64,000 nucleotides of DNA, taken from NCBI GenBank assembly GCA_902619165.1, contig CACNDI010000006.1, forward strand, positions 47,342-111,341, given 5' to 3'. The first letter of the stretch is position 1; every line of letters starts with the position of its first letter. A model generated the notes under the pieces. The model saw nothing but the letters and a program-made list of their open reading frames with translations. It was not told the DNA's origin and did not search any database. The stretch comes from an uncultured Alphaproteobacteria bacterium (GTDB lineage: Bacteria; Pseudomonadota; Alphaproteobacteria; Rhodobacterales; Rhodobacteraceae). This document shows, piece by piece, positions 1 through 64,000 of the stretch. Made by a program: the position numbers and the translations under genes.

Positions 1-755
1 GCTTTCGTTTTTATATTCATATCATTTTCTACGTCTGCCATCTGGTTGACCTTCATAGAGTGTGGCCCAGCTACATTCACAACAATTTTTGCGTTAATTT
101 CCTCACCATTTTCTAAAACAACACCGCCAACTCTCCCCTTTTTCTGAATTATCTCTTTAACGCTTGATTTAAAAAGAAATTTTGCTCCTTTCTTTGAAGC
201 TGCCATTTGTAGATTTTGCGCAGAAAGCTGAGGATCATTTATATAACCCGCCGTGGGAAAGAAAACAGACCCTTTTAAATCATCTCCAGTTTTTGATCCA
301 AAGCTTTTATCGCTTGTTGACTTTACAGGTCCATATTTATTCGTATCAACAATTCTTAACTTTTCTTTGATTTTTTTTGGATGCCATAGCTCATGAGGTA
401 TATTCAGTTCCTCAGCTCTTTTGATTACTTTATCGAGATAGTTATTTTGCTCAGTTTGGTAAATCATACACCCACACTCGATAAACTTAGCCAAATTATC
501 TTGTTCTGATGCCTCTAAATATGCCATCCAATCTTTCCAAAAGTGATAACTCTCATAAGCAAGAGCACAGCCATCAAACGTCGAGTAATGTACTCTAATA
601 ATTGCACAGGAAGCCGAAGTTGAACCATAACCTGATAAGTGATTTCTATCTATGTTTAGAGTCTTCAAACCTTGTTTAGATAATTCAAAGGCAACGGCGT
701 TGCCAATAACACCAGCTCCAATAATGATAGCATCAAAATTTTGTTCGTTACTCAT
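1..755 (-). CDS. FAD-dependent oxidoreductase, DAO/sarcosine-oxidase-like (3' end beyond window)
   Basis: Reverse-strand reading from ATG at 755 gives MSNEQNFDAIIIGAGVIGNAVAFELSKQGLKTLNIDRN..., a dinucleotide-binding GxGxxG motif; frame stays open to the window edge. Confidence 0.85.
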   Translation of the reverse strand, partial: MSNEQNFDAIIIGAGVIGNAVAFELSKQGLKTLNIDRNHLSGYGSTSASCAIIRVHYSTFDGCALAYESYHFWKDWMAYLEASEQDNLAKFIECGCMIYQTEQNNYLDKVIKRAEELNIPHELWHPKKIKEKLRIVDTNKYGPVKSTSDKSFGSKTGDDLKGSVFFPTAGYINDPQLSAQNLQMAASKKGAKFLFKSSVKEIIQKKGRVGGVVLENGEEINAKIVVNVAGPHSMKVNQMADVENDMNIKTK

Positions 756-794
756 CTGCTTCCTTTCATAATTATAAAAATTATAGTTTAAAAA

Positions 795-2828
795 CTAAAT
801 AACTGCTGCTAATTCCGAAGCTTGCTTAATTGCGACCTTTGCATCTAATTCTCTAGCCTCATAAGCACCCCCGACCAGGTGCATGCGAAATTCAGCATTA
901 TTAGCCGAGTTAAAAAATGAACGGTCTGGCTCCTGTCCAGCACAAACAATAATGTTATCGCATTCAATAAACTGATCTTGATCATTAACAGAGATGTAAA
1001 TACCATTTTTTGCAATCTTTTTATAGATAACTCCCTTCAGCATCTTTATTTCTTTTTTCCTCAAACTTAACCTGTGGGTCCATCCTGTAGTTTTACCTAA
1101 CGCTATACCTAATGGCGTTACTTTTCTTTGCAATAAATAGATTTCACGCTCAGATTTACTTACTGTAGCCGTAACACCCGTTACACCACCTCTCGGATGA
1201 TTGGTAAAATCTATACCCCATTGCTCAGCAAAGTCATCTATATTGGTAGAGGGGCTCTTTTTACCATGAGACAAGAGTTCAGCCATATCAAACCCTATAC
1301 CCCCAGCTCCAATTAGAACCACCTTTTTTCCAATTTTATCTATGTTTCTTATTGCATCTATATATGAAATAACTATCTTTTCATCGGAACCAGGAATATC
1401 AAGAGCCCTTGGATATACACCGGTAGATACAACGACATCATCATATTTTCTTTCAATTAAATCAATTGGTTGAACCTTTTTATTTAAGTGTAATTTTACA
1501 CCATTTTTCTTAAGCATGGTAGAAAAATAGCGGATTGTTTCATGAAACTCCTCTTTGCCGGGTATTTGTTTGGCCAGATTAAACTGACCCCCAATCTGAT
1601 CACTTGCCTCAAATAATTCAACATGATGTCCTCTCAAAGCTGCAATTTCAGAGAAAGCAAGCCCTGCTGGGCCAGCACCAATAACAGCAATGGTTTTTTT
1701 ATTTGAAGTCGGTAAATAGTTCAGGTTGGTTTCATTACATGCTCTCGGATTCACTAGGCAAGATATTTCTTTTTTATCAAAGGCATGGTCTAGGCAAGCT
1801 TGGTTACAAGCTATACATGTATTTATTTCTTCTTCCCTACCTTCTTTAATTTTTTCAAAAATTTTACCATCTGCAAGAAATGGTCTTGCCATCGAAACTA
1901 GGTCCGCATCACCATTCGCCAAAACATTCTCAGCGACATCCGGCATATTTATTCTGTTTGATGTAATTACCGGAACATTAATAAAACTTTTCAGGCGCTT
2001 CGTTACTGATGTAAAAGCTGCTCTAGGAACCATTGTTGCAATAGTTGGAACAGGGCTTTCATGCCATGAAAAATGCGTAGACACTATCGAAACACCCGAA
2101 TTTTCTAAGGCCTGCCCTAAGGTACAGATCTCTTCCCATGACATTCCTCCCTCAAGCATATCCATTGCCGGTATTCTGAATATAATCAGAAAATCCTCAC
2201 CAACAGATTTACGAATTCCTTCCACAATTTCTGTTGCAATTCTTATTTTATTAGAGAAACTTCCTCCGTATTCGTCGGTTCTCAGATTTGTTTTATTGAC
2301 GAAAAAAGTAGAAATAAAATATCCAGCTGAACCTATGATTTCCACTCCATCATAATTAGCTTTTTTACATAGTTCTGCACACTTGATAAAATCACTAACT
2401 TGCTTTCTGAGTACCTCTAGCGACATTTCATTAGGAACAAGACGACCAATTCTAGATCGAACGGGGCTAGCAGCAACTAATTCTTTACTAATTGCCAATG
2501 GACCTGAATGTAAAATCTGCATACAAATTTTTGTGTCTACATTCGCATTGTGCACCGCATCCGTTACAAGCTTATGTCTTGCGACTTGACTTTCTTGATT
2601 AAAAATAGCTCCGTCAAGAGCACCTTCTTCATTGGGGGAAATGCCTCCCGTAATTATAAGACCAACGCCTGTGGATGCCCTCTCAGCAAAATATTCTCCC
2701 ATTCTAGAGAAGTCGTCTTGTCCTCCCTCTTCTAAGCCTGTGTGCATAGATCCCATTATAATCCTATTTTTTATAATATGGTCGCCGACTACCAGTGGTT
2801 CAAAAATATGCTTATATTTATTTTTCAT
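795..2828 (-). CDS. NADH:flavin oxidoreductase / 2,4-dienoyl-CoA reductase-like (OYE barrel + 4Fe-4S + FAD/NAD(P) domain; TMADH/N-methylproline demethylase-type family)
   Basis: 677 aa; N-terminal OYE-like barrel, CIACNQACLDHAF Fe-S cysteine cluster, C-terminal IAVIGAGPAGLAFSEIAALRGHHVELFEA Rossmann motif. Confidence 0.88.
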   Translation of the reverse strand: MKNKYKHIFEPLVVGDHIIKNRIIMGSMHTGLEEGGQDDFSRMGEYFAERASTGVGLIITGGISPNEEGALDGAIFNQESQVARHKLVTDAVHNANVDTKICMQILHSGPLAISKELVAASPVRSRIGRLVPNEMSLEVLRKQVSDFIKCAELCKKANYDGVEIIGSAGYFISTFFVNKTNLRTDEYGGSFSNKIRIATEIVEGIRKSVGEDFLIIFRIPAMDMLEGGMSWEEICTLGQALENSGVSIVSTHFSWHESPVPTIATMVPRAAFTSVTKRLKSFINVPVITSNRINMPDVAENVLANGDADLVSMARPFLADGKIFEKIKEGREEEINTCIACNQACLDHAFDKKEISCLVNPRACNETNLNYLPTSNKKTIAVIGAGPAGLAFSEIAALRGHHVELFEASDQIGGQFNLAKQIPGKEEFHETIRYFSTMLKKNGVKLHLNKKVQPIDLIERKYDDVVVSTGVYPRALDIPGSDEKIVISYIDAIRNIDKIGKKVVLIGAGGIGFDMAELLSHGKKSPSTNIDDFAEQWGIDFTNHPRGGVTGVTATVSKSEREIYLLQRKVTPLGIALGKTTGWTHRLSLRKKEIKMLKGVIYKKIAKNGIYISVNDQDQFIECDNIIVCAGQEPDRSFFNSANNAEFRMHLVGGAYEARELDAKVAIKQASELAAVI

Positions 2829-2875
2829 TTTATTCCCTACTTTCTTAAAAATTCTTTACTCAAGAAGATAACTAA

Positions 2876-3601
2876 TCAACTGGCAGACCATCCCCCATCG
2901 ATAATATGCTCTTGCCCCGTAACAAATTTACTTTCGTCAGATGCCAAATAAACTGCTAAATCAGCAATTTCATCTGCCAATCCAAGTCTTCCCATTGGCT
3001 GCCTATTAACAAAGTCATTCATTGCCTTATCATAATCACCAGTCGCCTCCAATCTTCCCTGCAATGATGGGGTATCAACAGTACCTGGACATATGCAATT
3101 ACATCTAATTCCTTCTTTAACAAAATCTACCGCTACAGACTTGGTTAAACCGATTACTGCAGCCTTTGACAAACCATATATACAACGATTTGGTGCACCA
3201 ATTACAGATGAAACCACGGAACCAATATTAACTATACTGCCACCACCTTTATTCTGCATTAAAGGGATAGCAGCTTTTATAGTGCGATACATGGACTTGA
3301 TATTTAAATCAATTGCGTTATCAAACTCCTCTTCTTTAGATATAAGTATTGTACCTGAGTGAACTATACCTGCACAATTTATCAATATATCTGGCTCAAA
3401 ATCTTCTATCGCTTTAATTATAGCTTCAGCATCTCTCACATCTACACAAAGAGACTTGGAGACTTTTAATTGCGTTAATAAAGCGTTGTTTATGTCAACG
3501 GCCAGCACCTCGGAACCGAAATGGAAGAATTTCTCTGCAATAGCTTTACCAATTCCCTGACCGGCGGCAGTTACGAAAGCTTTTTTGTTTTTGAGTCGCA
3601 T
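2876..3601 (-). CDS. SDR family oxidoreductase
   Basis: 241 aa; TAAGQGIGKAIA cofactor motif, NCAG, YGLSKAA catalytic YxxxK, IDGGWS C-terminus. Confidence 0.92.
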   Translation of the reverse strand: MRLKNKKAFVTAAGQGIGKAIAEKFFHFGSEVLAVDINNALLTQLKVSKSLCVDVRDAEAIIKAIEDFEPDILINCAGIVHSGTILISKEEEFDNAIDLNIKSMYRTIKAAIPLMQNKGGGSIVNIGSVVSSVIGAPNRCIYGLSKAAVIGLTKSVAVDFVKEGIRCNCICPGTVDTPSLQGRLEATGDYDKAMNDFVNRQPMGRLGLADEIADLAVYLASDESKFVTGQEHIIDGGWSAS

Positions 3602-3668
3602 TATTCTGGAAGATTGTTAATTTATCTTGAATAATTAAAATAAAAATATTTTTGATCGAGGTCAATAA

Positions 3669-3824
3669 TTGGAACTTTTTTTTCTTGGCATAATTGGCTT
3701 CTTACTTCTTTTTGGCTTCAGACCCATATTAAAAATACTGAAACTTTTCATGCTAGGGTCTAGCTTAATTTGGTTAGTTATAATAGGTAGTATTGCTTTT
3801 GGTATAATGATATATTTGGTCTAG
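3669..3824 (+). CDS. Putative small membrane protein (51 aa, TTG start)
   Basis: TTG-initiated ORF LELFFLGIIGFLLLFGFRPILKILKLFMLGSSLIWLVIIGSIAFGIMIYLV*, almost entirely hydrophobic, ends 14 nt before the next gene; not in the supplied ORF track. Confidence 0.3.
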   Translation: MELFFLGIIGFLLLFGFRPILKILKLFMLGSSLIWLVIIGSIAFGIMIYLV

Positions 3825-3838
3825 TTAATGAGCTTCAG

Positions 3839-4915
3839 ATGGTAGATATATTAGTAGTTGGTGGTGGAATTGCTGGTCTCTCAGTAGCAGGTAGACTAAG
3901 TAAATCAGCGAAGGTAACTTTGCTAGAGGCCGAAAAAAATCTTGGGTACCACTCATCAAGTAGATCCGCTGCTGCATTTATCGAAGACTACGGAAACGAC
4001 ATTATTCGGGAATTCAATAGTGCAAGCAAAAGCTTTCTTTCTAAGGACGGCGTAGATGTTCTGTCCCCTAGGGGTAGTCTAATTTTAGGGAAAAAAGACG
4101 AAAAATATGCTTTTAAAGAGCAGTGTTCAGGTTTTGCTCACAATGAAATATCTGTCAGCGATGCGCGTAGCTTAATTGAAATAATCAATAATAAATCGGT
4201 AAAATATGCTGGATATAAAGAGGACATTTTTGATATTGATACAGATAAACTATTACAACATTTTACAAAAGATATAAAAGCCAATGGGTCAGAAATTTAT
4301 ACCGATTCCAAAGTAATTGCTGCTGAGTTTAAAGAAGGTAAGTGGTACATTACAACGGATAGAAAACTATTTATTTGTGATGTCATTGTAAATGCAGCAG
4401 GCGCTTGGGTAGATCAATTAGCATTGAAATGTGGCATCAAACCTTTGGGCTTTTTACCCCTTAAAAGATCTATGGCTAGAGTGCCTGCTCCTGATGCTAG
4501 CGGCAATCATAAAAGTTGGCCGATGGCTTTTGGACTAAATGAAGCTTTTTACGCAAAACCTGATGCTGGAGAAATGATTGTCTCCCCATCGGAAGAAACC
4601 AAGTCTTTTCCTCATGACGCGTATGCAAATGATGAGGACTTAGCAAAAGGCATTTTTAATTTTGAAGAAGTCGTAAGCTATTCTGTTAAAAGAATTACAT
4701 CAAGTTGGGCGGGCCTTCGAACTTTTGCACCTGATCGCACTCTTGTAATTGGCTTTGATAGTGTTGTCCCCAGTTTCTTTTGGCTTGCAGGTCAAGGAGG
4801 GTATGGCTTTCAAACGTCAGCCGCGGCGAGCAAAATGGCTAGTGAGATTATTCTTGGAGAAAAATCAAGTTTCGGACAGTTGCAAAAGAGAGTCTCTCCA
4901 AATAGATTTATGTAG
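3839..4915 (+). CDS. FAD-dependent oxidoreductase (DadA/glycine oxidase-like)
   Basis: 358 aa; DILVVGGGIAGLSVAGRLS N-terminus, C-terminal WLAGQGGYGFQTSAAASKMASEIILG. Confidence 0.9.
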   Translation: MVDILVVGGGIAGLSVAGRLSKSAKVTLLEAEKNLGYHSSSRSAAAFIEDYGNDIIREFNSASKSFLSKDGVDVLSPRGSLILGKKDEKYAFKEQCSGFAHNEISVSDARSLIEIINNKSVKYAGYKEDIFDIDTDKLLQHFTKDIKANGSEIYTDSKVIAAEFKEGKWYITTDRKLFICDVIVNAAGAWVDQLALKCGIKPLGFLPLKRSMARVPAPDASGNHKSWPMAFGLNEAFYAKPDAGEMIVSPSEETKSFPHDAYANDEDLAKGIFNFEEVVSYSVKRITSSWAGLRTFAPDRTLVIGFDSVVPSFFWLAGQGGYGFQTSAAASKMASEIILGEKSSFGQLQKRVSPNRFM

Positions 4916-4928
4916 CATTTGAGCGTTA

Positions 4929-5741
4929 TTACCGTCCAGGTATTGATACTTCATATATAGAATTCCAAAACTTTCCTGTTACAAAAATTCTGTCTTCAAC
5001 CTTATCATAAGCTATCCCATTCAATACATCTTCAGATCCAGTTCTTTCACTTATTGATGAGAAGTCAATCCACCTAATTAATTCACCGGTAGCGCTATCA
5101 ATACATGCCACCAAGTCAGATTTCCATATATTCGCCCAAATCTCCTTTCCAACAAACTCTAATTCATTAAGATTGTTCACAGGCAATCCATTATAAGTTA
5201 TGGCTATTGACCTCAAGGTTCGAAGGGTGCTCGGGTCTCGAAACTTTAAAATGTTACTTCCGTCACTCATTACTAAATATTTATTGTTACTAGTTAGTCC
5301 CCACCCTTCACCGCTATAGGATAAAATTTTTTCTTTCTCGAAATTAGTTTTATCATATACGAACATAACTCCCGATTTCCAAGTCAGTTGATAAAGCCTA
5401 CCATTGAATAAAGTAAGTCCTTCAGCAAAAAACTTATCCTCCAATGGCACTTTTCTTATCAATTTTTCAGAGTACTCATTATATTTTCTTAGACTTGAAT
5501 TACCATATAGACCGGTACTTTCATAAAATATTCCCTTGTCTACTATAAAACCCTGAGTAAAAGCCTTACTATCATGAGGAATTTTTCTTATAATCTCAGG
5601 GATAACTGTTTCCTGAGCATAAGAATGAACAACGTGCAGAAAAAAAACAAAAGAAGACAGTAAATGAATTCGACTTTTTTTTATCGATAAAAGTCTTGTA
5701 AAGAAGAAAAGAGCAGACAAAAACTTGCATGTTGAGGTCAT
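4929..5741 (-). CDS. Glutaminyl-peptide cyclotransferase family (plant/bacterial QC beta-propeller type), probably secreted
   Basis: Hydrophobic N-terminus; KIPHDSKAFTQGFIVDKGIFYESTGLYGNSSLRKY and LNELEFVGKEIWANIW ... LNGIAYD are characteristic of this family. Confidence 0.85.
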   Translation of the reverse strand: MTSTCKFLSALFFFTRLLSIKKSRIHLLSSFVFFLHVVHSYAQETVIPEIIRKIPHDSKAFTQGFIVDKGIFYESTGLYGNSSLRKYNEYSEKLIRKVPLEDKFFAEGLTLFNGRLYQLTWKSGVMFVYDKTNFEKEKILSYSGEGWGLTSNNKYLVMSDGSNILKFRDPSTLRTLRSIAITYNGLPVNNLNELEFVGKEIWANIWKSDLVACIDSATGELIRWIDFSSISERTGSEDVLNGIAYDKVEDRIFVTGKFWNSIYEVSIPGR

Positions 5742-5789
5742 GTCTTTTAAAAAATAGTGTATTTTTTCGTTAAAAGGAATTTAAATATC

Positions 5790-6974
5790 GTGCAATTTGC
5801 ATCAATAACAAAAAGAGTCGCAAAATTAGGCTCTGAAAAATGGACACCCCATTTGAGAGCAAAGAAAATGGCTAAAATTGATCCCGATGTAATATTGTTG
5901 ACCATTGGTCAGCCTGATATTTCAGTTTCAGACGAACTCACCAATATTACGATCAAGGCCATTAAAGAAGGTAGAACAGGTTATTCCAATGGCAGAGGAG
6001 AACAGAACTTAGTTTCCAGCTTAGTAAAAAAGTATAATGACGAATGTGGGCTTAATATCACCGAAAACAATGTGTTGTGTTTCCCTGGAACTCAAACATC
6101 ACTTTTTGCATCGATTATGGGCTTAATTAATGAAGGCGATGAGGTTCTTTTAGGAGATCCGCTATACGCAACATATGAGGGGGTTGTAGCCGCTGCAGGT
6201 GGAACCTTGAAAAGAATAGAACTAAAAAAAGAAGATAGTTTTCGAATGAACCCTAGCGATTTAGCTAACTCTATAACAAGCAAAAGCAAAGTTCTTCTTT
6301 TGAATAATCCACATAATCCATCTGGAGCATTATTGACTAAAAAAGAAATAGAAGAAATTACTGAAGTTTGTCTCAAAAACGATTTATGGATAATATCAGA
6401 CGAAGTGTATGCATCCCTTATTTATGATTTTGATAATACAGCAGAATTTTACTCACCTTTAAATGTTCGAGACGCATTGCATCGCACTGTTGTTGTTTCA
6501 AGTATATCGAAATCACATGCAGCGCCGGGGTTTAGAAGTGGATGGTTAGTTGGCCCCAAAGACTTTTGCGATGCAGTTTTGCCTCTTTCTGAAACAATGC
6601 TTTTTGGCAACCAACCTTTTATAGCAGATATGACAGCATATGCGCTTGAAAATGATTTTCATACTGCAAAAAAAATGAGAGATTCATATTATCATAGGGC
6701 CCTAAATATTTATGAAGCTCTAAAAAAAAGCAATAAAGTGGAACCAATAATGCCACAGTCAGGAATGTTCCTACTTGCGGATATATCTAAAACAGGACTA
6801 AGTAGCGACGCTTTTGTTAAACAACTTCTAGAGGAAGAAAAATTAGCTCTTATGCCAGGCTCATCATTTGGGGAAAATGCCCACCATTTAGTACGCTTAA
6901 GTTTAACGGTTCCTGATAAGATGATAAACCTGTCTTGCGAAAGGCTAAAACGTTTTATTGACCGAATAATTTAG
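5790..6974 (+). CDS. PLP-dependent aminotransferase class I/II
   Basis: NNPHNPSGALLTKKEIEEI, SDEVYASLIYD, SSISKSHAAPGFRSGW (PLP lysine). GTG at 5790 is preceded by AAAAGGAA, so it is a better start than 5757. Confidence 0.92.
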   Translation: MQFASITKRVAKLGSEKWTPHLRAKKMAKIDPDVILLTIGQPDISVSDELTNITIKAIKEGRTGYSNGRGEQNLVSSLVKKYNDECGLNITENNVLCFPGTQTSLFASIMGLINEGDEVLLGDPLYATYEGVVAAAGGTLKRIELKKEDSFRMNPSDLANSITSKSKVLLLNNPHNPSGALLTKKEIEEITEVCLKNDLWIISDEVYASLIYDFDNTAEFYSPLNVRDALHRTVVVSSISKSHAAPGFRSGWLVGPKDFCDAVLPLSETMLFGNQPFIADMTAYALENDFHTAKKMRDSYYHRALNIYEALKKSNKVEPIMPQSGMFLLADISKTGLSSDAFVKQLLEEEKLALMPGSSFGENAHHLVRLSLTVPDKMINLSCERLKRFIDRII

Positions 6975-6993
6975 ACTTTTTTGATAGTAGAAT

Positions 6994-8166
6994 CTATATA
7001 GCTTTTAACGCTCTTTCAATAGAGCCTACTAATTCATCCGGATCTTCAAGACCAACAGATACTCTGAAAAAGCCTTCGGATATACCGAGATCTTTACGAG
7101 CACTTAGATCAAGGTATCTATGTGAACTACTTCCGGGATGCGATATTGTAGTTCCAATATCTCCTAATGTAGGAGCAAATGCTATACCCTCTATATTTTC
7201 AATAAATTTATTTGCATCTATCCTATTATCACCGATTTCAAAACTTACCATATTGCATCCATTTCCCTTTAAGAGTTGCTTTGCAAGTGATATATCAGGG
7301 TGCTCTGACATTGTGGGGTAAAGTACTTTTTTAACCTTGCTATTTTTCTTCAAGGCTTCAGCAAGGACTTCTGCGTTTTTTTGAGCTTTTTCGAATCTTA
7401 ATTCAAATGTAGCAAGACCTCTTTCAGCCAGCCAACAATCAAAAGGACTTGGAGTTGCACCAATTGAAACAGAAAAGTTGTAAATTGCCTCCATCTTGTT
7501 TTGATCTTTTGATGAAACATAACCTAATGTGGTATCGGAGTGACCAGATAACAATTTAGTAATAGAATGAATAACAAAATCAGCGCCATACTCAAAAGGC
7601 TTAATGCATGCAGGTGTTGTAAATGTATTATCAACAGCCAATAAAATATTGTTTCTTTTACATAAATTTGCAATACCTTCTATGTCGGCAACCCTAAGTG
7701 TTGGGTTAGACACACATTCAATTAAGATCATTTTTGTATTTTTTCTAATCTCAGTTTTAACCGAGTCAATATTTGTTGGATCAGCGAACGACGTTTGAAT
7801 TCCAAATCTAGGCAAATCTTCACGCATCAGTCTCAATGTACGACCATATAATTGGCTACCTCCTAAAACATGGTCGCCCAAAGACAGGGTACCCAAAATA
7901 AGAGACGAAATGGCAGCCATTCCTGAACTTACAACTAAACCGGTGGAACTCCCTTCGAGCTTATCAATCAAACGAGCTAAGATTTCTGCATTAGGATGCC
8001 CTTCTCTTGCGTATGTATAACCTTTTTGCTTGCCTTGATATTGTTCATCGAGGGCATTGGGAGATTGAGAGGCATAAACAACCGATGGCATAATAGGGGT
8101 TGCAACCTGCTTTGATATAGAATTTGGCACCCCGTTTGGCCTTATTATAGTGCGTTTCATCTTCAT
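6994..8166 (-). CDS. Trans-sulfuration PLP enzyme (cystathionine beta-lyase / gamma-lyase family)
   Basis: 390 aa; SGMAAISSLILGTLSLGDHVLGGSQLYGRT, VDNTFTTPACIKPFEYGADFVIHSITKLLSGHSDTTLG. Confidence 0.9.
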   Translation of the reverse strand: MKMKRTIIRPNGVPNSISKQVATPIMPSVVYASQSPNALDEQYQGKQKGYTYAREGHPNAEILARLIDKLEGSSTGLVVSSGMAAISSLILGTLSLGDHVLGGSQLYGRTLRLMREDLPRFGIQTSFADPTNIDSVKTEIRKNTKMILIECVSNPTLRVADIEGIANLCKRNNILLAVDNTFTTPACIKPFEYGADFVIHSITKLLSGHSDTTLGYVSSKDQNKMEAIYNFSVSIGATPSPFDCWLAERGLATFELRFEKAQKNAEVLAEALKKNSKVKKVLYPTMSEHPDISLAKQLLKGNGCNMVSFEIGDNRIDANKFIENIEGIAFAPTLGDIGTTISHPGSSSHRYLDLSARKDLGISEGFFRVSVGLEDPDELVGSIERALKAI

Positions 8167-8175
8167 TCTAAATTA

Positions 8176-8625
8176 TTAAGCTCCTATAACCCTTAAGCAT
8201 TTTAAACCCATCTCCTTCCACATTTCAACAACCGTAATTTTATCTTCAAATACTAGGACTGGATTAAACCCATCAACAATCATTCTTTTATAGAGATCCC
8301 TTTTTACCATAAAATCTTTTCTGTAATCTCCTTTTGGTCGCATATACAAGAAGCTATCTATATCAATATTTTTTCTGCCTTTTAATATTTTATTTATCTG
8401 TTCAATTGTTTTTTCCCTGTAGTCCTCAACCCTACCTGTACAAAAAATGATTTGATTAGCGTCATCTTTAAGCAAAGACTTCAACAAAGCACAAACTTCT
8501 TCGATCGGTCGATCTTTATCCATATTGCTATAAAAACTTTTCCAGTCTTTTGGGTCCTGCAAAACAAACTTTACTCTATGCGAGATGTCTAAAATAGTTC
8601 CATCAATATCAAAAATTATGTCTAT
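8176..8625 (-). CDS. HAD-fold polynucleotide 3'-phosphatase-like protein (T4 PNKP C-terminal domain type); start codon non-canonical
   Basis: Frame upstream of the track ORF (8176..8562) reads ...RIKTIDIIFDIDGTILDISHRVKFVLQDPKDWKSF; DxDGT plus FCTGR, RKDFMVKRDLYKRM and VFEDKITVVEMWKEMGLKCLRV resemble T4 polynucleotide kinase phosphatase. No ATG/GTG/TTG lies between the nth stop and DxDGT; 8625 marks an ATA codon with AGGA upstream. Confidence 0.7.
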   Translation of the reverse strand: MDIIFDIDGTILDISHRVKFVLQDPKDWKSFYSNMDKDRPIEEVCALLKSLLKDDANQIIFCTGRVEDYREKTIEQINKILKGRKNIDIDSFLYMRPKGDYRKDFMVKRDLYKRMIVDGFNPVLVFEDKITVVEMWKEMGLKCLRVIGA

Positions 8626-8640
8626 GGTTTTTATCCTGTA

Positions 8641-9294
8641 CTATGGTTTTTTTGCCTTAAAAGGTTTTTTTCTTCGGGGGTAGCATGTCGTGCAAATCTC
8701 GCATACAGTTCCATCACACCCCCTTGCTGTGCAGTGAGATCTACCATAAAATATTATCTGTAGGTGTAATTTATTCCACCTTTCTTCAGGAAAAAGTTTT
8801 TTTAAATCTTTCTCTGTTTGCGTCACGTTTTTTCCATTGGTTAAACCCCAACGCTGTGCGAGCCTATGAATATGTGTATCAACTGGAAAAGCTGGGTGCC
8901 CAAATCCCTGAGACATTACTACACTTGCAGTTTTATGTCCCACGCCAGGCAGTCGCTCGAGATCTTCAAAGTTTGAGGGAACTAGACCCTGATGTTTTTC
9001 AATAATCATGATAGACAATTTAGAGATATTTGATGATTTTTGAGGGGCAAGACCACATGGCCTGATAATTTCATATATTTTTTCTGTTTTTAATTTACTC
9101 ATATCCAACGGATTGTCTGCAAGCGAGAAAAGTTGTGGGGTAACTTGATTAACTCTTTCATCAGTACACTGTGCACTAAGCAAAACGGCAATAAGTAGTT
9201 CAAATTTACTGTTATGATTTAGAGGCACTGGTGTCTCGGGATAAATTTCATCCAGACGCTCCACCACAAAGGCTGCTCTATCAATCTTTTTCAA
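8641..9294 (-). CDS. nth: Endonuclease III
   Basis: 217 aa; LLSAQCTDERVN, LPGVGHKTASVVMSQGFGHPAFPVDTHIHRLAQRWGL (HhH-GPD), C-terminal 4Fe-4S cysteine pattern. Confidence 0.96.
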   Translation of the reverse strand: MKKIDRAAFVVERLDEIYPETPVPLNHNSKFELLIAVLLSAQCTDERVNQVTPQLFSLADNPLDMSKLKTEKIYEIIRPCGLAPQKSSNISKLSIMIIEKHQGLVPSNFEDLERLPGVGHKTASVVMSQGFGHPAFPVDTHIHRLAQRWGLTNGKNVTQTEKDLKKLFPEERWNKLHLQIIFYGRSHCTARGCDGTVCEICTTCYPRRKKPFKAKKP

Positions 9295-9381
9295 GTCATT
9301 AACCTTTCAAATGAGCCAAAAGTTCAATTTTTACACATTTTCCTTTTTTGCAGCAAAGAACTGTGGAATATTGGTACTGTT

Positions 9382-10038
9382 ATGAGCAAAACAGAAAAGA
9401 ATGCGTTGGATCTTCTTAAGGGAGCTTACAACCTAATAACTCCAGATGACAACAAGAAATACTATGAAGGTTTTGCACCTTTCTACGATAGTGTTTTTGT
9501 AAAGGATCTTGGTTACACTTACCCTACTGTAGTAGCAAATCTTCTAGTTGAGAAGTTTCCAATAGATGGACCTATCTGTGATATTGGATGTGGAACTGGA
9601 TTGGTCGCAAATGAAATTAAAAAGAAAGCTCCAAATGCTGTCATAGACGGAGTTGATATATCACAAGATATGATACAAATATCTAGAGAAAAAAACTTAT
9701 ATCGAAATTTGTTTGAACTTAATCTTGAAGACCCTCTTGACTCATTATTACAAGATTATTCAGCTGTAGTAAGCGCTGGGACATTTACACACGGGCACCT
9801 GGGTTCAGAAACTTTGAAGCACTTAATTTCTCATTTTAATTCAGGCACCAAATTTGTAATTGGAATTAACTTTGATCACTACCATTCAAAAGGCTTCGAA
9901 AAACAGTTCAAAGCTCTTAATGAAACCAATATTATTGATTGCTTTGAGCTAAATGAAGTCAAGGTCTATAATAAAGATAATAAGAATCTAAATATAAAAA
10001 ATGGTAAAGCCTGTGTTTGTTTGTTTTCCAAAACTTGA
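9382..10038 (+). CDS. Class I SAM-dependent methyltransferase
   Basis: CDIGCGTGLVANEI and GVDISQDMIQISREK motifs. Confidence 0.88.
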   Translation: MSKTEKNALDLLKGAYNLITPDDNKKYYEGFAPFYDSVFVKDLGYTYPTVVANLLVEKFPIDGPICDIGCGTGLVANEIKKKAPNAVIDGVDISQDMIQISREKNLYRNLFELNLEDPLDSLLQDYSAVVSAGTFTHGHLGSETLKHLISHFNSGTKFVIGINFDHYHSKGFEKQFKALNETNIIDCFELNEVKVYNKDNKNLNIKNGKACVCLFSKT

Positions 10039-10188
10039 CTAAAAGCTATTTACATTAATTGATCTAGTGGAAGTGTATTGCTTCTGTTTGAACCATAAAA
10101 TCTTTTACATACTAATTTTTGTTATCTTGTTTTAGAGTAAAAGTTATAATAAATTTACGACACGAACAAAACTATGTAGGCATTAAAA

Positions 10189-12039
10189 ATGAGAAACTCA
10201 AAAACAGTATTAATTGATAAAAATCCAGGAAGAAATTCTCAAACTTTTGGAATAGCAAGAGAACTGGGAACAGATGTTGATTTAATACATGAACCCTCGG
10301 TTGGTGTTGTTGGAAACAAGGGCGACTCGCAATGCTACATAGGTGTTTCAAGCAAAGTAGAAAAAATTCACGAAATTTTAAAGAATAGAATAGGAACAGA
10401 CCCCAAGCAATTATCTATGAGGTTAGTGCAGCCCGAGTTTACCATAGCCACTTCAGATGGAATACGCAATGGAACTAAGGAAATGAGATATTCCTTAATT
10501 GGACGAGAAGTAACAAATGATTCAATGTGTGAACACTTAAGCGCCTCAGGATTAGAAGGAGTTATTGCAGTAGTAGCGTGTGACAAACCACCAGTAGGAA
10601 CACTCGCTGCAGTTTTAGAACATAACAGACCAGCTATTATCATGTCAGACGGATCTATACGACCAGGGAAAGACTCAAAAACTGGTGAGCCTATTGATAT
10701 TATTTCCAGTTACCAAATTGCTGGCAATCCAGATGAAGAGTTTAAAAAACGAATTGCATTAGAGGCGTGTCCAGGATTTGGGAGTTGCGGAGGAATGTTC
10801 ACTTATAATACAATGCAAACGTTTATTGGTGTAGTGGGCATGCAGCCTTTGCACATGGTATCACCCGCATCACAAGACAGCAGAAGGCTTGAGGAATTTC
10901 CACAACAGCTTGTTGAATTTCTTGAAAAAATGATTGAAAAAAATATTACTCCCAGAGATATCGTAACAAGAGAGTCAATCAGAAATGCCATAATTGTTGC
11001 CATGGCAGTTGGAGGCTCAACAAATGTAATGCTACATGCTCCAGAGATCGCAAGAGCTGCGGGCTACAAAAATTTTTCTCAAGACATTATGAGTTCAGAA
11101 GAATTCAACCATTTATCAAAAAATGTTGTGCCAGTTATTGTAGACGCTAGACCTTTTGGGAAATATTCAATGGTGGATATTGATACAAAGGGAGGGGTAC
11201 AAGTTATAGTTAAAAATCTATTGGAAGCAGGCTTATTGAATGGAGACACTATGACCTGTACAGGTGAAACTCTTTCCGAACAAATAAAAAAATTGTCACC
11301 ACCTAATCCAGATAATGAGGTAATATATAGTGTTTCATTACCCTATAAACCGACGGGTGGACTACGTGTCTTGGGTGGGAATTTGTCTCCTGAATATAGC
11401 TCAATTCTAAAACTTGCTGGAGTAGAGGGAGGGCTTGAAAATAATGTATTTAAAGGGCAGGCTAAAATATTCGATGGGGAACAAGCTTTATTAGATACCT
11501 TGGACAAAAGACCAGAGGTTTTTGAAAACTTTGATATGATAGTTGTGAGATATGAAGGACCGGTAGGAGGTCCGGGAATGCCTGAAATGCTAGATTCAAC
11601 TTCACGAATAACAACACTTTGTAGAGAAAAAAACATCGTAGTTGCACTTATGACGGATGGCCGCTTTTCTGGTGGCTCAGTAGGTTTAGTAATTGGGCAT
11701 GTAGGTCCCGAAGCAGCAGTAGGAGGTCCAATCGCGCTCATCGAGGAAGGTGATCAAATAATCGTTGATTTAAATAAGAATGAAATTAATTGTGTGGAAC
11801 TTGAGAACAAAAATACCTATGACGAAAGAATGAAAGATTGGCAGGAAAAAGTCAGTAAGAACAATGGTATCCATCCTGCTGTTGGAAATGCTGATACGCG
11901 TTTATTGCATAAGATGAGGCATTCAGCTGTTTCTGCAGTGTTTGGAGCGGGAATGCATCCAGAACGAAAAATTTTTGTTACTGACCCAAGAGAAGGAGTA
12001 AAATCGTCGTTCACTCCTCAAAATAAGTTTAGAACATAG
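10189..12039 (+). CDS. ilvD: IlvD/Edd family dehydratase (dihydroxy-acid dehydratase-like)
   Basis: 616 aa; CDKPPVGTLAA, ACPGFGSCGGMFTYNTMQ, MAVGGSTNVMLHAPEIA, VRYEGPVGGPGMPEM, MTDGRFSGGSVGLVIGHVGPEA. A sugar-acid dehydratase role is not excluded. Confidence 0.85.
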   Translation: MRNSKTVLIDKNPGRNSQTFGIARELGTDVDLIHEPSVGVVGNKGDSQCYIGVSSKVEKIHEILKNRIGTDPKQLSMRLVQPEFTIATSDGIRNGTKEMRYSLIGREVTNDSMCEHLSASGLEGVIAVVACDKPPVGTLAAVLEHNRPAIIMSDGSIRPGKDSKTGEPIDIISSYQIAGNPDEEFKKRIALEACPGFGSCGGMFTYNTMQTFIGVVGMQPLHMVSPASQDSRRLEEFPQQLVEFLEKMIEKNITPRDIVTRESIRNAIIVAMAVGGSTNVMLHAPEIARAAGYKNFSQDIMSSEEFNHLSKNVVPVIVDARPFGKYSMVDIDTKGGVQVIVKNLLEAGLLNGDTMTCTGETLSEQIKKLSPPNPDNEVIYSVSLPYKPTGGLRVLGGNLSPEYSSILKLAGVEGGLENNVFKGQAKIFDGEQALLDTLDKRPEVFENFDMIVVRYEGPVGGPGMPEMLDSTSRITTLCREKNIVVALMTDGRFSGGSVGLVIGHVGPEAAVGGPIALIEEGDQIIVDLNKNEINCVELENKNTYDERMKDWQEKVSKNNGIHPAVGNADTRLLHKMRHSAVSAVFGAGMHPERKIFVTDPREGVKSSFTPQNKFRT

Positions 12040-13249
12040 AATAATCTACAGATTCATCTTTATTTAATGTATTTTTTACTTCAGGTAGAGAATATTTCAG
12101 TCCGGAAGCGCAATTAAATAGCACAACACGATCATTATTTGAAATCAGCCCTTCGCTTAAAGATTTTTTAAATGCGGCGAGAGTAGCGGCTCCTTCCGGG
12201 CACAATAAAGTTCCTTCGGTTTTTGAGACGAAATCTCTTGCTTCAACAATCTCATTATCACTTACGGAAATTGCAAAGCCGTCACTTTCATTAATGGCTC
12301 TGATTATTAAAAAGTCTCCTACTGCGACTGGCACCCGTATCCCTGCTGCTATGGTATTAGCATTTTCCCATAACTCCGCCGTCTCTTTGCCTTGCCGCCA
12401 TGCATCGACAATCGGAGCGCACCCGTCAGCTTGTACTGCCACCATACGAGGCAATTTTTTTCCAACCCATCCTAGCTTTTGTAATTCTGAAAATGCTTTC
12501 CACATACCAATTAAACCAGTTCCGCCTCCAGTTGGGTAAAAAATAACATCTGGCAACTCCCAGTTTAATTGCTCAGCTAACTCTAAACCCATTGTCTTCT
12601 TACCTTCAATACGATACGGCTCTTTCAATGTTGAAACGTCAAACCACCCTACTTCATTCTTGCCTTCACGTACTATTTTTCCACAATCATTGATAAGACC
12701 ATTAACTTTAAAGATTTCAGCTCCAAGTCTACTTATTTCTCTTATATTTATCTCAGGAGTGTCGTCTGGGCAGAATACTGTACATTTTATTCCGGCCTTT
12801 GCTCCGTAGGCTGCCATCGCAGCACCGGCATTACCATTCGATGGAATTGCCAAGTGACGTAGGCCAAATTGTTTTGCCATTGATACAGCAACACCTAAGC
12901 CACGTGCCTTAAAAGAAGAAGTAGGTAGTAAGCCTTCGTCTTTAACCAATAAATCTCCCTTTTGATTTAATTTTTTGGCTACATTATCAAGTGAGATCAA
13001 AGGAGTTAAAACCTCTCCCAGTGATATTATGTTTGACGCCTTAACCGGCAACAGAAATGAATAACGCCAAAAACCGTTTTTATCCGTTTTTTTTGTGTAA
13101 TCCTTTGAAAATACTTCTTTAATCTTCTCAAGATCATATCGAACTAATAATGGCTTTCCTTTATCCGACAAACCGTGAACGAGATCTTTTTCATACCGTT
13201 TACCAGAAATGGAGCATTCAAGATGTGTAACAAAAGTGTTTTTTTTCAT
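12029..13249 (-). CDS. thrC: Threonine synthase-like PLP enzyme
   Basis: 406 aa; PTSSFKARGLGVAVSMAKQFG (PLP lysine), PSNGNAGAAMAAYGAKAG, YPTGGGTGLIGMWKAF. Its 3' end overlaps the convergent ilvD end by 11 nt. Confidence 0.88.
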   Translation of the reverse strand: MKKNTFVTHLECSISGKRYEKDLVHGLSDKGKPLLVRYDLEKIKEVFSKDYTKKTDKNGFWRYSFLLPVKASNIISLGEVLTPLISLDNVAKKLNQKGDLLVKDEGLLPTSSFKARGLGVAVSMAKQFGLRHLAIPSNGNAGAAMAAYGAKAGIKCTVFCPDDTPEINIREISRLGAEIFKVNGLINDCGKIVREGKNEVGWFDVSTLKEPYRIEGKKTMGLELAEQLNWELPDVIFYPTGGGTGLIGMWKAFSELQKLGWVGKKLPRMVAVQADGCAPIVDAWRQGKETAELWENANTIAAGIRVPVAVGDFLIIRAINESDGFAISVSDNEIVEARDFVSKTEGTLLCPEGAATLAAFKKSLSEGLISNNDRVVLFNCASGLKYSLPEVKNTLNKDESVDYSMF

Positions 13250-13288
13250 ATATTTAAATAGAGAACATAAAGTGAAAAGGAAATTTCT

Positions 13289-14248
13289 TTAACTTTCTTG
13301 AGCTTGAATATTATCAATTGCAGTCTTTATCTGAGTATATTCTTGCTGTGTAAGTTTTTCCTTATCTATTGAAATATTGAAACCGTTCCCAGTCAAAGTA
13401 ATAATTTGGTTATTATCTACTTTGGTATCTCGATCGAGCTCATAATATTTTATTTTTCTTAAGTATCCTTTTACATCTATCTCTTTTGGATCATGAAATT
13501 TAAAGAAAGAATTCACCAAAAGATATGTCTCTTCTGATATACAAATAGAGCCTGAGTTTGCAACACTCTCAAGCCTGGAGGCAAGATTAACGGTTCCACC
13601 AACAGCTGTATAATCTAATCTTTCATTACTACCAAAGTTACCAACGGTGCAATACCCTGTATTAATACCAATCCGTATTTCAAGATCATTTCTCAATGAA
13701 AAGTTTTTTCCCCAAGAACCTTTTAGTTCATCCATTTTTTCAAGCATCTCAACAGCCATTTCAACGCAAAGCTTAGCATCTTCTTCTGGCCCCTTTGTTG
13801 TTGGGTCTCCAAAGAAAATCATAATAGAATCACCAATAAACTTATCTATAGTGCCACCATATTTGAGAGCAATAATAGACATTTCGTTTAGATAAAAATT
13901 GATTAAGCTTGTGATTTCCTCAGACTCCAATTCATCTGAAATACTTGTAAAACCTACTATATCAGAGAAGAAAAGAGTCAATTTTTTTCGAGAACTTGTT
14001 ACCTCTGCACTTTGCTTTCCACTGAAAATCTGTTCATGGATCTGAGGAGATAAATACTTAGCTAATTTGCCAGAAATACCCTCCAGTTCTTCGGATTTTT
14101 TTAAAGCTTCTTCCTTGGCCTGATCGGCTATTTTCTTTTGCGCCTCAAGCTGAGTTGAAAGAGATTTTCGTAAATTAGCTTCAAGCTTTAACTTAGAAAG
14201 CTCTCTCTTTAATTGCGTCAATTCCTCTTGGGGACTCAATTCATTCAT
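13289..14248 (-). CDS. Class III adenylate/guanylate cyclase with N-terminal coiled coil
   Basis: FFSDIVGFTSISDEL, DKFIGDSIMIFFG, RIGINTGYCTVGNFG, VGGTVNLASRLE; heptad-like N-terminal 70 aa. Confidence 0.9.
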   Translation of the reverse strand: MNELSPQEELTQLKRELSKLKLEANLRKSLSTQLEAQKKIADQAKEEALKKSEELEGISGKLAKYLSPQIHEQIFSGKQSAEVTSSRKKLTLFFSDIVGFTSISDELESEEITSLINFYLNEMSIIALKYGGTIDKFIGDSIMIFFGDPTTKGPEEDAKLCVEMAVEMLEKMDELKGSWGKNFSLRNDLEIRIGINTGYCTVGNFGSNERLDYTAVGGTVNLASRLESVANSGSICISEETYLLVNSFFKFHDPKEIDVKGYLRKIKYYELDRDTKVDNNQIITLTGNGFNISIDKEKLTQQEYTQIKTAIDNIQAQES

Positions 14249-14255
14249 CTAGAGA

Positions 14256-14447
14256 TTAACCTTTGCAATCCATGTCAGCGCCACAACAAGTCGGTGACTT
14301 TATCTTTCCATGGCCATTTGGACAGACTGATACTTGTATTTTTTTTCCTTCATCACTGGTAACAAAATCATTCTCTAGTGCAGTTTCACATTTAGCACAA
14401 AAAGCATTTACTGCCATTCCACATTTAGCACATTCATAAGTTGCCAT
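14256..14447 (-). CDS. Small Cys-rich (zinc-ribbon/rubredoxin-like) protein
   Basis: 63 aa; CAKCGMAVNAFCAKCETAL ... CPNGHGKIKSPTCCGADMDC; ends 8 nt upstream of the cyclase start, same strand. Confidence 0.7.
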   Translation of the reverse strand: MATYECAKCGMAVNAFCAKCETALENDFVTSDEGKKIQVSVCPNGHGKIKSPTCCGADMDCKG

Positions 14448-14612
14448 AATAAAATAACTCCTATAAAGCTAGCGATATAATAATTTTAGTTCTTTTGGCT
14501 TTTCAAAGTCAAGATCTCAGAATTGTCGTCATGTCGGAGTTTATTTAATTCCATGCAAACATTTATTACGATATCATAAAAATGTTAACGCGAACTAATA
14601 AGGCCTACCAAA

Positions 14613-15002
14613 ATGACAATAACCTTCCTTAATCCATCCAACGCACCAAAACCTGCTGCTAATTATTCAAACGTGGCAATTATACCAGCAGGAAAAAAAC
14701 TGTTATCAATATCTGGGCAAATAGGAAACGATATAGAAGGTGAAATCGCTGAAAGTTTAGAGGACCAGTATCGGTTAGCATTACAAAATATAAATTTGAT
14801 TGTTGAATCGCAAGGTGGCACGAAAGACGATATAGCAAAAATAACCGTGTTCATGACTGACGAACCTGATTGGGAAAAGATTAAATCTGCTGCCGATGCA
14901 TTTTTACCTTCGCCAAGGCCATCTATGTCATTTATTTACGTGAAAGGACTTTTCAGACCGGACATAAAAGTAGAGATTGAAGCTTTGGCAGCAGTTGACT
15001 AA
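14613..15002 (+). CDS. RidA family (enamine/imine deaminase) protein
   Basis: LLSISGQIGNDIEGEIAESLEDQYRLALQNINLIVESQGGTKDDIAKITVFMTD, PSMSFIYVKGLFRPDIKVEIEALA. Confidence 0.9.
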   Translation: MTITFLNPSNAPKPAANYSNVAIIPAGKKLLSISGQIGNDIEGEIAESLEDQYRLALQNINLIVESQGGTKDDIAKITVFMTDEPDWEKIKSAADAFLPSPRPSMSFIYVKGLFRPDIKVEIEALAAVD

Positions 15003-15016
15003 AAAGGATTATTACG

Positions 15017-16027
15017 ATGAGCGCTATAGAGACAGAAACACTCACTGTTGAACAGATATATGATTTAGCATTCAATGTGTTGAGTAAATTTGGTTGTAAT
15101 AAAGAAAATGCAAAAGCTATAGCAACAACTGTCGCAACAGCCGAAAGAGATGGGTCATTGTCACATGGCCTCTTCAGAGTTCCCGGCTACGTTGCATCTT
15201 TGAAATCAGGTAAAGTAAATGGAAAGGCAGAGCCAAAAATAACCTCTAGCCTGCCATCTGTTATAACCGTTGACGGAAATTTAGGTTATGCTCCCTATTC
15301 GCTTGAAAAAAGCTTGCCAGTACTGTCAGAAGCGGCTCTAAAGAATGGGATAGCTGTAATGCGCCTCATAAATAGTTTTCATTTTGCAGCTCTTTGGCCA
15401 GAGACTGAGTACTTGGCTGAACGAGGATTATCGGGCATCGCATGCACAGTTTACAAACCTTCTGTTGCACCAGCTGGCGCAACGAAACCATTTTTTGGAA
15501 CAAACCCTATTTCCTTTGCCTGGCCAAGAAAGAATTCAACTCCTTTAGTTTTTGATATGGCTACTTCAACACTTGCAATGGGGGATGTTCAGATCGCAGC
15601 AAGAGACGGACATCCCGTTCCTCATGGGACAGGCCTTGGGCCTGATGGAAATCCATCTGATGATCCAAAAGAAATATTAAAGGGAGTGTTGTTACCTTTT
15701 GGAGGGTATAAAGGGTCAGCTATATCTATGATGATCGAGCTATTTTCTGCAGGATTAACAGGAGACAATTTTTCTTTTGAAGCAGCAAAAACTGATAATA
15801 ATGATGGGGGCCCTGCAAAGGGAGGAGAACTAGTCCTAGCCATTAACCCTGAGCTTATAGCTGGGCCAGACTGGGATAGTCATAGCGAAGGATTCTTCAA
15901 AGAAATTAAACAGTTAAAAGGAATACGGCTTCCTGGGGAGAGACGCCATCGCAACAGACTGGATAACAGCCCCAGAAAAATAAATAAGGAGCTCCTAGAA
16001 AAAATAAAAGGACTATCGGAGAGCTAA
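15017..16027 (+). CDS. Ldh family oxidoreductase (malate/L-lactate dehydrogenase-2 type)
   Basis: DGSLSHGLFRVPGYVASLKSG, HFAALWPETEYLAERGL, GTNPISFAWPR, PFGGYKGSAISMMIELFSAGLTG. Confidence 0.92.
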   Translation: MSAIETETLTVEQIYDLAFNVLSKFGCNKENAKAIATTVATAERDGSLSHGLFRVPGYVASLKSGKVNGKAEPKITSSLPSVITVDGNLGYAPYSLEKSLPVLSEAALKNGIAVMRLINSFHFAALWPETEYLAERGLSGIACTVYKPSVAPAGATKPFFGTNPISFAWPRKNSTPLVFDMATSTLAMGDVQIAARDGHPVPHGTGLGPDGNPSDDPKEILKGVLLPFGGYKGSAISMMIELFSAGLTGDNFSFEAAKTDNNDGGPAKGGELVLAINPELIAGPDWDSHSEGFFKEIKQLKGIRLPGERRHRNRLDNSPRKINKELLEKIKGLSES

Positions 16028-16043
16028 AAAGAGGTGTAGTGCT

Positions 16044-17345
16044 CTAAATATCTAAAGTATTTCTTTTTTCCCATTCTGAAAAATGTGCGGTGTAAGAATG
16101 CCATTCTTCCATTTTGAGCTTAATAAATGAATCAGAAAAAGCTTTTCCTAGCCCCTCTTTAAAGCTTTTATCTTTGTCAAAGGCTCGTAAAGCATCAAGT
16201 AAGTTCAATGGCAACTTTTCAGCCTTGGCAATAGCTTTTGCATCTTCATACATATTTGTATTAGATCTTTCCCCAGGATCTAACTTTTTATCAACGCCAT
16301 TTAACCCTGCCGTAATGATAGCTGCCTGCAACAAATAAGGATTGGTCGCCCCATCAGGAAGTCTTAGTTCAAATCTTCCCGCGTCGGGTACTCTTACCAT
16401 ATGAGTTCTATTATTTTCTGTCCAAGTAATTGTATTTGGCGCCCAACTTGCCCCACTTAAAGTTCTTGGAGCATTAATTCGTTTATAGGAATTTACAGTT
16501 GGGTTTGTAATCGCAGCCATAGCCTTGGCGTGGCTAATTATACCTCCAAGAAAGTGTAGACCCTCTTTTGACAAACCAATATCTGACTTCTTACTAGCAA
16601 AAACATTTTTCTTAGCCTTTAAATCCCAAACTGATATATGAGCATGACACCCATTGCCTGTTAAACTTTCAATTGGCTTTGGCATAAAAGTCGCTCTGAG
16701 ACCATGCTTTTCAGCGACGGATTTAACCATGAATTTGAAGAAAGAATGTTTATCTGCAGTTCTTAACGCATCATCAAATTCAAAATTCATTTCAAATTGA
16801 CCATTGGCATCTTCATGATCATTTTGATAAGGACCCCAACCTAATATGCCGAGATAATCACAAATTTCGGCTATCACATCGTATCGGCGCATCAGAGCCT
16901 GTTGATCATAACAAGGTTTTTCAGCATTATCATATGGGTCAGAAATAGCTGATCCATCAGGTGTTAAGAGAAAAAACTCAGCCTCTATGCCGGTCTTCAC
17001 CCTCATGTTACTCTTTTTTGCTCTATCAATAGCTTTGTTTAGAACATTTCTTGGTGCCTGCTCCACCAATTTGCCCTCCATCATACAGTTACTTGCAAGC
17101 CAAGCGACATCCTTTTTCCAAGGAAGTTTTATAACGCTCTGAGGGTCGGGCACTGCTAGCATATCTGGGTACGCTGGGGTCATATCTAGCCAACTAGCAA
17201 AGCCAGCAAAACCGGCTCCATCTTTTTGCATATCTGATATGGCCGATGCAGGAACAAGCTTGGCTCTCTGCACCCCAAAAAGATCAGTATATGTAACCAT
17301 AAAGTATTTTATCTTTTCTTTTTTTGCGTAATTCTTCAAATCCAT
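16044..17345 (-). CDS. glnT: Type III glutamine synthetase / gamma-glutamylmethylamide synthetase-like
   Basis: 433 aa; GIEAEFFLL, QNDHEDANGQFEMNFEFDDALRTADKHSFFKFMVK, GNGCHAHISVWD, NSYKRINAPRTLSGASWAPNTITW. GmaS and GlnT cannot be separated by eye. Confidence 0.88.
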   Translation of the reverse strand: MDLKNYAKKEKIKYFMVTYTDLFGVQRAKLVPASAISDMQKDGAGFAGFASWLDMTPAYPDMLAVPDPQSVIKLPWKKDVAWLASNCMMEGKLVEQAPRNVLNKAIDRAKKSNMRVKTGIEAEFFLLTPDGSAISDPYDNAEKPCYDQQALMRRYDVIAEICDYLGILGWGPYQNDHEDANGQFEMNFEFDDALRTADKHSFFKFMVKSVAEKHGLRATFMPKPIESLTGNGCHAHISVWDLKAKKNVFASKKSDIGLSKEGLHFLGGIISHAKAMAAITNPTVNSYKRINAPRTLSGASWAPNTITWTENNRTHMVRVPDAGRFELRLPDGATNPYLLQAAIITAGLNGVDKKLDPGERSNTNMYEDAKAIAKAEKLPLNLLDALRAFDKDKSFKEGLGKAFSDSFIKLKMEEWHSYTAHFSEWEKRNTLDI

Positions 17346-17378
17346 TATTTGTCTCCATTTATTACTTGAGGTAAGAAC

Positions 17379-18215
17379 CTAATTTTTCATACAAACCAAC
17401 CTTATGCCGCCAATAATATTTTCAGCAAAACACTTTGCTGCGGTTTTATAGAAGTCTTCAATTGTAATGTAGCCATCAACACCATGAATTTTTTCGTGTT
17501 TGTTTCTATTTGTTTGAAGCAACTTCAGACGTTCGTTTGTAAAATTTTCCCAGTCTGATGACATATCCTTGTGCTCAACAATTTCAAAACCAACGTTAGC
17601 ACAGGTATCTAAATAATCAGAATATTTTTCCAATGAATTTGCAAAGAGTTTCTTTTCTAACATTTTTTTATGAGAGCTCTCAAAACTGCTCCCAAAAGTA
17701 AGATCTTCAATAAAGAGCATGCCCTTTTTATTTAACAAGTTAAAAAGTTTTTTAGTATATTTTTTTCGATAAGGAATATGGTACAAGGCTAACCAAGAAA
17801 CAATTTTATTAAAACATGAATCGTTTTGAGAAAAATTTAAAAAATCTTGGTTTATGTGTGTAACGAAGCTTTCAAGACCTGTTCTAAGTGTTAATTCCTG
17901 CCCGACCTCTGAATAATCTTGCTGTAGTTCTAATGCAGAAACCTTTGCTCTCGTTTTGTAAGCAATGTATCGAGATGGACCTCCCCAGCCAGCTCCTACC
18001 TCCAAGACATTATCATTTTCCTGAATACTAATAGACTCTATGGCCTCTTGAACGCTTAGTGTGCCACGATAATGCAATTGGTCAAATTGATTGACGTCTT
18101 CTAAGTTTAACTTATCATCTTCCGAATATCCGAGCGCTTTCAAATCTTTTAATATCCTGTGAGCATCAGAATAAAGTTTCATTTCCTTTATATTATTCAT
18201 ATTATTAAACGGCAC
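17379..18215 (-). CDS. SAM-dependent methyltransferase (N-/cyclopropane-type small-molecule MTase)
   Basis: VLEVGAGWGGPSRYIAYKTRAKVSALELQQDY, SWLALYHIPYRKKY. Confidence 0.85.
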   Translation of the reverse strand: MPFNNMNNIKEMKLYSDAHRILKDLKALGYSEDDKLNLEDVNQFDQLHYRGTLSVQEAIESISIQENDNVLEVGAGWGGPSRYIAYKTRAKVSALELQQDYSEVGQELTLRTGLESFVTHINQDFLNFSQNDSCFNKIVSWLALYHIPYRKKYTKKLFNLLNKKGMLFIEDLTFGSSFESSHKKMLEKKLFANSLEKYSDYLDTCANVGFEIVEHKDMSSDWENFTNERLKLLQTNRNKHEKIHGVDGYITIEDFYKTAAKCFAENIIGGIRLVCMKN

Positions 18216-18222
18216 TCTTTTC

Positions 18223-18612
18223 TTAAATTAAATTCTCTTCTTCTAAGACCTTTCTTGCGACCCTAAAGCATTCCACAGCTTGTGGAACACCACAATAAAT
18301 ACCAATTACGTGTATAATTGCCCGCAATTCGTTCTTCGAAACTCCATTTTTTATTGCTCCTCTAAAATGTGTTTCCCACTCTGTCATCTTTCCAAGAGCG
18401 CCAATCATTGAAAGATTCATCATTGATCGTGTTTTTGCGTCAATTACTTCATCGCCCCAACCAAAACCCCAACACCAGGCCGTCATTGCTTCTTGAAAAG
18501 GACGGGAGAATTCGTCTGCCTCTTCCAGGTTTTTCTTTACATAATCCTTTCCAACCGTCGATACTCTCTGCTTTATACCCTTTTCAAATAGGTCCTCAGT
18601 AAAAATAGACAT
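18223..18612 (-). CDS. Carboxymuconolactone decarboxylase family protein
   Basis: 129 aa; DAKTRSMMNLSMIGALGKMTEWETHFRGAIKNGVSKNELRAIIHVIGIYCGVPQAVECFRVARKVL. Confidence 0.9.
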   Translation of the reverse strand: MSIFTEDLFEKGIKQRVSTVGKDYVKKNLEEADEFSRPFQEAMTAWCWGFGWGDEVIDAKTRSMMNLSMIGALGKMTEWETHFRGAIKNGVSKNELRAIIHVIGIYCGVPQAVECFRVARKVLEEENLI

Positions 18613-18661
18613 AAATATCCTCCTTTTTATATAATTTTTGGCACTTATTGCTAACTAAAAT

Positions 18662-19270
18662 TTACAGCTTGTGAAATAATAATACTTTCTTTACCGCATC
18701 ATCTTCCTTCATTTGAGCAATAAATTTACCCAAATTATCTTTATCATTAACTAAATTATCTATACTGGGGTCCCATCTCGTTACCATATACAAATAATAA
18801 TCCACCGCTGATTTGTTTTCCCCTAATAAATAGGGATTAAGTTTCATGTTTATATATTTGTAAGCGGTTTCACGGTCTTGAGCGGCTAGCTTTCCAACAT
18901 CTTCTGCAACATCTTTAGGCGCATAACGGTGCGAGTAAAACTGCCTATGATATCCTGCATATATTGACGTCGCTATCATCGCTAAATACTGCCATAAAAG
19001 GTTACGCTCAGACGAGCAGGCGTGAGGAGCCAATTGAGGGAACTTTTCTATCAAATGGGTCACAATTGCTACAGTTTCAAATATGGTTTGCCCATCTGGA
19101 CAGACTAAAACTGGTATTTTTGAAAAAGGACTTATGCTCTTAAATTCATCCTCCTGTGCCTCTTCGATAGAAATATTTTTAAACTCGTACTCAACATTTG
19201 CAGCAGTTAACAAAAACTCGGCGATCAATGATCCTGCCCTCGGACGCCCTATTACCATGTATTTTTTCAT
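18662..19270 (-). CDS. Glutathione S-transferase family protein
   Basis: 202 aa; thioredoxin-like N-terminus, KIPVLVCPDGQTIFETVAIVTHLIEKFP. Confidence 0.85.
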   Translation of the reverse strand: MKKYMVIGRPRAGSLIAEFLLTAANVEYEFKNISIEEAQEDEFKSISPFSKIPVLVCPDGQTIFETVAIVTHLIEKFPQLAPHACSSERNLLWQYLAMIATSIYAGYHRQFYSHRYAPKDVAEDVGKLAAQDRETAYKYINMKLNPYLLGENKSAVDYYLYMVTRWDPSIDNLVNDKDNLGKFIAQMKEDDAVKKVLLFHKL

Positions 19271-19354
19271 AAAATATTCCTTTCAGGGTGGTATTAATTT
19301 AAAGTATATAAAGCAATTAAATATTAGAGTATAAAATCAGAAAATTATTAAAAG

Positions 19355-20653
19355 ATGTTTTTATATAATGAAGTTCAAAAAAGAGAAGCCAATCAAGAAC
19401 GGGTAAGGGTTGGACTGATTGGCGCCGGAAAATTTGGATCCATGTTTTTATCTCAAGTACCCTTCAGCGTTGGTTTAGAAGTTATTTCGATTGTAGATAT
19501 CAGCGTAGAGAATGCTAAAAAAAATTGCAGAGATGTAGGCTGGACTAAAGAACAGATAGAGTCAGTATTATTTTTTGATAATTTGAAAAAGATGGTCTCT
19601 CAGACCAATATAGATGTTTTGGTAGAAGCTACCGGAGATCCTGTAGAGGGAACAAAACACGCTCTTATTGCGATAGAGGAAGGGTTGGATATTGTTATGG
19701 TCAATGTTGAGGCTGATGTATTGAGCGGACCATATCTTGCAAAAGAAGCGGACAAGGCAGGTGTCGTATATTCTATGGCTTATGGTGATCAACCTGCTCT
19801 TACTACGGAACTCGTTGAATGGGCGCGTGCGTCTGGGTTTAAAGTGGTCGCAGCAGGCAAAGGAACAAAATATCTACCTGAATATCATTATAGTACACCT
19901 GATACCGTCTGGGATTACTATGGGCTAAATAGAGAAGAGGCTTTGTCTGCCGGAATGAATAGTAGAATGTTTAATTCTTTTTTGGATGGAACAAAATCAG
20001 CTTTGGAAATGGCTGCAATAAGCAACGCTACGTTATTAAAACCTCCTCCAAATGGCCTACAGTTTCCTCCAGCTGGAATGGATCATCTCTCTCATGTTTT
20101 AAGACCTCAAGTTGATGGAGGTATTTTAGAGTTGTCTGGCACAGTTGAAGTCGTATCTTCTTTAGAAAGGGATGGAAGACCAGTTTTTAAAGACCTCAGG
20201 TGGGGCGTTTATGTAGTGCTTGAAGCAGCAAATGAATATGCAGCAAAATGTTTTACTCAATACGGAATGAATACAGACAATACTGGACGATATTCCTCAA
20301 TGTACAAGCCATTTCATCTTATAGGAATGGAATTGAACACATCAATCTTCTCCGCTGCTATTTTAAAGAAAGCTACCGGATGCACGAAAGAATTTTCTGG
20401 AGATGTAATTGCAACTGCAAAACAAAACCTAAAAAAAGGGCAGGTATTGGATGGTGAAGGAGGCTTTACCGTTTGGGGAAAACTTTACCAAGCAGATTTT
20501 GCAAAAAAAATAAATGGGTTACCGATAGGTCTCGCCAATAATGTTAAATTAAAGAATGACATTGAAAAAGATGCACCAGTATCTTGGTCGGATGTCAACC
20601 TTGATATCAACTGTCCAGTAGTAAAGATAAGAGAAAAAATAAAATTAAGCTGA
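19355..20653 (+). CDS. NAD(P)-dependent oxidoreductase, homoserine-dehydrogenase-like N-terminus with SAF-like C-terminus
   Basis: 432 aa; VGLIGAGKFGSMFLSQV, VEATGDPVEGTKHALIAIEEGLDIVMVNVEAD; C-terminal DVIATAKQNLKKGQVLDGEGGFTVWGKL (SAF-like). Confidence 0.82.
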   Translation: MFLYNEVQKREANQERVRVGLIGAGKFGSMFLSQVPFSVGLEVISIVDISVENAKKNCRDVGWTKEQIESVLFFDNLKKMVSQTNIDVLVEATGDPVEGTKHALIAIEEGLDIVMVNVEADVLSGPYLAKEADKAGVVYSMAYGDQPALTTELVEWARASGFKVVAAGKGTKYLPEYHYSTPDTVWDYYGLNREEALSAGMNSRMFNSFLDGTKSALEMAAISNATLLKPPPNGLQFPPAGMDHLSHVLRPQVDGGILELSGTVEVVSSLERDGRPVFKDLRWGVYVVLEAANEYAAKCFTQYGMNTDNTGRYSSMYKPFHLIGMELNTSIFSAAILKKATGCTKEFSGDVIATAKQNLKKGQVLDGEGGFTVWGKLYQADFAKKINGLPIGLANNVKLKNDIEKDAPVSWSDVNLDINCPVVKIREKIKLS

Positions 20654-20721
20654 AATAAAGATTACCTAAGCGCAAATTAATAAGTATCATTAACTAAATT
20701 ATAATTACTTTGGGGGCTTTT

Positions 20722-21414
20722 ATGGCAGGGTCGGTATTGATTGTGGGTGTTGGTTTGGGACTGAGCGCTTCATTAGCACGACTGTTTCATTCTGAAAAGA
20801 AAACTATTTGTTTAGCATCACGAAATACAGAAAAATTAGCATCGCTTAAAGAGGAAACGAATGCTCATGTGTATACCTGTGATGCTTCTGACCCAAGTCA
20901 AGTAGAGGAGTTGTTCAAGAAAACTGACGAGGCAATAGGAACTCCGGAAATTGTAATCTACAATCCTTCGGCTCGGGTAAGAGGGTCAATTGTAGACTTG
21001 GATCCTCATGAAACTAAAAAAGCTATTGAAATAACGTGCTACGGAGGCTTTCTAGTTGCACAGCAAGCTGCAAAAAGGATGTTAAAAAAAGGAGAAGGAA
21101 ATATCTTCTTAACCAGTGCATCAGCAGCAGTTAAGGGCTACCCCCTTTCTTCAGTGTTTGCAATGGGGAAGTTTGGATTGAGAGGTCTAGCACAATCATT
21201 AGCACGAGAACTGCATCCCCAAAACATACACATAGGCCATTTCGTTATTGATGGGGGCATAAGTGCAGCCCATCGAGAAGAGAGACAAGAAGACGGCTCA
21301 TACAAATTTTTAGATCCTGACGAAATCGCAAAAAGCTATTTGCATTTTTATCAACAACATAAAAGCTCCTGGTCATGGGAAATTGAGTTGCGACCTTGGG
21401 TTGAAAAATTTTAG
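20722..21414 (+). CDS. SDR family oxidoreductase
   Basis: SVLIVGVGLGLSASLARLF, SASAAVKGYPLSSVFAMGKFGLRGLAQSLARELHPQNIHIGHFVIDGGI; ATG at 20722 preferred over the TTG at 20710. Confidence 0.85.
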   Translation: MAGSVLIVGVGLGLSASLARLFHSEKKTICLASRNTEKLASLKEETNAHVYTCDASDPSQVEELFKKTDEAIGTPEIVIYNPSARVRGSIVDLDPHETKKAIEITCYGGFLVAQQAAKRMLKKGEGNIFLTSASAAVKGYPLSSVFAMGKFGLRGLAQSLARELHPQNIHIGHFVIDGGISAAHREERQEDGSYKFLDPDEIAKSYLHFYQQHKSSWSWEIELRPWVEKF

Positions 21415-21436
21415 TTGAAATTAAAAAATCAAAGAA

Positions 21437-22222
21437 ATGTCAGGGAATTTAAAAAAGAAAATATGCCTAATTACTGGGGCTCGTAAAGGAATTGGACTAT
21501 CTATAGGGCAAACGTTAGCCCAAAATGGTTATAGAGTAATATTTTCTGGTCGGAAGCTAAATGATTGTAAAGACCCCGTAAATCAGCTTGTGACAGACGG
21601 CTTTCAAGCAGTTGAATCGCCCATAAATTTATCAAACCTTTCTTCTTTGAAACAGCAAACGGAGATGGCCTTATCAATTTGGGGAACTGTTGATATTTTA
21701 ATCAATAATGGTGCGGTAATTGAACCTATTACTTCGTTAGAAAAAATAGAATTACAAGACTTTGAGAAAGCCGTAAGGGTGAATTATTTGGCTCCGTCTT
21801 TATTAATATCATATTGTTGGAACTACCTTCTGAAAAATAGAGGAAAAGTCATAAATTTACTATCAGGCGCATCAATAAACCCAATAGAGGGTTGGACAGC
21901 CTATTGCTCAACAAAAGCCGCACTTCATATGATTAATCAGCAGACACATCTTGAAGGTAACCAGTATGGAATCTCATCAATTGGACTAAGCCCTGGGATG
22001 GTTGACACCGATATGCAAGGTAAAATTAGAGCTAGTGGGATAAATAAAGTCTCAAAAGTAAGAAAAGGAGACCTAATAAACTCAAAAAAAACAGGCTTAT
22101 TTGCTTTATGGTGTGCTTCAAGTAACGCCAATGAATTTTCGGGGAAAATGATATCAGAGAATGATCAGATTGTTAGCGCTAAATACAAGGCTTGGATAAA
22201 TGCGCAGAATCTTAAGTTGTAA
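21437..22222 (+). CDS. SDR family oxidoreductase
   Basis: LITGARKGIGLSIGQTLAQNG, NNGAVI, YCSTKAALHMI. Confidence 0.9.
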   Translation: MSGNLKKKICLITGARKGIGLSIGQTLAQNGYRVIFSGRKLNDCKDPVNQLVTDGFQAVESPINLSNLSSLKQQTEMALSIWGTVDILINNGAVIEPITSLEKIELQDFEKAVRVNYLAPSLLISYCWNYLLKNRGKVINLLSGASINPIEGWTAYCSTKAALHMINQQTHLEGNQYGISSIGLSPGMVDTDMQGKIRASGINKVSKVRKGDLINSKKTGLFALWCASSNANEFSGKMISENDQIVSAKYKAWINAQNLKL

Positions 22223-22333
22223 CTTTGACATTAAGCACTTAAAATTTGACCATGGTGCCTTGCATATTAATGGGCATCCAGTGTCTTGAGCCTTTTTAAA
22301 TTGTGCAGAAAAGACTGTTTTAAAGGATAGAAA

Positions 22334-23548
22334 TTGAGCAGTGAAAATAGTGTAGATAGAGATCCCTTTTATGGATGGGTAATGGTCATTTCTGTATTTA
22401 CTCTAACCGCTCTTTCGTTTGGCACTATGGGTTCGATATCTGTTTTTTTAAAACCATTATCGAATGAATTTGGGTGGACACGCGCAAATACAGCTTTTGG
22501 CTACACTGTTGCGTCTTTAGGATCTGCAATTTTTGGTATCATTTGGGGTTATATCGCCGATAAATATGGAACAAGGCTTTTTGGCTTTTTTGCTACCTTC
22601 TTTATGGTCTCTTGCTTATTTTTATTGGGCAAACAGAGTAGTATTCTCCATTTTTATACATTATATTTTTGTTTTGGTGCTTTTGGGAATGCTGTTGTTG
22701 GCTCCCCTCTTTATGCCAATGTGGGCTTTTGGTTTAAGAGAAATCCTGGCTTAGCAATTGGAATAACTGCGGCGGGTGGGGCAGCTGGCCAAGGGTTAAT
22801 TCCTCTATTGTCAACATATCTAATTAAGGCTTACGGATGGCAAGATGCGTATATGTATCTGTCCTTCATATATCTTTTGATAATGGCTCCTTTTTCCTTC
22901 CTGATCAAGGAGTCGCCATGGCGAGAAAGAGCTCGTATTGCCATAAAAGATGACTTCAGGGATTTTCCACTTAGTGAAAAAGAAGTTATTATCTGGATTT
23001 CGTGTGCTGTGATTTTTTGCTGTATATGCATGTCGGTACCTATCGTTCATTTAATACCCTTACTTACGGACGCTTCATTTTCAGAGGACTTTGCCGCGAG
23101 CGTTTTCCTTGTTCTAATGGTCTTTGGAATAGTTGGACGTATAATTAGTGGAAAACTTGGAGATATTATTGGTGCCCTACCTACATATATTCTAATGTCT
23201 ATCGGCCAAACAATTACGGTTCTTGGCTTCCCATACATAGATTTAAAAGTTGGTTTATTTATTCTTGCCGCGGCTTTTGGTTTTACATATTCCGGTGTAA
23301 TGTCAGCAATATTAGTCTGTGCAAGAATGATGGTATCGGCAAAGTTAGGTGGCAGAGCAATGGCCCTAGGTTCTTTTTTTGGTTGGGTCGGTATGGGCTT
23401 AGGTGGGTATTTTGGAGGGTTACTTTTTGATATAAAAGGCGATTATACTTGGTCATTCCAGTTTGCATCGCTTATGGGGTCTGTTAATCTTTTAATTCTC
23501 TGGCAATTTCACTTACGAATAAAGGCTAAACAAGTAGTGATCGCTTGA
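22334..23548 (+). CDS. MFS transporter (monocarboxylate/OFA-like)
   Basis: 404 aa polytopic; GIIWGYIADKYGTR motif A, multiple TM stretches. Confidence 0.88.
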   Translation: MSSENSVDRDPFYGWVMVISVFTLTALSFGTMGSISVFLKPLSNEFGWTRANTAFGYTVASLGSAIFGIIWGYIADKYGTRLFGFFATFFMVSCLFLLGKQSSILHFYTLYFCFGAFGNAVVGSPLYANVGFWFKRNPGLAIGITAAGGAAGQGLIPLLSTYLIKAYGWQDAYMYLSFIYLLIMAPFSFLIKESPWRERARIAIKDDFRDFPLSEKEVIIWISCAVIFCCICMSVPIVHLIPLLTDASFSEDFAASVFLVLMVFGIVGRIISGKLGDIIGALPTYILMSIGQTITVLGFPYIDLKVGLFILAAAFGFTYSGVMSAILVCARMMVSAKLGGRAMALGSFFGWVGMGLGGYFGGLLFDIKGDYTWSFQFASLMGSVNLLILWQFHLRIKAKQVVIA

Positions 23549-23550
23549 AA

Positions 23551-24723
23551 CTAACTTATTAACGGCAACTCTTTTGTTGCTCTTTTCGTTAATAGAACTG
23601 GTCCATCCTTTGAAACAAAAATATTTTCTTCATGAACTATAATTTTTCCAGGTTTATACTCCATCGACGGCTCGATAGTGAGAACCATATTTTCCTGAAT
23701 AATAGAGTTATCAAAAGATGAGATTGATGGTGGCTCGGTTAGTTGTAGCCCAACTCCATGACCATACCTACCTTCACCTTTAACCATGAAACCAAAGTCT
23801 TCAATTTTTTTGTTTATTTTTTTCCATACATCTTGTGTCTTTGCACCTGGTACTAAATTTTTAATGCCCTCCTCTGTTGCATGCCATAAGATTTCATTTG
23901 TTCTTTTGAGTTCGTCGGATACTGGTCCAATTGTAAAGTTTCTGTCAAAATCACAAAAATAACCATCATATGTTGCACCTGTATCTATAAAAAGGAAGTC
24001 TCCTGAAGAAATTAATTTATGTGTTGGATTTCCTATAATCTGAGAGACACCTCCTTTCCCCGACACAACCGGCAAATAGGGAATATTATCCGCTCCTCTC
24101 TTGAGAATTTCTCTCTTCACTTTAATTGATGCACTCCGCTCGCTGTCGTTCACGGATATGATTGTGGGTAATAATTCAAACACCTCACTGACGATTTGTG
24201 CCACTTTCTCTATTTTTTTTATCTCATTTAAGGTCTTAACTGATCGAAGTACCCAAATCAAAGAGGCCCCATCAATAATATCAAACTTAAAGTTATCCTG
24301 GAGAAGGTTAAAATCTATGGCCGGCATTCTGATACTCATTTCTTTTCCTAATTCTGCACCAATAGCACCGAACCGACTTGGAAGAGTCTCTAGAAGAGAT
24401 TTTAAAGGAGAGATGTCATCTCCTTTGAGATTTGGAGATGGCCATGTATGAATGTCTTTTATAAAAGTTTTTTTAAAAAGCTTTTCACCTATTTCTGGAA
24501 TTATAGCTATGGGATTTCCAAAAAGCGGTACAACTAAAAACCAAGATCTGGTAGGACTCTCCCAGAAATTAGTATCAATACCAGTAAAATACCTCAGGTT
24601 TGATGGAATAGTAATCAATAACGCATCGAGTTTATTTTTGTATAATAGCTCTTGGGTTTTTTCAATACGAATTTCAAATTCCTCATTTGAAAAACCATAC
24701 TCTAGTGTTTTGGCATTTCTCAT
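23551..24723 (-). CDS. M24 family metallopeptidase (Xaa-Pro aminopeptidase-like)
   Basis: DTGATYDGYFCDFDRNFTIG, YGHGVGLQLTEPPSI, MVLTIEPSMEYKPGKIIVHEENIFV. Confidence 0.9.
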   Translation of the reverse strand: MRNAKTLEYGFSNEEFEIRIEKTQELLYKNKLDALLITIPSNLRYFTGIDTNFWESPTRSWFLVVPLFGNPIAIIPEIGEKLFKKTFIKDIHTWPSPNLKGDDISPLKSLLETLPSRFGAIGAELGKEMSIRMPAIDFNLLQDNFKFDIIDGASLIWVLRSVKTLNEIKKIEKVAQIVSEVFELLPTIISVNDSERSASIKVKREILKRGADNIPYLPVVSGKGGVSQIIGNPTHKLISSGDFLFIDTGATYDGYFCDFDRNFTIGPVSDELKRTNEILWHATEEGIKNLVPGAKTQDVWKKINKKIEDFGFMVKGEGRYGHGVGLQLTEPPSISSFDNSIIQENMVLTIEPSMEYKPGKIIVHEENIFVSKDGPVLLTKRATKELPLIS

Positions 24724-24777
24724 TCCCTAAGTTTAGATAAAAAATTATTCAATTGTCGATGAACTTTTACTTTTTAA

Positions 24778-26076
24778 TTAAGCGACGTCAAAATAATCTT
24801 TTATCTGCAGATATTTATACTTCATCTCAGCAATATAGGGACCAATTAAACCACCGTTCCATTTTCTTCTAAATCTATTAAAAACTTCATGCTTATTATT
24901 TTTTCCAAGAATAAAATCGGCAAGAACCATAGCAGACCCCGGCGCTGTATTCATTCCATGTCCTCCAAATCCCATAAGGGTGAATACATTTTTTTCTTCA
25001 TTTCCAATCTTAGTAGAGCCAACATATGGCATATAATGACTTGCATAGGCCATATTCCCAGACCAAACATAATCTATTTCTACATTTCTTAATTCAGGAA
25101 AAAAATAGTTTATTTCTTTTGAAATTGCTCTTTTTAAATTTGAATAAGTAAATTTTCCGACTGCTGATATACCCCTTCCCCATGAGAGCCTATTTCTAGG
25201 CAGAACGCGGTAGTAATTTCCAGCCCTTCGGTTATCACTAAAGCCTAACGGTTTCTTTAGCACGGATTGAAGTTCATTCCCTATTGGCTTCGTTACGCCT
25301 ATAAAGGTTTTTATGGGTAACCAGTAACTTTTTAGATCCTTTATTTCTTTTCCACCATAGCCACCAGTGGCAAATACTATCTTTTCAGATTGAATATTTA
25401 CCATTTCATTCTCATTGAAAACACTGGAATTTATCTTTGCACCATCCATTTGGTAGCTAACAAACTTACAATTTTCAAAAATAGATGCTCCCATGTTACT
25501 ACAATCCTTGGCGAGCGCATGCATAAAGTTTAAAGGGTGAAATTGAAAGGAATCCTGCCTAAAAACGCCACAAGTATATTTATCAGAACACACATACTTA
25601 TTAAGGTTTTCCTTATTAAGGAACTCCTCATTTTGATGAAATAATTTATTCTGAGCGATTACGTGTTTTTTTACTTTTTCAACATTATTTGTGAGAAAAC
25701 ATTTTAGAACACCCAATTGAAGATTGGTGTGCTCATATCCCTCTGAAAGACACTTTTTTTTCATCCATTTTACACCAGAAGCTGCGATCTTTTCCAATGT
25801 GACCACTTCTTCTTTCGATAAGTACTTCAATAACACATCATAGTCCTGTGCCCAACCCGAGAGGCAAAAGCCACCATTTCGTCCGGACGCTCCACTACCA
25901 ATATGGTTTTCTTCGATTAATACTGCATCAACGTTATTTTTCTTTAGTTTATATAATAAACTGAGGCCAGCAAGACCTCCCCCTACTATCAGAACAGCAC
26001 ATTTATAGTTATTTGTAAGATGCTCTTTCTGTCCAAACCTATTAATTAAGGTGTCATCATACCAAGTATTATTCAT
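24778..26076 (-). CDS. FAD-binding oxidoreductase (PuuB / gamma-glutamylputrescine oxidase-like)
   Basis: AVLIVGGGLAGLSLLYKLKKNNVDAVLIEENHIGSGASGRNGGFCLSGW, FGGHGMNTAPGSAMVLADFILG. Confidence 0.88.
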   Translation of the reverse strand: MNNTWYDDTLINRFGQKEHLTNNYKCAVLIVGGGLAGLSLLYKLKKNNVDAVLIEENHIGSGASGRNGGFCLSGWAQDYDVLLKYLSKEEVVTLEKIAASGVKWMKKKCLSEGYEHTNLQLGVLKCFLTNNVEKVKKHVIAQNKLFHQNEEFLNKENLNKYVCSDKYTCGVFRQDSFQFHPLNFMHALAKDCSNMGASIFENCKFVSYQMDGAKINSSVFNENEMVNIQSEKIVFATGGYGGKEIKDLKSYWLPIKTFIGVTKPIGNELQSVLKKPLGFSDNRRAGNYYRVLPRNRLSWGRGISAVGKFTYSNLKRAISKEINYFFPELRNVEIDYVWSGNMAYASHYMPYVGSTKIGNEEKNVFTLMGFGGHGMNTAPGSAMVLADFILGKNNKHEVFNRFRRKWNGGLIGPYIAEMKYKYLQIKDYFDVA

Positions 26077-26106
26077 ATAATGATATTATATAGTTATATC
26101 AAAAAT

Positions 26107-27840
26107 TTAAACACGAATATCGGCAGCCTTTTCAAAGGTGAAAACTTCAAGCACCTCTTTTCTGCCACGAATGTCCACAGTTTTAGGTTTCATCTTTTTG
26201 GTATCGATATTTGCCTTATCAGCCACGTATTTTGATACAACTAACTCGCACTTATAAGTCTTCGTCAATTCTTCTAACCTTGCCGCGATATTCACATTAT
26301 CTCCTACTGCGGTTTCCGTAACAGTTTTGCCATATCCCATCATTCCAACTATCATACTTCCAGCATGAATCCCCATGCCAAATCTCATATCTTCAGAGAA
26401 ATCAGTTTTCATCTCAGAATTCAAAGTTTTCATACTTTTAGAAATCGCATTAGCCGATACAAGCGCATTTTTTGAATTTACATTAGAGTCAGAACTAGCA
26501 TCAAAGATTGCCATAACGCCATCTCCAATGAATTTATCAAGCCGACCACCGTTTCTTTCAATTATCTCGCCGCAGACCGCATAATATTTATTTAGAATAT
26601 AGACTACGTCATATGGCAGCTTTTTCTCAGATAACTTTGTAAAATCTCTCAGATCAACAAAGAGAACAACAGTTTCTTGTTCTTTACCGGTAAGCGCTCG
26701 TGCACTTCTTACAGTTTCAAGCGTGTTTTCTGGGTTCAACAGTGGCTGTACTGAAATATTACTTGTAGGCCTCAATTGACAGGCCAGCCTGACGTTATCG
26801 TCAAGCCCTACGCGCTCAATCGCTTTAATTTCGTGTGCACTTGGGGCAGTTAATGTTCCTTCATTAGCAGCAACCTTTACACGACACGTAGTACATCGAC
26901 CACGCCCACCGCATACTGATTGATGCGGAATTTTACCCTTGCGACTAGCCTCTAAAACAGACGTGCCTTTAGGAATTGAAACGGTTTCTCCTCCCGGATA
27001 AGAGACAATAATTCTTCCGAAAAATCGAGCTCTAACAACATTAAAAATACACACCAAAACTACAAAGAGAACCACTAAAGGATAGTACTTCATAACGAGC
27101 GGCTCAACTTGCATGATGACAGGAAATGCCTCTTGTGGAATAAACTTAAAAATAATAGACCCCAGATAGTTTGGAATAGGCATATCCATTTCAAATGATT
27201 GAATTTGGGCAATAAAACTCATATTTCTCAACCCTGATAGCCACCCAAGCACTGCACCAACAGGAACAATCCAATAAACAAATCTAAATAGAGACGGGTA
27301 TCGTATATAAAAGGTAAACTTATTGTGATGGACAGCTTGCTGTTTCAAATAAGAATCGAGACCAATTACCCCATGAACCCAGATAAATATAGTCATTAAC
27401 GAAAACAGAATAGCTCCTACTATTAAATCACTTGGGGTCTCTGTGTTCATCGCAGCAAAAAATAATGAGTAGGTTTCTTCTCCACCATATATTTTTGTAA
27501 TTATAAAACTAACAGCGATGTGTTGAAGTAAGAATAAAAGAGCCAATACAGGAAAGACAATTTGAATCCAGTCTTTCGCTTTCATTTTAAAAGACTTTCG
27601 TGTCAATATGGATGAAAATCCTAAAATCATGTGGGCGACAAAGGAGCCATATAGAAGAACAAGACCCACAGGGTTTTGCCAAACCGGATGAAAGTAACTG
27701 CTTCTAACCGCATCAGCTAAATCTATTGAGAAGATGTTAATCGAATGATTAAGCAAATGCATGATGACGTAGGCAAATAAAATCGCTCCACTAAAAATTC
27801 TAATCTTTCTTATAATCGTACTAAAATCTTCTCTAACCAC
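26107..27840 (-). CDS. Membrane-anchored 2Fe-2S / class III nucleotide cyclase fusion (CyaC-like)
   Basis: 577 aa: about six N-terminal TM segments with conserved His, then HQSVCGGRGRCTTCRVKV ... LACQLRP (plant-type ferredoxin), then VVLFVDLRDFTKLSEKKLP ... DKFIGDGVMAIFD ... GDNVNIAARLEEL cyclase. Confidence 0.9.
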   Translation of the reverse strand: MVREDFSTIIRKIRIFSGAILFAYVIMHLLNHSINIFSIDLADAVRSSYFHPVWQNPVGLVLLYGSFVAHMILGFSSILTRKSFKMKAKDWIQIVFPVLALLFLLQHIAVSFIITKIYGGEETYSLFFAAMNTETPSDLIVGAILFSLMTIFIWVHGVIGLDSYLKQQAVHHNKFTFYIRYPSLFRFVYWIVPVGAVLGWLSGLRNMSFIAQIQSFEMDMPIPNYLGSIIFKFIPQEAFPVIMQVEPLVMKYYPLVVLFVVLVCIFNVVRARFFGRIIVSYPGGETVSIPKGTSVLEASRKGKIPHQSVCGGRGRCTTCRVKVAANEGTLTAPSAHEIKAIERVGLDDNVRLACQLRPTSNISVQPLLNPENTLETVRSARALTGKEQETVVLFVDLRDFTKLSEKKLPYDVVYILNKYYAVCGEIIERNGGRLDKFIGDGVMAIFDASSDSNVNSKNALVSANAISKSMKTLNSEMKTDFSEDMRFGMGIHAGSMIVGMMGYGKTVTETAVGDNVNIAARLEELTKTYKCELVVSKYVADKANIDTKKMKPKTVDIRGRKEVLEVFTFEKAADIRV

Positions 27841-27968
27841 CGGTTTTACTCCTTTAGAGTTTATAAATTGAACTGAATATAGCCATATTTCCCATCAAAT
27901 GACAAAGTTTTTGTTCAACAATTATCATTTCGTTATATTCTACACGCAAACTTTTACGGAGTATAGCC

Positions 27969-29195
27969 TTGGAAAAAAAAAATGACTCAAATCCTCCTAA
28001 CACAGGACCTTTGGCAGGTGTGAAGGTTTTAGACATGTCGAGGATACTAGCTGGTCCCACTTGCACCCAATTATTAGGAGACTATGGGGCAGACGTGATT
28101 AAAGTAGAAAAACCAGGGAATGGTGACGACACAAGAAACTGGGGGCCGCCTTTTATGAAGAATAGAGGCGGAGAGGACACTAAAGAAAGTGGCTATTTTT
28201 TGGCATCAAACCGCAATAAAAGATCTCTTAGCCTTGATATATCTAAAGAGGAAAATGTAGAAATTATAAAAACTCTTCTAAAAGACTGTGATGTGTTTAT
28301 AGAAAATTTCAAAGTGGGTAGCCTTAAGAAATATGGCTTAGACTATCAATCGCTATCCAAAGACTTTCCAAAACTTATTTATTGCTCGATTACGGGCTAC
28401 GGGCAAAATGGCCCTAATTCCCACAAAGCAGGATATGATTTGATTGCACAAGGTTATGGAGGATTAATGAGCATAACGGGAGGTCCTAATGAAGAGCCCG
28501 TTAAGGTTGGCGTTGCAGTTGCAGACCTTTTATGCGGACTTTATGCGTGCACTGCTATTCTTGCTGCGATTAATCATAGAGTGAAATCGGGGCTCGGGCA
28601 AAACATTGATATAGCTTTAGTAGATGCTCAAATAGCCTCGCTTGTAAATATGGGAACCAATTATCTCCTTTCAAAGGAAGATCCAGATCGCGTTGGCAAC
28701 GAGCATGCTAATATCGTGCCTTACCAAGTCTTTGAAGTCTATGATGGGCATCTTAATGTAGCCATAGGAAATGACCAACAATTCAAGAAATTTTGTGAAA
28801 TCATCAACCGAGCAGATTTAAGTGAAAACCAGAAATATTCTACAAATATTATGCGTGTCTCTAACAGATCTCAGTTGATTCCAATCTTAAAACGGGAACT
28901 AAAAAAGCATAAGAAAGACTATTTAGTTAATATGATGGAAAAGATGAAGGTCCCTGGAGGTCCCATAAATAAATTATCGGAGGTTTTTGCTTCAAATCAA
29001 GTATCTGAACGTAACATGAAAATACAAATGAAAAATAAAAATTCTGGCAAAGGATTTGTTGAATTAATTGGGAACCCTGTGAAATTTAGCGAAACACCTG
29101 TAAGCTACAGGCACCCTCCACCCTCTTGCGGAGAACACTCTGTTGAAATATTAAATGAAGTTATGTCAAAAAAGGATAAAAATGAAATCAAATGA
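27969..29195 (+). CDS. CaiB/BaiF family CoA-transferase (class III)
   Basis: PLAGVKVLDMSRILAGPTCTQLLGDYGADVIKVEKPGNGDDTRNWGPPF, TGYGQNGPNSHKAGYDLIAQGYGGLMSITG; TTG start. Confidence 0.92.
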   Translation: MEKKNDSNPPNTGPLAGVKVLDMSRILAGPTCTQLLGDYGADVIKVEKPGNGDDTRNWGPPFMKNRGGEDTKESGYFLASNRNKRSLSLDISKEENVEIIKTLLKDCDVFIENFKVGSLKKYGLDYQSLSKDFPKLIYCSITGYGQNGPNSHKAGYDLIAQGYGGLMSITGGPNEEPVKVGVAVADLLCGLYACTAILAAINHRVKSGLGQNIDIALVDAQIASLVNMGTNYLLSKEDPDRVGNEHANIVPYQVFEVYDGHLNVAIGNDQQFKKFCEIINRADLSENQKYSTNIMRVSNRSQLIPILKRELKKHKKDYLVNMMEKMKVPGGPINKLSEVFASNQVSERNMKIQMKNKNSGKGFVELIGNPVKFSETPVSYRHPPPSCGEHSVEILNEVMSKKDKNEIK

Positions 29196-30244
29196 AACAT
29201 TTATGGCTAAGAGCAGAACTTCGTGAAAACGAAAAAAGGGTTGGTCTAACTCCTCAAGGGGCCACTCAATTAATTAAGCAAGGTATAAAAGTATCTGTTG
29301 AGGCGAGCGATACGAGGATCATTTCAACAAAAGACTATAAAGATGCCGGATGCGAAATTGTTTCTGCAGGCTCTTGGGAAAATGCATCAGAAGATGTAAT
29401 TATTTTTGGTCTTAAGGAACTACCAAATAATGATACTCCGTTGAAACATTCGCACATAATGTTTGGACATGCTTTCAAGGGCCAAGTATCCGGGAAGAAA
29501 TTATTGAAAAAATTTAAAAGTGGTGGTGGAACCCTCTATGATATTGAGTATTTAACACAAGACACAGGAAAAAGAGTTGCTGCCTTTGGTTATTGGGCTG
29601 GATTTGCAGGAGCTTACGTAACGCTAAAGGTTTGGATAAGCCAATTAAAGAAAGAAGAGTGCCCCCCTTTATCTGCCTTTAATGACAAACGAAAATTATT
29701 AAAAGAGATATCTAACGAAATCAATTCGATAAAAACTCTTCCATCTGCCATTGTAATTGGTTCATTGGGTCGGGTTGGTACAGGTGTATGTGATTTTTGC
29801 GACGAGTCGTCTTTAAATATTAAAAAATGGGATTTATTTGAAACATCATCCGGTGGGCCTTTCCCCGAAGTCCTTAATCATGAGATATTATTTAACTGCG
29901 TGGTCGCGACTCCAAACACTCCTGTTTTTTTTCAACCAAATTACATTGACTCAAAGCGAAAACTGAGAGTAATAGGTGACATAGCATGTGATCCTGATAG
30001 CGATTATAACCCCATTCCCATTTATAACGAACCGACCACCTGGACTAACCCAAGTTTAAAAATAGCCAATGATCCACCATTGGATATAATGGCAATCGAC
30101 AACTTACCTTCTCTACTGCCAAAAGAAAGCTCAATTGACTTTGCAGAACAAATTTTTCCTTACTTAATGCAGTTAGTTGATAAAAATGATGGCGTTTGGC
30201 AAAGAGCAAAGCAAGTGTTTAAATCAAAACTATTAGAGGTGTAA
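29192..30244 (+). CDS. Saccharopine dehydrogenase, LYS1-like (L-lysine-forming type)
   Basis: LWLRAELRENEKRVGLTPQGATQLIKQGIKVSVE, MFGHAFKGQVSG, YWAGFAGAYVTLKVW; start overlaps the preceding stop (ATGA). Confidence 0.85.
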   Translation: MKHLWLRAELRENEKRVGLTPQGATQLIKQGIKVSVEASDTRIISTKDYKDAGCEIVSAGSWENASEDVIIFGLKELPNNDTPLKHSHIMFGHAFKGQVSGKKLLKKFKSGGGTLYDIEYLTQDTGKRVAAFGYWAGFAGAYVTLKVWISQLKKEECPPLSAFNDKRKLLKEISNEINSIKTLPSAIVIGSLGRVGTGVCDFCDESSLNIKKWDLFETSSGGPFPEVLNHEILFNCVVATPNTPVFFQPNYIDSKRKLRVIGDIACDPDSDYNPIPIYNEPTTWTNPSLKIANDPPLDIMAIDNLPSLLPKESSIDFAEQIFPYLMQLVDKNDGVWQRAKQVFKSKLLEV

Positions 30245-30245
30245 C

Positions 30246-31388
30246 ATGGCAGTACATTGGTGCGGAACAGGATTATCAGCGATCCCTGGATTAAAAAAAC
30301 TCCTTTTGGATGGGAATAATGTTGTTGTTTGGAACAGGACAGTTAGCAAAGCTAAAAAAGCTTTAGAAGGTGTTCAAGTAACAATTTATGAATTCGATAT
30401 TAAATCTTTAGAGGAAAAGTTAGCCCCTACGGACATAATTGTATCAATGCTGCCCGGAGACTGGCATGTTCCTCTGGCAAAATTAGCAATTTCAAAAAAG
30501 GCTCACTTCGTTAGTTCATCCTATATTTCCCCTGAAATGAAAAATCTCCATAATGCTGCACTCAAAGCGGGGGTTTCGTTGGTGAATGAAATAGGCTTAG
30601 ACCCGGGCATAGACCATCTGATGGCTCATAAGCTTGTCAACGAACTCAAAAAGTCAGAGCTAATGAACGCAGAGACTGAGGTTTCTTTTCTGTCATACTG
30701 TGGGGGAGTTCCTAAAGTTCCAAACGAATTCAAATATAAATTCAGTTGGTCGCCCCTTGGAGTATTGAAAGCTTTGAAATCTCCTTCAAGGTCAATAAAA
30801 GATTTCGAAAATTTTGAGGTAAGCCGGCCTTGGGATGCTATAACTTCTTATAACGCACCGCTGAATAATCCAGAAGAATTTGAGGTCTATCCGAACAGAG
30901 ACTCGATACCCTTTATTGAGCAGTACATTTTTGACCGTAATTGGAAAATTAAGCAGTTCGTAAGAGGCACTTTAAGACTAAAAGGATGGGCCCAGGCTTG
31001 GGCAAGTATTTTTAACGAGATAGAAACATTAAATGGACAAGCTGGGGAAAAGCGGTTAATCGAAATGTCCGAACAGTTTTGGCGGGATAACGCTTATGCT
31101 GATAATGAACCAGATCGTGTAATTCTGTGCGTAGATCTTAAGGCTGAACAAAACAATCACGTTATATGGCATAAAACCTATAAAATGGATGCATGGGGTG
31201 ATACAAGGGGAACAGCTATGGCAAGACTTGTGTCGTATCCTGTCTCCTTCGCAGTTAAAGCAATAATTGATAACGACACTGATCACGGCGTTAACGCGGC
31301 CTCAAATAAGTCTTATTTAGTAGACAATTGGCTTGAAGAAATTTCAAGCCTAGCTCAGGAATTTGATATTATTGATCATCTTGCCTAA
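30246..31388 (+). CDS. Saccharopine dehydrogenase/reductase, LYS9-like
   Basis: CGTGLSAIPGLKKLLLDGNNVVVWNRTVSKAKKAL, ASMLPGDWHVPLA-like region, NEIGLDPGIDHLMAHKLV, SYCGGVPKVPNEFKYKFSWSPLGVLKAL. Confidence 0.87.
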   Translation: MAVHWCGTGLSAIPGLKKLLLDGNNVVVWNRTVSKAKKALEGVQVTIYEFDIKSLEEKLAPTDIIVSMLPGDWHVPLAKLAISKKAHFVSSSYISPEMKNLHNAALKAGVSLVNEIGLDPGIDHLMAHKLVNELKKSELMNAETEVSFLSYCGGVPKVPNEFKYKFSWSPLGVLKALKSPSRSIKDFENFEVSRPWDAITSYNAPLNNPEEFEVYPNRDSIPFIEQYIFDRNWKIKQFVRGTLRLKGWAQAWASIFNEIETLNGQAGEKRLIEMSEQFWRDNAYADNEPDRVILCVDLKAEQNNHVIWHKTYKMDAWGDTRGTAMARLVSYPVSFAVKAIIDNDTDHGVNAASNKSYLVDNWLEEISSLAQEFDIIDHLA

Positions 31389-31544
31389 AATTATGAGCGC
31401 AAATAAGCAAAATATAAGGATGGATATTTCCTCTATCTGATGATCTGGTGATAAATTTAGATTTCCTTAATTTAACAAAGTAGCTCTGCGTGATAAATTC
31501 AGTTAATATCGAATAAAGAACATAGTTTTGGAAGGGTTAAATTT

Positions 31545-31912
31545 ATGCTGGATGTAGCCGAAAAGTTTTTTTGGCCCTGTGATGAAGGCAAAGGTTGGGA
31601 AGCTTGCAAAGAATATTGCCATCCCAATGCTATATTCAAAACAGATGCCGACACTCTGATTCACCTCGATAGGCTTGAGGATTATGTTGAATGGATGAAA
31701 GATGCACATTCCATGTTAGCTAATACTAAATTTGAAATTAAGTCTATTGCAGAGGATAAAAAGCGAGGAATGGTGTTGCTATATGCCATTATTTATGCAG
31801 ACAATATTTTGGGTAAGAACCGCAGCCAATTGAAACTGATTATGTTTATGCAATGAAAATTGAAGAAAATAAAATTAAACACATTACAAAAATTTGGTAT
31901 CTAAATATCTAA
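31545..31912 (+). pseudogene. SnoaL/NTF2-like protein with apparent -1 nt frameshift near 31830
   Basis: Track ORF 31545..31856 ends ...NRSQLKLIMFMQ*; shifting frame at ccaatt gives ...NRSQ/IETDYVYAMKIEENKIKHITKIWYLNI*, a natural NTF2-like ending that stops at 31912. Confidence 0.6.
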
Positions 31913-32015
31913 AGACTTGTACAAAACAAAAACCCAACAGCATTTAACAAAAGTAGACTACTATACTTTAAGAGCATCAATCATCATGCTAAGAGGTCTG
32001 TTAAAGTTTAAAAAA

Positions 32016-32043
32016 TTGACATTCCTATGTAAAAAAATATCTA
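32016..32043 (+). promoter_or_regulatory. Candidate sigma70-like promoter (TTGACA-16-TATCTA)
   Basis: TTGACA at 32016-32021 and TATCTA at 32038-32043, 23 nt upstream of the ATG at 32067. Confidence 0.35.
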
Positions 32044-32066
32044 ATCTTGAAGAGGTGGAATAATTA

Positions 32067-32792
32067 ATGTCAGAAAACGGCTTTTTACTAATTGCAGACA
32101 TAAGTGGCTATACAGAATTCGTTAAGCTACATAATTTATCTAAAAAGCCAATTTTTGGTGCTGCCTTGGCAAAGAATTTCGAGTCCCATGCGACTACAAT
32201 AGTAGCAGATCTTTTAGAGACAGTTATAGATGAGGTGGAGCCCACCTTAAGATTAAATAAGCTTGAAGGAGATGCCGCTTTTTTCTTTAGTAGCAATAAA
32301 ATAGGCTCAACATCGGGAGATGAAATTGTTGAAGTCATGGCAAGAGCAAATGCGGCATTCAATAAAAAGCTATCAGATTTGGCCTTTTTAAAAGCATGTG
32401 GCTGTGAACCATGTACGCAGTCGAAAAACTTAAGATTAAAGATTTGCGCTCACAAAGGAAATTTTTCTTTAAATACAATAAGAAATTTTGAAGAACTTTC
32501 AGGAGAAGATGTTATTTTAACTCATCGCATGCTTAAAAACGATATTGAAAGCTCAGAATATTGGCTTGTAACTGACCCTTTTCATAAAACACTTAATTCT
32601 GAGAATAGGAAAAAATTTACCAAAATATCGCAAAATCTAGAAAGCTTTGATAAAGTAAAGCTCAACTATTTGGAACTGGGTTCTCCCGAGCCACGAAACG
32701 AAAGTGTAGAGAAAAGATCAAGAGCCTACAATTGGATACGTCAGGCTGGATACTTTAGTTCCGCAATGTTTAGGAAAAAAAGAGCTAGGTAA
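32067..32792 (+). CDS. DUF2652-type adenylate-cyclase-like protein
   Basis: FLLIADISGYTEFVKLHNLSK ... LNKLEGDAAFFFS ... CGCEPC; cyclase-like N-terminal motif. Confidence 0.75.
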   Translation: MSENGFLLIADISGYTEFVKLHNLSKKPIFGAALAKNFESHATTIVADLLETVIDEVEPTLRLNKLEGDAAFFFSSNKIGSTSGDEIVEVMARANAAFNKKLSDLAFLKACGCEPCTQSKNLRLKICAHKGNFSLNTIRNFEELSGEDVILTHRMLKNDIESSEYWLVTDPFHKTLNSENRKKFTKISQNLESFDKVKLNYLELGSPEPRNESVEKRSRAYNWIRQAGYFSSAMFRKKRAR

Positions 32793-32819
32793 ACTAATTA
32801 TTCAAAGGTTCAAATTCAT

Positions 32820-34244
32820 ATGAAAACCAATAAACACGTCATTTGGGATTTTGTATCAAGAAATCAAAAAAGATTCCAAGAGCTCGCTGACAAAGTTTGG
32901 TCAACTCCTGAAACATGCTACTCGGAGCAAAACTCTATGAGTGCCCATGTTGATGAGTTAAGATATCATGGTTTCTCTGTGACAAAGGGTATAGCTAACA
33001 TACCAACAGCTTTTATAGGAGAATATGGTAATGGTGGCCCAATAATTGCGTTTCTGGGAGAGTACGATGCGTTGGCGGGCCTTAGCCAAAAGGCAAATGT
33101 CTTTCATCAAGACCCAATCAAAAAAGGTGCGAATGGGCATGGCTGCGGTCATAATCTTTTGGGCTCAGCATCCATGCAAGCTGCGGTTGCTCTTAGGGAC
33201 TGGTTAAAAGACTCAGATTTACCAGGAGTTGTTAGATATTATGGCTGTCCAGCCGAAGAAGGCGGCGCAGCAAAAACATTTATGGTTCGTGACAAAATAT
33301 TTAAAGATGTAGACGCGGCAATTACATGGCACCCGGGATGCTTGCCGGGGATTGTTAAAGGGTCAAGCCTTGCAAACTGTCGCGTAGACTTCACATTTGA
33401 AGGTAGGGCTAGCCATGCAGCTGTTTCTCCTCACCTTGGACGCTCTGCTTTGGATGCAATAGAATTAATGAACGTTGGTGTTAACTATATGAGAGAACAT
33501 ATGCCTGATAAAGCTCGCATTCACTACGCTCTAATTGATGGTGGGGGCATTTCTCCTAACGTGGTCCAAGCAAAAGCGCAAGTCAGGTATGTTGTACGAG
33601 ATGAAACTACACCTAAAATGATGGAATTACTTGAAAGAGTAAAGCAAATAGCAAAAGGTGCAGCTCTTATGACACAAACAAAAGTCAAGACCAAGATATT
33701 AGCTGGTGTCTCTAATCTAGTTTATAACGAAACACTTGGGAATATTATGCAAGGTAATCTAGACCAATTAGGTGCTCCAGAATTTAGTAAAGAAGATCAT
33801 TTATACGCAAAGAAGTATCAAGACACATTAACTAGAAAAGATATAGAAAGTGCCTATTCTAACGCTGGTATAGATCTAGTTGAGGGGCAAGTATTGGCAG
33901 AAACAGTGGTAGCAGGTGATGTGAAGCCAGTCGACATGGGAGGTTCTACAGACGTAGCTGATGTTAGCTGGGTTGTTCCCACGGTTTCACTTTGGGGAGC
34001 AAACTATGCTATTGGTACACCTTTCCATTCGTGGCAAATGACAGCGCAAGGCAAATCATCTATAGCGATTAAAGGAATGACCCACGCCGCAATGGTAATG
34101 GCGGCTACAGGTTATGATTTAATATCAAATAAAACGTTTCTTGATGATGCTTGGAGCGAGCATAATAAAACAATTGAAAAAAGAAGCTACATGTTACCTA
34201 TTTCGCTTTCCGCATCACCCCCAATCAAGGAGATGGCTCCCTAG
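32820..34244 (+). CDS. M20-family amidohydrolase (AbgB-like)
   Basis: FLGEYDALAGLSQKA, GHGCGHNLLGSASMQAAVAL, YGCPAEEGGAAKTFMV, HPGC, MGGSTDVADVSWVVPT. Confidence 0.92.
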   Translation: MKTNKHVIWDFVSRNQKRFQELADKVWSTPETCYSEQNSMSAHVDELRYHGFSVTKGIANIPTAFIGEYGNGGPIIAFLGEYDALAGLSQKANVFHQDPIKKGANGHGCGHNLLGSASMQAAVALRDWLKDSDLPGVVRYYGCPAEEGGAAKTFMVRDKIFKDVDAAITWHPGCLPGIVKGSSLANCRVDFTFEGRASHAAVSPHLGRSALDAIELMNVGVNYMREHMPDKARIHYALIDGGGISPNVVQAKAQVRYVVRDETTPKMMELLERVKQIAKGAALMTQTKVKTKILAGVSNLVYNETLGNIMQGNLDQLGAPEFSKEDHLYAKKYQDTLTRKDIESAYSNAGIDLVEGQVLAETVVAGDVKPVDMGGSTDVADVSWVVPTVSLWGANYAIGTPFHSWQMTAQGKSSIAIKGMTHAAMVMAATGYDLISNKTFLDDAWSEHNKTIEKRSYMLPISLSASPPIKEMAP

Positions 34245-34322
34245 AAAAAAATACACAAGTTTTCATTTTGCACTTCTTTTAAATTAGAATATCATTGAGC
34301 GTTAGATAATTGTGGGGGAAAT

Positions 34323-35036
34323 ATGCCAGAAATAGATATTGCTTACTTACCTATAGTGGGTCGCGGAGAACAAATAAATATTGTATGCGCAATGCATGGA
34401 ATTAAAGTGAACCTTAAAATATCAAAGCCCATGGGTGAAGATTTCGATAAAGACAGTGAAGCACCTTTTGGAACAGTGCCGTGGATGAAGGACCATTCCA
34501 ACGGTCTAGAGCTTAATGACTCTATGGCTATCGTCCAGTATTTAGTAACAAAATATGAAGGGCCTTTAACACCAAAGTCACCTGATCAGGCTGCAATAAT
34601 AGGAAATTACTGGGCTTGGTGCCAAGATTATTATTCTTTTGTACTTTCGCCCTTTCATGACATCATAACTGGGCATAACGAACCGTTTTGGCGAAATTTA
34701 AGGCTCACTGATACTCTTGCCGAAGGAGGTAAAGAAACAGGAATAAAAAACTTAACAGAACTTCACGGCAAAAGAGCAGAAAGACTTGAGCAAGACTTAA
34801 AGAAATCGTCTTCAGGCCCATTTCTTACAGGAGGAGACTGTTCATACGCAGACATATTTTTGTATACTTGCGTTCGGACAACACAAAAAACAGGAGGCTT
34901 TGGGATACTTAGGGAAGTTTGTGGAGATGATCCTTTTCAAGCATATCCTAAAATTTTGGAAGTATGTGATGCAGTTGAGAAAATTGAAAAAGTTAAGGAA
35001 ACTGTGGGAAGTAAATTTTCTGACTGTCCGATCTAG
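34323..35036 (+). CDS. Glutathione S-transferase family protein
   Basis: YLPIVGRGEQINIVCAMHGIKV, FGTVPWMKDHSNGLELNDSMAIVQYLVTKY, GGDCSYADIFLY. Confidence 0.88.
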   Translation: MPEIDIAYLPIVGRGEQINIVCAMHGIKVNLKISKPMGEDFDKDSEAPFGTVPWMKDHSNGLELNDSMAIVQYLVTKYEGPLTPKSPDQAAIIGNYWAWCQDYYSFVLSPFHDIITGHNEPFWRNLRLTDTLAEGGKETGIKNLTELHGKRAERLEQDLKKSSSGPFLTGGDCSYADIFLYTCVRTTQKTGGFGILREVCGDDPFQAYPKILEVCDAVEKIEKVKETVGSKFSDCPI

Positions 35037-35065
35037 TAAAGAAAAGACTAAAGCATAAAATAGAT

Positions 35066-35362
35066 GTGATGAAAATTTCATTGATTGAGCGCTATCAAGT
35101 TCAAGACGTAAGGCACTATGAACTGGATGAAACTAAAATTGAGGCTGATTTTGGTTCAACAGAGAATTTTGAAGAAGCTCTTTTTTCTTCTGAGTGGAGA
35201 GAAGATACGCATTTTTTAAATCTGTTACATAAGTACGGGAAAGAAGTAAATTTTAAACAAAATCAGCAACAGTGGAGTGATTTCTCAATTCAAGAAGGAC
35301 ATATAAAAACAGATGGTAAGGGTAATAAAATTAAAGAAGATGGGACTTCCGAAAAATTATAA
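35066..35362 (+). CDS. Hypothetical protein, 98 aa
   Basis: Intact acidic/charged ORF 30 nt downstream of the GST gene; no recognised family. Confidence 0.55.
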   Translation: MMKISLIERYQVQDVRHYELDETKIEADFGSTENFEEALFSSEWREDTHFLNLLHKYGKEVNFKQNQQQWSDFSIQEGHIKTDGKGNKIKEDGTSEKL

Positions 35363-35423
35363 AAAATTGACACTTCCAAATTTACCAAAAAAAACTATAA
35401 CTTCTATTCATTTATAAATAATA

Positions 35424-36356
35424 ATGATCAGTTCTCTTTTAGGACTTGCTCCCTTTCCTCTTTTAATTCTACTGGGTATGTTTTTCGGTGTATTCAAGAT
35501 TTTCGATCTTCAAAATGCTCGAACATTTAACCTATTTATTTTTTATGTTGCCATTCCTTCCGTAATCTTTGAGGCAGTTACTAAAAGCAATCAGGAGAAT
35601 ATCAACTTTGGTCTTTTAGCATCGTATTTTGTGATGCAAACGATAGTTGGTTTACTAGCTTTTTACATAACACATAAATTTTTTCTTAGAACCAAACCTG
35701 AAGCAATCATTTGGGGTCTCTCTGTTGCCCTATCAAATCATGTGTTGATTGTATTACCTCTTTCACAGATTTTTTTTGATGAAAGTATATCACTCCATGT
35801 TTCCAGCATAGTCGTGATGGACTCTGTAATACTTATTTCTATCGTGACGCTTGGCCTTGAATATGTAAGTAAAATAAAAGTTGATTTACGAAAATATTCT
35901 CTAGATTTATTAAAAAACCCTCTGGTAATAGCAGTACTGGTGTCTGTTATTGTAAAAACTTCGGGAATAAACTTAAATGATAGTATTGCTGAAACTATTA
36001 CATCTAAGCTTGCCCAGACTACAATGCCGATAGGTTTGATATCAATGGGGATAATTTTATCGCATTATTTAAACAGAGTATTAACAAGCCTCACCGTTAC
36101 TATTTCTTTTCTTAAGTTACTTTTTGCGCCTTTAGCATTACTAATAATAACCGGTTTTTTCTACCAATTTAATTATCCAAACAATTTTTTAGGAACATTT
36201 TTAGTATCACTTGGCCCATGCGGGGCCTTTTCTTTAGCCCTATGTGCGGCATATAATGTAAATCCAAGCGAAATAGTTAAGGCAATTTTTGTCACCACTG
36301 TTATTTCTTTTTTTATTTTAACCCTGTTTATAGGAATTGTATTAAATAACCTGTAA
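35424..36356 (+). CDS. AEC family transporter (auxin efflux carrier-like)
   Basis: 310 aa polytopic; GMFFGVFKIFDLQNARTFNLFIFYVAIPSVIFEA, LKNPLVIAVLVSVIVKTSGINLN, TTMPIGLISMGIIL. Confidence 0.88.
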   Translation: MISSLLGLAPFPLLILLGMFFGVFKIFDLQNARTFNLFIFYVAIPSVIFEAVTKSNQENINFGLLASYFVMQTIVGLLAFYITHKFFLRTKPEAIIWGLSVALSNHVLIVLPLSQIFFDESISLHVSSIVVMDSVILISIVTLGLEYVSKIKVDLRKYSLDLLKNPLVIAVLVSVIVKTSGINLNDSIAETITSKLAQTTMPIGLISMGIILSHYLNRVLTSLTVTISFLKLLFAPLALLIITGFFYQFNYPNNFLGTFLVSLGPCGAFSLALCAAYNVNPSEIVKAIFVTTVISFFILTLFIGIVLNNL

Positions 36357-36519
36357 TATTTTATTTTGATGGCACTCCAGGAATCGAATTAATCTAATAC
36401 GAATACCATTATGAAAGGCCTTTGAATAATGAGATAAAGGCACTATATAAGGGGCAGAATAGTCAACCCTATTATGCAACTAACAAAAGAGCAGATTTGC
36501 GATTTTTAAGGAACACACC

Positions 36520-37431
36520 ATGTCTTTCAGACCTATAAAGGAAAAAAAATTAGCTCAACCATTCACCGAAGGAGCAGGAGTAAGTCTCTTTAGAGCATTT
36601 GGTTTTAGTGATCCAGATGAATGTGACCCTTTTCTTATGCTAGACGACTTCAGAAATGATGATCCTGAAAAATTTAAAGCTGGTTTTCCATGGCATCCTC
36701 ATAGAGGAATAGAGACGATTACATATGTACTTGATGGAACTGTGGAACACCAAGACAGTCTTGGAAATAGAGGTAGCTTGATTGGTGGAGACGTACAGTG
36801 GATGACAGCCGGTTCAGGTATATTGCATCAGGAAATGCCGCTCGGTAACAAAAAAGGCCAAATGCATGGGTTTCAGCTTTGGGCTAACCTCCCCTCTTCT
36901 CAAAAAATGGTGGCTCCTCGTTATCAGGACGTCAGCGGTTCAGATATACCATTGATCGAAGATGATGATGGCTCAAAAATAAAAATAATTGTTGGTGATT
37001 ATAAGGGCATTAAGGGACCAGTGGACGGAATTGCAGCAGAACCACAATACTTTGATATTTATATCCCCCCTTGTACAAAAAAAGAGATCAAAATCGATGC
37101 ATACAGAAATTGCTTTGCCTATATTTTTCAGGGAAGTGCCGATTTTGCATATTCTTCTAAACCTATTGGTATAAGAATAGAAAAAGAATTAAAGGGTGAA
37201 GAGTTGAATATTAGGGATTTATCAGGAAACAGAACATTAATTCGGTTCGACACTGGTGACTCAGTCTCTTTAATATCTGGAAAAGATGGAGTTCGGTTCC
37301 TATTGATATCAGGAAAACCCATTCAAGAACCTGTAGCGTGGCATGGCCCTATAGTGATGAACACGCAAGCGGAGCTAGCACAAGCTTTTAATGAACTTAG
37401 AAATGGGACTTTCATAAAACCTTTACATTAA
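36520..37431 (+). CDS. Pirin family protein
   Basis: DPFLMLDDFRNDDPEKFKAGFPWHPHRGIETITYVLDGTVEHQDSLGNRGSLIGGDVQWMTAGSGILHQEMP. Confidence 0.96.
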   Translation: MSFRPIKEKKLAQPFTEGAGVSLFRAFGFSDPDECDPFLMLDDFRNDDPEKFKAGFPWHPHRGIETITYVLDGTVEHQDSLGNRGSLIGGDVQWMTAGSGILHQEMPLGNKKGQMHGFQLWANLPSSQKMVAPRYQDVSGSDIPLIEDDDGSKIKIIVGDYKGIKGPVDGIAAEPQYFDIYIPPCTKKEIKIDAYRNCFAYIFQGSADFAYSSKPIGIRIEKELKGEELNIRDLSGNRTLIRFDTGDSVSLISGKDGVRFLLISGKPIQEPVAWHGPIVMNTQAELAQAFNELRNGTFIKPLH

Positions 37432-37471
37432 TATTGTAAATATCTGTTTCTAAAGAATAATAACCAATTGA

Positions 37472-38158
37472 TTAAATTAACAAATAGCTCTTTATTAGCT
37501 TGTCATTTAGCTGATCGTATTTGCCGTTCCACGCTATTTTTCCCTTCACTAAAAAATAAAAATGATCCGCTAATGTAGAAAGTTTCTCTAAGGATTTATC
37601 TACTATAATAATGGATAAGCCCGACTTCTTTAAAGTTGCCAGCACATCCCAAATCTCTTTTTGTATCAAAGGAGAAAGCCCCTCAGTTGCCTCATCTAAA
37701 ATCAATAATTTTGGGTTTGTCATTAGTGCCCGCCCAATTGATAACATTTGCTGCTCGCCTCCAGACAATGAACCACCTAATTGATACTTTCTATCAAGCA
37801 GTCTTGGGAACAGATCATAAATTTTTTTTTGATCCCATTCCCCCTTTTTGGCGCTTACCAACAAATTTTCATGAACAGTAAGGTTTGAAAATATTCTTCT
37901 TCCTTCTGGCACAAGACCAATGCCGAGTTTCGCTATTTGAAAATCAATCAAATCATGTATTTTGACTGAATTGAATTTTATCAGTCCGCTTTTTTCACTT
38001 ATAATACCACACACACAATGAATAAGTGTGGTCTTCCCCATACCATTTCTTCCCATCAAAGCAATAACGGATCCCTCATTAACTAGAAAATCAACTTCAG
38101 AAAGAGCAATGCTTCCACCGTAAAAAGCGCTAAGTTTTTTTGCTTCAAGTAAGCTCAT
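37472..38158 (-). CDS. livF: Branched-chain amino acid-type ABC transporter ATP-binding protein (LivF-like)
   Basis: Walker A GRNGMGKTT, LSGGEQQMLSIGRALMTNPKLLILDEATEGLSP. Confidence 0.92.
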   Translation of the reverse strand: MSLLEAKKLSAFYGGSIALSEVDFLVNEGSVIALMGRNGMGKTTLIHCVCGIISEKSGLIKFNSVKIHDLIDFQIAKLGIGLVPEGRRIFSNLTVHENLLVSAKKGEWDQKKIYDLFPRLLDRKYQLGGSLSGGEQQMLSIGRALMTNPKLLILDEATEGLSPLIQKEIWDVLATLKKSGLSIIIVDKSLEKLSTLADHFYFLVKGKIAWNGKYDQLNDKLIKSYLLI

Positions 38159-38910
38159 TAATCGCCCCCTAAATAAGCATTTTGTACTAACTTACTCCTC
38201 CTAATCTTTTCTACACTGCCACTTTCAATAATTTCTCCTTCGTTTAGCACAGAGATTTTATCTGCTAATGCAAAAACTGCTTGCATATCATGTTCTATAA
38301 GAAATATCGGCATAATTTTTTTTATGCTTTTAAGTAATTCAATTAATTTAGAACTCTCTGCCTGATCAAGACCTGCAAAAGGTTCATCTAATAATAATAT
38401 TTTTGGACGCATCGCAAGTGCCATTGCTAACTCTAGTTTTCTTTTATCTCCATGACTTAGCGTCGACGCAACTTTTGTTCCCAGGGTTTCTAAAGATAAT
38501 TGATTTAATATTTGATATACAAAACTAGATTCTGATGAGTTACTTTGAAATTTTCTAAACAGCATTTTGAGGATACTTCTTTTCTGTTTCACCGCTAGTA
38601 AAATATTTTCAAATACGGTCATAGACCCAATAATTGATGATACTTGGAAGCTTCTAATACATCCACGGTGAACTCTTGCAATTTCACTTAAGTGATTGAC
38701 CTTTCTATCTAGAAGCATTACCACGCCTTGGTCTGGTTTTAGCTCTCCAGATATCATTTTTATTAAAGTAGTTTTCCCTGCTCCATTGGGACCAATAAGA
38801 GCATGTAATTGATTTGATATCACCGTCAGACTAATATCTTTTGCAACAACTACGTTGCCAAAACACTTGTTGATACCAGATAGCTTTAAAATTTCTTTTT
38901 TTTCGGCCAT
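38158..38910 (-). CDS. livG: ABC transporter ATP-binding protein (LivG-like)
   Basis: GPNGAGKTTLIKMISG, LSHGDKRKLELAMALAMRPKILLLDEPFAGL. Confidence 0.92.
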   Translation of the reverse strand: MAEKKEILKLSGINKCFGNVVVAKDISLTVISNQLHALIGPNGAGKTTLIKMISGELKPDQGVVMLLDRKVNHLSEIARVHRGCIRSFQVSSIIGSMTVFENILLAVKQKRSILKMLFRKFQSNSSESSFVYQILNQLSLETLGTKVASTLSHGDKRKLELAMALAMRPKILLLDEPFAGLDQAESSKLIELLKSIKKIMPIFLIEHDMQAVFALADKISVLNEGEIIESGSVEKIRRSKLVQNAYLGGD

Positions 38911-38914
38911 TGAC

Positions 38915-39883
38915 CTAATCTTTTATAAATAAACCCGAAACACCCTTCGGAAAATAAAGAACTATTAATACTAAAATTACTCCGAGCCAAAATTGCCAAT
39001 TTTCTGTTACCTCACCGAGTAATTGCTCTAACAATATAAACACTGTAGCTCCTAGCAATGGTCCAAATAGCCTGGCACTTCCTCCTAGTATAACTAAGAC
39101 AATTAGTTCTCCAGAAGTTTGCCAACTTAATGATGTTGGACTCACGAACCTATTGAGATCTACATATAAGGCGCCTGCTAAACCTGTTATCGCTCCAGAT
39201 ATCACAAAAGCTGTTAATTTAAGCGTATATGGATTAAGACCTAACGATATCATTTTTTTTTCATTTTCTTTGCAGCCTTTTAAAAAATTTCCAAAATTCG
39301 AATTTATAACCCAATTCAAAATAAACCCAACAACGCATAAGCAAGCGAAGCAAATAATAAAAAAGTTTAACGGAAGCATTGTGTTTATTGAAAATAGATC
39401 ATTCCTTACATATGTAGACAAACCATCTTCACCACCATATTTTGTCCAGCCTACTGAAAAATAGTAAGTCATTTGCGCAAAGGCTAAAGTAATCATTATG
39501 AAATATACACCGCTTGTTCTTATAGAAATGCTCCCAACAACGAGGGCAAAAAACATTGAAAAAATAACAGCGAGAAACCAATTGAGGAGCATTTGACTAC
39601 TACCATTAAAATCAAAAAATATTAAATTGATGGTCTCACCGTTCATGCTATGAAAAGCACTTATCGCAGCCACGTAACTCCCTACACCGAAAAACATTGC
39701 ATGACCAAAAGACACCATGCCCCCAAATCCTAATATTAAATTTAAAGCACAGCCAGCGATCCCCAAAATAACAATTTTTGTTGCAAGAGTAATGAAGTAA
39801 GGTTCATTTATTACGTAACCAATCAAGGAAAAAGCGAAGATACCAAGGACTATAATTAGATTGAACTTTTTTTCTGTGAGCAT
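38915..39883 (-). CDS. livM: ABC transporter permease (LivM-like)
   Basis: LNLILGFGGMVSFGHAMFFGVGSYVAA; overlapping liv-type operon. Confidence 0.9.
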   Translation of the reverse strand: MLTEKKFNLIIVLGIFAFSLIGYVINEPYFITLATKIVILGIAGCALNLILGFGGMVSFGHAMFFGVGSYVAAISAFHSMNGETINLIFFDFNGSSQMLLNWFLAVIFSMFFALVVGSISIRTSGVYFIMITLAFAQMTYYFSVGWTKYGGEDGLSTYVRNDLFSINTMLPLNFFIICFACLCVVGFILNWVINSNFGNFLKGCKENEKKMISLGLNPYTLKLTAFVISGAITGLAGALYVDLNRFVSPTSLSWQTSGELIVLVILGGSARLFGPLLGATVFILLEQLLGEVTENWQFWLGVILVLIVLYFPKGVSGLFIKD

Positions 39884-40800
39884 TATTTTTTTCCAAAAAG
39901 ACCAGTGGGTCTAAATATTAACACTAATGCCATTAAGAGATATGCACTCATAGAAGCCAGTGACGAGCCTAGGGATAAGGCTTGGGAGGTCTCCATAATA
40001 AGTTCAAAAAATATTGGGAGAAACAGTCGAGCCATAGTGTCAAGAACTCCTATTAAAAGTGCTCCAATCAATGCACCTTTAATTGAACCGATTCCACCTA
40101 TTACTATTACAACAAAAGCCAATATCAATACAGGTTCTCCCATACCAACTTCAACTGATTGGATGGCACCAATTAATGCTCCAGCCAATCCTGCTAGTGC
40201 CGCTCCCATTGCAAATACTATTGTATAAAGTCTTGATATATTTATTCCTAGAACTCTTATCATTTGTCTATCGTTCTGACCTGCTTTAATTTGAATTCCT
40301 AATAAGGTTCTATTTATTAAGAAATATAGGCCTAAGGCTATAAAAAGACCTATAATTATTATTATCAACCTGTACTTGGAGTATACTATTTCACCAGGTA
40401 ATAGAATGTTTCCTTGAAGTATATTTGGAATATCCAAAAAAAGTGGAAATGCGCCAAAAATGTATCTGGTTGCCTCCGAAAATATCAAAATAAGTGCAAA
40501 TGTTGCTAAAACCTGGTCAAGATGGTCACGCTCATAAAGCTTTCTAATAATTGAGAACTCGACGACTATTCCAATAAGAGCTGGGAAGATCAATGAAGCC
40601 AAAATGGCTAAAAAAAAATTCCCAGTCAAACCAGCAACAAAAGAAGCGCTAAAGGCTCCTATCATGAAAAAGGAGCCGTGGGCCAAGTTTATCAATCCCA
40701 TAACACCAAAAATCAATGTCAAACCTGCCGACATCAAAAACAGCATAAATCCAAACTGTATGCCGTTTAATAACTGCTCAATAAAGAGCTGCAAAGACAT
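39883..40800 (-). CDS. livH: ABC transporter permease (LivH-like)
   Basis: LLNGIQFGFMLFLMSAGLTLIFGVMGLINLAHGSFFMIGAF. Confidence 0.92.
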   Translation of the reverse strand: MSLQLFIEQLLNGIQFGFMLFLMSAGLTLIFGVMGLINLAHGSFFMIGAFSASFVAGLTGNFFLAILASLIFPALIGIVVEFSIIRKLYERDHLDQVLATFALILIFSEATRYIFGAFPLFLDIPNILQGNILLPGEIVYSKYRLIIIIIGLFIALGLYFLINRTLLGIQIKAGQNDRQMIRVLGINISRLYTIVFAMGAALAGLAGALIGAIQSVEVGMGEPVLILAFVVIVIGGIGSIKGALIGALLIGVLDTMARLFLPIFFELIMETSQALSLGSSLASMSAYLLMALVLIFRPTGLFGKK

Positions 40801-40844
40801 ATTTCACATTAACCAGGCTGTTGTAGAGCTAAATACCGTATCAT

Positions 40845-41984
40845 TTACATTTTACACTGGTCTACATAGAAATTTGAATGATCTACTAGCCCAGAAGAAA
40901 TCAATTTATTAGTAAGAGTACCATTTTCCTCTACGACTTCTCTAACATATATGTCTTGTATGGGATGGTGATTGGAAGAAAAGGCAAACTTTCCCCTTGT
41001 CGACTTAAAACCCTGAGTTGGAGCATTTTTTAATGCTTCTCTAAAAGCATCAATATCCTTAATACTCGCATTTGCCATTGCTGAAACTATGATTTTGCCA
41101 GTATCATAGCCCTGAGAGGCATATAAAGATGGCAAACGCCCATAAGCTGATTGAAAGTCTTCTACAAACTTTTTATTTTCTGCATTTTCTATATCTTTTG
41201 ACCATTGGGATGTGTTTTTTACTCCTAGAGCTGCGTTTCCAACAGCTTTTAGAATACCTTGATCAAATGAAAATGCTGGTCCAACCAGTGGCAAATCTAC
41301 TTGTGCCTGAGAAAACTGTTTGATGAAGGCTATTCCCATTCCTCCAGGAAGGAAGAAATAGACGCTATCCGCCTTCGACGCTCTTATCTTTGCTATTTCC
41401 GCGGCATAATCAGTTTGACCAAGCTTTGTGTACACTTCATTCTCAATAGAACCCTTAAAATAACGTTTGTATCCTGTGAGTGCATCTTTTCCCGCTGGAT
41501 AGTTAGGAGCAATTATAAAACTATTTTTAAAACCAGCCGAACTAGCATACCCTCCTGCAGCTTCATGGAGATTATCATTTTGCCAAGCTATATTGAAATA
41601 ATTCTTGTGACATTTCTTTCCAGCTAGTAACGACGGTCCTGCGTTTGGTGAAAGATAGAACTTTCCTTGATTTACCACTGCAGGAACGACGGCCATAGCC
41701 AAGTTTGACCAAACAATACCTGTAATTATGTCAACTTTGTCCGATTGTATCATTTTATCTGCAAGTTGAACGGCAATATCGGGTTTCCTTTGGTCATCAC
41801 CAGAGATTATCTCTATATTTGGCTCATCTTTAACAGCGAGGGCAAATCCATCTCGAATATCAATTCCTAGTCCAGATCCTCCTCCTGATAAAGTGGTGAT
41901 CATTCCGACTTTAACTTTATCTCCATAAGCATATGAAATCGTTAGTAAAAATAATATAAAAGTTGAAATTGATTTTTTAAACAT
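40845..41984 (-). CDS. ABC transporter substrate-binding protein (periplasmic binding protein type I, LivK-like)
   Basis: Signal peptide; VKVGMITTLSGGGSGLGIDIRDGFALAVKD, YFNIAWQNDNLHEAAGGYASSAG; substrate unknown. Confidence 0.9.
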   Translation of the reverse strand: MFKKSISTFILFLLTISYAYGDKVKVGMITTLSGGGSGLGIDIRDGFALAVKDEPNIEIISGDDQRKPDIAVQLADKMIQSDKVDIITGIVWSNLAMAVVPAVVNQGKFYLSPNAGPSLLAGKKCHKNYFNIAWQNDNLHEAAGGYASSAGFKNSFIIAPNYPAGKDALTGYKRYFKGSIENEVYTKLGQTDYAAEIAKIRASKADSVYFFLPGGMGIAFIKQFSQAQVDLPLVGPAFSFDQGILKAVGNAALGVKNTSQWSKDIENAENKKFVEDFQSAYGRLPSLYASQGYDTGKIIVSAMANASIKDIDAFREALKNAPTQGFKSTRGKFAFSSNHHPIQDIYVREVVEENGTLTNKLISSGLVDHSNFYVDQCKM

Positions 41985-42059
41985 GGCACCCCCTCATCTC
42001 TAGTCAGACCATCAGATTAGCTTATAAAGTTAAAAATAAAAGAAAAATTTAAATATTTT

Positions 42060-42866
42060 TTATATTTGGCTAAGAAAATGTAACACGGCCATATTAAATT
42101 CATCAGGATTTTCGATGTTAGACAAATGACCAGCGTTGGGAATTATTTTGAAAATACTTCCGTCTATTTTACTACAAATTTCTTTGGCCATTGACACAGG
42201 TGTTAAATTATCAAGTTCACCTACTAAAACAAGCACTGGGATATCTAACATTGGAAATATATTATAGTGGTCGGATTTAACAAAGGTATCAATTGCTTTA
42301 AGATAGGTTTCTTTATGTAATTTTTGCATTGACTCAACTAATTGATTATAAGCTAGCTTATTCGATTTTTTGCCTATCAATGTATCAGCAATATTAATAG
42401 CCATTGTCGTTAAATCCATACCGTCTTCAATTGGCTTTCTTCTCAACCTTATGAATTTCTCACGCTCATTTTCAGTAAAATCTTGAAAACCCAAGGGCGC
42501 ATCACATAAAACAAGAGATTGTGTTAGATCAGGATACCTTTCATAAAAATAAAGCGAAATTTGTGCTCCCATTGACAAACCAACGACGTGACACTTTTTC
42601 TCTCCAAGATATAAAATTAACTTTTGAATATCGTCAGCGACATCCAAAAAGTTCATAGGTCCTAGAAAATCTTCACTTTCGCCATAACCACGCAAATCAA
42701 GTGCCACGACATTAAAATTTTTTGATAGAACCTCCATATTCTGATACCAGTTTTCTTTATTTCCACCTATTCCATGAATAAAAATTACCATATCTCCAGC
42801 ACCAATTTGAGTAAAAGCTATTTTGGGACTACTAGGTAAAAATTTTGTTACAAGATCTATTTTCAA
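42060..42866 (-). CDS. Alpha/beta hydrolase
   Basis: FIHGIGGNKENWYQN, VVGLSMGAQISLYF nucleophile elbow, ALDLRGYGES, PNAGHLSNIENPDEF. Confidence 0.92.
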   Translation of the reverse strand: MKIDLVTKFLPSSPKIAFTQIGAGDMVIFIHGIGGNKENWYQNMEVLSKNFNVVALDLRGYGESEDFLGPMNFLDVADDIQKLILYLGEKKCHVVGLSMGAQISLYFYERYPDLTQSLVLCDAPLGFQDFTENEREKFIRLRRKPIEDGMDLTTMAINIADTLIGKKSNKLAYNQLVESMQKLHKETYLKAIDTFVKSDHYNIFPMLDIPVLVLVGELDNLTPVSMAKEICSKIDGSIFKIIPNAGHLSNIENPDEFNMAVLHFLSQI

Positions 42867-42942
42867 TTTATATTCAACCTTTATAGATTATGAAAAATTG
42901 CAACTTTTGTTTAATTAACTCATTAAATACTCTAGAAAAACA

Positions 42943-43686
42943 CTAGCGCTTCTCTAACGTTAAGTTAGGCATTGCTTTAAAAGCATTTTTCAGCGCATGA
43001 CTCCAACCACTAGAAACATCGGCTAAATATTGATCTCCAGATTCAAATCGACCGCTAGGTCCTTGAATAAAGGTATTATTTTCATATATTTGAAAATCAA
43101 GAGGTAGGCCAACAGATAAATTGGCTTTAAGTGTGGAATCAAAAGAAAGAAGCATTAATTTAATTGTTTCCTCAAAACTTAAAAATGGATCGTAAGCTCG
43201 TACAAGTATTGGTTTTCCATACTTCGTCTCGCCTATTTGAAAAAAAGGAGCGTCTGTTGACGACTCTATGAAATTGCCCTGAGGATAAATGAGAAACAAC
43301 TTAGGTTCTTCGCCTTTAACCTGTCCTCCAAGGATTAAATTTGCATGAAATGAGGTATCCGCTTTCTGTCCTATTTCTGCATTTTGGGCAATTATTTTTT
43401 TTAATTCTTTTCCAACTTTTTTAACTAGATCAAATAAACTTAGATTCTGAAAAAACACTTTACTTTTATCCTTATTTTTTTCCCTAAAAATATCGTTTAG
43501 AGAATTAACCAGAAACTGAGTTGTAGCCAGATTACCTGATGCAAGAATTGTGATATAAACTTTTCCTTTATAATTAAATGTGAATATTTTTTTAAAAGTT
43601 GATATGTTGTCAACACCTGCATTAGTACGCGTGTCAGACATAAATAGTAAACCCTTATTTATTTTGATACCTAAACAGTAAGTCAT
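42943..43686 (-). CDS. anbu: Anbu-type proteasome-related peptidase
   Basis: N-terminal Thr after Met: MTYCLGIKINKGLLFMSDTRTNAG...STFKKIF (Thr1, Asp17, Lys31/32 pattern); sits with its typical partner genes. Confidence 0.88.
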   Translation of the reverse strand: MTYCLGIKINKGLLFMSDTRTNAGVDNISTFKKIFTFNYKGKVYITILASGNLATTQFLVNSLNDIFREKNKDKSKVFFQNLSLFDLVKKVGKELKKIIAQNAEIGQKADTSFHANLILGGQVKGEEPKLFLIYPQGNFIESSTDAPFFQIGETKYGKPILVRAYDPFLSFEETIKLMLLSFDSTLKANLSVGLPLDFQIYENNTFIQGPSGRFESGDQYLADVSSGWSHALKNAFKAMPNLTLEKR

Positions 43687-43701
43687 AATTTCCTAACATT
43701 C

Positions 43702-44499
43702 TTATTGCTGTATACTTATGGCTGTTTTTATACCGCTATTCTCGCTTTCAAATTGTAATCCGTGTATCGGTTTTGCATCCTTATAGTCAAATCCAGTTGC
43801 TAGAACAACGTAATTTTCATCTACTATAATATTATTCGAAACATCAATACCTACCCAACCTAAATTATTTACATAGACTTCGCACCATGCATGTGTTGCC
43901 TCTTGTTCTTTTCGGTCATTAAGCTTCAAATAACCACTGACGTACCGGGCCGGAAAATTTAATAATCTCATACAAGAGATATATATATGTGCAAAATCTT
44001 GACAAACCCCTTTTTTAAGTAGAAAAGCCTCCTCGGCTGTCGTTTCTACTTTTGTTGAACCAATTTCATATTTTAGTGTCTGCTGAAGCATGTTTGCAAC
44101 TTTATAAACTAAGTCTAGGTCGGACCCAGTAAAGCCAGTAAAGTCACGACAAAACTTTTTAATAGCGGCTCCAGGTTTTGCTAATTCCGTATGCCTTTTA
44201 AATAACCATTTTGGAATCAGCGATACTTCATTAGTTACCCCGTTTGTTTTATTTATTTCAATATCTCCCTGGGCTAATACTGAAACTGATTTAGTGTCCT
44301 TCTCGAACGTTAACAAAACACAGACATTTCCATGATGATCTACGTACTCAATTTCCTTTTTTGCACCCTTTAAGATTATTTCCCAGCTTAATATTTTTTG
44401 TCTTTCACTCTCTTTAGGTGTCATTCTAAGACGCTGAATTCCATAAGTAGGATTTGCTGTGAATTGAAACTCGACAAAATTTTGAAGTGACATTTTCAT
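43702..44499 (-). CDS. Transglutaminase-like protein (Anbu-cluster type)
   Basis: LKKGVCQDFAHIYISCMRLLNFPARYVSGYL, THAWCEVYVNNLGWVGIDVSNN catalytic Cys/His/Asp. Confidence 0.93.
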   Translation of the reverse strand: MKMSLQNFVEFQFTANPTYGIQRLRMTPKESERQKILSWEIILKGAKKEIEYVDHHGNVCVLLTFEKDTKSVSVLAQGDIEINKTNGVTNEVSLIPKWLFKRHTELAKPGAAIKKFCRDFTGFTGSDLDLVYKVANMLQQTLKYEIGSTKVETTAEEAFLLKKGVCQDFAHIYISCMRLLNFPARYVSGYLKLNDRKEQEATHAWCEVYVNNLGWVGIDVSNNIIVDENYVVLATGFDYKDAKPIHGLQFESENSGIKTAISIQQ

Positions 44500-45440
44500 T
44501 ATTTATAAAATCTAAAGTCTTTTTCTATTTGATTTGATATTGAATTCAACTTAACCAAAAATGTGGACAAAAACTCGTGAAGCCCATTTTTAAATATTTC
44601 TTCAATCCCAAGCTGTTTCAAATACAAAGATTGACCAGAACTCATTTTAACACTGCAAAAAGAAGTATTATAGCTCTGACTTAGGCTTTTAAGATTGAGA
44701 GAAATATTTTTACTACAAAAGTTTAAGGATCTTGGGAGCCTATCGTCTAGAATAAGATAATTACAAATACCTTGTGGGTTAAGTTCATTTTCATTAAGCC
44801 ACTTATATGACTGATAAGCTGAAACTGATCTTAATATGTTTTCCCATTGGCTAATATCAACGCTAGAACCTACATAGCTTACAGCTGGTAGAAGTATATG
44901 ATACTTCATATCTAGAATTCTGGCAGTATTGTCAGCCCTTTCAACAAAAGTTCCAAGCCTGGCAAAATCGTAAACATCGTTTCTGAGCATTGTTCCGTGC
45001 AAGCATCCTCTGACAAGAGCGCTTTGACGTTGGATTATATCGATAGTTTTGGGTAAAGACTGTTCTGTTACTGGTCTCTTTAAAAGCCTCTTCAAGTTAA
45101 AATATATTTCATTTATGGATTCGAAAACCTCTTTAGTCAGAACAGTTCTTATCATGCGGGCATTTTGTCGAGCTTTATCAATAGAGGAAATAACAGATGA
45201 AGGATTTTCTTTTTCTCTTAAAATAAAGTTTATTACAGAGCTGGCGTTACATTCGTTGTAAATTTTGTCAAAAAGCGTCTTGATTGAAGTTGCCATAAGA
45301 ACCGACTCCCAATCTTGACTAGCATGGTCGTAATGGGTCATAGAAATTCTCAATCCAGCTCTCAATAATCTTGCATTATTCTCACACCTTTCTAAATATC
45401 TGAACATCCAATAAATTCCGGCAGCATTTCTACCTAACAT
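44499..45440 (-). CDS. Alpha-E domain-containing protein
   Basis: MLGRNAAGIYWMFRYLERCENNARLLRAGLRI, RADNTARILDMKYHILLP. Confidence 0.93.
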   Translation of the reverse strand: MLGRNAAGIYWMFRYLERCENNARLLRAGLRISMTHYDHASQDWESVLMATSIKTLFDKIYNECNASSVINFILREKENPSSVISSIDKARQNARMIRTVLTKEVFESINEIYFNLKRLLKRPVTEQSLPKTIDIIQRQSALVRGCLHGTMLRNDVYDFARLGTFVERADNTARILDMKYHILLPAVSYVGSSVDISQWENILRSVSAYQSYKWLNENELNPQGICNYLILDDRLPRSLNFCSKNISLNLKSLSQSYNTSFCSVKMSSGQSLYLKQLGIEEIFKNGLHEFLSTFLVKLNSISNQIEKDFRFYK

Positions 45441-46870
45441 TAATTAGTCTCCAAAATCCATGTATCTTTTGTTCCCCCACCCTGAGAAGAATTCACTACC
45501 AAAGATCCTTTCTTCAGAGCAACACGTGTCAACCCCCCAGCCGTTACAAAAACATTATCTCTCGACACCAAGGCAAATGGCCTGAGATCAACATGGCGAG
45601 GCGCTAAGCCAGATTTTTTCAAAACTGGAACTGTCGATAACGATAATGTTGGTTGGGCTATGTAGTTTGCAGGGTTTCTGACTAATTTTCTCTTAAAAGC
45701 TGAAAGCTCTTGTTTTGATGCTGCAGGACCTATCAGCATCCCATAGCCTCCGGAGCCATGTACCTCTTTTACAACCAAACTAGACATATTTTCCAATACA
45801 TATTGCAAATGCTCTTTATTTCCACAGAGCCATGTCTCAACATTTTTTAGAAGAGCTTTTTGCCCGGTATAAAAACTTATAATCTTCGGAATATAAGAAT
45901 AAATTGCCTTATCGTCCGCTATGCCAGTTCCTGGTGCATTAGCAATTGTTATTGAACCTGATTTGTAGACATCCATGATACCTGGAACTCCCAGGGCCGA
46001 GTTTTCGTTAAACGAAAGAGGATCTAAGAACATATCATCTACTCGTCTGTATAATACATCGATAATCTTGAAACCCTGGGTAGTTCTCATTGCAACCCTA
46101 CCATCTATTATTTGAAGATCTTGGGATTCAACTAATTCAACGCCCATTTGATCGGCAAGAAAAGAGTGTTCAAAATATGCTGAATTATACATACCAGGTG
46201 TTAGCACCGCTACAGTAGAATCGTTTAATAATTGAGGCGAAGATGCTTTTAAAGCCTTCAATAGCTTTGCGGGGTACTCTGTAACAGATCTTACTTTAAT
46301 TTTTGAAAACAACTCTGGAAACATGTTATACATAGTTTCCCTGTTTTCAATCATATACGACACCCCTGATGGTGTTCTAACATTGTCTTCTAAAACAAAA
46401 AATTCTTTCTCTGAGGTTCTTACTAAATCAATCCCAGCGATGTGTGTATAAATTCCACTTGGGGGTGTAAAACCTATCATTTCAGGAAGAAAAGCTTCAT
46501 TTTGTTCAATTAGATTGCGTGGAATTATCCCAGCTTTTATTATCTCTTGGTGATGATATATATCCCAAAGGAATGAATTTATTGCTTTAACTCTTTGTTC
46601 AACACCTCTTTGGATAATTTTCCACTCATCTCCTGTCAGTATCCGCGGAATCAAATCAAAGGGGATAAGCTTTTCTGTTTCTTCTTTTTCGCTGTATACG
46701 TTAAACGTTATTCCTGTACGCCTGAATACATTTTCTGCTTCTTCTTTGCGCTTTATAAGATTTTTTTGCTCAGGCGCATTTAGCCACTCCAGATATTTAA
46801 AATAGCAAAGCCTGGCATTTCCATCATCTCCGAACATTTCGTTATAAAATGACATTAAAGTCTCTATCAA
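45440..46870 (-). CDS. Circularly permuted type 2 ATP-grasp protein
   Basis: LEDNVRTPSGVSYMIENRETM, VKEVHGSGGYGMLIGP, SSQGGGTKDTWIL. Confidence 0.93.
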   Translation of the reverse strand: MIETLMSFYNEMFGDDGNARLCYFKYLEWLNAPEQKNLIKRKEEAENVFRRTGITFNVYSEKEETEKLIPFDLIPRILTGDEWKIIQRGVEQRVKAINSFLWDIYHHQEIIKAGIIPRNLIEQNEAFLPEMIGFTPPSGIYTHIAGIDLVRTSEKEFFVLEDNVRTPSGVSYMIENRETMYNMFPELFSKIKVRSVTEYPAKLLKALKASSPQLLNDSTVAVLTPGMYNSAYFEHSFLADQMGVELVESQDLQIIDGRVAMRTTQGFKIIDVLYRRVDDMFLDPLSFNENSALGVPGIMDVYKSGSITIANAPGTGIADDKAIYSYIPKIISFYTGQKALLKNVETWLCGNKEHLQYVLENMSSLVVKEVHGSGGYGMLIGPAASKQELSAFKRKLVRNPANYIAQPTLSLSTVPVLKKSGLAPRHVDLRPFALVSRDNVFVTAGGLTRVALKKGSLVVNSSQGGGTKDTWILETN

Positions 46871-47021
46871 TCGTTTAGCAAAACGTGCCTAATTGTGGAT
46901 AATTTTACTACAAAATTCAAATATGACCTTGCGTAAAGACTAAGCTATGCTGACTTGGAGAGCAGGAATATCATAACATTTTGCACATAGTTTCATGGTA
47001 AAACTATAACTTTTATTTTAG

Positions 47022-48104
47022 TTATAAAAGGTGCTTGTTAATGACTTTTTCGTTCCATTCTATACCAATACCCGGTTTGTTAGGAATTTGAACATATCCA
47101 TCGATAATTTTAAACGGATCTAAAAGGATATCGTCCGCCCAATCAAGCCATTCCAGCCAGTGCGCAGATTGTGATACTCGCATTACGTGAGAACCGACCT
47201 CTGGGTAAAAATGCGTGGAAATAGGAATGCCACCCGCTCCGGCTATCGCGGCTGAGTTTATCCACCCGGTTACACCCCCAATTCTCATAAAGTCTGGCAT
47301 TACTAAGTCTGAAGCTTTTTGTTCAATAGCTTTATATAACTCTCTAGGTCCATAAAAGTTCTCACCCAGCTGAATTGGTGTTTTTATTTCTCTTGTTAGT
47401 TGTGAATAGCCTTGTAGGTTATCATAAATAAGTGGCTCCTCAATCCATGTTAAATCGAACTGCTCAAGAGCTCTACATTTGTTTAACGCTTCTTCCAATG
47501 ATAAACATTGATTAAAATCGACCATAAGCTTAACTTCCGTTCCAGTAGCTTTTTTTACTGTTTCAATAGCCTTTAAATCGTCATTGAAGCTATCTCTCCC
47601 TAATCGCATTTTTATTGCCGAAAAATTACCTTGCTCAATTAACAACTTTGCTTCCTTTGTAAGGACGTTACCTTTTTCTAACCATAGTCCATTACTATTA
47701 TACGCTTTGACCGGGCCAACTGTGCCACCTAAGTAACAGCATAAAGGTTTGGCAGCCGCTTTGGACACGGCATCCCAGATCGCCATGTCCACACCAGAGA
47801 CAGCTGTCAGCGATAATCCTTCATAACCTATAAAGTGTAATGATTGTCTCATAAGCTCAAAATTATCATAGGGAGCTAATTCCTTGTTTCGTAGTACCTC
47901 ATTAAAGTCATCAATAATTGAACTTATATATTTTAAAGATTTCTCGATATAAGGTTGCAAATAGCTTCTACCAACAATCCCCTCGTTTGTGTAAAGATCT
48001 ACTAACAAGATCGGCCATTTTTTAATATAAGCAATTTTTGCTTTAATAGGTCTTTTGAGCGTTAAAATAACTGACCTCGTTTTTACTTCTTTGAAGGTTA
48101 ACAT
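47022..48104 (-). CDS. Enolase superfamily, mandelate racemase/muconate-lactonizing enzyme-like
   Basis: AIKMRLGR, LMVDFNQCL, WIEEPL, PIQLGENFYGP, ISTHFYPEVGSHV. Confidence 0.92.
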   Translation of the reverse strand: MLTFKEVKTRSVILTLKRPIKAKIAYIKKWPILLVDLYTNEGIVGRSYLQPYIEKSLKYISSIIDDFNEVLRNKELAPYDNFELMRQSLHFIGYEGLSLTAVSGVDMAIWDAVSKAAAKPLCCYLGGTVGPVKAYNSNGLWLEKGNVLTKEAKLLIEQGNFSAIKMRLGRDSFNDDLKAIETVKKATGTEVKLMVDFNQCLSLEEALNKCRALEQFDLTWIEEPLIYDNLQGYSQLTREIKTPIQLGENFYGPRELYKAIEQKASDLVMPDFMRIGGVTGWINSAAIAGAGGIPISTHFYPEVGSHVMRVSQSAHWLEWLDWADDILLDPFKIIDGYVQIPNKPGIGIEWNEKVINKHLL

Positions 48105-48225
48105 GTTAAAATATCCTCTCTTAGGACCATAAAAAAAGTAGTTTTTGAAATGTTTATATCATATCTTCTATGAGTAAACTTTTAAAACTCGATGCTCTTT
48201 TTTTAAAACTATTTAATATCAAATT

Positions 48226-48981
48226 ATGAGAATATTTATATATTGTATTCTTTTCCTAAGCACGTGCTTTTTTTCTTTGAATGCAGGGCAGTCACTTATA
48301 AAGAATGAGATCAGGGGAAATATGAATTGCATTACTTCTGACGGCATACCCAATCATACTATTGGAAAGTTTCCAAATAAAGCTAATCCAAATAAATTTA
48401 GAAAACAGCAGCTTACGTTTTGCTTTCCGAAAGTTCCTAAGCTTTCAAATTCCGTTACAAGAGGGCTGATGACGGTTGGCGTAGCCTCAAATGGTATCCC
48501 TATTCGCCCCTATACTGCGGACTATTTTGATTCAAATGCAAAGAGAGGCTTTAGTAAAAATTCTTCAAGTGGTTGGAGAAAACAGGCTATGTTCAGTCCT
48601 CGAAGTCTCGGTATTGATCAACACTATGGTCATGTAGATAAATCTGGCCTATATCATTACCACCGACTCAAGACTGACTCAAATGTCAATATAAAAGAAT
48701 ATTTGGTTGGGTATGCTCCAGATGGATTTAAAATAATGTATAAGCTGAGCGAAAGCTCCTCTTGGAAATTAAAAGAAGGATTGCGAAGTACGGCTCCTGG
48801 CGGAAATTTCGATGGAAATTTTGAAGAGGATTTTGAATATGTAGCGAATAGTGGGTCCCTTGATGAGTGCAATGGAAAAAAAATAAATGGTGTTTACACT
48901 TATTTTGCAACTGATACCTATCCGTTTTTCCCTCGCTGTTTTAAGGGTGCTGTAAATAAAAATTTTATGCAACGAAATTAA
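48226..48981 (+). CDS. Secreted YHYH-domain protein
   Basis: Signal peptide MRIFIYCILFLSTCFFSLNAG; DQHYGHVDKSGLYHYHRLK, VGYAPDGFKIMYKL, DECNGKKINGVYTYFATDTYPFFPRCFKG. Confidence 0.85.
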   Translation: MRIFIYCILFLSTCFFSLNAGQSLIKNEIRGNMNCITSDGIPNHTIGKFPNKANPNKFRKQQLTFCFPKVPKLSNSVTRGLMTVGVASNGIPIRPYTADYFDSNAKRGFSKNSSSGWRKQAMFSPRSLGIDQHYGHVDKSGLYHYHRLKTDSNVNIKEYLVGYAPDGFKIMYKLSESSSWKLKEGLRSTAPGGNFDGNFEEDFEYVANSGSLDECNGKKINGVYTYFATDTYPFFPRCFKGAVNKNFMQRN

Positions 48982-49033
48982 TTTAACAAAAATTTCAATT
49001 GTGAACTTTTCGATTTTTAACTAATCTTATAAT

Positions 49034-49969
49034 ATGCAACACGCAAAAAAATATTTTTCTTCTGATGAAATAAGACCTTTAGCTCAAAGATCTAATTTAA
49101 TGGGAGCGTTTTTGGTAACCCATTGCTTCTTTACTATAGCATTAGCAATATTTGTTTTTTCTATTTGGCCTAACGTATTTACTTTTATAATAGCAGTAAT
49201 GATTATAGGCTCTCGCCAATTAGGTCTTGCAATTTTGATGCATGACTCTGCACATAGAGCTTTATTTGCAAATGATTTTTTAAATGAGAAAATAGGATAT
49301 TGGGTCTGTGGTGCGCCAATTCTAGCAGATATGTTTGCTTACCGGCATTATCACTTGATGCATCATAAACATACTCAAACTGAAAACGACCCAGATCTTA
49401 ATCTATCAAAGCCATTTCCGACCTCTATCAGAAGTATAATAAGAAGAATAATTAGAGATATAACTGGCCAAACTGGCATTAAATCAATTTACAATCAAAT
49501 AAGAACAGCATTTAAATTAGCTTTTGATAAAGATGCAATTGACAGCTTAACAAAACAACCTCAAAGCTTTAAAGGAAACTCTATCCTTCAACCAATAATA
49601 GCTAACTTTATATTATTCATAGTCATGTGGATCGCGGGTGAATGGTGGTGGTGGTTTGCTTTTTGGCTCCTTCCATTGGTAACATGGTTTCAGTTAGTGG
49701 TCAGAATAAGAAGCATGGCCGAACACGCGGCTACAGATTTTTCAGATAATGAACTTCAAAATGTAAGAACCACATATGCAAATCCATTAGTCCGACTTTT
49801 TTTAGCTCCTTACTGGGTAAATTATCATTTAGAGCATCACCTGATAATGCATGTGCCATGCTGGCGTTTGAAAAAAGTACACACATTGTTGCTTAAAAAA
49901 GGATATGCAGACAGAATGAAAGTATCAAAAAATTATTTTGACGTGTTTAAACAGGTTACTACAAATTAA
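49034..49969 (+). CDS. Fatty acid desaturase family protein
   Basis: Histidine boxes HDSAHR, HLMHHKHTQ, HLEHHLIMH. Confidence 0.92.
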   Translation: MQHAKKYFSSDEIRPLAQRSNLMGAFLVTHCFFTIALAIFVFSIWPNVFTFIIAVMIIGSRQLGLAILMHDSAHRALFANDFLNEKIGYWVCGAPILADMFAYRHYHLMHHKHTQTENDPDLNLSKPFPTSIRSIIRRIIRDITGQTGIKSIYNQIRTAFKLAFDKDAIDSLTKQPQSFKGNSILQPIIANFILFIVMWIAGEWWWWFAFWLLPLVTWFQLVVRIRSMAEHAATDFSDNELQNVRTTYANPLVRLFLAPYWVNYHLEHHLIMHVPCWRLKKVHTLLLKKGYADRMKVSKNYFDVFKQVTTN

Positions 49970-50314
49970 TAGACAGTTAATCGAGCTAAAACAACGGATG
50001 CCTAGTTGCACGAAAACTTAGATCAAAAAACTTTAGTAATATTAGCTTCTTAAATTAAAGATCTATCTATTGTGATGCTAAAGACAGAAAGTAATTAAAC
50101 ATAACCGAGTCATAATATGTAACTTCTCCAGTATATTTCCTAAATTTATATAAAGCTTCATTAAAAGCAAAGTTATTAATATAGTTTAAAAAATACGGCT
50201 TAACTGTCTGACTTATTGGTTGACTACATTTCACAGAAATTGTGTGATGCATTTCAATTATTTTAAAAAAGTTTAAAATAGATTTTCTAGTTAGAATCGC
50301 ATAGGGATTTTTAA

Positions 50315-50617
50315 ATGTCAGAGCAAGAAGTATGGAGTGTAATTAAATACAAACCTAAGATTGGTTGTGAAGAAGAGTTTATTAACGAGCTCAAAAGACT
50401 TGAGAACATTATGAAGGAAAATAAATCATATAGTTTTCTTAATACCTTTATAAGATTAGAAACCGGAGAATTTGTACAAATTGCAAAAATGCCAAACTTA
50501 GATGCTTTATTGGATGGACAAGTAGCCGGCTTAGAATGGTTGGATAGCGTTGACCATTTACTTGAAAGGTACGAAAATGACAGTAGAACAGACTCATTTT
50601 CAGGATTTGTTATATAA
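50315..50617 (+). CDS. Small alpha/beta-barrel-like hypothetical protein (100 aa)
   Basis: VWSVIKYKPKIGCEEEFINELKRLE ... resembles dimeric alpha-beta barrel (ABM-like) proteins; family uncertain. Confidence 0.6.
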   Translation: MSEQEVWSVIKYKPKIGCEEEFINELKRLENIMKENKSYSFLNTFIRLETGEFVQIAKMPNLDALLDGQVAGLEWLDSVDHLLERYENDSRTDSFSGFVI

Positions 50618-50674
50618 TTTTTTACAAATAGTTTTAGTTGAAAATGGAAATCATAGGTATTTAGGAGTTAAATA

Positions 50675-51586
50675 ATGCAGAAAACAGCAGTAGTCACAGG
50701 AGCATCGAGAGGCTTCGGTAGAGGAATTGCATCCGTACTTTCTATGGAAGGAGAGTATAAAGTATTTGCCACCGCAAGAAACAAAGCCGCTTTAGGTAGT
50801 TTAAAGAAGGAAGTCGATGATTTTAAAGGCGCTGGTGAAGTAATCCCTTACGTTTTAGATCAAAATAATGACAAAGAGGTTGAAAAATTTTCTGAAGAAA
50901 TAACGAATGGCAATAATAAAATAGATCTTTTGGTTAACAGCGCATACCAAGGTTTAATCGCTATGACGCCTCATTTTGGGAAGCGCTTTTGGGAAAGACC
51001 TATTTCTGTATATGATGGACATATGGACGTAGGAGTGCGAAGCTCATATGTGATGAGCAAACTGATTGTTCCAAATATGATCAGTAACGGAAGTGGATTG
51101 ATATTGCAAATTTCGAGTTACGGGGGCTTTGTTTATCTTTTTGATGCTGGATATGGAGTTGCTCACGCTGCAATGGACCGTTTAAGTTATGACATGGCTA
51201 CAGAATTAAAGGATCATAACGTAAGAGCTATCACAATGCATCCCGGTGCAGGTCAAACGGAAATTACTGCTTTTCCTGATGGTGAAAGTCCTACCTACGT
51301 AGGTCGAGCAGTATTATCACTTATGGAGCAAGCTGATGAAAAATTCCTTGATAAGACGAATGGTAAAACAGTCTTTACTATCGATCTTGCAAAAAAATTT
51401 GATTTCAGGGAGGATTATGACGCAGATGGCTCTGTTAACGATGCCCGTTACGAGGGTTCAAGGCAGTATAAAAAGTTGATGCTGAGCACCTTACCTCAGT
51501 ATGATATAGAAACTCCATTACCAAATTATAGCGACACCAATAATGAAGGATTTGCAGATCTATTTAAGGGAGCAAAACAAAAATAA
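50675..51586 (+). CDS. SDR family oxidoreductase
   Basis: VVTGASRGFGRGIASVLS, QISSYGGFVYLFDAGYGVAHAAMDRLSYDMATEL. Confidence 0.9.
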   Translation: MQKTAVVTGASRGFGRGIASVLSMEGEYKVFATARNKAALGSLKKEVDDFKGAGEVIPYVLDQNNDKEVEKFSEEITNGNNKIDLLVNSAYQGLIAMTPHFGKRFWERPISVYDGHMDVGVRSSYVMSKLIVPNMISNGSGLILQISSYGGFVYLFDAGYGVAHAAMDRLSYDMATELKDHNVRAITMHPGAGQTEITAFPDGESPTYVGRAVLSLMEQADEKFLDKTNGKTVFTIDLAKKFDFREDYDADGSVNDARYEGSRQYKKLMLSTLPQYDIETPLPNYSDTNNEGFADLFKGAKQK

Positions 51587-51775
51587 AATTAACGTATAGA
51601 TCAAGTTGTTTTAAGAATGATCCCGAGAATTAGGGGTAGTGACTCCCAAGGTATTTTTCTAATCAACTATTAGTTGCTATGCTTTGAAATGAAGACCTTT
51701 TTTATTCATGCAAAAGCAGCAGTCCATCAGTTTATTTTAGGATAAGTGGATTATTCTTGTTAACTTTTCAAATTA

Positions 51776-52068
51776 TTACGTTAATTCTAAAGAACTAAGC
51801 TCATTTATAAGCTCGTCTATGAAGCCTTTATTTTTAAGCATACTTAGCTCGCCTCTTATTCTCTTGGCACTTTTTCCTTTTCCATCTTCATTTTTTTGTT
51901 TCTCAAAAAATTCTATTGCTTTCTTTTCATCACCCCTTTTCTTGTTTATGGAGCTTTTGTCATTGATGAACACTTTATCATTTTCTACTCTTGATGCTAA
52001 TAGTTTATCTAATGAACTAATATAGCTATAAATTAACCTTCAAATGTTTTATTCTCTAAAAGAGACAT
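51776..52068 (-). pseudogene. Small hypothetical gene with apparent single-base frameshift near 52036
   Basis: ATG at 52068 reads MSLLENKTFEG then TAA; a 1-nt shift continues as LIYSYISSLDKLLASRVENDKVFINDKSSINKKRGDEKKAIEFFEKQKNEDGKGKSAKRIRGELSMLKNKGFIDELINELSSLELT*. Confidence 0.45.
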
Positions 52069-52103
52069 ATTTCAATTCGCCTTAATAAAATTGTAAAACT
52101 TCG

Positions 52104-53969
52104 ATGAATTTTGAAAAAATAGATAGAAAAATTTCTGTGATATTTGCGACAGATGTCGTTGACTATAGCTTGCATATGGAAAAAGACGAGACAGGAACGA
52201 TAACAAGTCTAAGGGCATATGAAAAAATTTTAAAAGAAGCTTTTAAGAAACATGGAGGACGACTTTTCAATACAGGAGGAGATTCTTTCATGGCTGAGTT
52301 TTCCAGTGCAGTAAAGGCTGTAGAATGTGCTATCGATTTCCAAAATATTGTAAAAGAGAAAAATATAAAACCTGCTCTTAGTTTTAGGATAGGAATTAAT
52401 GCAGGGGATGTGATACTAGAGAAGAAAAATCTGCTGGGCGATGGCGTTAATGTAGCAGCGCGCCTTGAGCAATTATCACAACCTAATGGGATAACCATTT
52501 CAAAAAGTATCTTCGATTATATTGAAGGTAAATTAGATTTAAAAATTCAAGATTTAGGTATTCAACAGGTCAAGAAAAACAAGTTTCATGCTTTTGACAT
52601 TTTACTAGATCCAACACAAAAAAGAGATTTAAAGAAAAAGAAATATAATCTTATAATAGCTAGTGTAGTCGCACTATTTCTTCTGTTCTTTGGTTTTGTT
52701 TATTACCAAACTACCAACAACGGTGAAACTCCTGAGACCTTAATCACTAAATCTGATAGGCCATCTATTCTTGTGCTACCCTTTAAAAATCTTTCTGCTT
52801 CAGAAAATGAATTTGTTGCCTCCGGTATAACCGATACACTCATATCAACTCTTTCTAACTATAAACAACTTTTAGTGCAATCCCGAAACACTAGTGATTT
52901 TGTTTCAAAAAATAAATTTTCTGATAAAGAAATATTAGCAAACTATAAAACGCAGTATGTCATATCCGGTAGTGTTCAGGTAGCAGGTGAAAAAACACGT
53001 ATAAATGTTCAGCTTAATGATCTTTTGAAAAACGACACTCTCTACTCAGAAAAATATGACTTTGAGTTGCAAGATTTATTTAAAGTGCAAGACACGCTCA
53101 GTGAAGAAATTTTAAATAAGTTGTCAATTAAGCTTATAGTAGGTTCACTTGGTCAAGATTATAGAAAATACTTTAAGTCTGTAGAAAGCTGGCGTAAAAG
53201 CTTTAAGGCAAGGTCAGAGCTTATAAAAGGTACTCCTGAAAGCATTCAAAATCTTGGCAGGCTTGCCGATGAATTGATGCGTGATGAGCCTGACAATCCA
53301 ATGTCGCTAGTTTTAAAAGGATGGCATCTACTATATACAGTAACAAACAAGCAAGAAGCTATAAAGGGTTATAAACTGGCTTTAAAGTCTATACAGCTAG
53401 GTCCAGATATTTCAGAAACACACGTATTAACAGCTTTTTTCGAATTTGGTCATGCAGAAAAGCTTTTTGATCAAAGAAAAGACGCACTAGCTTTAGCAGA
53501 AAAAAGGGCTGTAATTGCAGGAGAGTTAAATAAAAGTAGTCCCCATGCCTTTGCATCTGTTGGCAATATTCTTTCAGGAGTTGGAAAATATAAAGAAGCA
53601 CTTCCCAATTATAAAAAGGCAATTGCTATAGCGCCACATGCTGAGTCGTGGATCAAGACAGCGTTTTTAAATACGCTCGTGATACTTGAAAAATATGATG
53701 AAGCTATTCCTATAGCAATAGAATTGGCGAGTGCTGATCAATTCGCATCTAATTCGAGGGCAGCTGCTTTTTCAATGCTGGCTTTTATTAGCTTTAAACA
53801 AGGAAATAAAAAGAAGGCTTCTCAATATATTGAGAAATTACAAAATCTTGATTTGAAAGAGTTACAAATGTCACCTTTGGAAATAGTGATGGGCAGCCTA
53901 TACAACATAGAGGACGACAGCTTCAAAGGAGAATTTAAGAACACTCTTTATGGGTTAGGACTCATATAA
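52104..53969 (+). CDS. Adenylate/guanylate cyclase domain + TM + TolB-like + TPR protein
   Basis: ISVIFATDVVDYSLHMEKDE, GDGVNVAARLEQLSQPNGITISKSI, TM stretch, PSILVLPFKNLSASENEFVASGITDTLISTLS, C-terminal TPR-like repeats. Confidence 0.92.
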   Translation: MNFEKIDRKISVIFATDVVDYSLHMEKDETGTITSLRAYEKILKEAFKKHGGRLFNTGGDSFMAEFSSAVKAVECAIDFQNIVKEKNIKPALSFRIGINAGDVILEKKNLLGDGVNVAARLEQLSQPNGITISKSIFDYIEGKLDLKIQDLGIQQVKKNKFHAFDILLDPTQKRDLKKKKYNLIIASVVALFLLFFGFVYYQTTNNGETPETLITKSDRPSILVLPFKNLSASENEFVASGITDTLISTLSNYKQLLVQSRNTSDFVSKNKFSDKEILANYKTQYVISGSVQVAGEKTRINVQLNDLLKNDTLYSEKYDFELQDLFKVQDTLSEEILNKLSIKLIVGSLGQDYRKYFKSVESWRKSFKARSELIKGTPESIQNLGRLADELMRDEPDNPMSLVLKGWHLLYTVTNKQEAIKGYKLALKSIQLGPDISETHVLTAFFEFGHAEKLFDQRKDALALAEKRAVIAGELNKSSPHAFASVGNILSGVGKYKEALPNYKKAIAIAPHAESWIKTAFLNTLVILEKYDEAIPIAIELASADQFASNSRAAAFSMLAFISFKQGNKKKASQYIEKLQNLDLKELQMSPLEIVMGSLYNIEDDSFKGEFKNTLYGLGLI

Positions 53970-54070
53970 TTCAACAGTATTAATACTGAACCTAATTTAC
54001 AACGAACATTTACCTAAATGTGTCAATTTGGCGCTAGAAACCACGGGTTAAAAAACAATATTTCAATGGA

Positions 54071-54086
54071 GGGATTTGAAAATCCC
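54071..54086. other. Perfect hairpin GGGATT-TGAA-AATCCC
   Basis: gggatttgaaaatccc at 54071-54086, inverted repeat in the noncoding gap; T-run follows about 14 nt downstream, so not a canonical terminator. Confidence 0.35.
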
Positions 54087-54103
54087 TAACGCCAGTCGTT
54101 TTT

Positions 54104-54125
54104 TTTGGCATTACGTTTGGCATTA
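54104..54125. repeat. Tandem direct repeat TTTGGCATTA(CG)
   Basis: TTTGGCATTA at 54104-54113 and 54116-54125, 12-nt period. Confidence 0.6.
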
Positions 54126-54159
54126 AAAAAAATAACGTATTGATTTTATTGGGAAAAAT

Positions 54160-54192
54160 TGGCTCCGGCGGTTGGGATCGAACCAACGACCC
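54160..54192 (-). other. 3' tRNA fragment (tRNA-Asn-like), putative integration attachment core
   Basis: Minus strand: GG-GTC-GTTGG-TTCGATC-CCAAC-CGCCGGA-G-CCA, i.e. T-stem/loop, 3' acceptor strand, G discriminator, CCA; no anticodon arm, D-arm or TCCGGCG 5' acceptor strand adjoining. Confidence 0.75.
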
Positions 54193-54193
54193 T

Positions 54194-54223
54194 AGTGTCA
54201 TACCTGATCATAAAGTGTCACAC
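54194..54223. repeat. Direct repeats AGTGTCAYAC with 20-bp spacing
   Basis: AGTGTCATAC (54194-54203) and AGTGTCACAC (54214-54223), centred on a TGATCA palindrome, directly flanking the tRNA fragment. Confidence 0.5.
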
Positions 54224-54307
54224 TCATCTTTTAAGCAGCTTGTCAGCAGCGGAGGAATTTTGTCGTTATTTTGGGTTGTGGCTTTAAAAAAGCTTGAGTA
54301 GTTTTAA

Positions 54308-55717
54308 TCACTTTTCATTATCTTTTATAAAATCAAAACAAGCTGCTGCAACATTTTCAGGTCTTTCGATATGGGTCCAATGCAGTGCATCTTTAATAAT
54401 AACAAATCTCGAAAATCTTGCCCCTTTCTTTGTTTTTATAGTTGAGTATTTATTAGAAGAATTAGTTTTAACAAATTTCTTCCAGTTTTTTTTCCATGTT
54501 GGATCAGCTCTATCTTGAAATTTCCCCCCTGGAAGTAGGTCCTCTATTTCATTTGGCCAAAAATTCCAAATACCCCAATAGGGTTGATCTCCAGTATGGT
54601 TTGATATTATTCCGAAATCGCCGGGTAAATCAGCAAAAATATATGTTGGGAACCTTAATCTAAAAAGTCTAAAAATCCCAGTTACTTTACCAAATCCAAT
54701 CAATCCCATAATTTTTCTATAAAATGGCATTTTTTTAGCACCAGGAATTTTTTCTGCGAGAAGCATTTCATCGGATCCTTGAAATTGCATCATAGGAAAG
54801 TCCGTGTCTAGTATACAAAAGCCTCGAGATCGATCGGAACGCCTTCTTCCTTCATCAAGAAAATCGGTCTGCCGAAATATTTGCCTTGTCAGCTTAAAAA
54901 AATAATCAGATTGATTTGGCATTCCTTGAATTGCCTCCCATCGATCAGATATTTCTGTCCCTCTTTTTGCTATTGATGCCTCTTTAGAAAATGAGGGCGC
55001 AATAAATCCAAAAGGAGCACCACCCATAATTGCGCCTTTCAAAAGTTTAGGAAATGCTTTAGTAGCCATAATTCGATGAGGTGGACCCAGAAAAATCCCC
55101 TCTTCAGTCAGTTTTGTCCATTCTTCTTTGAAATTGGTCCAGCCCTGTGATCCTCTTGAATAAGAAATTGCCATCTCAGGGTACTGAGCAAGCATATTAT
55201 CCATGACTATACATCCGCGATCATGTCCCACAAAATGAGCTTTCTTTATTTTTAATCCAACAGAGATAATCTTTTTCAGTGTGTGAGCACAATTTTCTAA
55301 GTCAAATCGAGGATCTATTTTCACCTTTCCCCTCATTTTTATAATTTTGCCAGGAGGTATATAACCGTCATATTTGGCCGTCATTGTAGGGTGTTTTTTA
55401 ATTACGGTGTACTCTTCTAGAAATGGCACAGTTACAGTTATAAAATAAAATTTACTCTCTTTATCATTAATTACCATGTTAGACACAAGCCAGCGCGCGT
55501 CTGCTAAACTGTCTTCAAATACGCCCATCATTAAAATTACCGGTGTACCTTTTTTATTTCCTGCCAATGAAACTCTGTGCTTATGGCCTTCAATCTCGAT
55601 ATATTTAACCACGAAATTGATCCCATTTGTTTGAGGAAGTGAGTACATTTTTTTTGCCATTTTTTTAGGTTTGAACAATTTCGATTTTTGATTAGCCAGA
55701 CCCGTTGACTTTAGCAA
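54308..55717 (-). CDS. Alpha/beta hydrolase (epoxide-hydrolase/dehalogenase-like)
   Basis: GTPVILMMGVFEDSLADARWL, AHFVGHDRGCIVMDNMLAQYP nucleophile elbow, C-terminal DALHWTHIERPENVAAACFDFI. Confidence 0.85.
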   Translation of the reverse strand: MLKSTGLANQKSKLFKPKKMAKKMYSLPQTNGINFVVKYIEIEGHKHRVSLAGNKKGTPVILMMGVFEDSLADARWLVSNMVINDKESKFYFITVTVPFLEEYTVIKKHPTMTAKYDGYIPPGKIIKMRGKVKIDPRFDLENCAHTLKKIISVGLKIKKAHFVGHDRGCIVMDNMLAQYPEMAISYSRGSQGWTNFKEEWTKLTEEGIFLGPPHRIMATKAFPKLLKGAIMGGAPFGFIAPSFSKEASIAKRGTEISDRWEAIQGMPNQSDYFFKLTRQIFRQTDFLDEGRRRSDRSRGFCILDTDFPMMQFQGSDEMLLAEKIPGAKKMPFYRKIMGLIGFGKVTGIFRLFRLRFPTYIFADLPGDFGIISNHTGDQPYWGIWNFWPNEIEDLLPGGKFQDRADPTWKKNWKKFVKTNSSNKYSTIKTKKGARFSRFVIIKDALHWTHIERPENVAAACFDFIKDNEK

Positions 55718-55759
55718 TGTTAAAGTTCAAAATAAATACCTAAAGTTTAGGAAAATATA

Positions 55760-56692
55760 TTGAAATTAGGAACAGTTGAACATAAAAAAGAAATTAAGGT
55801 TATCGTTTTAGTTGAAAATGATACTTTTCTTGATGTCGCGAAGGCAGCAGCTCAAGCTAGAATCACTGATTTCGACTTTACAGACATGCAACGATTAATT
55901 GAACAAGGCGAGAATGCTTTGGAGAAGGTATCGTTTCTGCTTGATCAAAGTAATGAGAGTTGTTTTATCTCCGCTGACGAAGTAGTTTTTCGCCCGCCTG
56001 TAATACCATTACAATATAGAGCATTTTCAATTTTCGAAGATCATTTAAAAAATGCGTTTGCACAAGCTACTAAGCTTTCAGGTATAAAGTATGAGATACC
56101 TCCAGTGTGGTATGAACAGCCAATTTATTATAAAGGCAATAGACTCTCTTTTGTTGGTCATAAAGCAGAAATAAAATGGCCATCATTTTCCGAATTTTTA
56201 GATATAGAATTGGAAATAGCAGCTATTATTGGAAAAAAAGGGAGAGATATTAAAGAAGAAGACGCTTCAAATTATATTTTTGGCTATAGTATTTTAAACG
56301 ATATATCTGCTAGAGATGCACAAATGAAAGAAATGCCTGGTCAAATGGGCCCGGCAAAAAGCAAGGATTTCGATACTGGCAATGTTCTAGGCCCTTTTAT
56401 TTTAACAGCAGATGAAGTTGATCACCCTGTTGCTTTAAACATGGAAGCAAGAGTGAATGGGAGCGTGTGGGGCGGTGGTAATAGTAAAGATATGCATCAC
56501 TCTTTTTCTGATATAATTGCTCACATTTCTAGATCAGAGACAATTTACCCCGGAGAGGTTATCGGTTCAGGGACGGTTGGTACCGGTTCAGGGATAGAGT
56601 CCGGTAAAAAACTAGCCCCAGGTGATGAATTTGAACTTGAGATTGAAAAAATTGGGACTCTTTCTAATAAAATAGTAAGGACAGGTTTATGA
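55760..56692 (+). CDS. Fumarylacetoacetate hydrolase (FAH) family protein
   Basis: LDIELEIAAIIGKKGRDI, FGYSILNDISARDAQ, KSKDFDTGNVLGPFILTADEV, PGEVIGSGTVGTGSG. Confidence 0.93.
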   Translation: MKLGTVEHKKEIKVIVLVENDTFLDVAKAAAQARITDFDFTDMQRLIEQGENALEKVSFLLDQSNESCFISADEVVFRPPVIPLQYRAFSIFEDHLKNAFAQATKLSGIKYEIPPVWYEQPIYYKGNRLSFVGHKAEIKWPSFSEFLDIELEIAAIIGKKGRDIKEEDASNYIFGYSILNDISARDAQMKEMPGQMGPAKSKDFDTGNVLGPFILTADEVDHPVALNMEARVNGSVWGGGNSKDMHHSFSDIIAHISRSETIYPGEVIGSGTVGTGSGIESGKKLAPGDEFELEIEKIGTLSNKIVRTGL

Positions 56693-57315
56693 GCAAATGG
56701 GATACCACTGGTCTTGATGAAAACAAAAAACCGAGGTTGGACTATAAAAATCGTGATCAATTATCTGATGAGTTAAAAGATATCTTTGACTCTATCGTGT
56801 CATCCAAAAGAGGTGTGGGAACCCTATCAAATGGCGCACTTCCAGGACCTTTTAATGCTTGGATGTATACAGATCCTGAAATGGCAGACGCTTTGGATAA
56901 AATTGGCGTTGCCATCAGAGTAAATACTAAAAATGCTCCCGCAGATATGAAAGCTATTGCTATATGTACCGTTGCTGTACATTATAAAAGTAATGTAGAA
57001 TTCTGGGCACACAGTCAAACTGCTCTGGCAAATGGTGTTTCTCAAGACATCTTGAATGATTTACTTGCAGAAAGGGACCCTTCGTTTGAGAAGACAGATA
57101 CAGGAAAGCGCTTAAAAATAGCTTATTTATTTGCAAAAGAATATCTTGCAACCTTCAGAGTTTCTGACACCACATATAAAGAAACCCTCGACATGATTGG
57201 GTCTAAAAAAGGACTTATAGAATTCATTCTAGCGATTTCACACTATATCGGTTTGGCCGCTCAATTAAATATTTTGAGAGTACCAAATCCTGGAGACAAA
57301 CAATTTTTTGATTAA
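56689..57315 (+). CDS. Carboxymuconolactone decarboxylase family protein
   Basis: PFNAWMYTDPEMADALDKIGVAIR, MKAIAICTVAVHYKSNVEFWAHSQTALANGVS; ATGA overlap with FAH gene. Confidence 0.88.
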   Translation: MSKWDTTGLDENKKPRLDYKNRDQLSDELKDIFDSIVSSKRGVGTLSNGALPGPFNAWMYTDPEMADALDKIGVAIRVNTKNAPADMKAIAICTVAVHYKSNVEFWAHSQTALANGVSQDILNDLLAERDPSFEKTDTGKRLKIAYLFAKEYLATFRVSDTTYKETLDMIGSKKGLIEFILAISHYIGLAAQLNILRVPNPGDKQFFD

Positions 57316-57318
57316 GAA

Positions 57319-57675
57319 ATGAGTGACGTTATTGCAATTATAAAGTCTGAAGAATTAGTCGAATTAGGCGCTCTAATGGTCGATCTTCCCCAAAATGCTG
57401 ATGGTCTTAAAGTTTTAATTACAAGATTTGAAGGTAAGGTTAGGGCGTGGATAAATTCATGTCCTCACGATGGTAGACCTCTTTGTCGTGACCCAGCATT
57501 TCTGTGGGAAAAAAGAAAAAAGTTACTTCAGTGTATGAACCATCAAGCCTTGTTTGATGCAAAAACTGGAATATGCGAAGAAGGGCCATGTAAGGGGAAA
57601 TCACTTTATGGCTTGATAACCAAAGAAAAAAATAACCAGATAATAGTTTCTAAAGGAGAACCGAAAAATGGATGA
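57319..57675 (+). CDS. Rieske [2Fe-2S] ferredoxin-like protein
   Basis: CPHDGRPL (CxH) and CMNHQALFDAKTGICEEGPCKGKSL (CxxH). Confidence 0.92.
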   Translation: MSDVIAIIKSEELVELGALMVDLPQNADGLKVLITRFEGKVRAWINSCPHDGRPLCRDPAFLWEKRKKLLQCMNHQALFDAKTGICEEGPCKGKSLYGLITKEKNNQIIVSKGEPKNG

Positions 57676-59053
57676 AAAAGAAAAATTAGTAGAAAGAGAT
57701 CTTCATCTTTTTGAGGCAATAAATGAGGGTAAGGGTGAACATCTTGAAGGGTCAGAGTCACTACCACCTATTAAGCCGTTAACTAAAGCATGGGACGTAG
57801 CTTATGTTCGCTTTTCAGTACCTGATTTGAACCTCTATGAAGATTGGGTAAAGGACTTTGGATTGAAGATAATGTATAAAGACGAGAACGTAATATATTC
57901 TAGGGGTTTGGAAGGAGACGGGTTTTGTCATGTAGCTCACCGGGGACCAGCTAAATTTTTGGGTTTCGCTTTACAAATGAAGAGTGAAAAAGACCTAAAA
58001 ATCCTCGAGGAAAATATTGATGGATGTACCAAGGTGCACGAAATACCTGGAATTGAGGGATCATTGTGTGGAGGTAAAAGAGTGTCATTTATTGATCCAG
58101 TATGCGGTTTTTTAGTTGAAGCTGTATCGGGTAGAAGTGTAGAGATCTTAACCTCTGCAAGAGACAGATTAGAGTACAACTACGGAAATAAAAATTTCTA
58201 CAAACGAGACCCAAACAAATTACAGGATACTTCTGGAAATAGAGAAGCTGACGGTAGTAATACTGTTTATCCTGGTCCACCGGATGTAATAAAAATAGGC
58301 CATGTAGTTTTAGCAGCGCCAGTAGGAGATCACCATAAATTGATGAAATTTATGATTGAAACTTTTGGATTCCTTCCAACTGATAGTGTAATTTTTGAGG
58401 CACCAAAATCTGCAGAAGGCCACGCAATCAATCCTGAAATGTTTAATAAGCTCAAAGAAGCTGGTCCTTCACCCTTATACGAGGGTACATTTGCAGAGGG
58501 TTCGCCTACTTACGCTTGTTTTTTTAGATGCGATAGAGGAGAAACACCTACGGACCATCATACTTTTTTTATTCTGTCTAATATGGATCCCAGAATGGCT
58601 CCGAAAGGGAAAGGTATTCAAACGCAGTTAAGCCATGCATCCTTTGAAGTATCTAATTTAGACGATGTTTGGCGGGGACATATGCAATTGAAAAATAAAG
58701 CTGAATTTGAAGAAAAAAGATATGAGATTGCTTGGGGGGTTGGTAGACATGTTTTAGGGTCTCATATTTATGATTACTGGCATGATCCGTATGGCCATGT
58801 TCATGAACACATGTCCGACGGTGACAGAATTACGAGATCCTTTGGGCAGAGAATACACTCAATAAGTGGTTTAGGACCTAATGGACACAATCAATGGGGC
58901 CCCACAGTGAAAGAGTCTGGTATCAGAAACCTTGATGGACCTGCTGCAGCTACTTTTTATGAGAAATTTGATGAAGAAACTCAGCAATCACTGGTCAATA
59001 GAGATCTGTCAAACGTTAAACAGCTGGTAGAAGCCATTAGAGCCACTGATTAA
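57668..59053 (+). CDS. VOC family two-domain extradiol-dioxygenase-like protein
   Basis: AYVRFSVPDLNLYEDWVKDFGLKIMYKDE, KIGHVVLAAPVGDHHKLMKFMIETFGF, LSHASFEVSNLDDVWRGHMQL, HIYDYWHDPYGHVHEHMSDGD. Confidence 0.9.
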   Translation: MDEKEKLVERDLHLFEAINEGKGEHLEGSESLPPIKPLTKAWDVAYVRFSVPDLNLYEDWVKDFGLKIMYKDENVIYSRGLEGDGFCHVAHRGPAKFLGFALQMKSEKDLKILEENIDGCTKVHEIPGIEGSLCGGKRVSFIDPVCGFLVEAVSGRSVEILTSARDRLEYNYGNKNFYKRDPNKLQDTSGNREADGSNTVYPGPPDVIKIGHVVLAAPVGDHHKLMKFMIETFGFLPTDSVIFEAPKSAEGHAINPEMFNKLKEAGPSPLYEGTFAEGSPTYACFFRCDRGETPTDHHTFFILSNMDPRMAPKGKGIQTQLSHASFEVSNLDDVWRGHMQLKNKAEFEEKRYEIAWGVGRHVLGSHIYDYWHDPYGHVHEHMSDGDRITRSFGQRIHSISGLGPNGHNQWGPTVKESGIRNLDGPAAATFYEKFDEETQQSLVNRDLSNVKQLVEAIRATD

Positions 59054-59056
59054 ATA

Positions 59057-60700
59057 TTAATGTGCAACTAGGTCAAAAAGAGACTTATAGTCGGCAAACA
59101 GTTTGTCTTCCTCACCATTATTGTATGTGCCCAACATTGTATAGCCAGGAGCCATCAGTACGTACTCCGCCTTATTGAAAAGCTTTCTATGCATTTTTTT
59201 ATCTTCTTTTCTTGGAGCACAAACCAAAATGTCATCTGAAGTCTTTTCGCCATTTAACCCTTCAGAAAGTACGATACATAGAGGCTTAATTGCTTTGTCT
59301 ATATTTTTCAGCAACTTATCGATCTCAACAGATGAATTGTTGCAAAGCACCCTGTATTCAAAGGGCTTATATTCGCGTAGTGATCTTGGGAACCCTTCTT
59401 TAGTCATGAAGTTATACATTGGGTACCCTTTTTGATTTGTTTTTCCAGGCTTAAATCCATTTGGAACCGTGATAGTCTCTGGGACAAACGCGGGAAATAA
59501 ATCAATCGGGCTACCTCTTGCACCCTTGAAAAAGTAAATTATGCTTCTTAAAAAATTTATATGAGGCTTAACATTGAAAAGCATATTACCCATGAAAAGC
59601 GATTGCTTAATGATAAATTGAGAGTCAGGAAAACATTCGACTTGATATTTGTCCAAAATTGATGCCTCCGAAACTCCTTTATTAACTAAATCAATTTTTT
59701 TAATTAAGTTAAAGGTATTTCTAATACCAAGATTTAGCCCCTGACCAAGAAATGGAGAAGTTTGATGAGTAGCATCTCCAATCGTGAAGGTATTATTTGC
59801 TCTCCACATCTCGGAAATCATTGAATTGAACTTGTATACTGTAGATCTTAATATTTTAAAACTACTCTTCCTTAAAAATGGTTCTACTAATTTCTCAATG
59901 GAATCTGGAGACTGCATTTGCGTAAAGTTCTCACCATCTTTCAAGGCAAACTCAAACCTAAAATTATTTTTATAAGTTCCGTGCTTTTTGCCGGTCATAT
60001 TTATAAATGTGGTAGGCCTTTTTCCAGAGGGATCAATAATTTGCCAACCCCCAGCATCGAAATGCATGCCATCCTTCAAGGAGCTTACTGGTGCTTCGAT
60101 ATCGGCAACCAGAAAAGATATAGCCTTCCCTAGTGTTTTTAAGTTAGCTCCCATCTGCTTTCTAACAAAGCTTCCCCCTCCATCCGCACCAATCAAGTAT
60201 TTAGATGTAATTGTTTCTGTTTTTCCTGATACTGTATTTTGGATCTGCAAACAGTTTCTACTCTTCTCTTCCCACAGGACAAGCGACTCAGTACCAAAAT
60301 ATGTCGTGATATTTTTATTTTTCTTAATTTGTATTCTGAGCAATTTCTCGAGCTGTGGCTGATTAAACCAGTTTAAAAATCCATACTTATCTAGATCGAG
60401 TACTTTTCCTTCAATAATTGGAGGTTCCATTTTTCCAAATGGCTTATCCATTTTTGTGATCCCCATTACGTACCCGACCTCAACTGCAGAAGTAAATTGA
60501 AATTCCTTCCAGCTATCTTTCAGAACAGTTTCTATTATACTCATAGAGTAGCCATTTAAACCTACTGCCCTAGGATGAGGGTAAGGAGATTTATTTAAAT
60601 CGATGACCGCTACCTTAAATCCCCTATTTGCCAGCAACAAAGAAGCAATTCCGCCGACGGGACCACACCCATTTAATATTACATCATAGTTATGAGACAT
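59057..60700 (-). CDS. FAD-dependent aromatic monooxygenase (MhpA/PheA-like)
   Basis: DVILNGCGPVGGIASLLLANRGFKVAVID, YLIGADGGGSFVRKQMG, TIGDATHQTSPFLGQGLNLGIRNTFNL. Confidence 0.92.
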   Translation of the reverse strand: MSHNYDVILNGCGPVGGIASLLLANRGFKVAVIDLNKSPYPHPRAVGLNGYSMSIIETVLKDSWKEFQFTSAVEVGYVMGITKMDKPFGKMEPPIIEGKVLDLDKYGFLNWFNQPQLEKLLRIQIKKNKNITTYFGTESLVLWEEKSRNCLQIQNTVSGKTETITSKYLIGADGGGSFVRKQMGANLKTLGKAISFLVADIEAPVSSLKDGMHFDAGGWQIIDPSGKRPTTFINMTGKKHGTYKNNFRFEFALKDGENFTQMQSPDSIEKLVEPFLRKSSFKILRSTVYKFNSMISEMWRANNTFTIGDATHQTSPFLGQGLNLGIRNTFNLIKKIDLVNKGVSEASILDKYQVECFPDSQFIIKQSLFMGNMLFNVKPHINFLRSIIYFFKGARGSPIDLFPAFVPETITVPNGFKPGKTNQKGYPMYNFMTKEGFPRSLREYKPFEYRVLCNNSSVEIDKLLKNIDKAIKPLCIVLSEGLNGEKTSDDILVCAPRKEDKKMHRKLFNKAEYVLMAPGYTMLGTYNNGEEDKLFADYKSLFDLVAH

Positions 60701-60813
60701 TTCGGAAATACATTTAATTTATATTTTGAACTTAAAGAGTAGATGAAATATTTAGAAAATACAAACTTTCAGATTATAAAAGCTTGAAATTTTTTATTAA
60801 ACTAAACCTTACT

Positions 60814-62685
60814 CTATTTAAGATCACCTATTTTACTTAGTCCTTTAAGAGTTTTTTCTAAAAGCTCTTTTTGATGAGAATTGAACTCCCTGAACTGTCT
60901 GAATTGTCGTTCAAATTTTTTCTTGTCGAAATTATTTTTTTTTGCTCTCTCATAGTATTGTTTTGCCCTCTTCAAGTTACCTTTCTCGTATTCAAGAAAT
61001 GCATACAAAGCTAAAGCTGTAGGCCGCATGTCTTCAGCATCTATATCATCACCAAGCAACTTATAAATTTCATCGATCTGATTATCTTTATAAAGAGAAA
61101 ACAATAAACTGTTAGTAATAAACCAGCCAGTGTCATTAGGGATCAACAGAAGCGCATTTCTCTTTGCTTCAATGCCTTTCTTAATATCACCACAAAGCTC
61201 ATAGACGGTGCCAGCAATTGTTAGTGTGTCAACTGTGCTTCCTATTTCTTCTGCTTGCGCTATGTCGCTCAGCGCCTCCTCACAATTACCATTTAACATC
61301 CTTAGCCCAATTATAGATCTGGCAGCAAATGCATCTCGAGCAACTGGATCTATTTCAATAGCTCTGTCAAGACTATAGTTTAGTCTTTCCATATCCTTTT
61401 CTTTACTTTTACTTAGCCCAAGTAAAAGTTTTTGATACAATTGCCACGCCTCTTGTACGAGAATTGCTCTTGTCTCATCAGGGTAAGAACTCTTAAGTTC
61501 CTCAAACATTCTTAGTGAATTAATGTAACCACTCTTAGTGAATTTGCGCCATTCCTCACGCCAATTTAAAAACAGATTAAAATCTTTCATGGAATTATAG
61601 TCTTTAGTCCAGTTGCTTCCCTGCACAGAGCCAACGCCTAAGCTTATCTGGAGAGTAGTTAAAATTTCATTACTGAGCTCATCTTGAACTTTAAATATAT
61701 CATCCAATTTAAAATCTTTTTTCTTAGAGACTGATACCTTTGAAGCGTCGAGATCGGTTATTTCTAGATTCAGTCTCGCATTATTACCCATGACTTGCAT
61801 TGAACCTCGAATTATGTAGTTGACCCCAAACTCATCCTTAATTGTTTCGTTAATCATCTTTGTTTTTTCAGCGTGAAAGCTGGTGCTACTAGACAATACT
61901 TTTATTGCCTGATAACCGGAAAGAGTAGCTATCATGCTCTCAGTAACGCCATTTGCAAAGCCTTTTTGATTTTCAGACAAACCAGAAGACTTAATTGGCA
62001 TTACTAAGATTACTGGTTTGGATGAGGCCCTTAATTTCCTACTATCGGTTTCGCTATTAAATGCAAAGTAAAATGCACCAAAAAGACTAATTATTATTGC
62101 GGCTACAATAGTGCCCACTACAGCTAAATTTGACTTAGTCTTAGTTTTTAATGTTCTTTTCTGAGAAGGATCAAGAAGAATATCAAAGGCATGAAACTCA
62201 TTTTGCTTTACCTTCTGTACACCCAAATCATTAAACGTCATCTTGGTTTTAGGAACAACCAGATCATAGACACTTTTGGATATGGAGATACCATTGGGTT
62301 GGGCAAGTGCCTCTAATCGTGCCGCAATATTTACTCCATCTCCAAAGAGATTACCTTCTTTCTTAACCACATCACCCATATTGATACCAATACGGAACTC
62401 GAGCTTTACCTCTGTTTTCTCGGATTCATTTCTTTTCTTAATATCATTCTGAAAAGCAACACCACACTCAACGGCATTTACCGCACTTGGAAACTCTGCA
62501 AGAGCGGAGTCACCGGCTGTATTAAAGATAGACCCTTTATATTTCTTTAGACATGTTTTGAGTAGTTTCTCACATTCGGCATAAGCCTTTAAAGTAGCAT
62601 CCTCATCTCTTTCCATATGCTTAGAGTAGCCAACGACGTCAGCTACTAAGATTACAGCTATTTTGCGGTCTATTTCGGTGTTCAT
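60814..62685 (-). CDS. Adenylate/guanylate cyclase domain + TM + TolB-like + TPR protein
   Basis: IAVILVADVVGYSKHMERDED, GDGVNIAARLEALAQPNGISISKSV, VKQNEFHAFDILLDPSQKRTLK, TM stretch, C-terminal TPR; same architecture as 52104..53969. Confidence 0.92.
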   Translation of the reverse strand: MNTEIDRKIAVILVADVVGYSKHMERDEDATLKAYAECEKLLKTCLKKYKGSIFNTAGDSALAEFPSAVNAVECGVAFQNDIKKRNESEKTEVKLEFRIGINMGDVVKKEGNLFGDGVNIAARLEALAQPNGISISKSVYDLVVPKTKMTFNDLGVQKVKQNEFHAFDILLDPSQKRTLKTKTKSNLAVVGTIVAAIIISLFGAFYFAFNSETDSRKLRASSKPVILVMPIKSSGLSENQKGFANGVTESMIATLSGYQAIKVLSSSTSFHAEKTKMINETIKDEFGVNYIIRGSMQVMGNNARLNLEITDLDASKVSVSKKKDFKLDDIFKVQDELSNEILTTLQISLGVGSVQGSNWTKDYNSMKDFNLFLNWREEWRKFTKSGYINSLRMFEELKSSYPDETRAILVQEAWQLYQKLLLGLSKSKEKDMERLNYSLDRAIEIDPVARDAFAARSIIGLRMLNGNCEEALSDIAQAEEIGSTVDTLTIAGTVYELCGDIKKGIEAKRNALLLIPNDTGWFITNSLLFSLYKDNQIDEIYKLLGDDIDAEDMRPTALALYAFLEYEKGNLKRAKQYYERAKKNNFDKKKFERQFRQFREFNSHQKELLEKTLKGLSKIGDLK

Positions 62686-62712
62686 CCTGATATTTCCTAT
62701 TTAAAAATCTAC

Positions 62713-64000
62713 TCAATTATCTCTGTTCCAAAAATAGCTGTCTAATACGTCAGGACTTAACCCAATAGTTTCTTGGATCGCCGGGAGAAATCTATTGCTG
62801 AAGAAACCAAAATGAATAGTAACAAAGGGAAACTGAAAAAAGTTATCGAAAATATCTTCATTAGATAGATCATTTCTCTTCTTGAATACATTCCAAATTT
62901 TTCTTGCTTCATCTTTGTTTCCCTCTGTAGCTAATAGGAACACTTTACTCACTGTTCCCCAAAAATTTAGATTTTTATCATTATCCTTGAGCATTTCATC
63001 AACAAGTATATTTGCCTTTTCCATCTTTTTTTCTTCTGTGTAAGCTGCAAGGAGATAAACCTTAGCAGAAGGTGGACCATAAGGAGCAATTTCGATCGCC
63101 CTTTCAAAATACTCTGAATTAAAAAGCATTTCGAAATCAAATTTACTCACCAATGCCGGCGAAATCCAAAAAGCGTGACCAGTCCACAACAAACTGAGGT
63201 AGTTATCGGGTTCCATGTCTAAACCCTTAAAGGCAATTACACTTCGTAGGTCAGTTTCTTCATCAAATCTATATTCGAAATAAGCCTTTACCGGATACAC
63301 CATTGGGTTGTTAGGATCTAATTTGTTAGCTTTTTTGATGCTTTTCAAAATTTCTTTTCGTTTTTCGTAATATTCAGCACCCTCCTCTTCGTTATAAAGA
63401 GAAATAGCATACAAGAGATGAGCTTGAGAATTATCTGGATTATCATCTTTAATTTCTTTGAATGCGTCTGAATAGTTAGCTCCAACTTTTCCAGCATCCT
63501 TTTTCTGAAAAGATATCCATGCTTTAAGAGAAGATCGATACAGTTCGCCAGTACCAAAATATTTTACAAAGGAATCTGAAAACTCCTTACCCATAGTAAA
63601 TTTTTCTTGAATTGCTTTTCTAACTTCAAATTCAATTAAATCTTGCGCAGCAAAAGTATCATCAGTTGAAAAATCTTTCATGAATGACCAAACCACGTTT
63701 TTCTTTCCTACATCTAATAGCTCTAAATTAACTCTAAATTTATTTCCTTGTACTGAAGTGGAGCCATCAATAAGAAATCCAACATTATATCCGCTTTCAA
63801 GATCTTCAATTGGGATATTTTTAGAATTTATCTGATCAGTTTCTTCCTTTGGAACAACAGGAAGTAACACTGTTGGGGACAAGCCCGAGATTAATTGGTT
63901 TTGAATACCACGGGATAAGTTTAGACCAGTATCATCAGAACTTAGATTTTCTAATTCTTTAATTAGTATTCTTTTACCGAGTAGCTTGTTTTGTATTTCA
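62713..64000 (-). CDS. TolB-like/TPR C-terminal part of a third cyclase-TPR-family protein (5' end beyond window)
   Basis: Frame stays open from 63882 to 64000 (EIQNKLLGKRILIKELENLSSDDTGLNLSRGIQNQLISGLSPTVLLP...); FLIDGSTSVQGNKFRVNLELLDV ... DDTFAAQDLIEFEV parallels the two paralogues. The cyclase domain itself is not visible. Confidence 0.75.
   Translation of the reverse strand, partial: EIQNKLLGKRILIKELENLSSDDTGLNLSRGIQNQLISGLSPTVLLPVVPKEETDQINSKNIPIEDLESGYNVGFLIDGSTSVQGNKFRVNLELLDVGKKNVVWSFMKDFSTDDTFAAQDLIEFEVRKAIQEKFTMGKEFSDSFVKYFGTGELYRSSLKAWISFQKKDAGKVGANYSDAFKEIKDDNPDNSQAHLLYAISLYNEEEGAEYYEKRKEILKSIKKANKLDPNNPMVYPVKAYFEYRFDEETDLRSVIAFKGLDMEPDNYLSLLWTGHAFWISPALVSKFDFEMLFNSEYFERAIEIAPYGPPSAKVYLLAAYTEEKKMEKANILVDEMLKDNDKNLNFWGTVSKVFLLATEGNKDEARKIWNVFKKRNDLSNEDIFDNFFQFPFVTIHFGFFSNRFLPAIQETIGLSPDVLDSYFWNRDN

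Follow-up and report, generated by a model that had tools for sequence, protein, structure and literature searches.

The truncated tRNA gene examined here is a decayed junction between two gene cassettes, and it has the layout of a phage attP. It lies in the stretch of DNA that was analyzed as a whole (the window; 64,000 nucleotides, G000:C6:47342-111341, ending where its contig ends), and we have little doubt that it is an attachment site. Mobility of the cassettes and identity of their junctions with attP are well supported. The explanation that we favor, and regard as fairly probable, is that integrase-less cassettes bearing the attP sites of temperate phages use a phage integrase in trans and become stacked by accretion downstream of a tRNA gene. 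The features of the window are as follows.

52104..53969, plus strand: neighboring cassette, whose inverted cyclase/TPR gene (621 aa) also occurs in tRNA-Asn arrays L099 and L105 and in tRNA-Met array L097
54056..54158, minus strand: P'-side arm of the next cassette (nhmmer, P'-arm profile, E = 1.6e-18, the window site being in the profile's training set)
54071..54086, no strand assigned: hairpin GGGATTTGAAAATCCC, the window copy of the inverted repeat that comes after the P' arm in phages and cassettes
54104..54125, minus strand: two arm-type repeats with 12-bp spacing, of the AATGCCA type shared with phage contigs L152 and L154
54133..54145, minus strand: IHF-consensus-like site AATCAATACGTTA, between the core and the arm repeats
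54160..54191, minus strand: core, a tRNA-Asn 3' end (variable-loop end, T-arm, 3' acceptor strand, G, CCA), 32/32 nt identical to G000:C27:2281-2355
54194..54259, minus strand: degraded P-side arm (nhmmer, P-arm profile, E = 2.8e-8)
54308..60700, no strand assigned: cargo, the same block occurring in L092, L099, L103, L105, L107, L109, and L111
60814..62685, minus strand: cyclase/TPR gene, linked with the aromatic block in the same way as in L092

Read on the minus strand from 54191 to 54160, the core (GGTCGTTGGTTCGATCCCAACCGCCGGAGCCA) reproduces the 3'-terminal 32 nt of tRNA-Asn(GTT) without a mismatch. The sequence-only reading had recognized this tRNA-Asn-like 3' end and had predicted, beyond position 64000, an intact tRNA-Asn gene with exactly the same end; the window contig stops at that position, but such a gene exists on contig C27 (G000:C27:2281-2355, minus strand) and is the sole intact tRNA-Asn(GTT) found in the 87.8%-complete window genome, ARAGORN detecting no tRNA over the window itself. 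The match between fragment and C27 (65 bp at 86%, E = 2.1e-15) is not due to chance, given its E-value, and it extends about 33 bp beyond the CCA, which is more than a bare att core would explain. A tRNA-Asn 3' end is duplicated outside the intact gene; in relatives, such copies lie downstream of it and in the same orientation, while in the window genome C27 and the window contig are assembled separately. Two other candidates were rejected: a functional tRNA or other RNA family, because Rfam gave no noteworthy match, and a simple duplication of the tRNA plus a cyclase promoter, because junctions adjoin many different cargo genes.

The elements previously noted on both sides of the fragment were all located, although their roles have to be partly reassigned. 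To the left, the TTTGGCATTA pair at 54104 and 54116 (12 bp apart) and the hairpin at 54071-54086 belong to the other arm of a phage-type site that starts the next cassette, and not to plain chromosome, as had been supposed for everything left of 54160. To the right, the AGTGTCAYAC repeats at 54194 and 54214, spaced by 20 bp, had been taken for arm-type repeats, a role for which the 12-bp repeats are better candidates. By itself, AGTGTCAYAC is not rarer than expected by chance, and its significance comes through comparison with relatives; the window pair is the remnant of a longer 10-bp series. An IS21/IS481-type transposon end was rejected for it, since the repeats of relatives run as a 10-bp series up to the tRNA core and recur in phage attP. 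Besides two repeats of this series (54194-54203 and 54214-54223), the P-side arm of the window retains single AACGACA and GCTGACA arm-like heptamers; it was not reached by the R1 model in a genome-wide search at E ≤ 1e-4.

Using the C27 tRNA-Asn plus the sequence downstream of it as a query against 60 relatives, we found multiple 3' fragments of tRNA-Asn to a contig in same-genus genomes; almost all point the same way and have a near-identical cut point. In other genera of the family, the tRNA mostly stands alone. Of the 22 genomes of the genus, 18 were matched by the P-arm model. A wider search of 385 genomes sampled from the class, with stricter filters, gave a single weak match outside the window genome, so the arrays look genus-specific. 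Across the loci examined, sites with this core comprise 10 intact genes and 31 fragments, and tRNA 3' ends recur as junctions of cassette arrays downstream of tRNA-Asn or tRNA-Met. Well-preserved junctions show, in order, TATGAC repeats of about 10 bp, the core, a T-run with an IHF-like site, two or three heptamers at 12-bp spacing (AACGACA, AATGCCA, GCTGACA, or GGTGMCA), and an inverted repeat. Each cassette runs from a P' arm through its cargo to a P arm and is joined to its neighbors at the tRNA-3'-end core, so that att-bounded, integrase-less units lie in tandem at one site, as described for CIMEs and accretion. Inter-core stretches measure 1.5-9 kb, and both cargo and its order vary. Most records found in the pattern scan carry AG-... 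isolate names, which by naming convention we take to designate single-cell genomes, one being the MAG MED-G56, labeled Rhodobacteraceae; because single-cell genomes predominate, mixing of populations is an unlikely cause for most of the arrays. Nine contigs end 135-216 bp past a core start, as expected if the repeat breaks assembly.

The cassettes carry genes useful to the host. Cargo includes cyclase/TPR genes, the aromatic block, flagellin-like genes, an ABC transporter, and proteins without an assigned role. In the window, the block at 54308..60700 encodes a 469-aa protein and a 461-aa protein, both without Pfam match, an FAA hydrolase, a 208-aa protein, a Rieske protein, and an FAD-binding protein. 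The left-hand cyclase gene of the window is itself a cassette in relatives; beside other cyclase copies in the window genome (C1 and C17), no junction was found. The 2.3-Mb genome G000 contains fifteen cyclase-domain matches, at least nine of them close relatives (for example window 52104-53969, window 60814-62685, C27:164-2077, and C1:172511).

The same site was found in phages. Five viral contigs of IMG/VR (L151-L155) match the iteron pattern, and all five have this layout next to a tyrosine integrase. In L151, L153, and L155, the complete site is flanked on one side by an endolysin gene and on the other by a tyrosine integrase gene (PF00589, phrog_1), in a neighborhood of tail-fibre-type genes, and the core matches the tRNA-Asn 3' end of genome G018 exactly. 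L152 and L154 have the same arms and a different tRNA-like core, with an intact tRNA-Asn adjoining the P arm (L152:1515-1589, plus strand; L154:7122-7196, minus strand). Several cassette junctions are near-identical to these present phage attP sites, and a full junction has the structure of a temperate-phage attP. The earlier interpretation of the fragment, as the attachment scar left by a tyrosine integrase that targets tRNA genes, is upheld. The nearest cultured relatives of the phages are distant (about 25-28% identity for the integrase), the endolysin being about 50% identical to that of Roseobacter phages. As a separate observation, L106:16222-16406 (G004) shows the same CTACCC link as L152 and L154, as if a phage-borne tRNA had been the attachment site.

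A second tRNA is involved in the same way. L190, part of a 34.8-kb viral contig, has a tRNA-Met(CAT) 3' end as its core, again beside a tyrosine integrase, and same-genus genomes contain tRNA-Met-core junctions downstream of tRNA-Met, the P' sequence of L097 resembling that of L190 by eye. This second cassette system, of arm type GTTCACA, comprises junctions at L039:8989-9111 (minus), L094:4213-4355 (minus), L097:5752-5867 (plus), and L148:345-487 (plus), and a tRNA-Met at L039:14436-14512 (minus).

Each of L151-L155 has a single type of heptamer, to the left as well as to the right of its core, as in lambda-type attP; for this reason, the 12-bp repeats are probably integrase arm sites. The phage integrases, which we take to be of the lambda type, are 77% identical over their N-terminal 62 aa between A-type and D-type and 96-98% identical after residue 62, a divergence that arm sites read by an N-terminal arm-binding domain would be expected to show. 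Among the 13 scored cassettes, arm types agree at both ends in 7 (permutation p about 0.01, an indicative value since the choice of cassettes and the reading of mixed ends were ours) and differ in 6. A strict match to the IHF consensus occurs in 17 of 45 sites, always at +38/+39 from the core start, against 0.5% of random windows and 0.7% of shuffles. Its place between core and P' arm is again that of lambda-type attP, and the window junction has one. The TATGAC repeats beside the core might bind excisionase, although this is a guess. Five fragments combine the GTAGG 5' T-stem half of phages L151-L155 with the host CCAAC 3' half, giving mismatched stems that were seen in none of the 10 intact tRNAs; these hybrids place the crossover at the T-loop, and in L108:3698 and L099:8222 it falls in or just after it.

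Between species, cassette genes resemble each other much more closely than tRNA-adjacent genes do, which indicates that the cassettes move. At four-fold sites, with divergent alleles of the FAD-binding gene set aside, mean identity is 79% for cassette genes and 55% for tRNA-adjacent genes, and the former exceeds the latter in all 22 species pairs, which are not independent. That the aromatic genes are mobile cargo, as first proposed from the window, agrees with the 95.3% identity over 8,551 bp between window 54155-62685 and L092:10417-1867, in another species, the similarity ending at the core. The 621-aa cyclase cassette is about 94% identical over 2 kb among the window, L099, and L105 (tRNA-Asn arrays) and L097 (tRNA-Met array), whose att arms differ between the two kinds of array.

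No integrase accompanies the arrays. An integrase had been expected next to the intact tRNA-Asn; none lies beside the C27 copy, and PF00589 has no match on any array contig examined in the genus, integron integrases included, so that a tyrosine integrase adjoins the site only in the phage contigs. In G001 (90% complete), just two proteins match PF00589, both XerC/D-like, and a search of the 22 genus genomes (58-91% complete, without positive control) revealed no relative of the phage integrase at E ≤ 1e-15; a resident integrase was accordingly rejected as the mover of the cassettes. G000 contains three further tyrosine integrases, C28:4314-4775, C1:77781-78263, and C15:21130-21582 (the last with an internal TAG in its frame), within about 1.3 kb of a tRNA-Thr, a tRNA-Ser, and a tRNA-Ser, respectively.

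That a phage integrase serves the cassettes in trans seems reasonably likely. An infecting or co-resident tRNA-Asn phage would supply the enzyme, which with IHF would recombine cassette circles or phage-cassette co-integrates with the tRNA core (a BOP' site). Site-specific accretion would then stack the cassettes, leaving one tRNA 3' fragment per junction, and co-excision with a neighboring phage could carry them to new cells. Both the circular or co-integrate intermediate and the cell-to-cell route are what we infer. Several findings speak against such a cycle: the sequences examined show neither a circular cassette nor an excision product nor a prophage-cassette co-integrate, two cargo proteins had no relative in IMG/VR (a collection biased to contigs with viral genes) and so gave no sign of cassettes in virions, as a phage satellite would show, six of the 13 scored cassettes differ in arm type between their ends, and the window junction is degraded.

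Homologous recombination could instead account for the exchanges, the junctions (roughly 300 bp) serving only as portable homology for DNA that enters by transformation or generalized transduction. Marine additive and replacement islands that exchange by recombination are known (PMC5217437), and cassettes whose two ends differ in arm type require exchange off the core, as does the cyclase cargo common to tRNA-Asn and tRNA-Met arrays with differing arms. We nevertheless consider this explanation rather unlikely, because the hybrid cores put the exchange at the T-loop, similarity of the 8.5-kb block stops at the core, and many junctions retain IHF-like and arm sites. The arrays might also be fossil prophages, left by serial integrations into tRNA-Asn that decayed around carried cargo, with sites that move nothing today. 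Many junctions, including that of the window, are indeed degraded, and such a history fits the lack of a phage-type integrase in the 22 genus genomes and the unlike arm types of six scored cassettes. It is, however, difficult to reconcile with the near-identity of several junctions to present phage attP and with the high synonymous identity of cassettes between species, and the array ORFs include no recognized phage structural gene (Pfam on 20 proteins only), so that we hold it to be unlikely.

A single ordinary island between the intact tRNA-Asn and the fragment, with its integrase in an unassembled gap, is very improbable and largely refuted. An intact tRNA does exist and the window contig ends short of it, but relatives carry arrays of fragments and not one island, a cassette also lies to the left of the fragment, and array contigs of the genus are devoid of PF00589 matches. 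Of the integration scar first proposed, the attachment site stands and the single island most probably does not.

Mobilization of the cassettes by a phage integrase in trans would follow a logic of which several kinds are known (PMC3146451, PMC5217437, PMC10872708, PMC11389934). Dehalococcoides ssrA islands also lie in tandem downstream of one RNA gene and are bounded by its 3'-end repeat; 15 lack an integration module and were read as possible cis-mobilizable elements, while 16 carry a serine recombinase (PMC3146451), whereas here a tyrosine integrase is found only on phage contigs, the junctions retain phage arm and IHF-like sites, and many cassettes span only 1.5-9 kb. CIMEs and site-specific tandem accretion of the ICESt1 type, as far as they are covered in PMC3146451, likewise stack att-flanked, integrase-less elements at one site; the helper there is an ICE, whereas here it would be a phage integrase, and several small cassettes per array are possible. 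Aquatic bacteria similarly gain and lose gene cassettes in additive flexible genomic islands (PMC5217437), and in Methylopumilus cassettes lie beside a repeated tRNA 3' end, with 20-bp tRNA-Lys repeats (PMC10872708), but in the present arrays the site of attachment leads back to a particular phage group and its arm-site types. Tycheposons of Prochlorococcus are also tRNA-associated marine cargo elements, moved by tyrosine recombinases that are described, as cited via PMC10872708, as part of the island; none was found in the present arrays. Integron cassette arrays and CALINs are shuffled without an integrase of their own and are served in trans (PMC11389934), but the sites here are tRNA 3' ends with lambda-like arms, and no integron integrase was found. 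To these kinds, the present arrays add junctions that match a defined phage attP, with arms of several types, and the lack of a resident integrase; a literature search, mostly without subscription papers, yielded no description of such phage-attP cassette arrays.

A broader reading, whose chances we see as evenly balanced, is that these arrays are a phage-served counterpart of the integron, in which metabolic and signaling cassettes have a copied phage attP as their only mobile part, and temperate phages, which differ in arm-site type and target two or more tRNAs, supply the integrase and possibly the vehicle. The recombinase behind marine additive islands is usually unknown; here, the cassette att site is matched, arms included, to particular temperate phages. 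One route by which uncultured marine bacteria may exchange genes thus becomes open to test, and the arm-site types, with the integrase N-terminal domains paired with them, form a natural series. Among the cargo, L093:4529-11830 (plus strand) encodes a protein of 2433 aa in which an RTX repeat separates the N- and C-terminal domains of a flagellin; its gene lies in a cassette beside that of a 288-aa flagellin.
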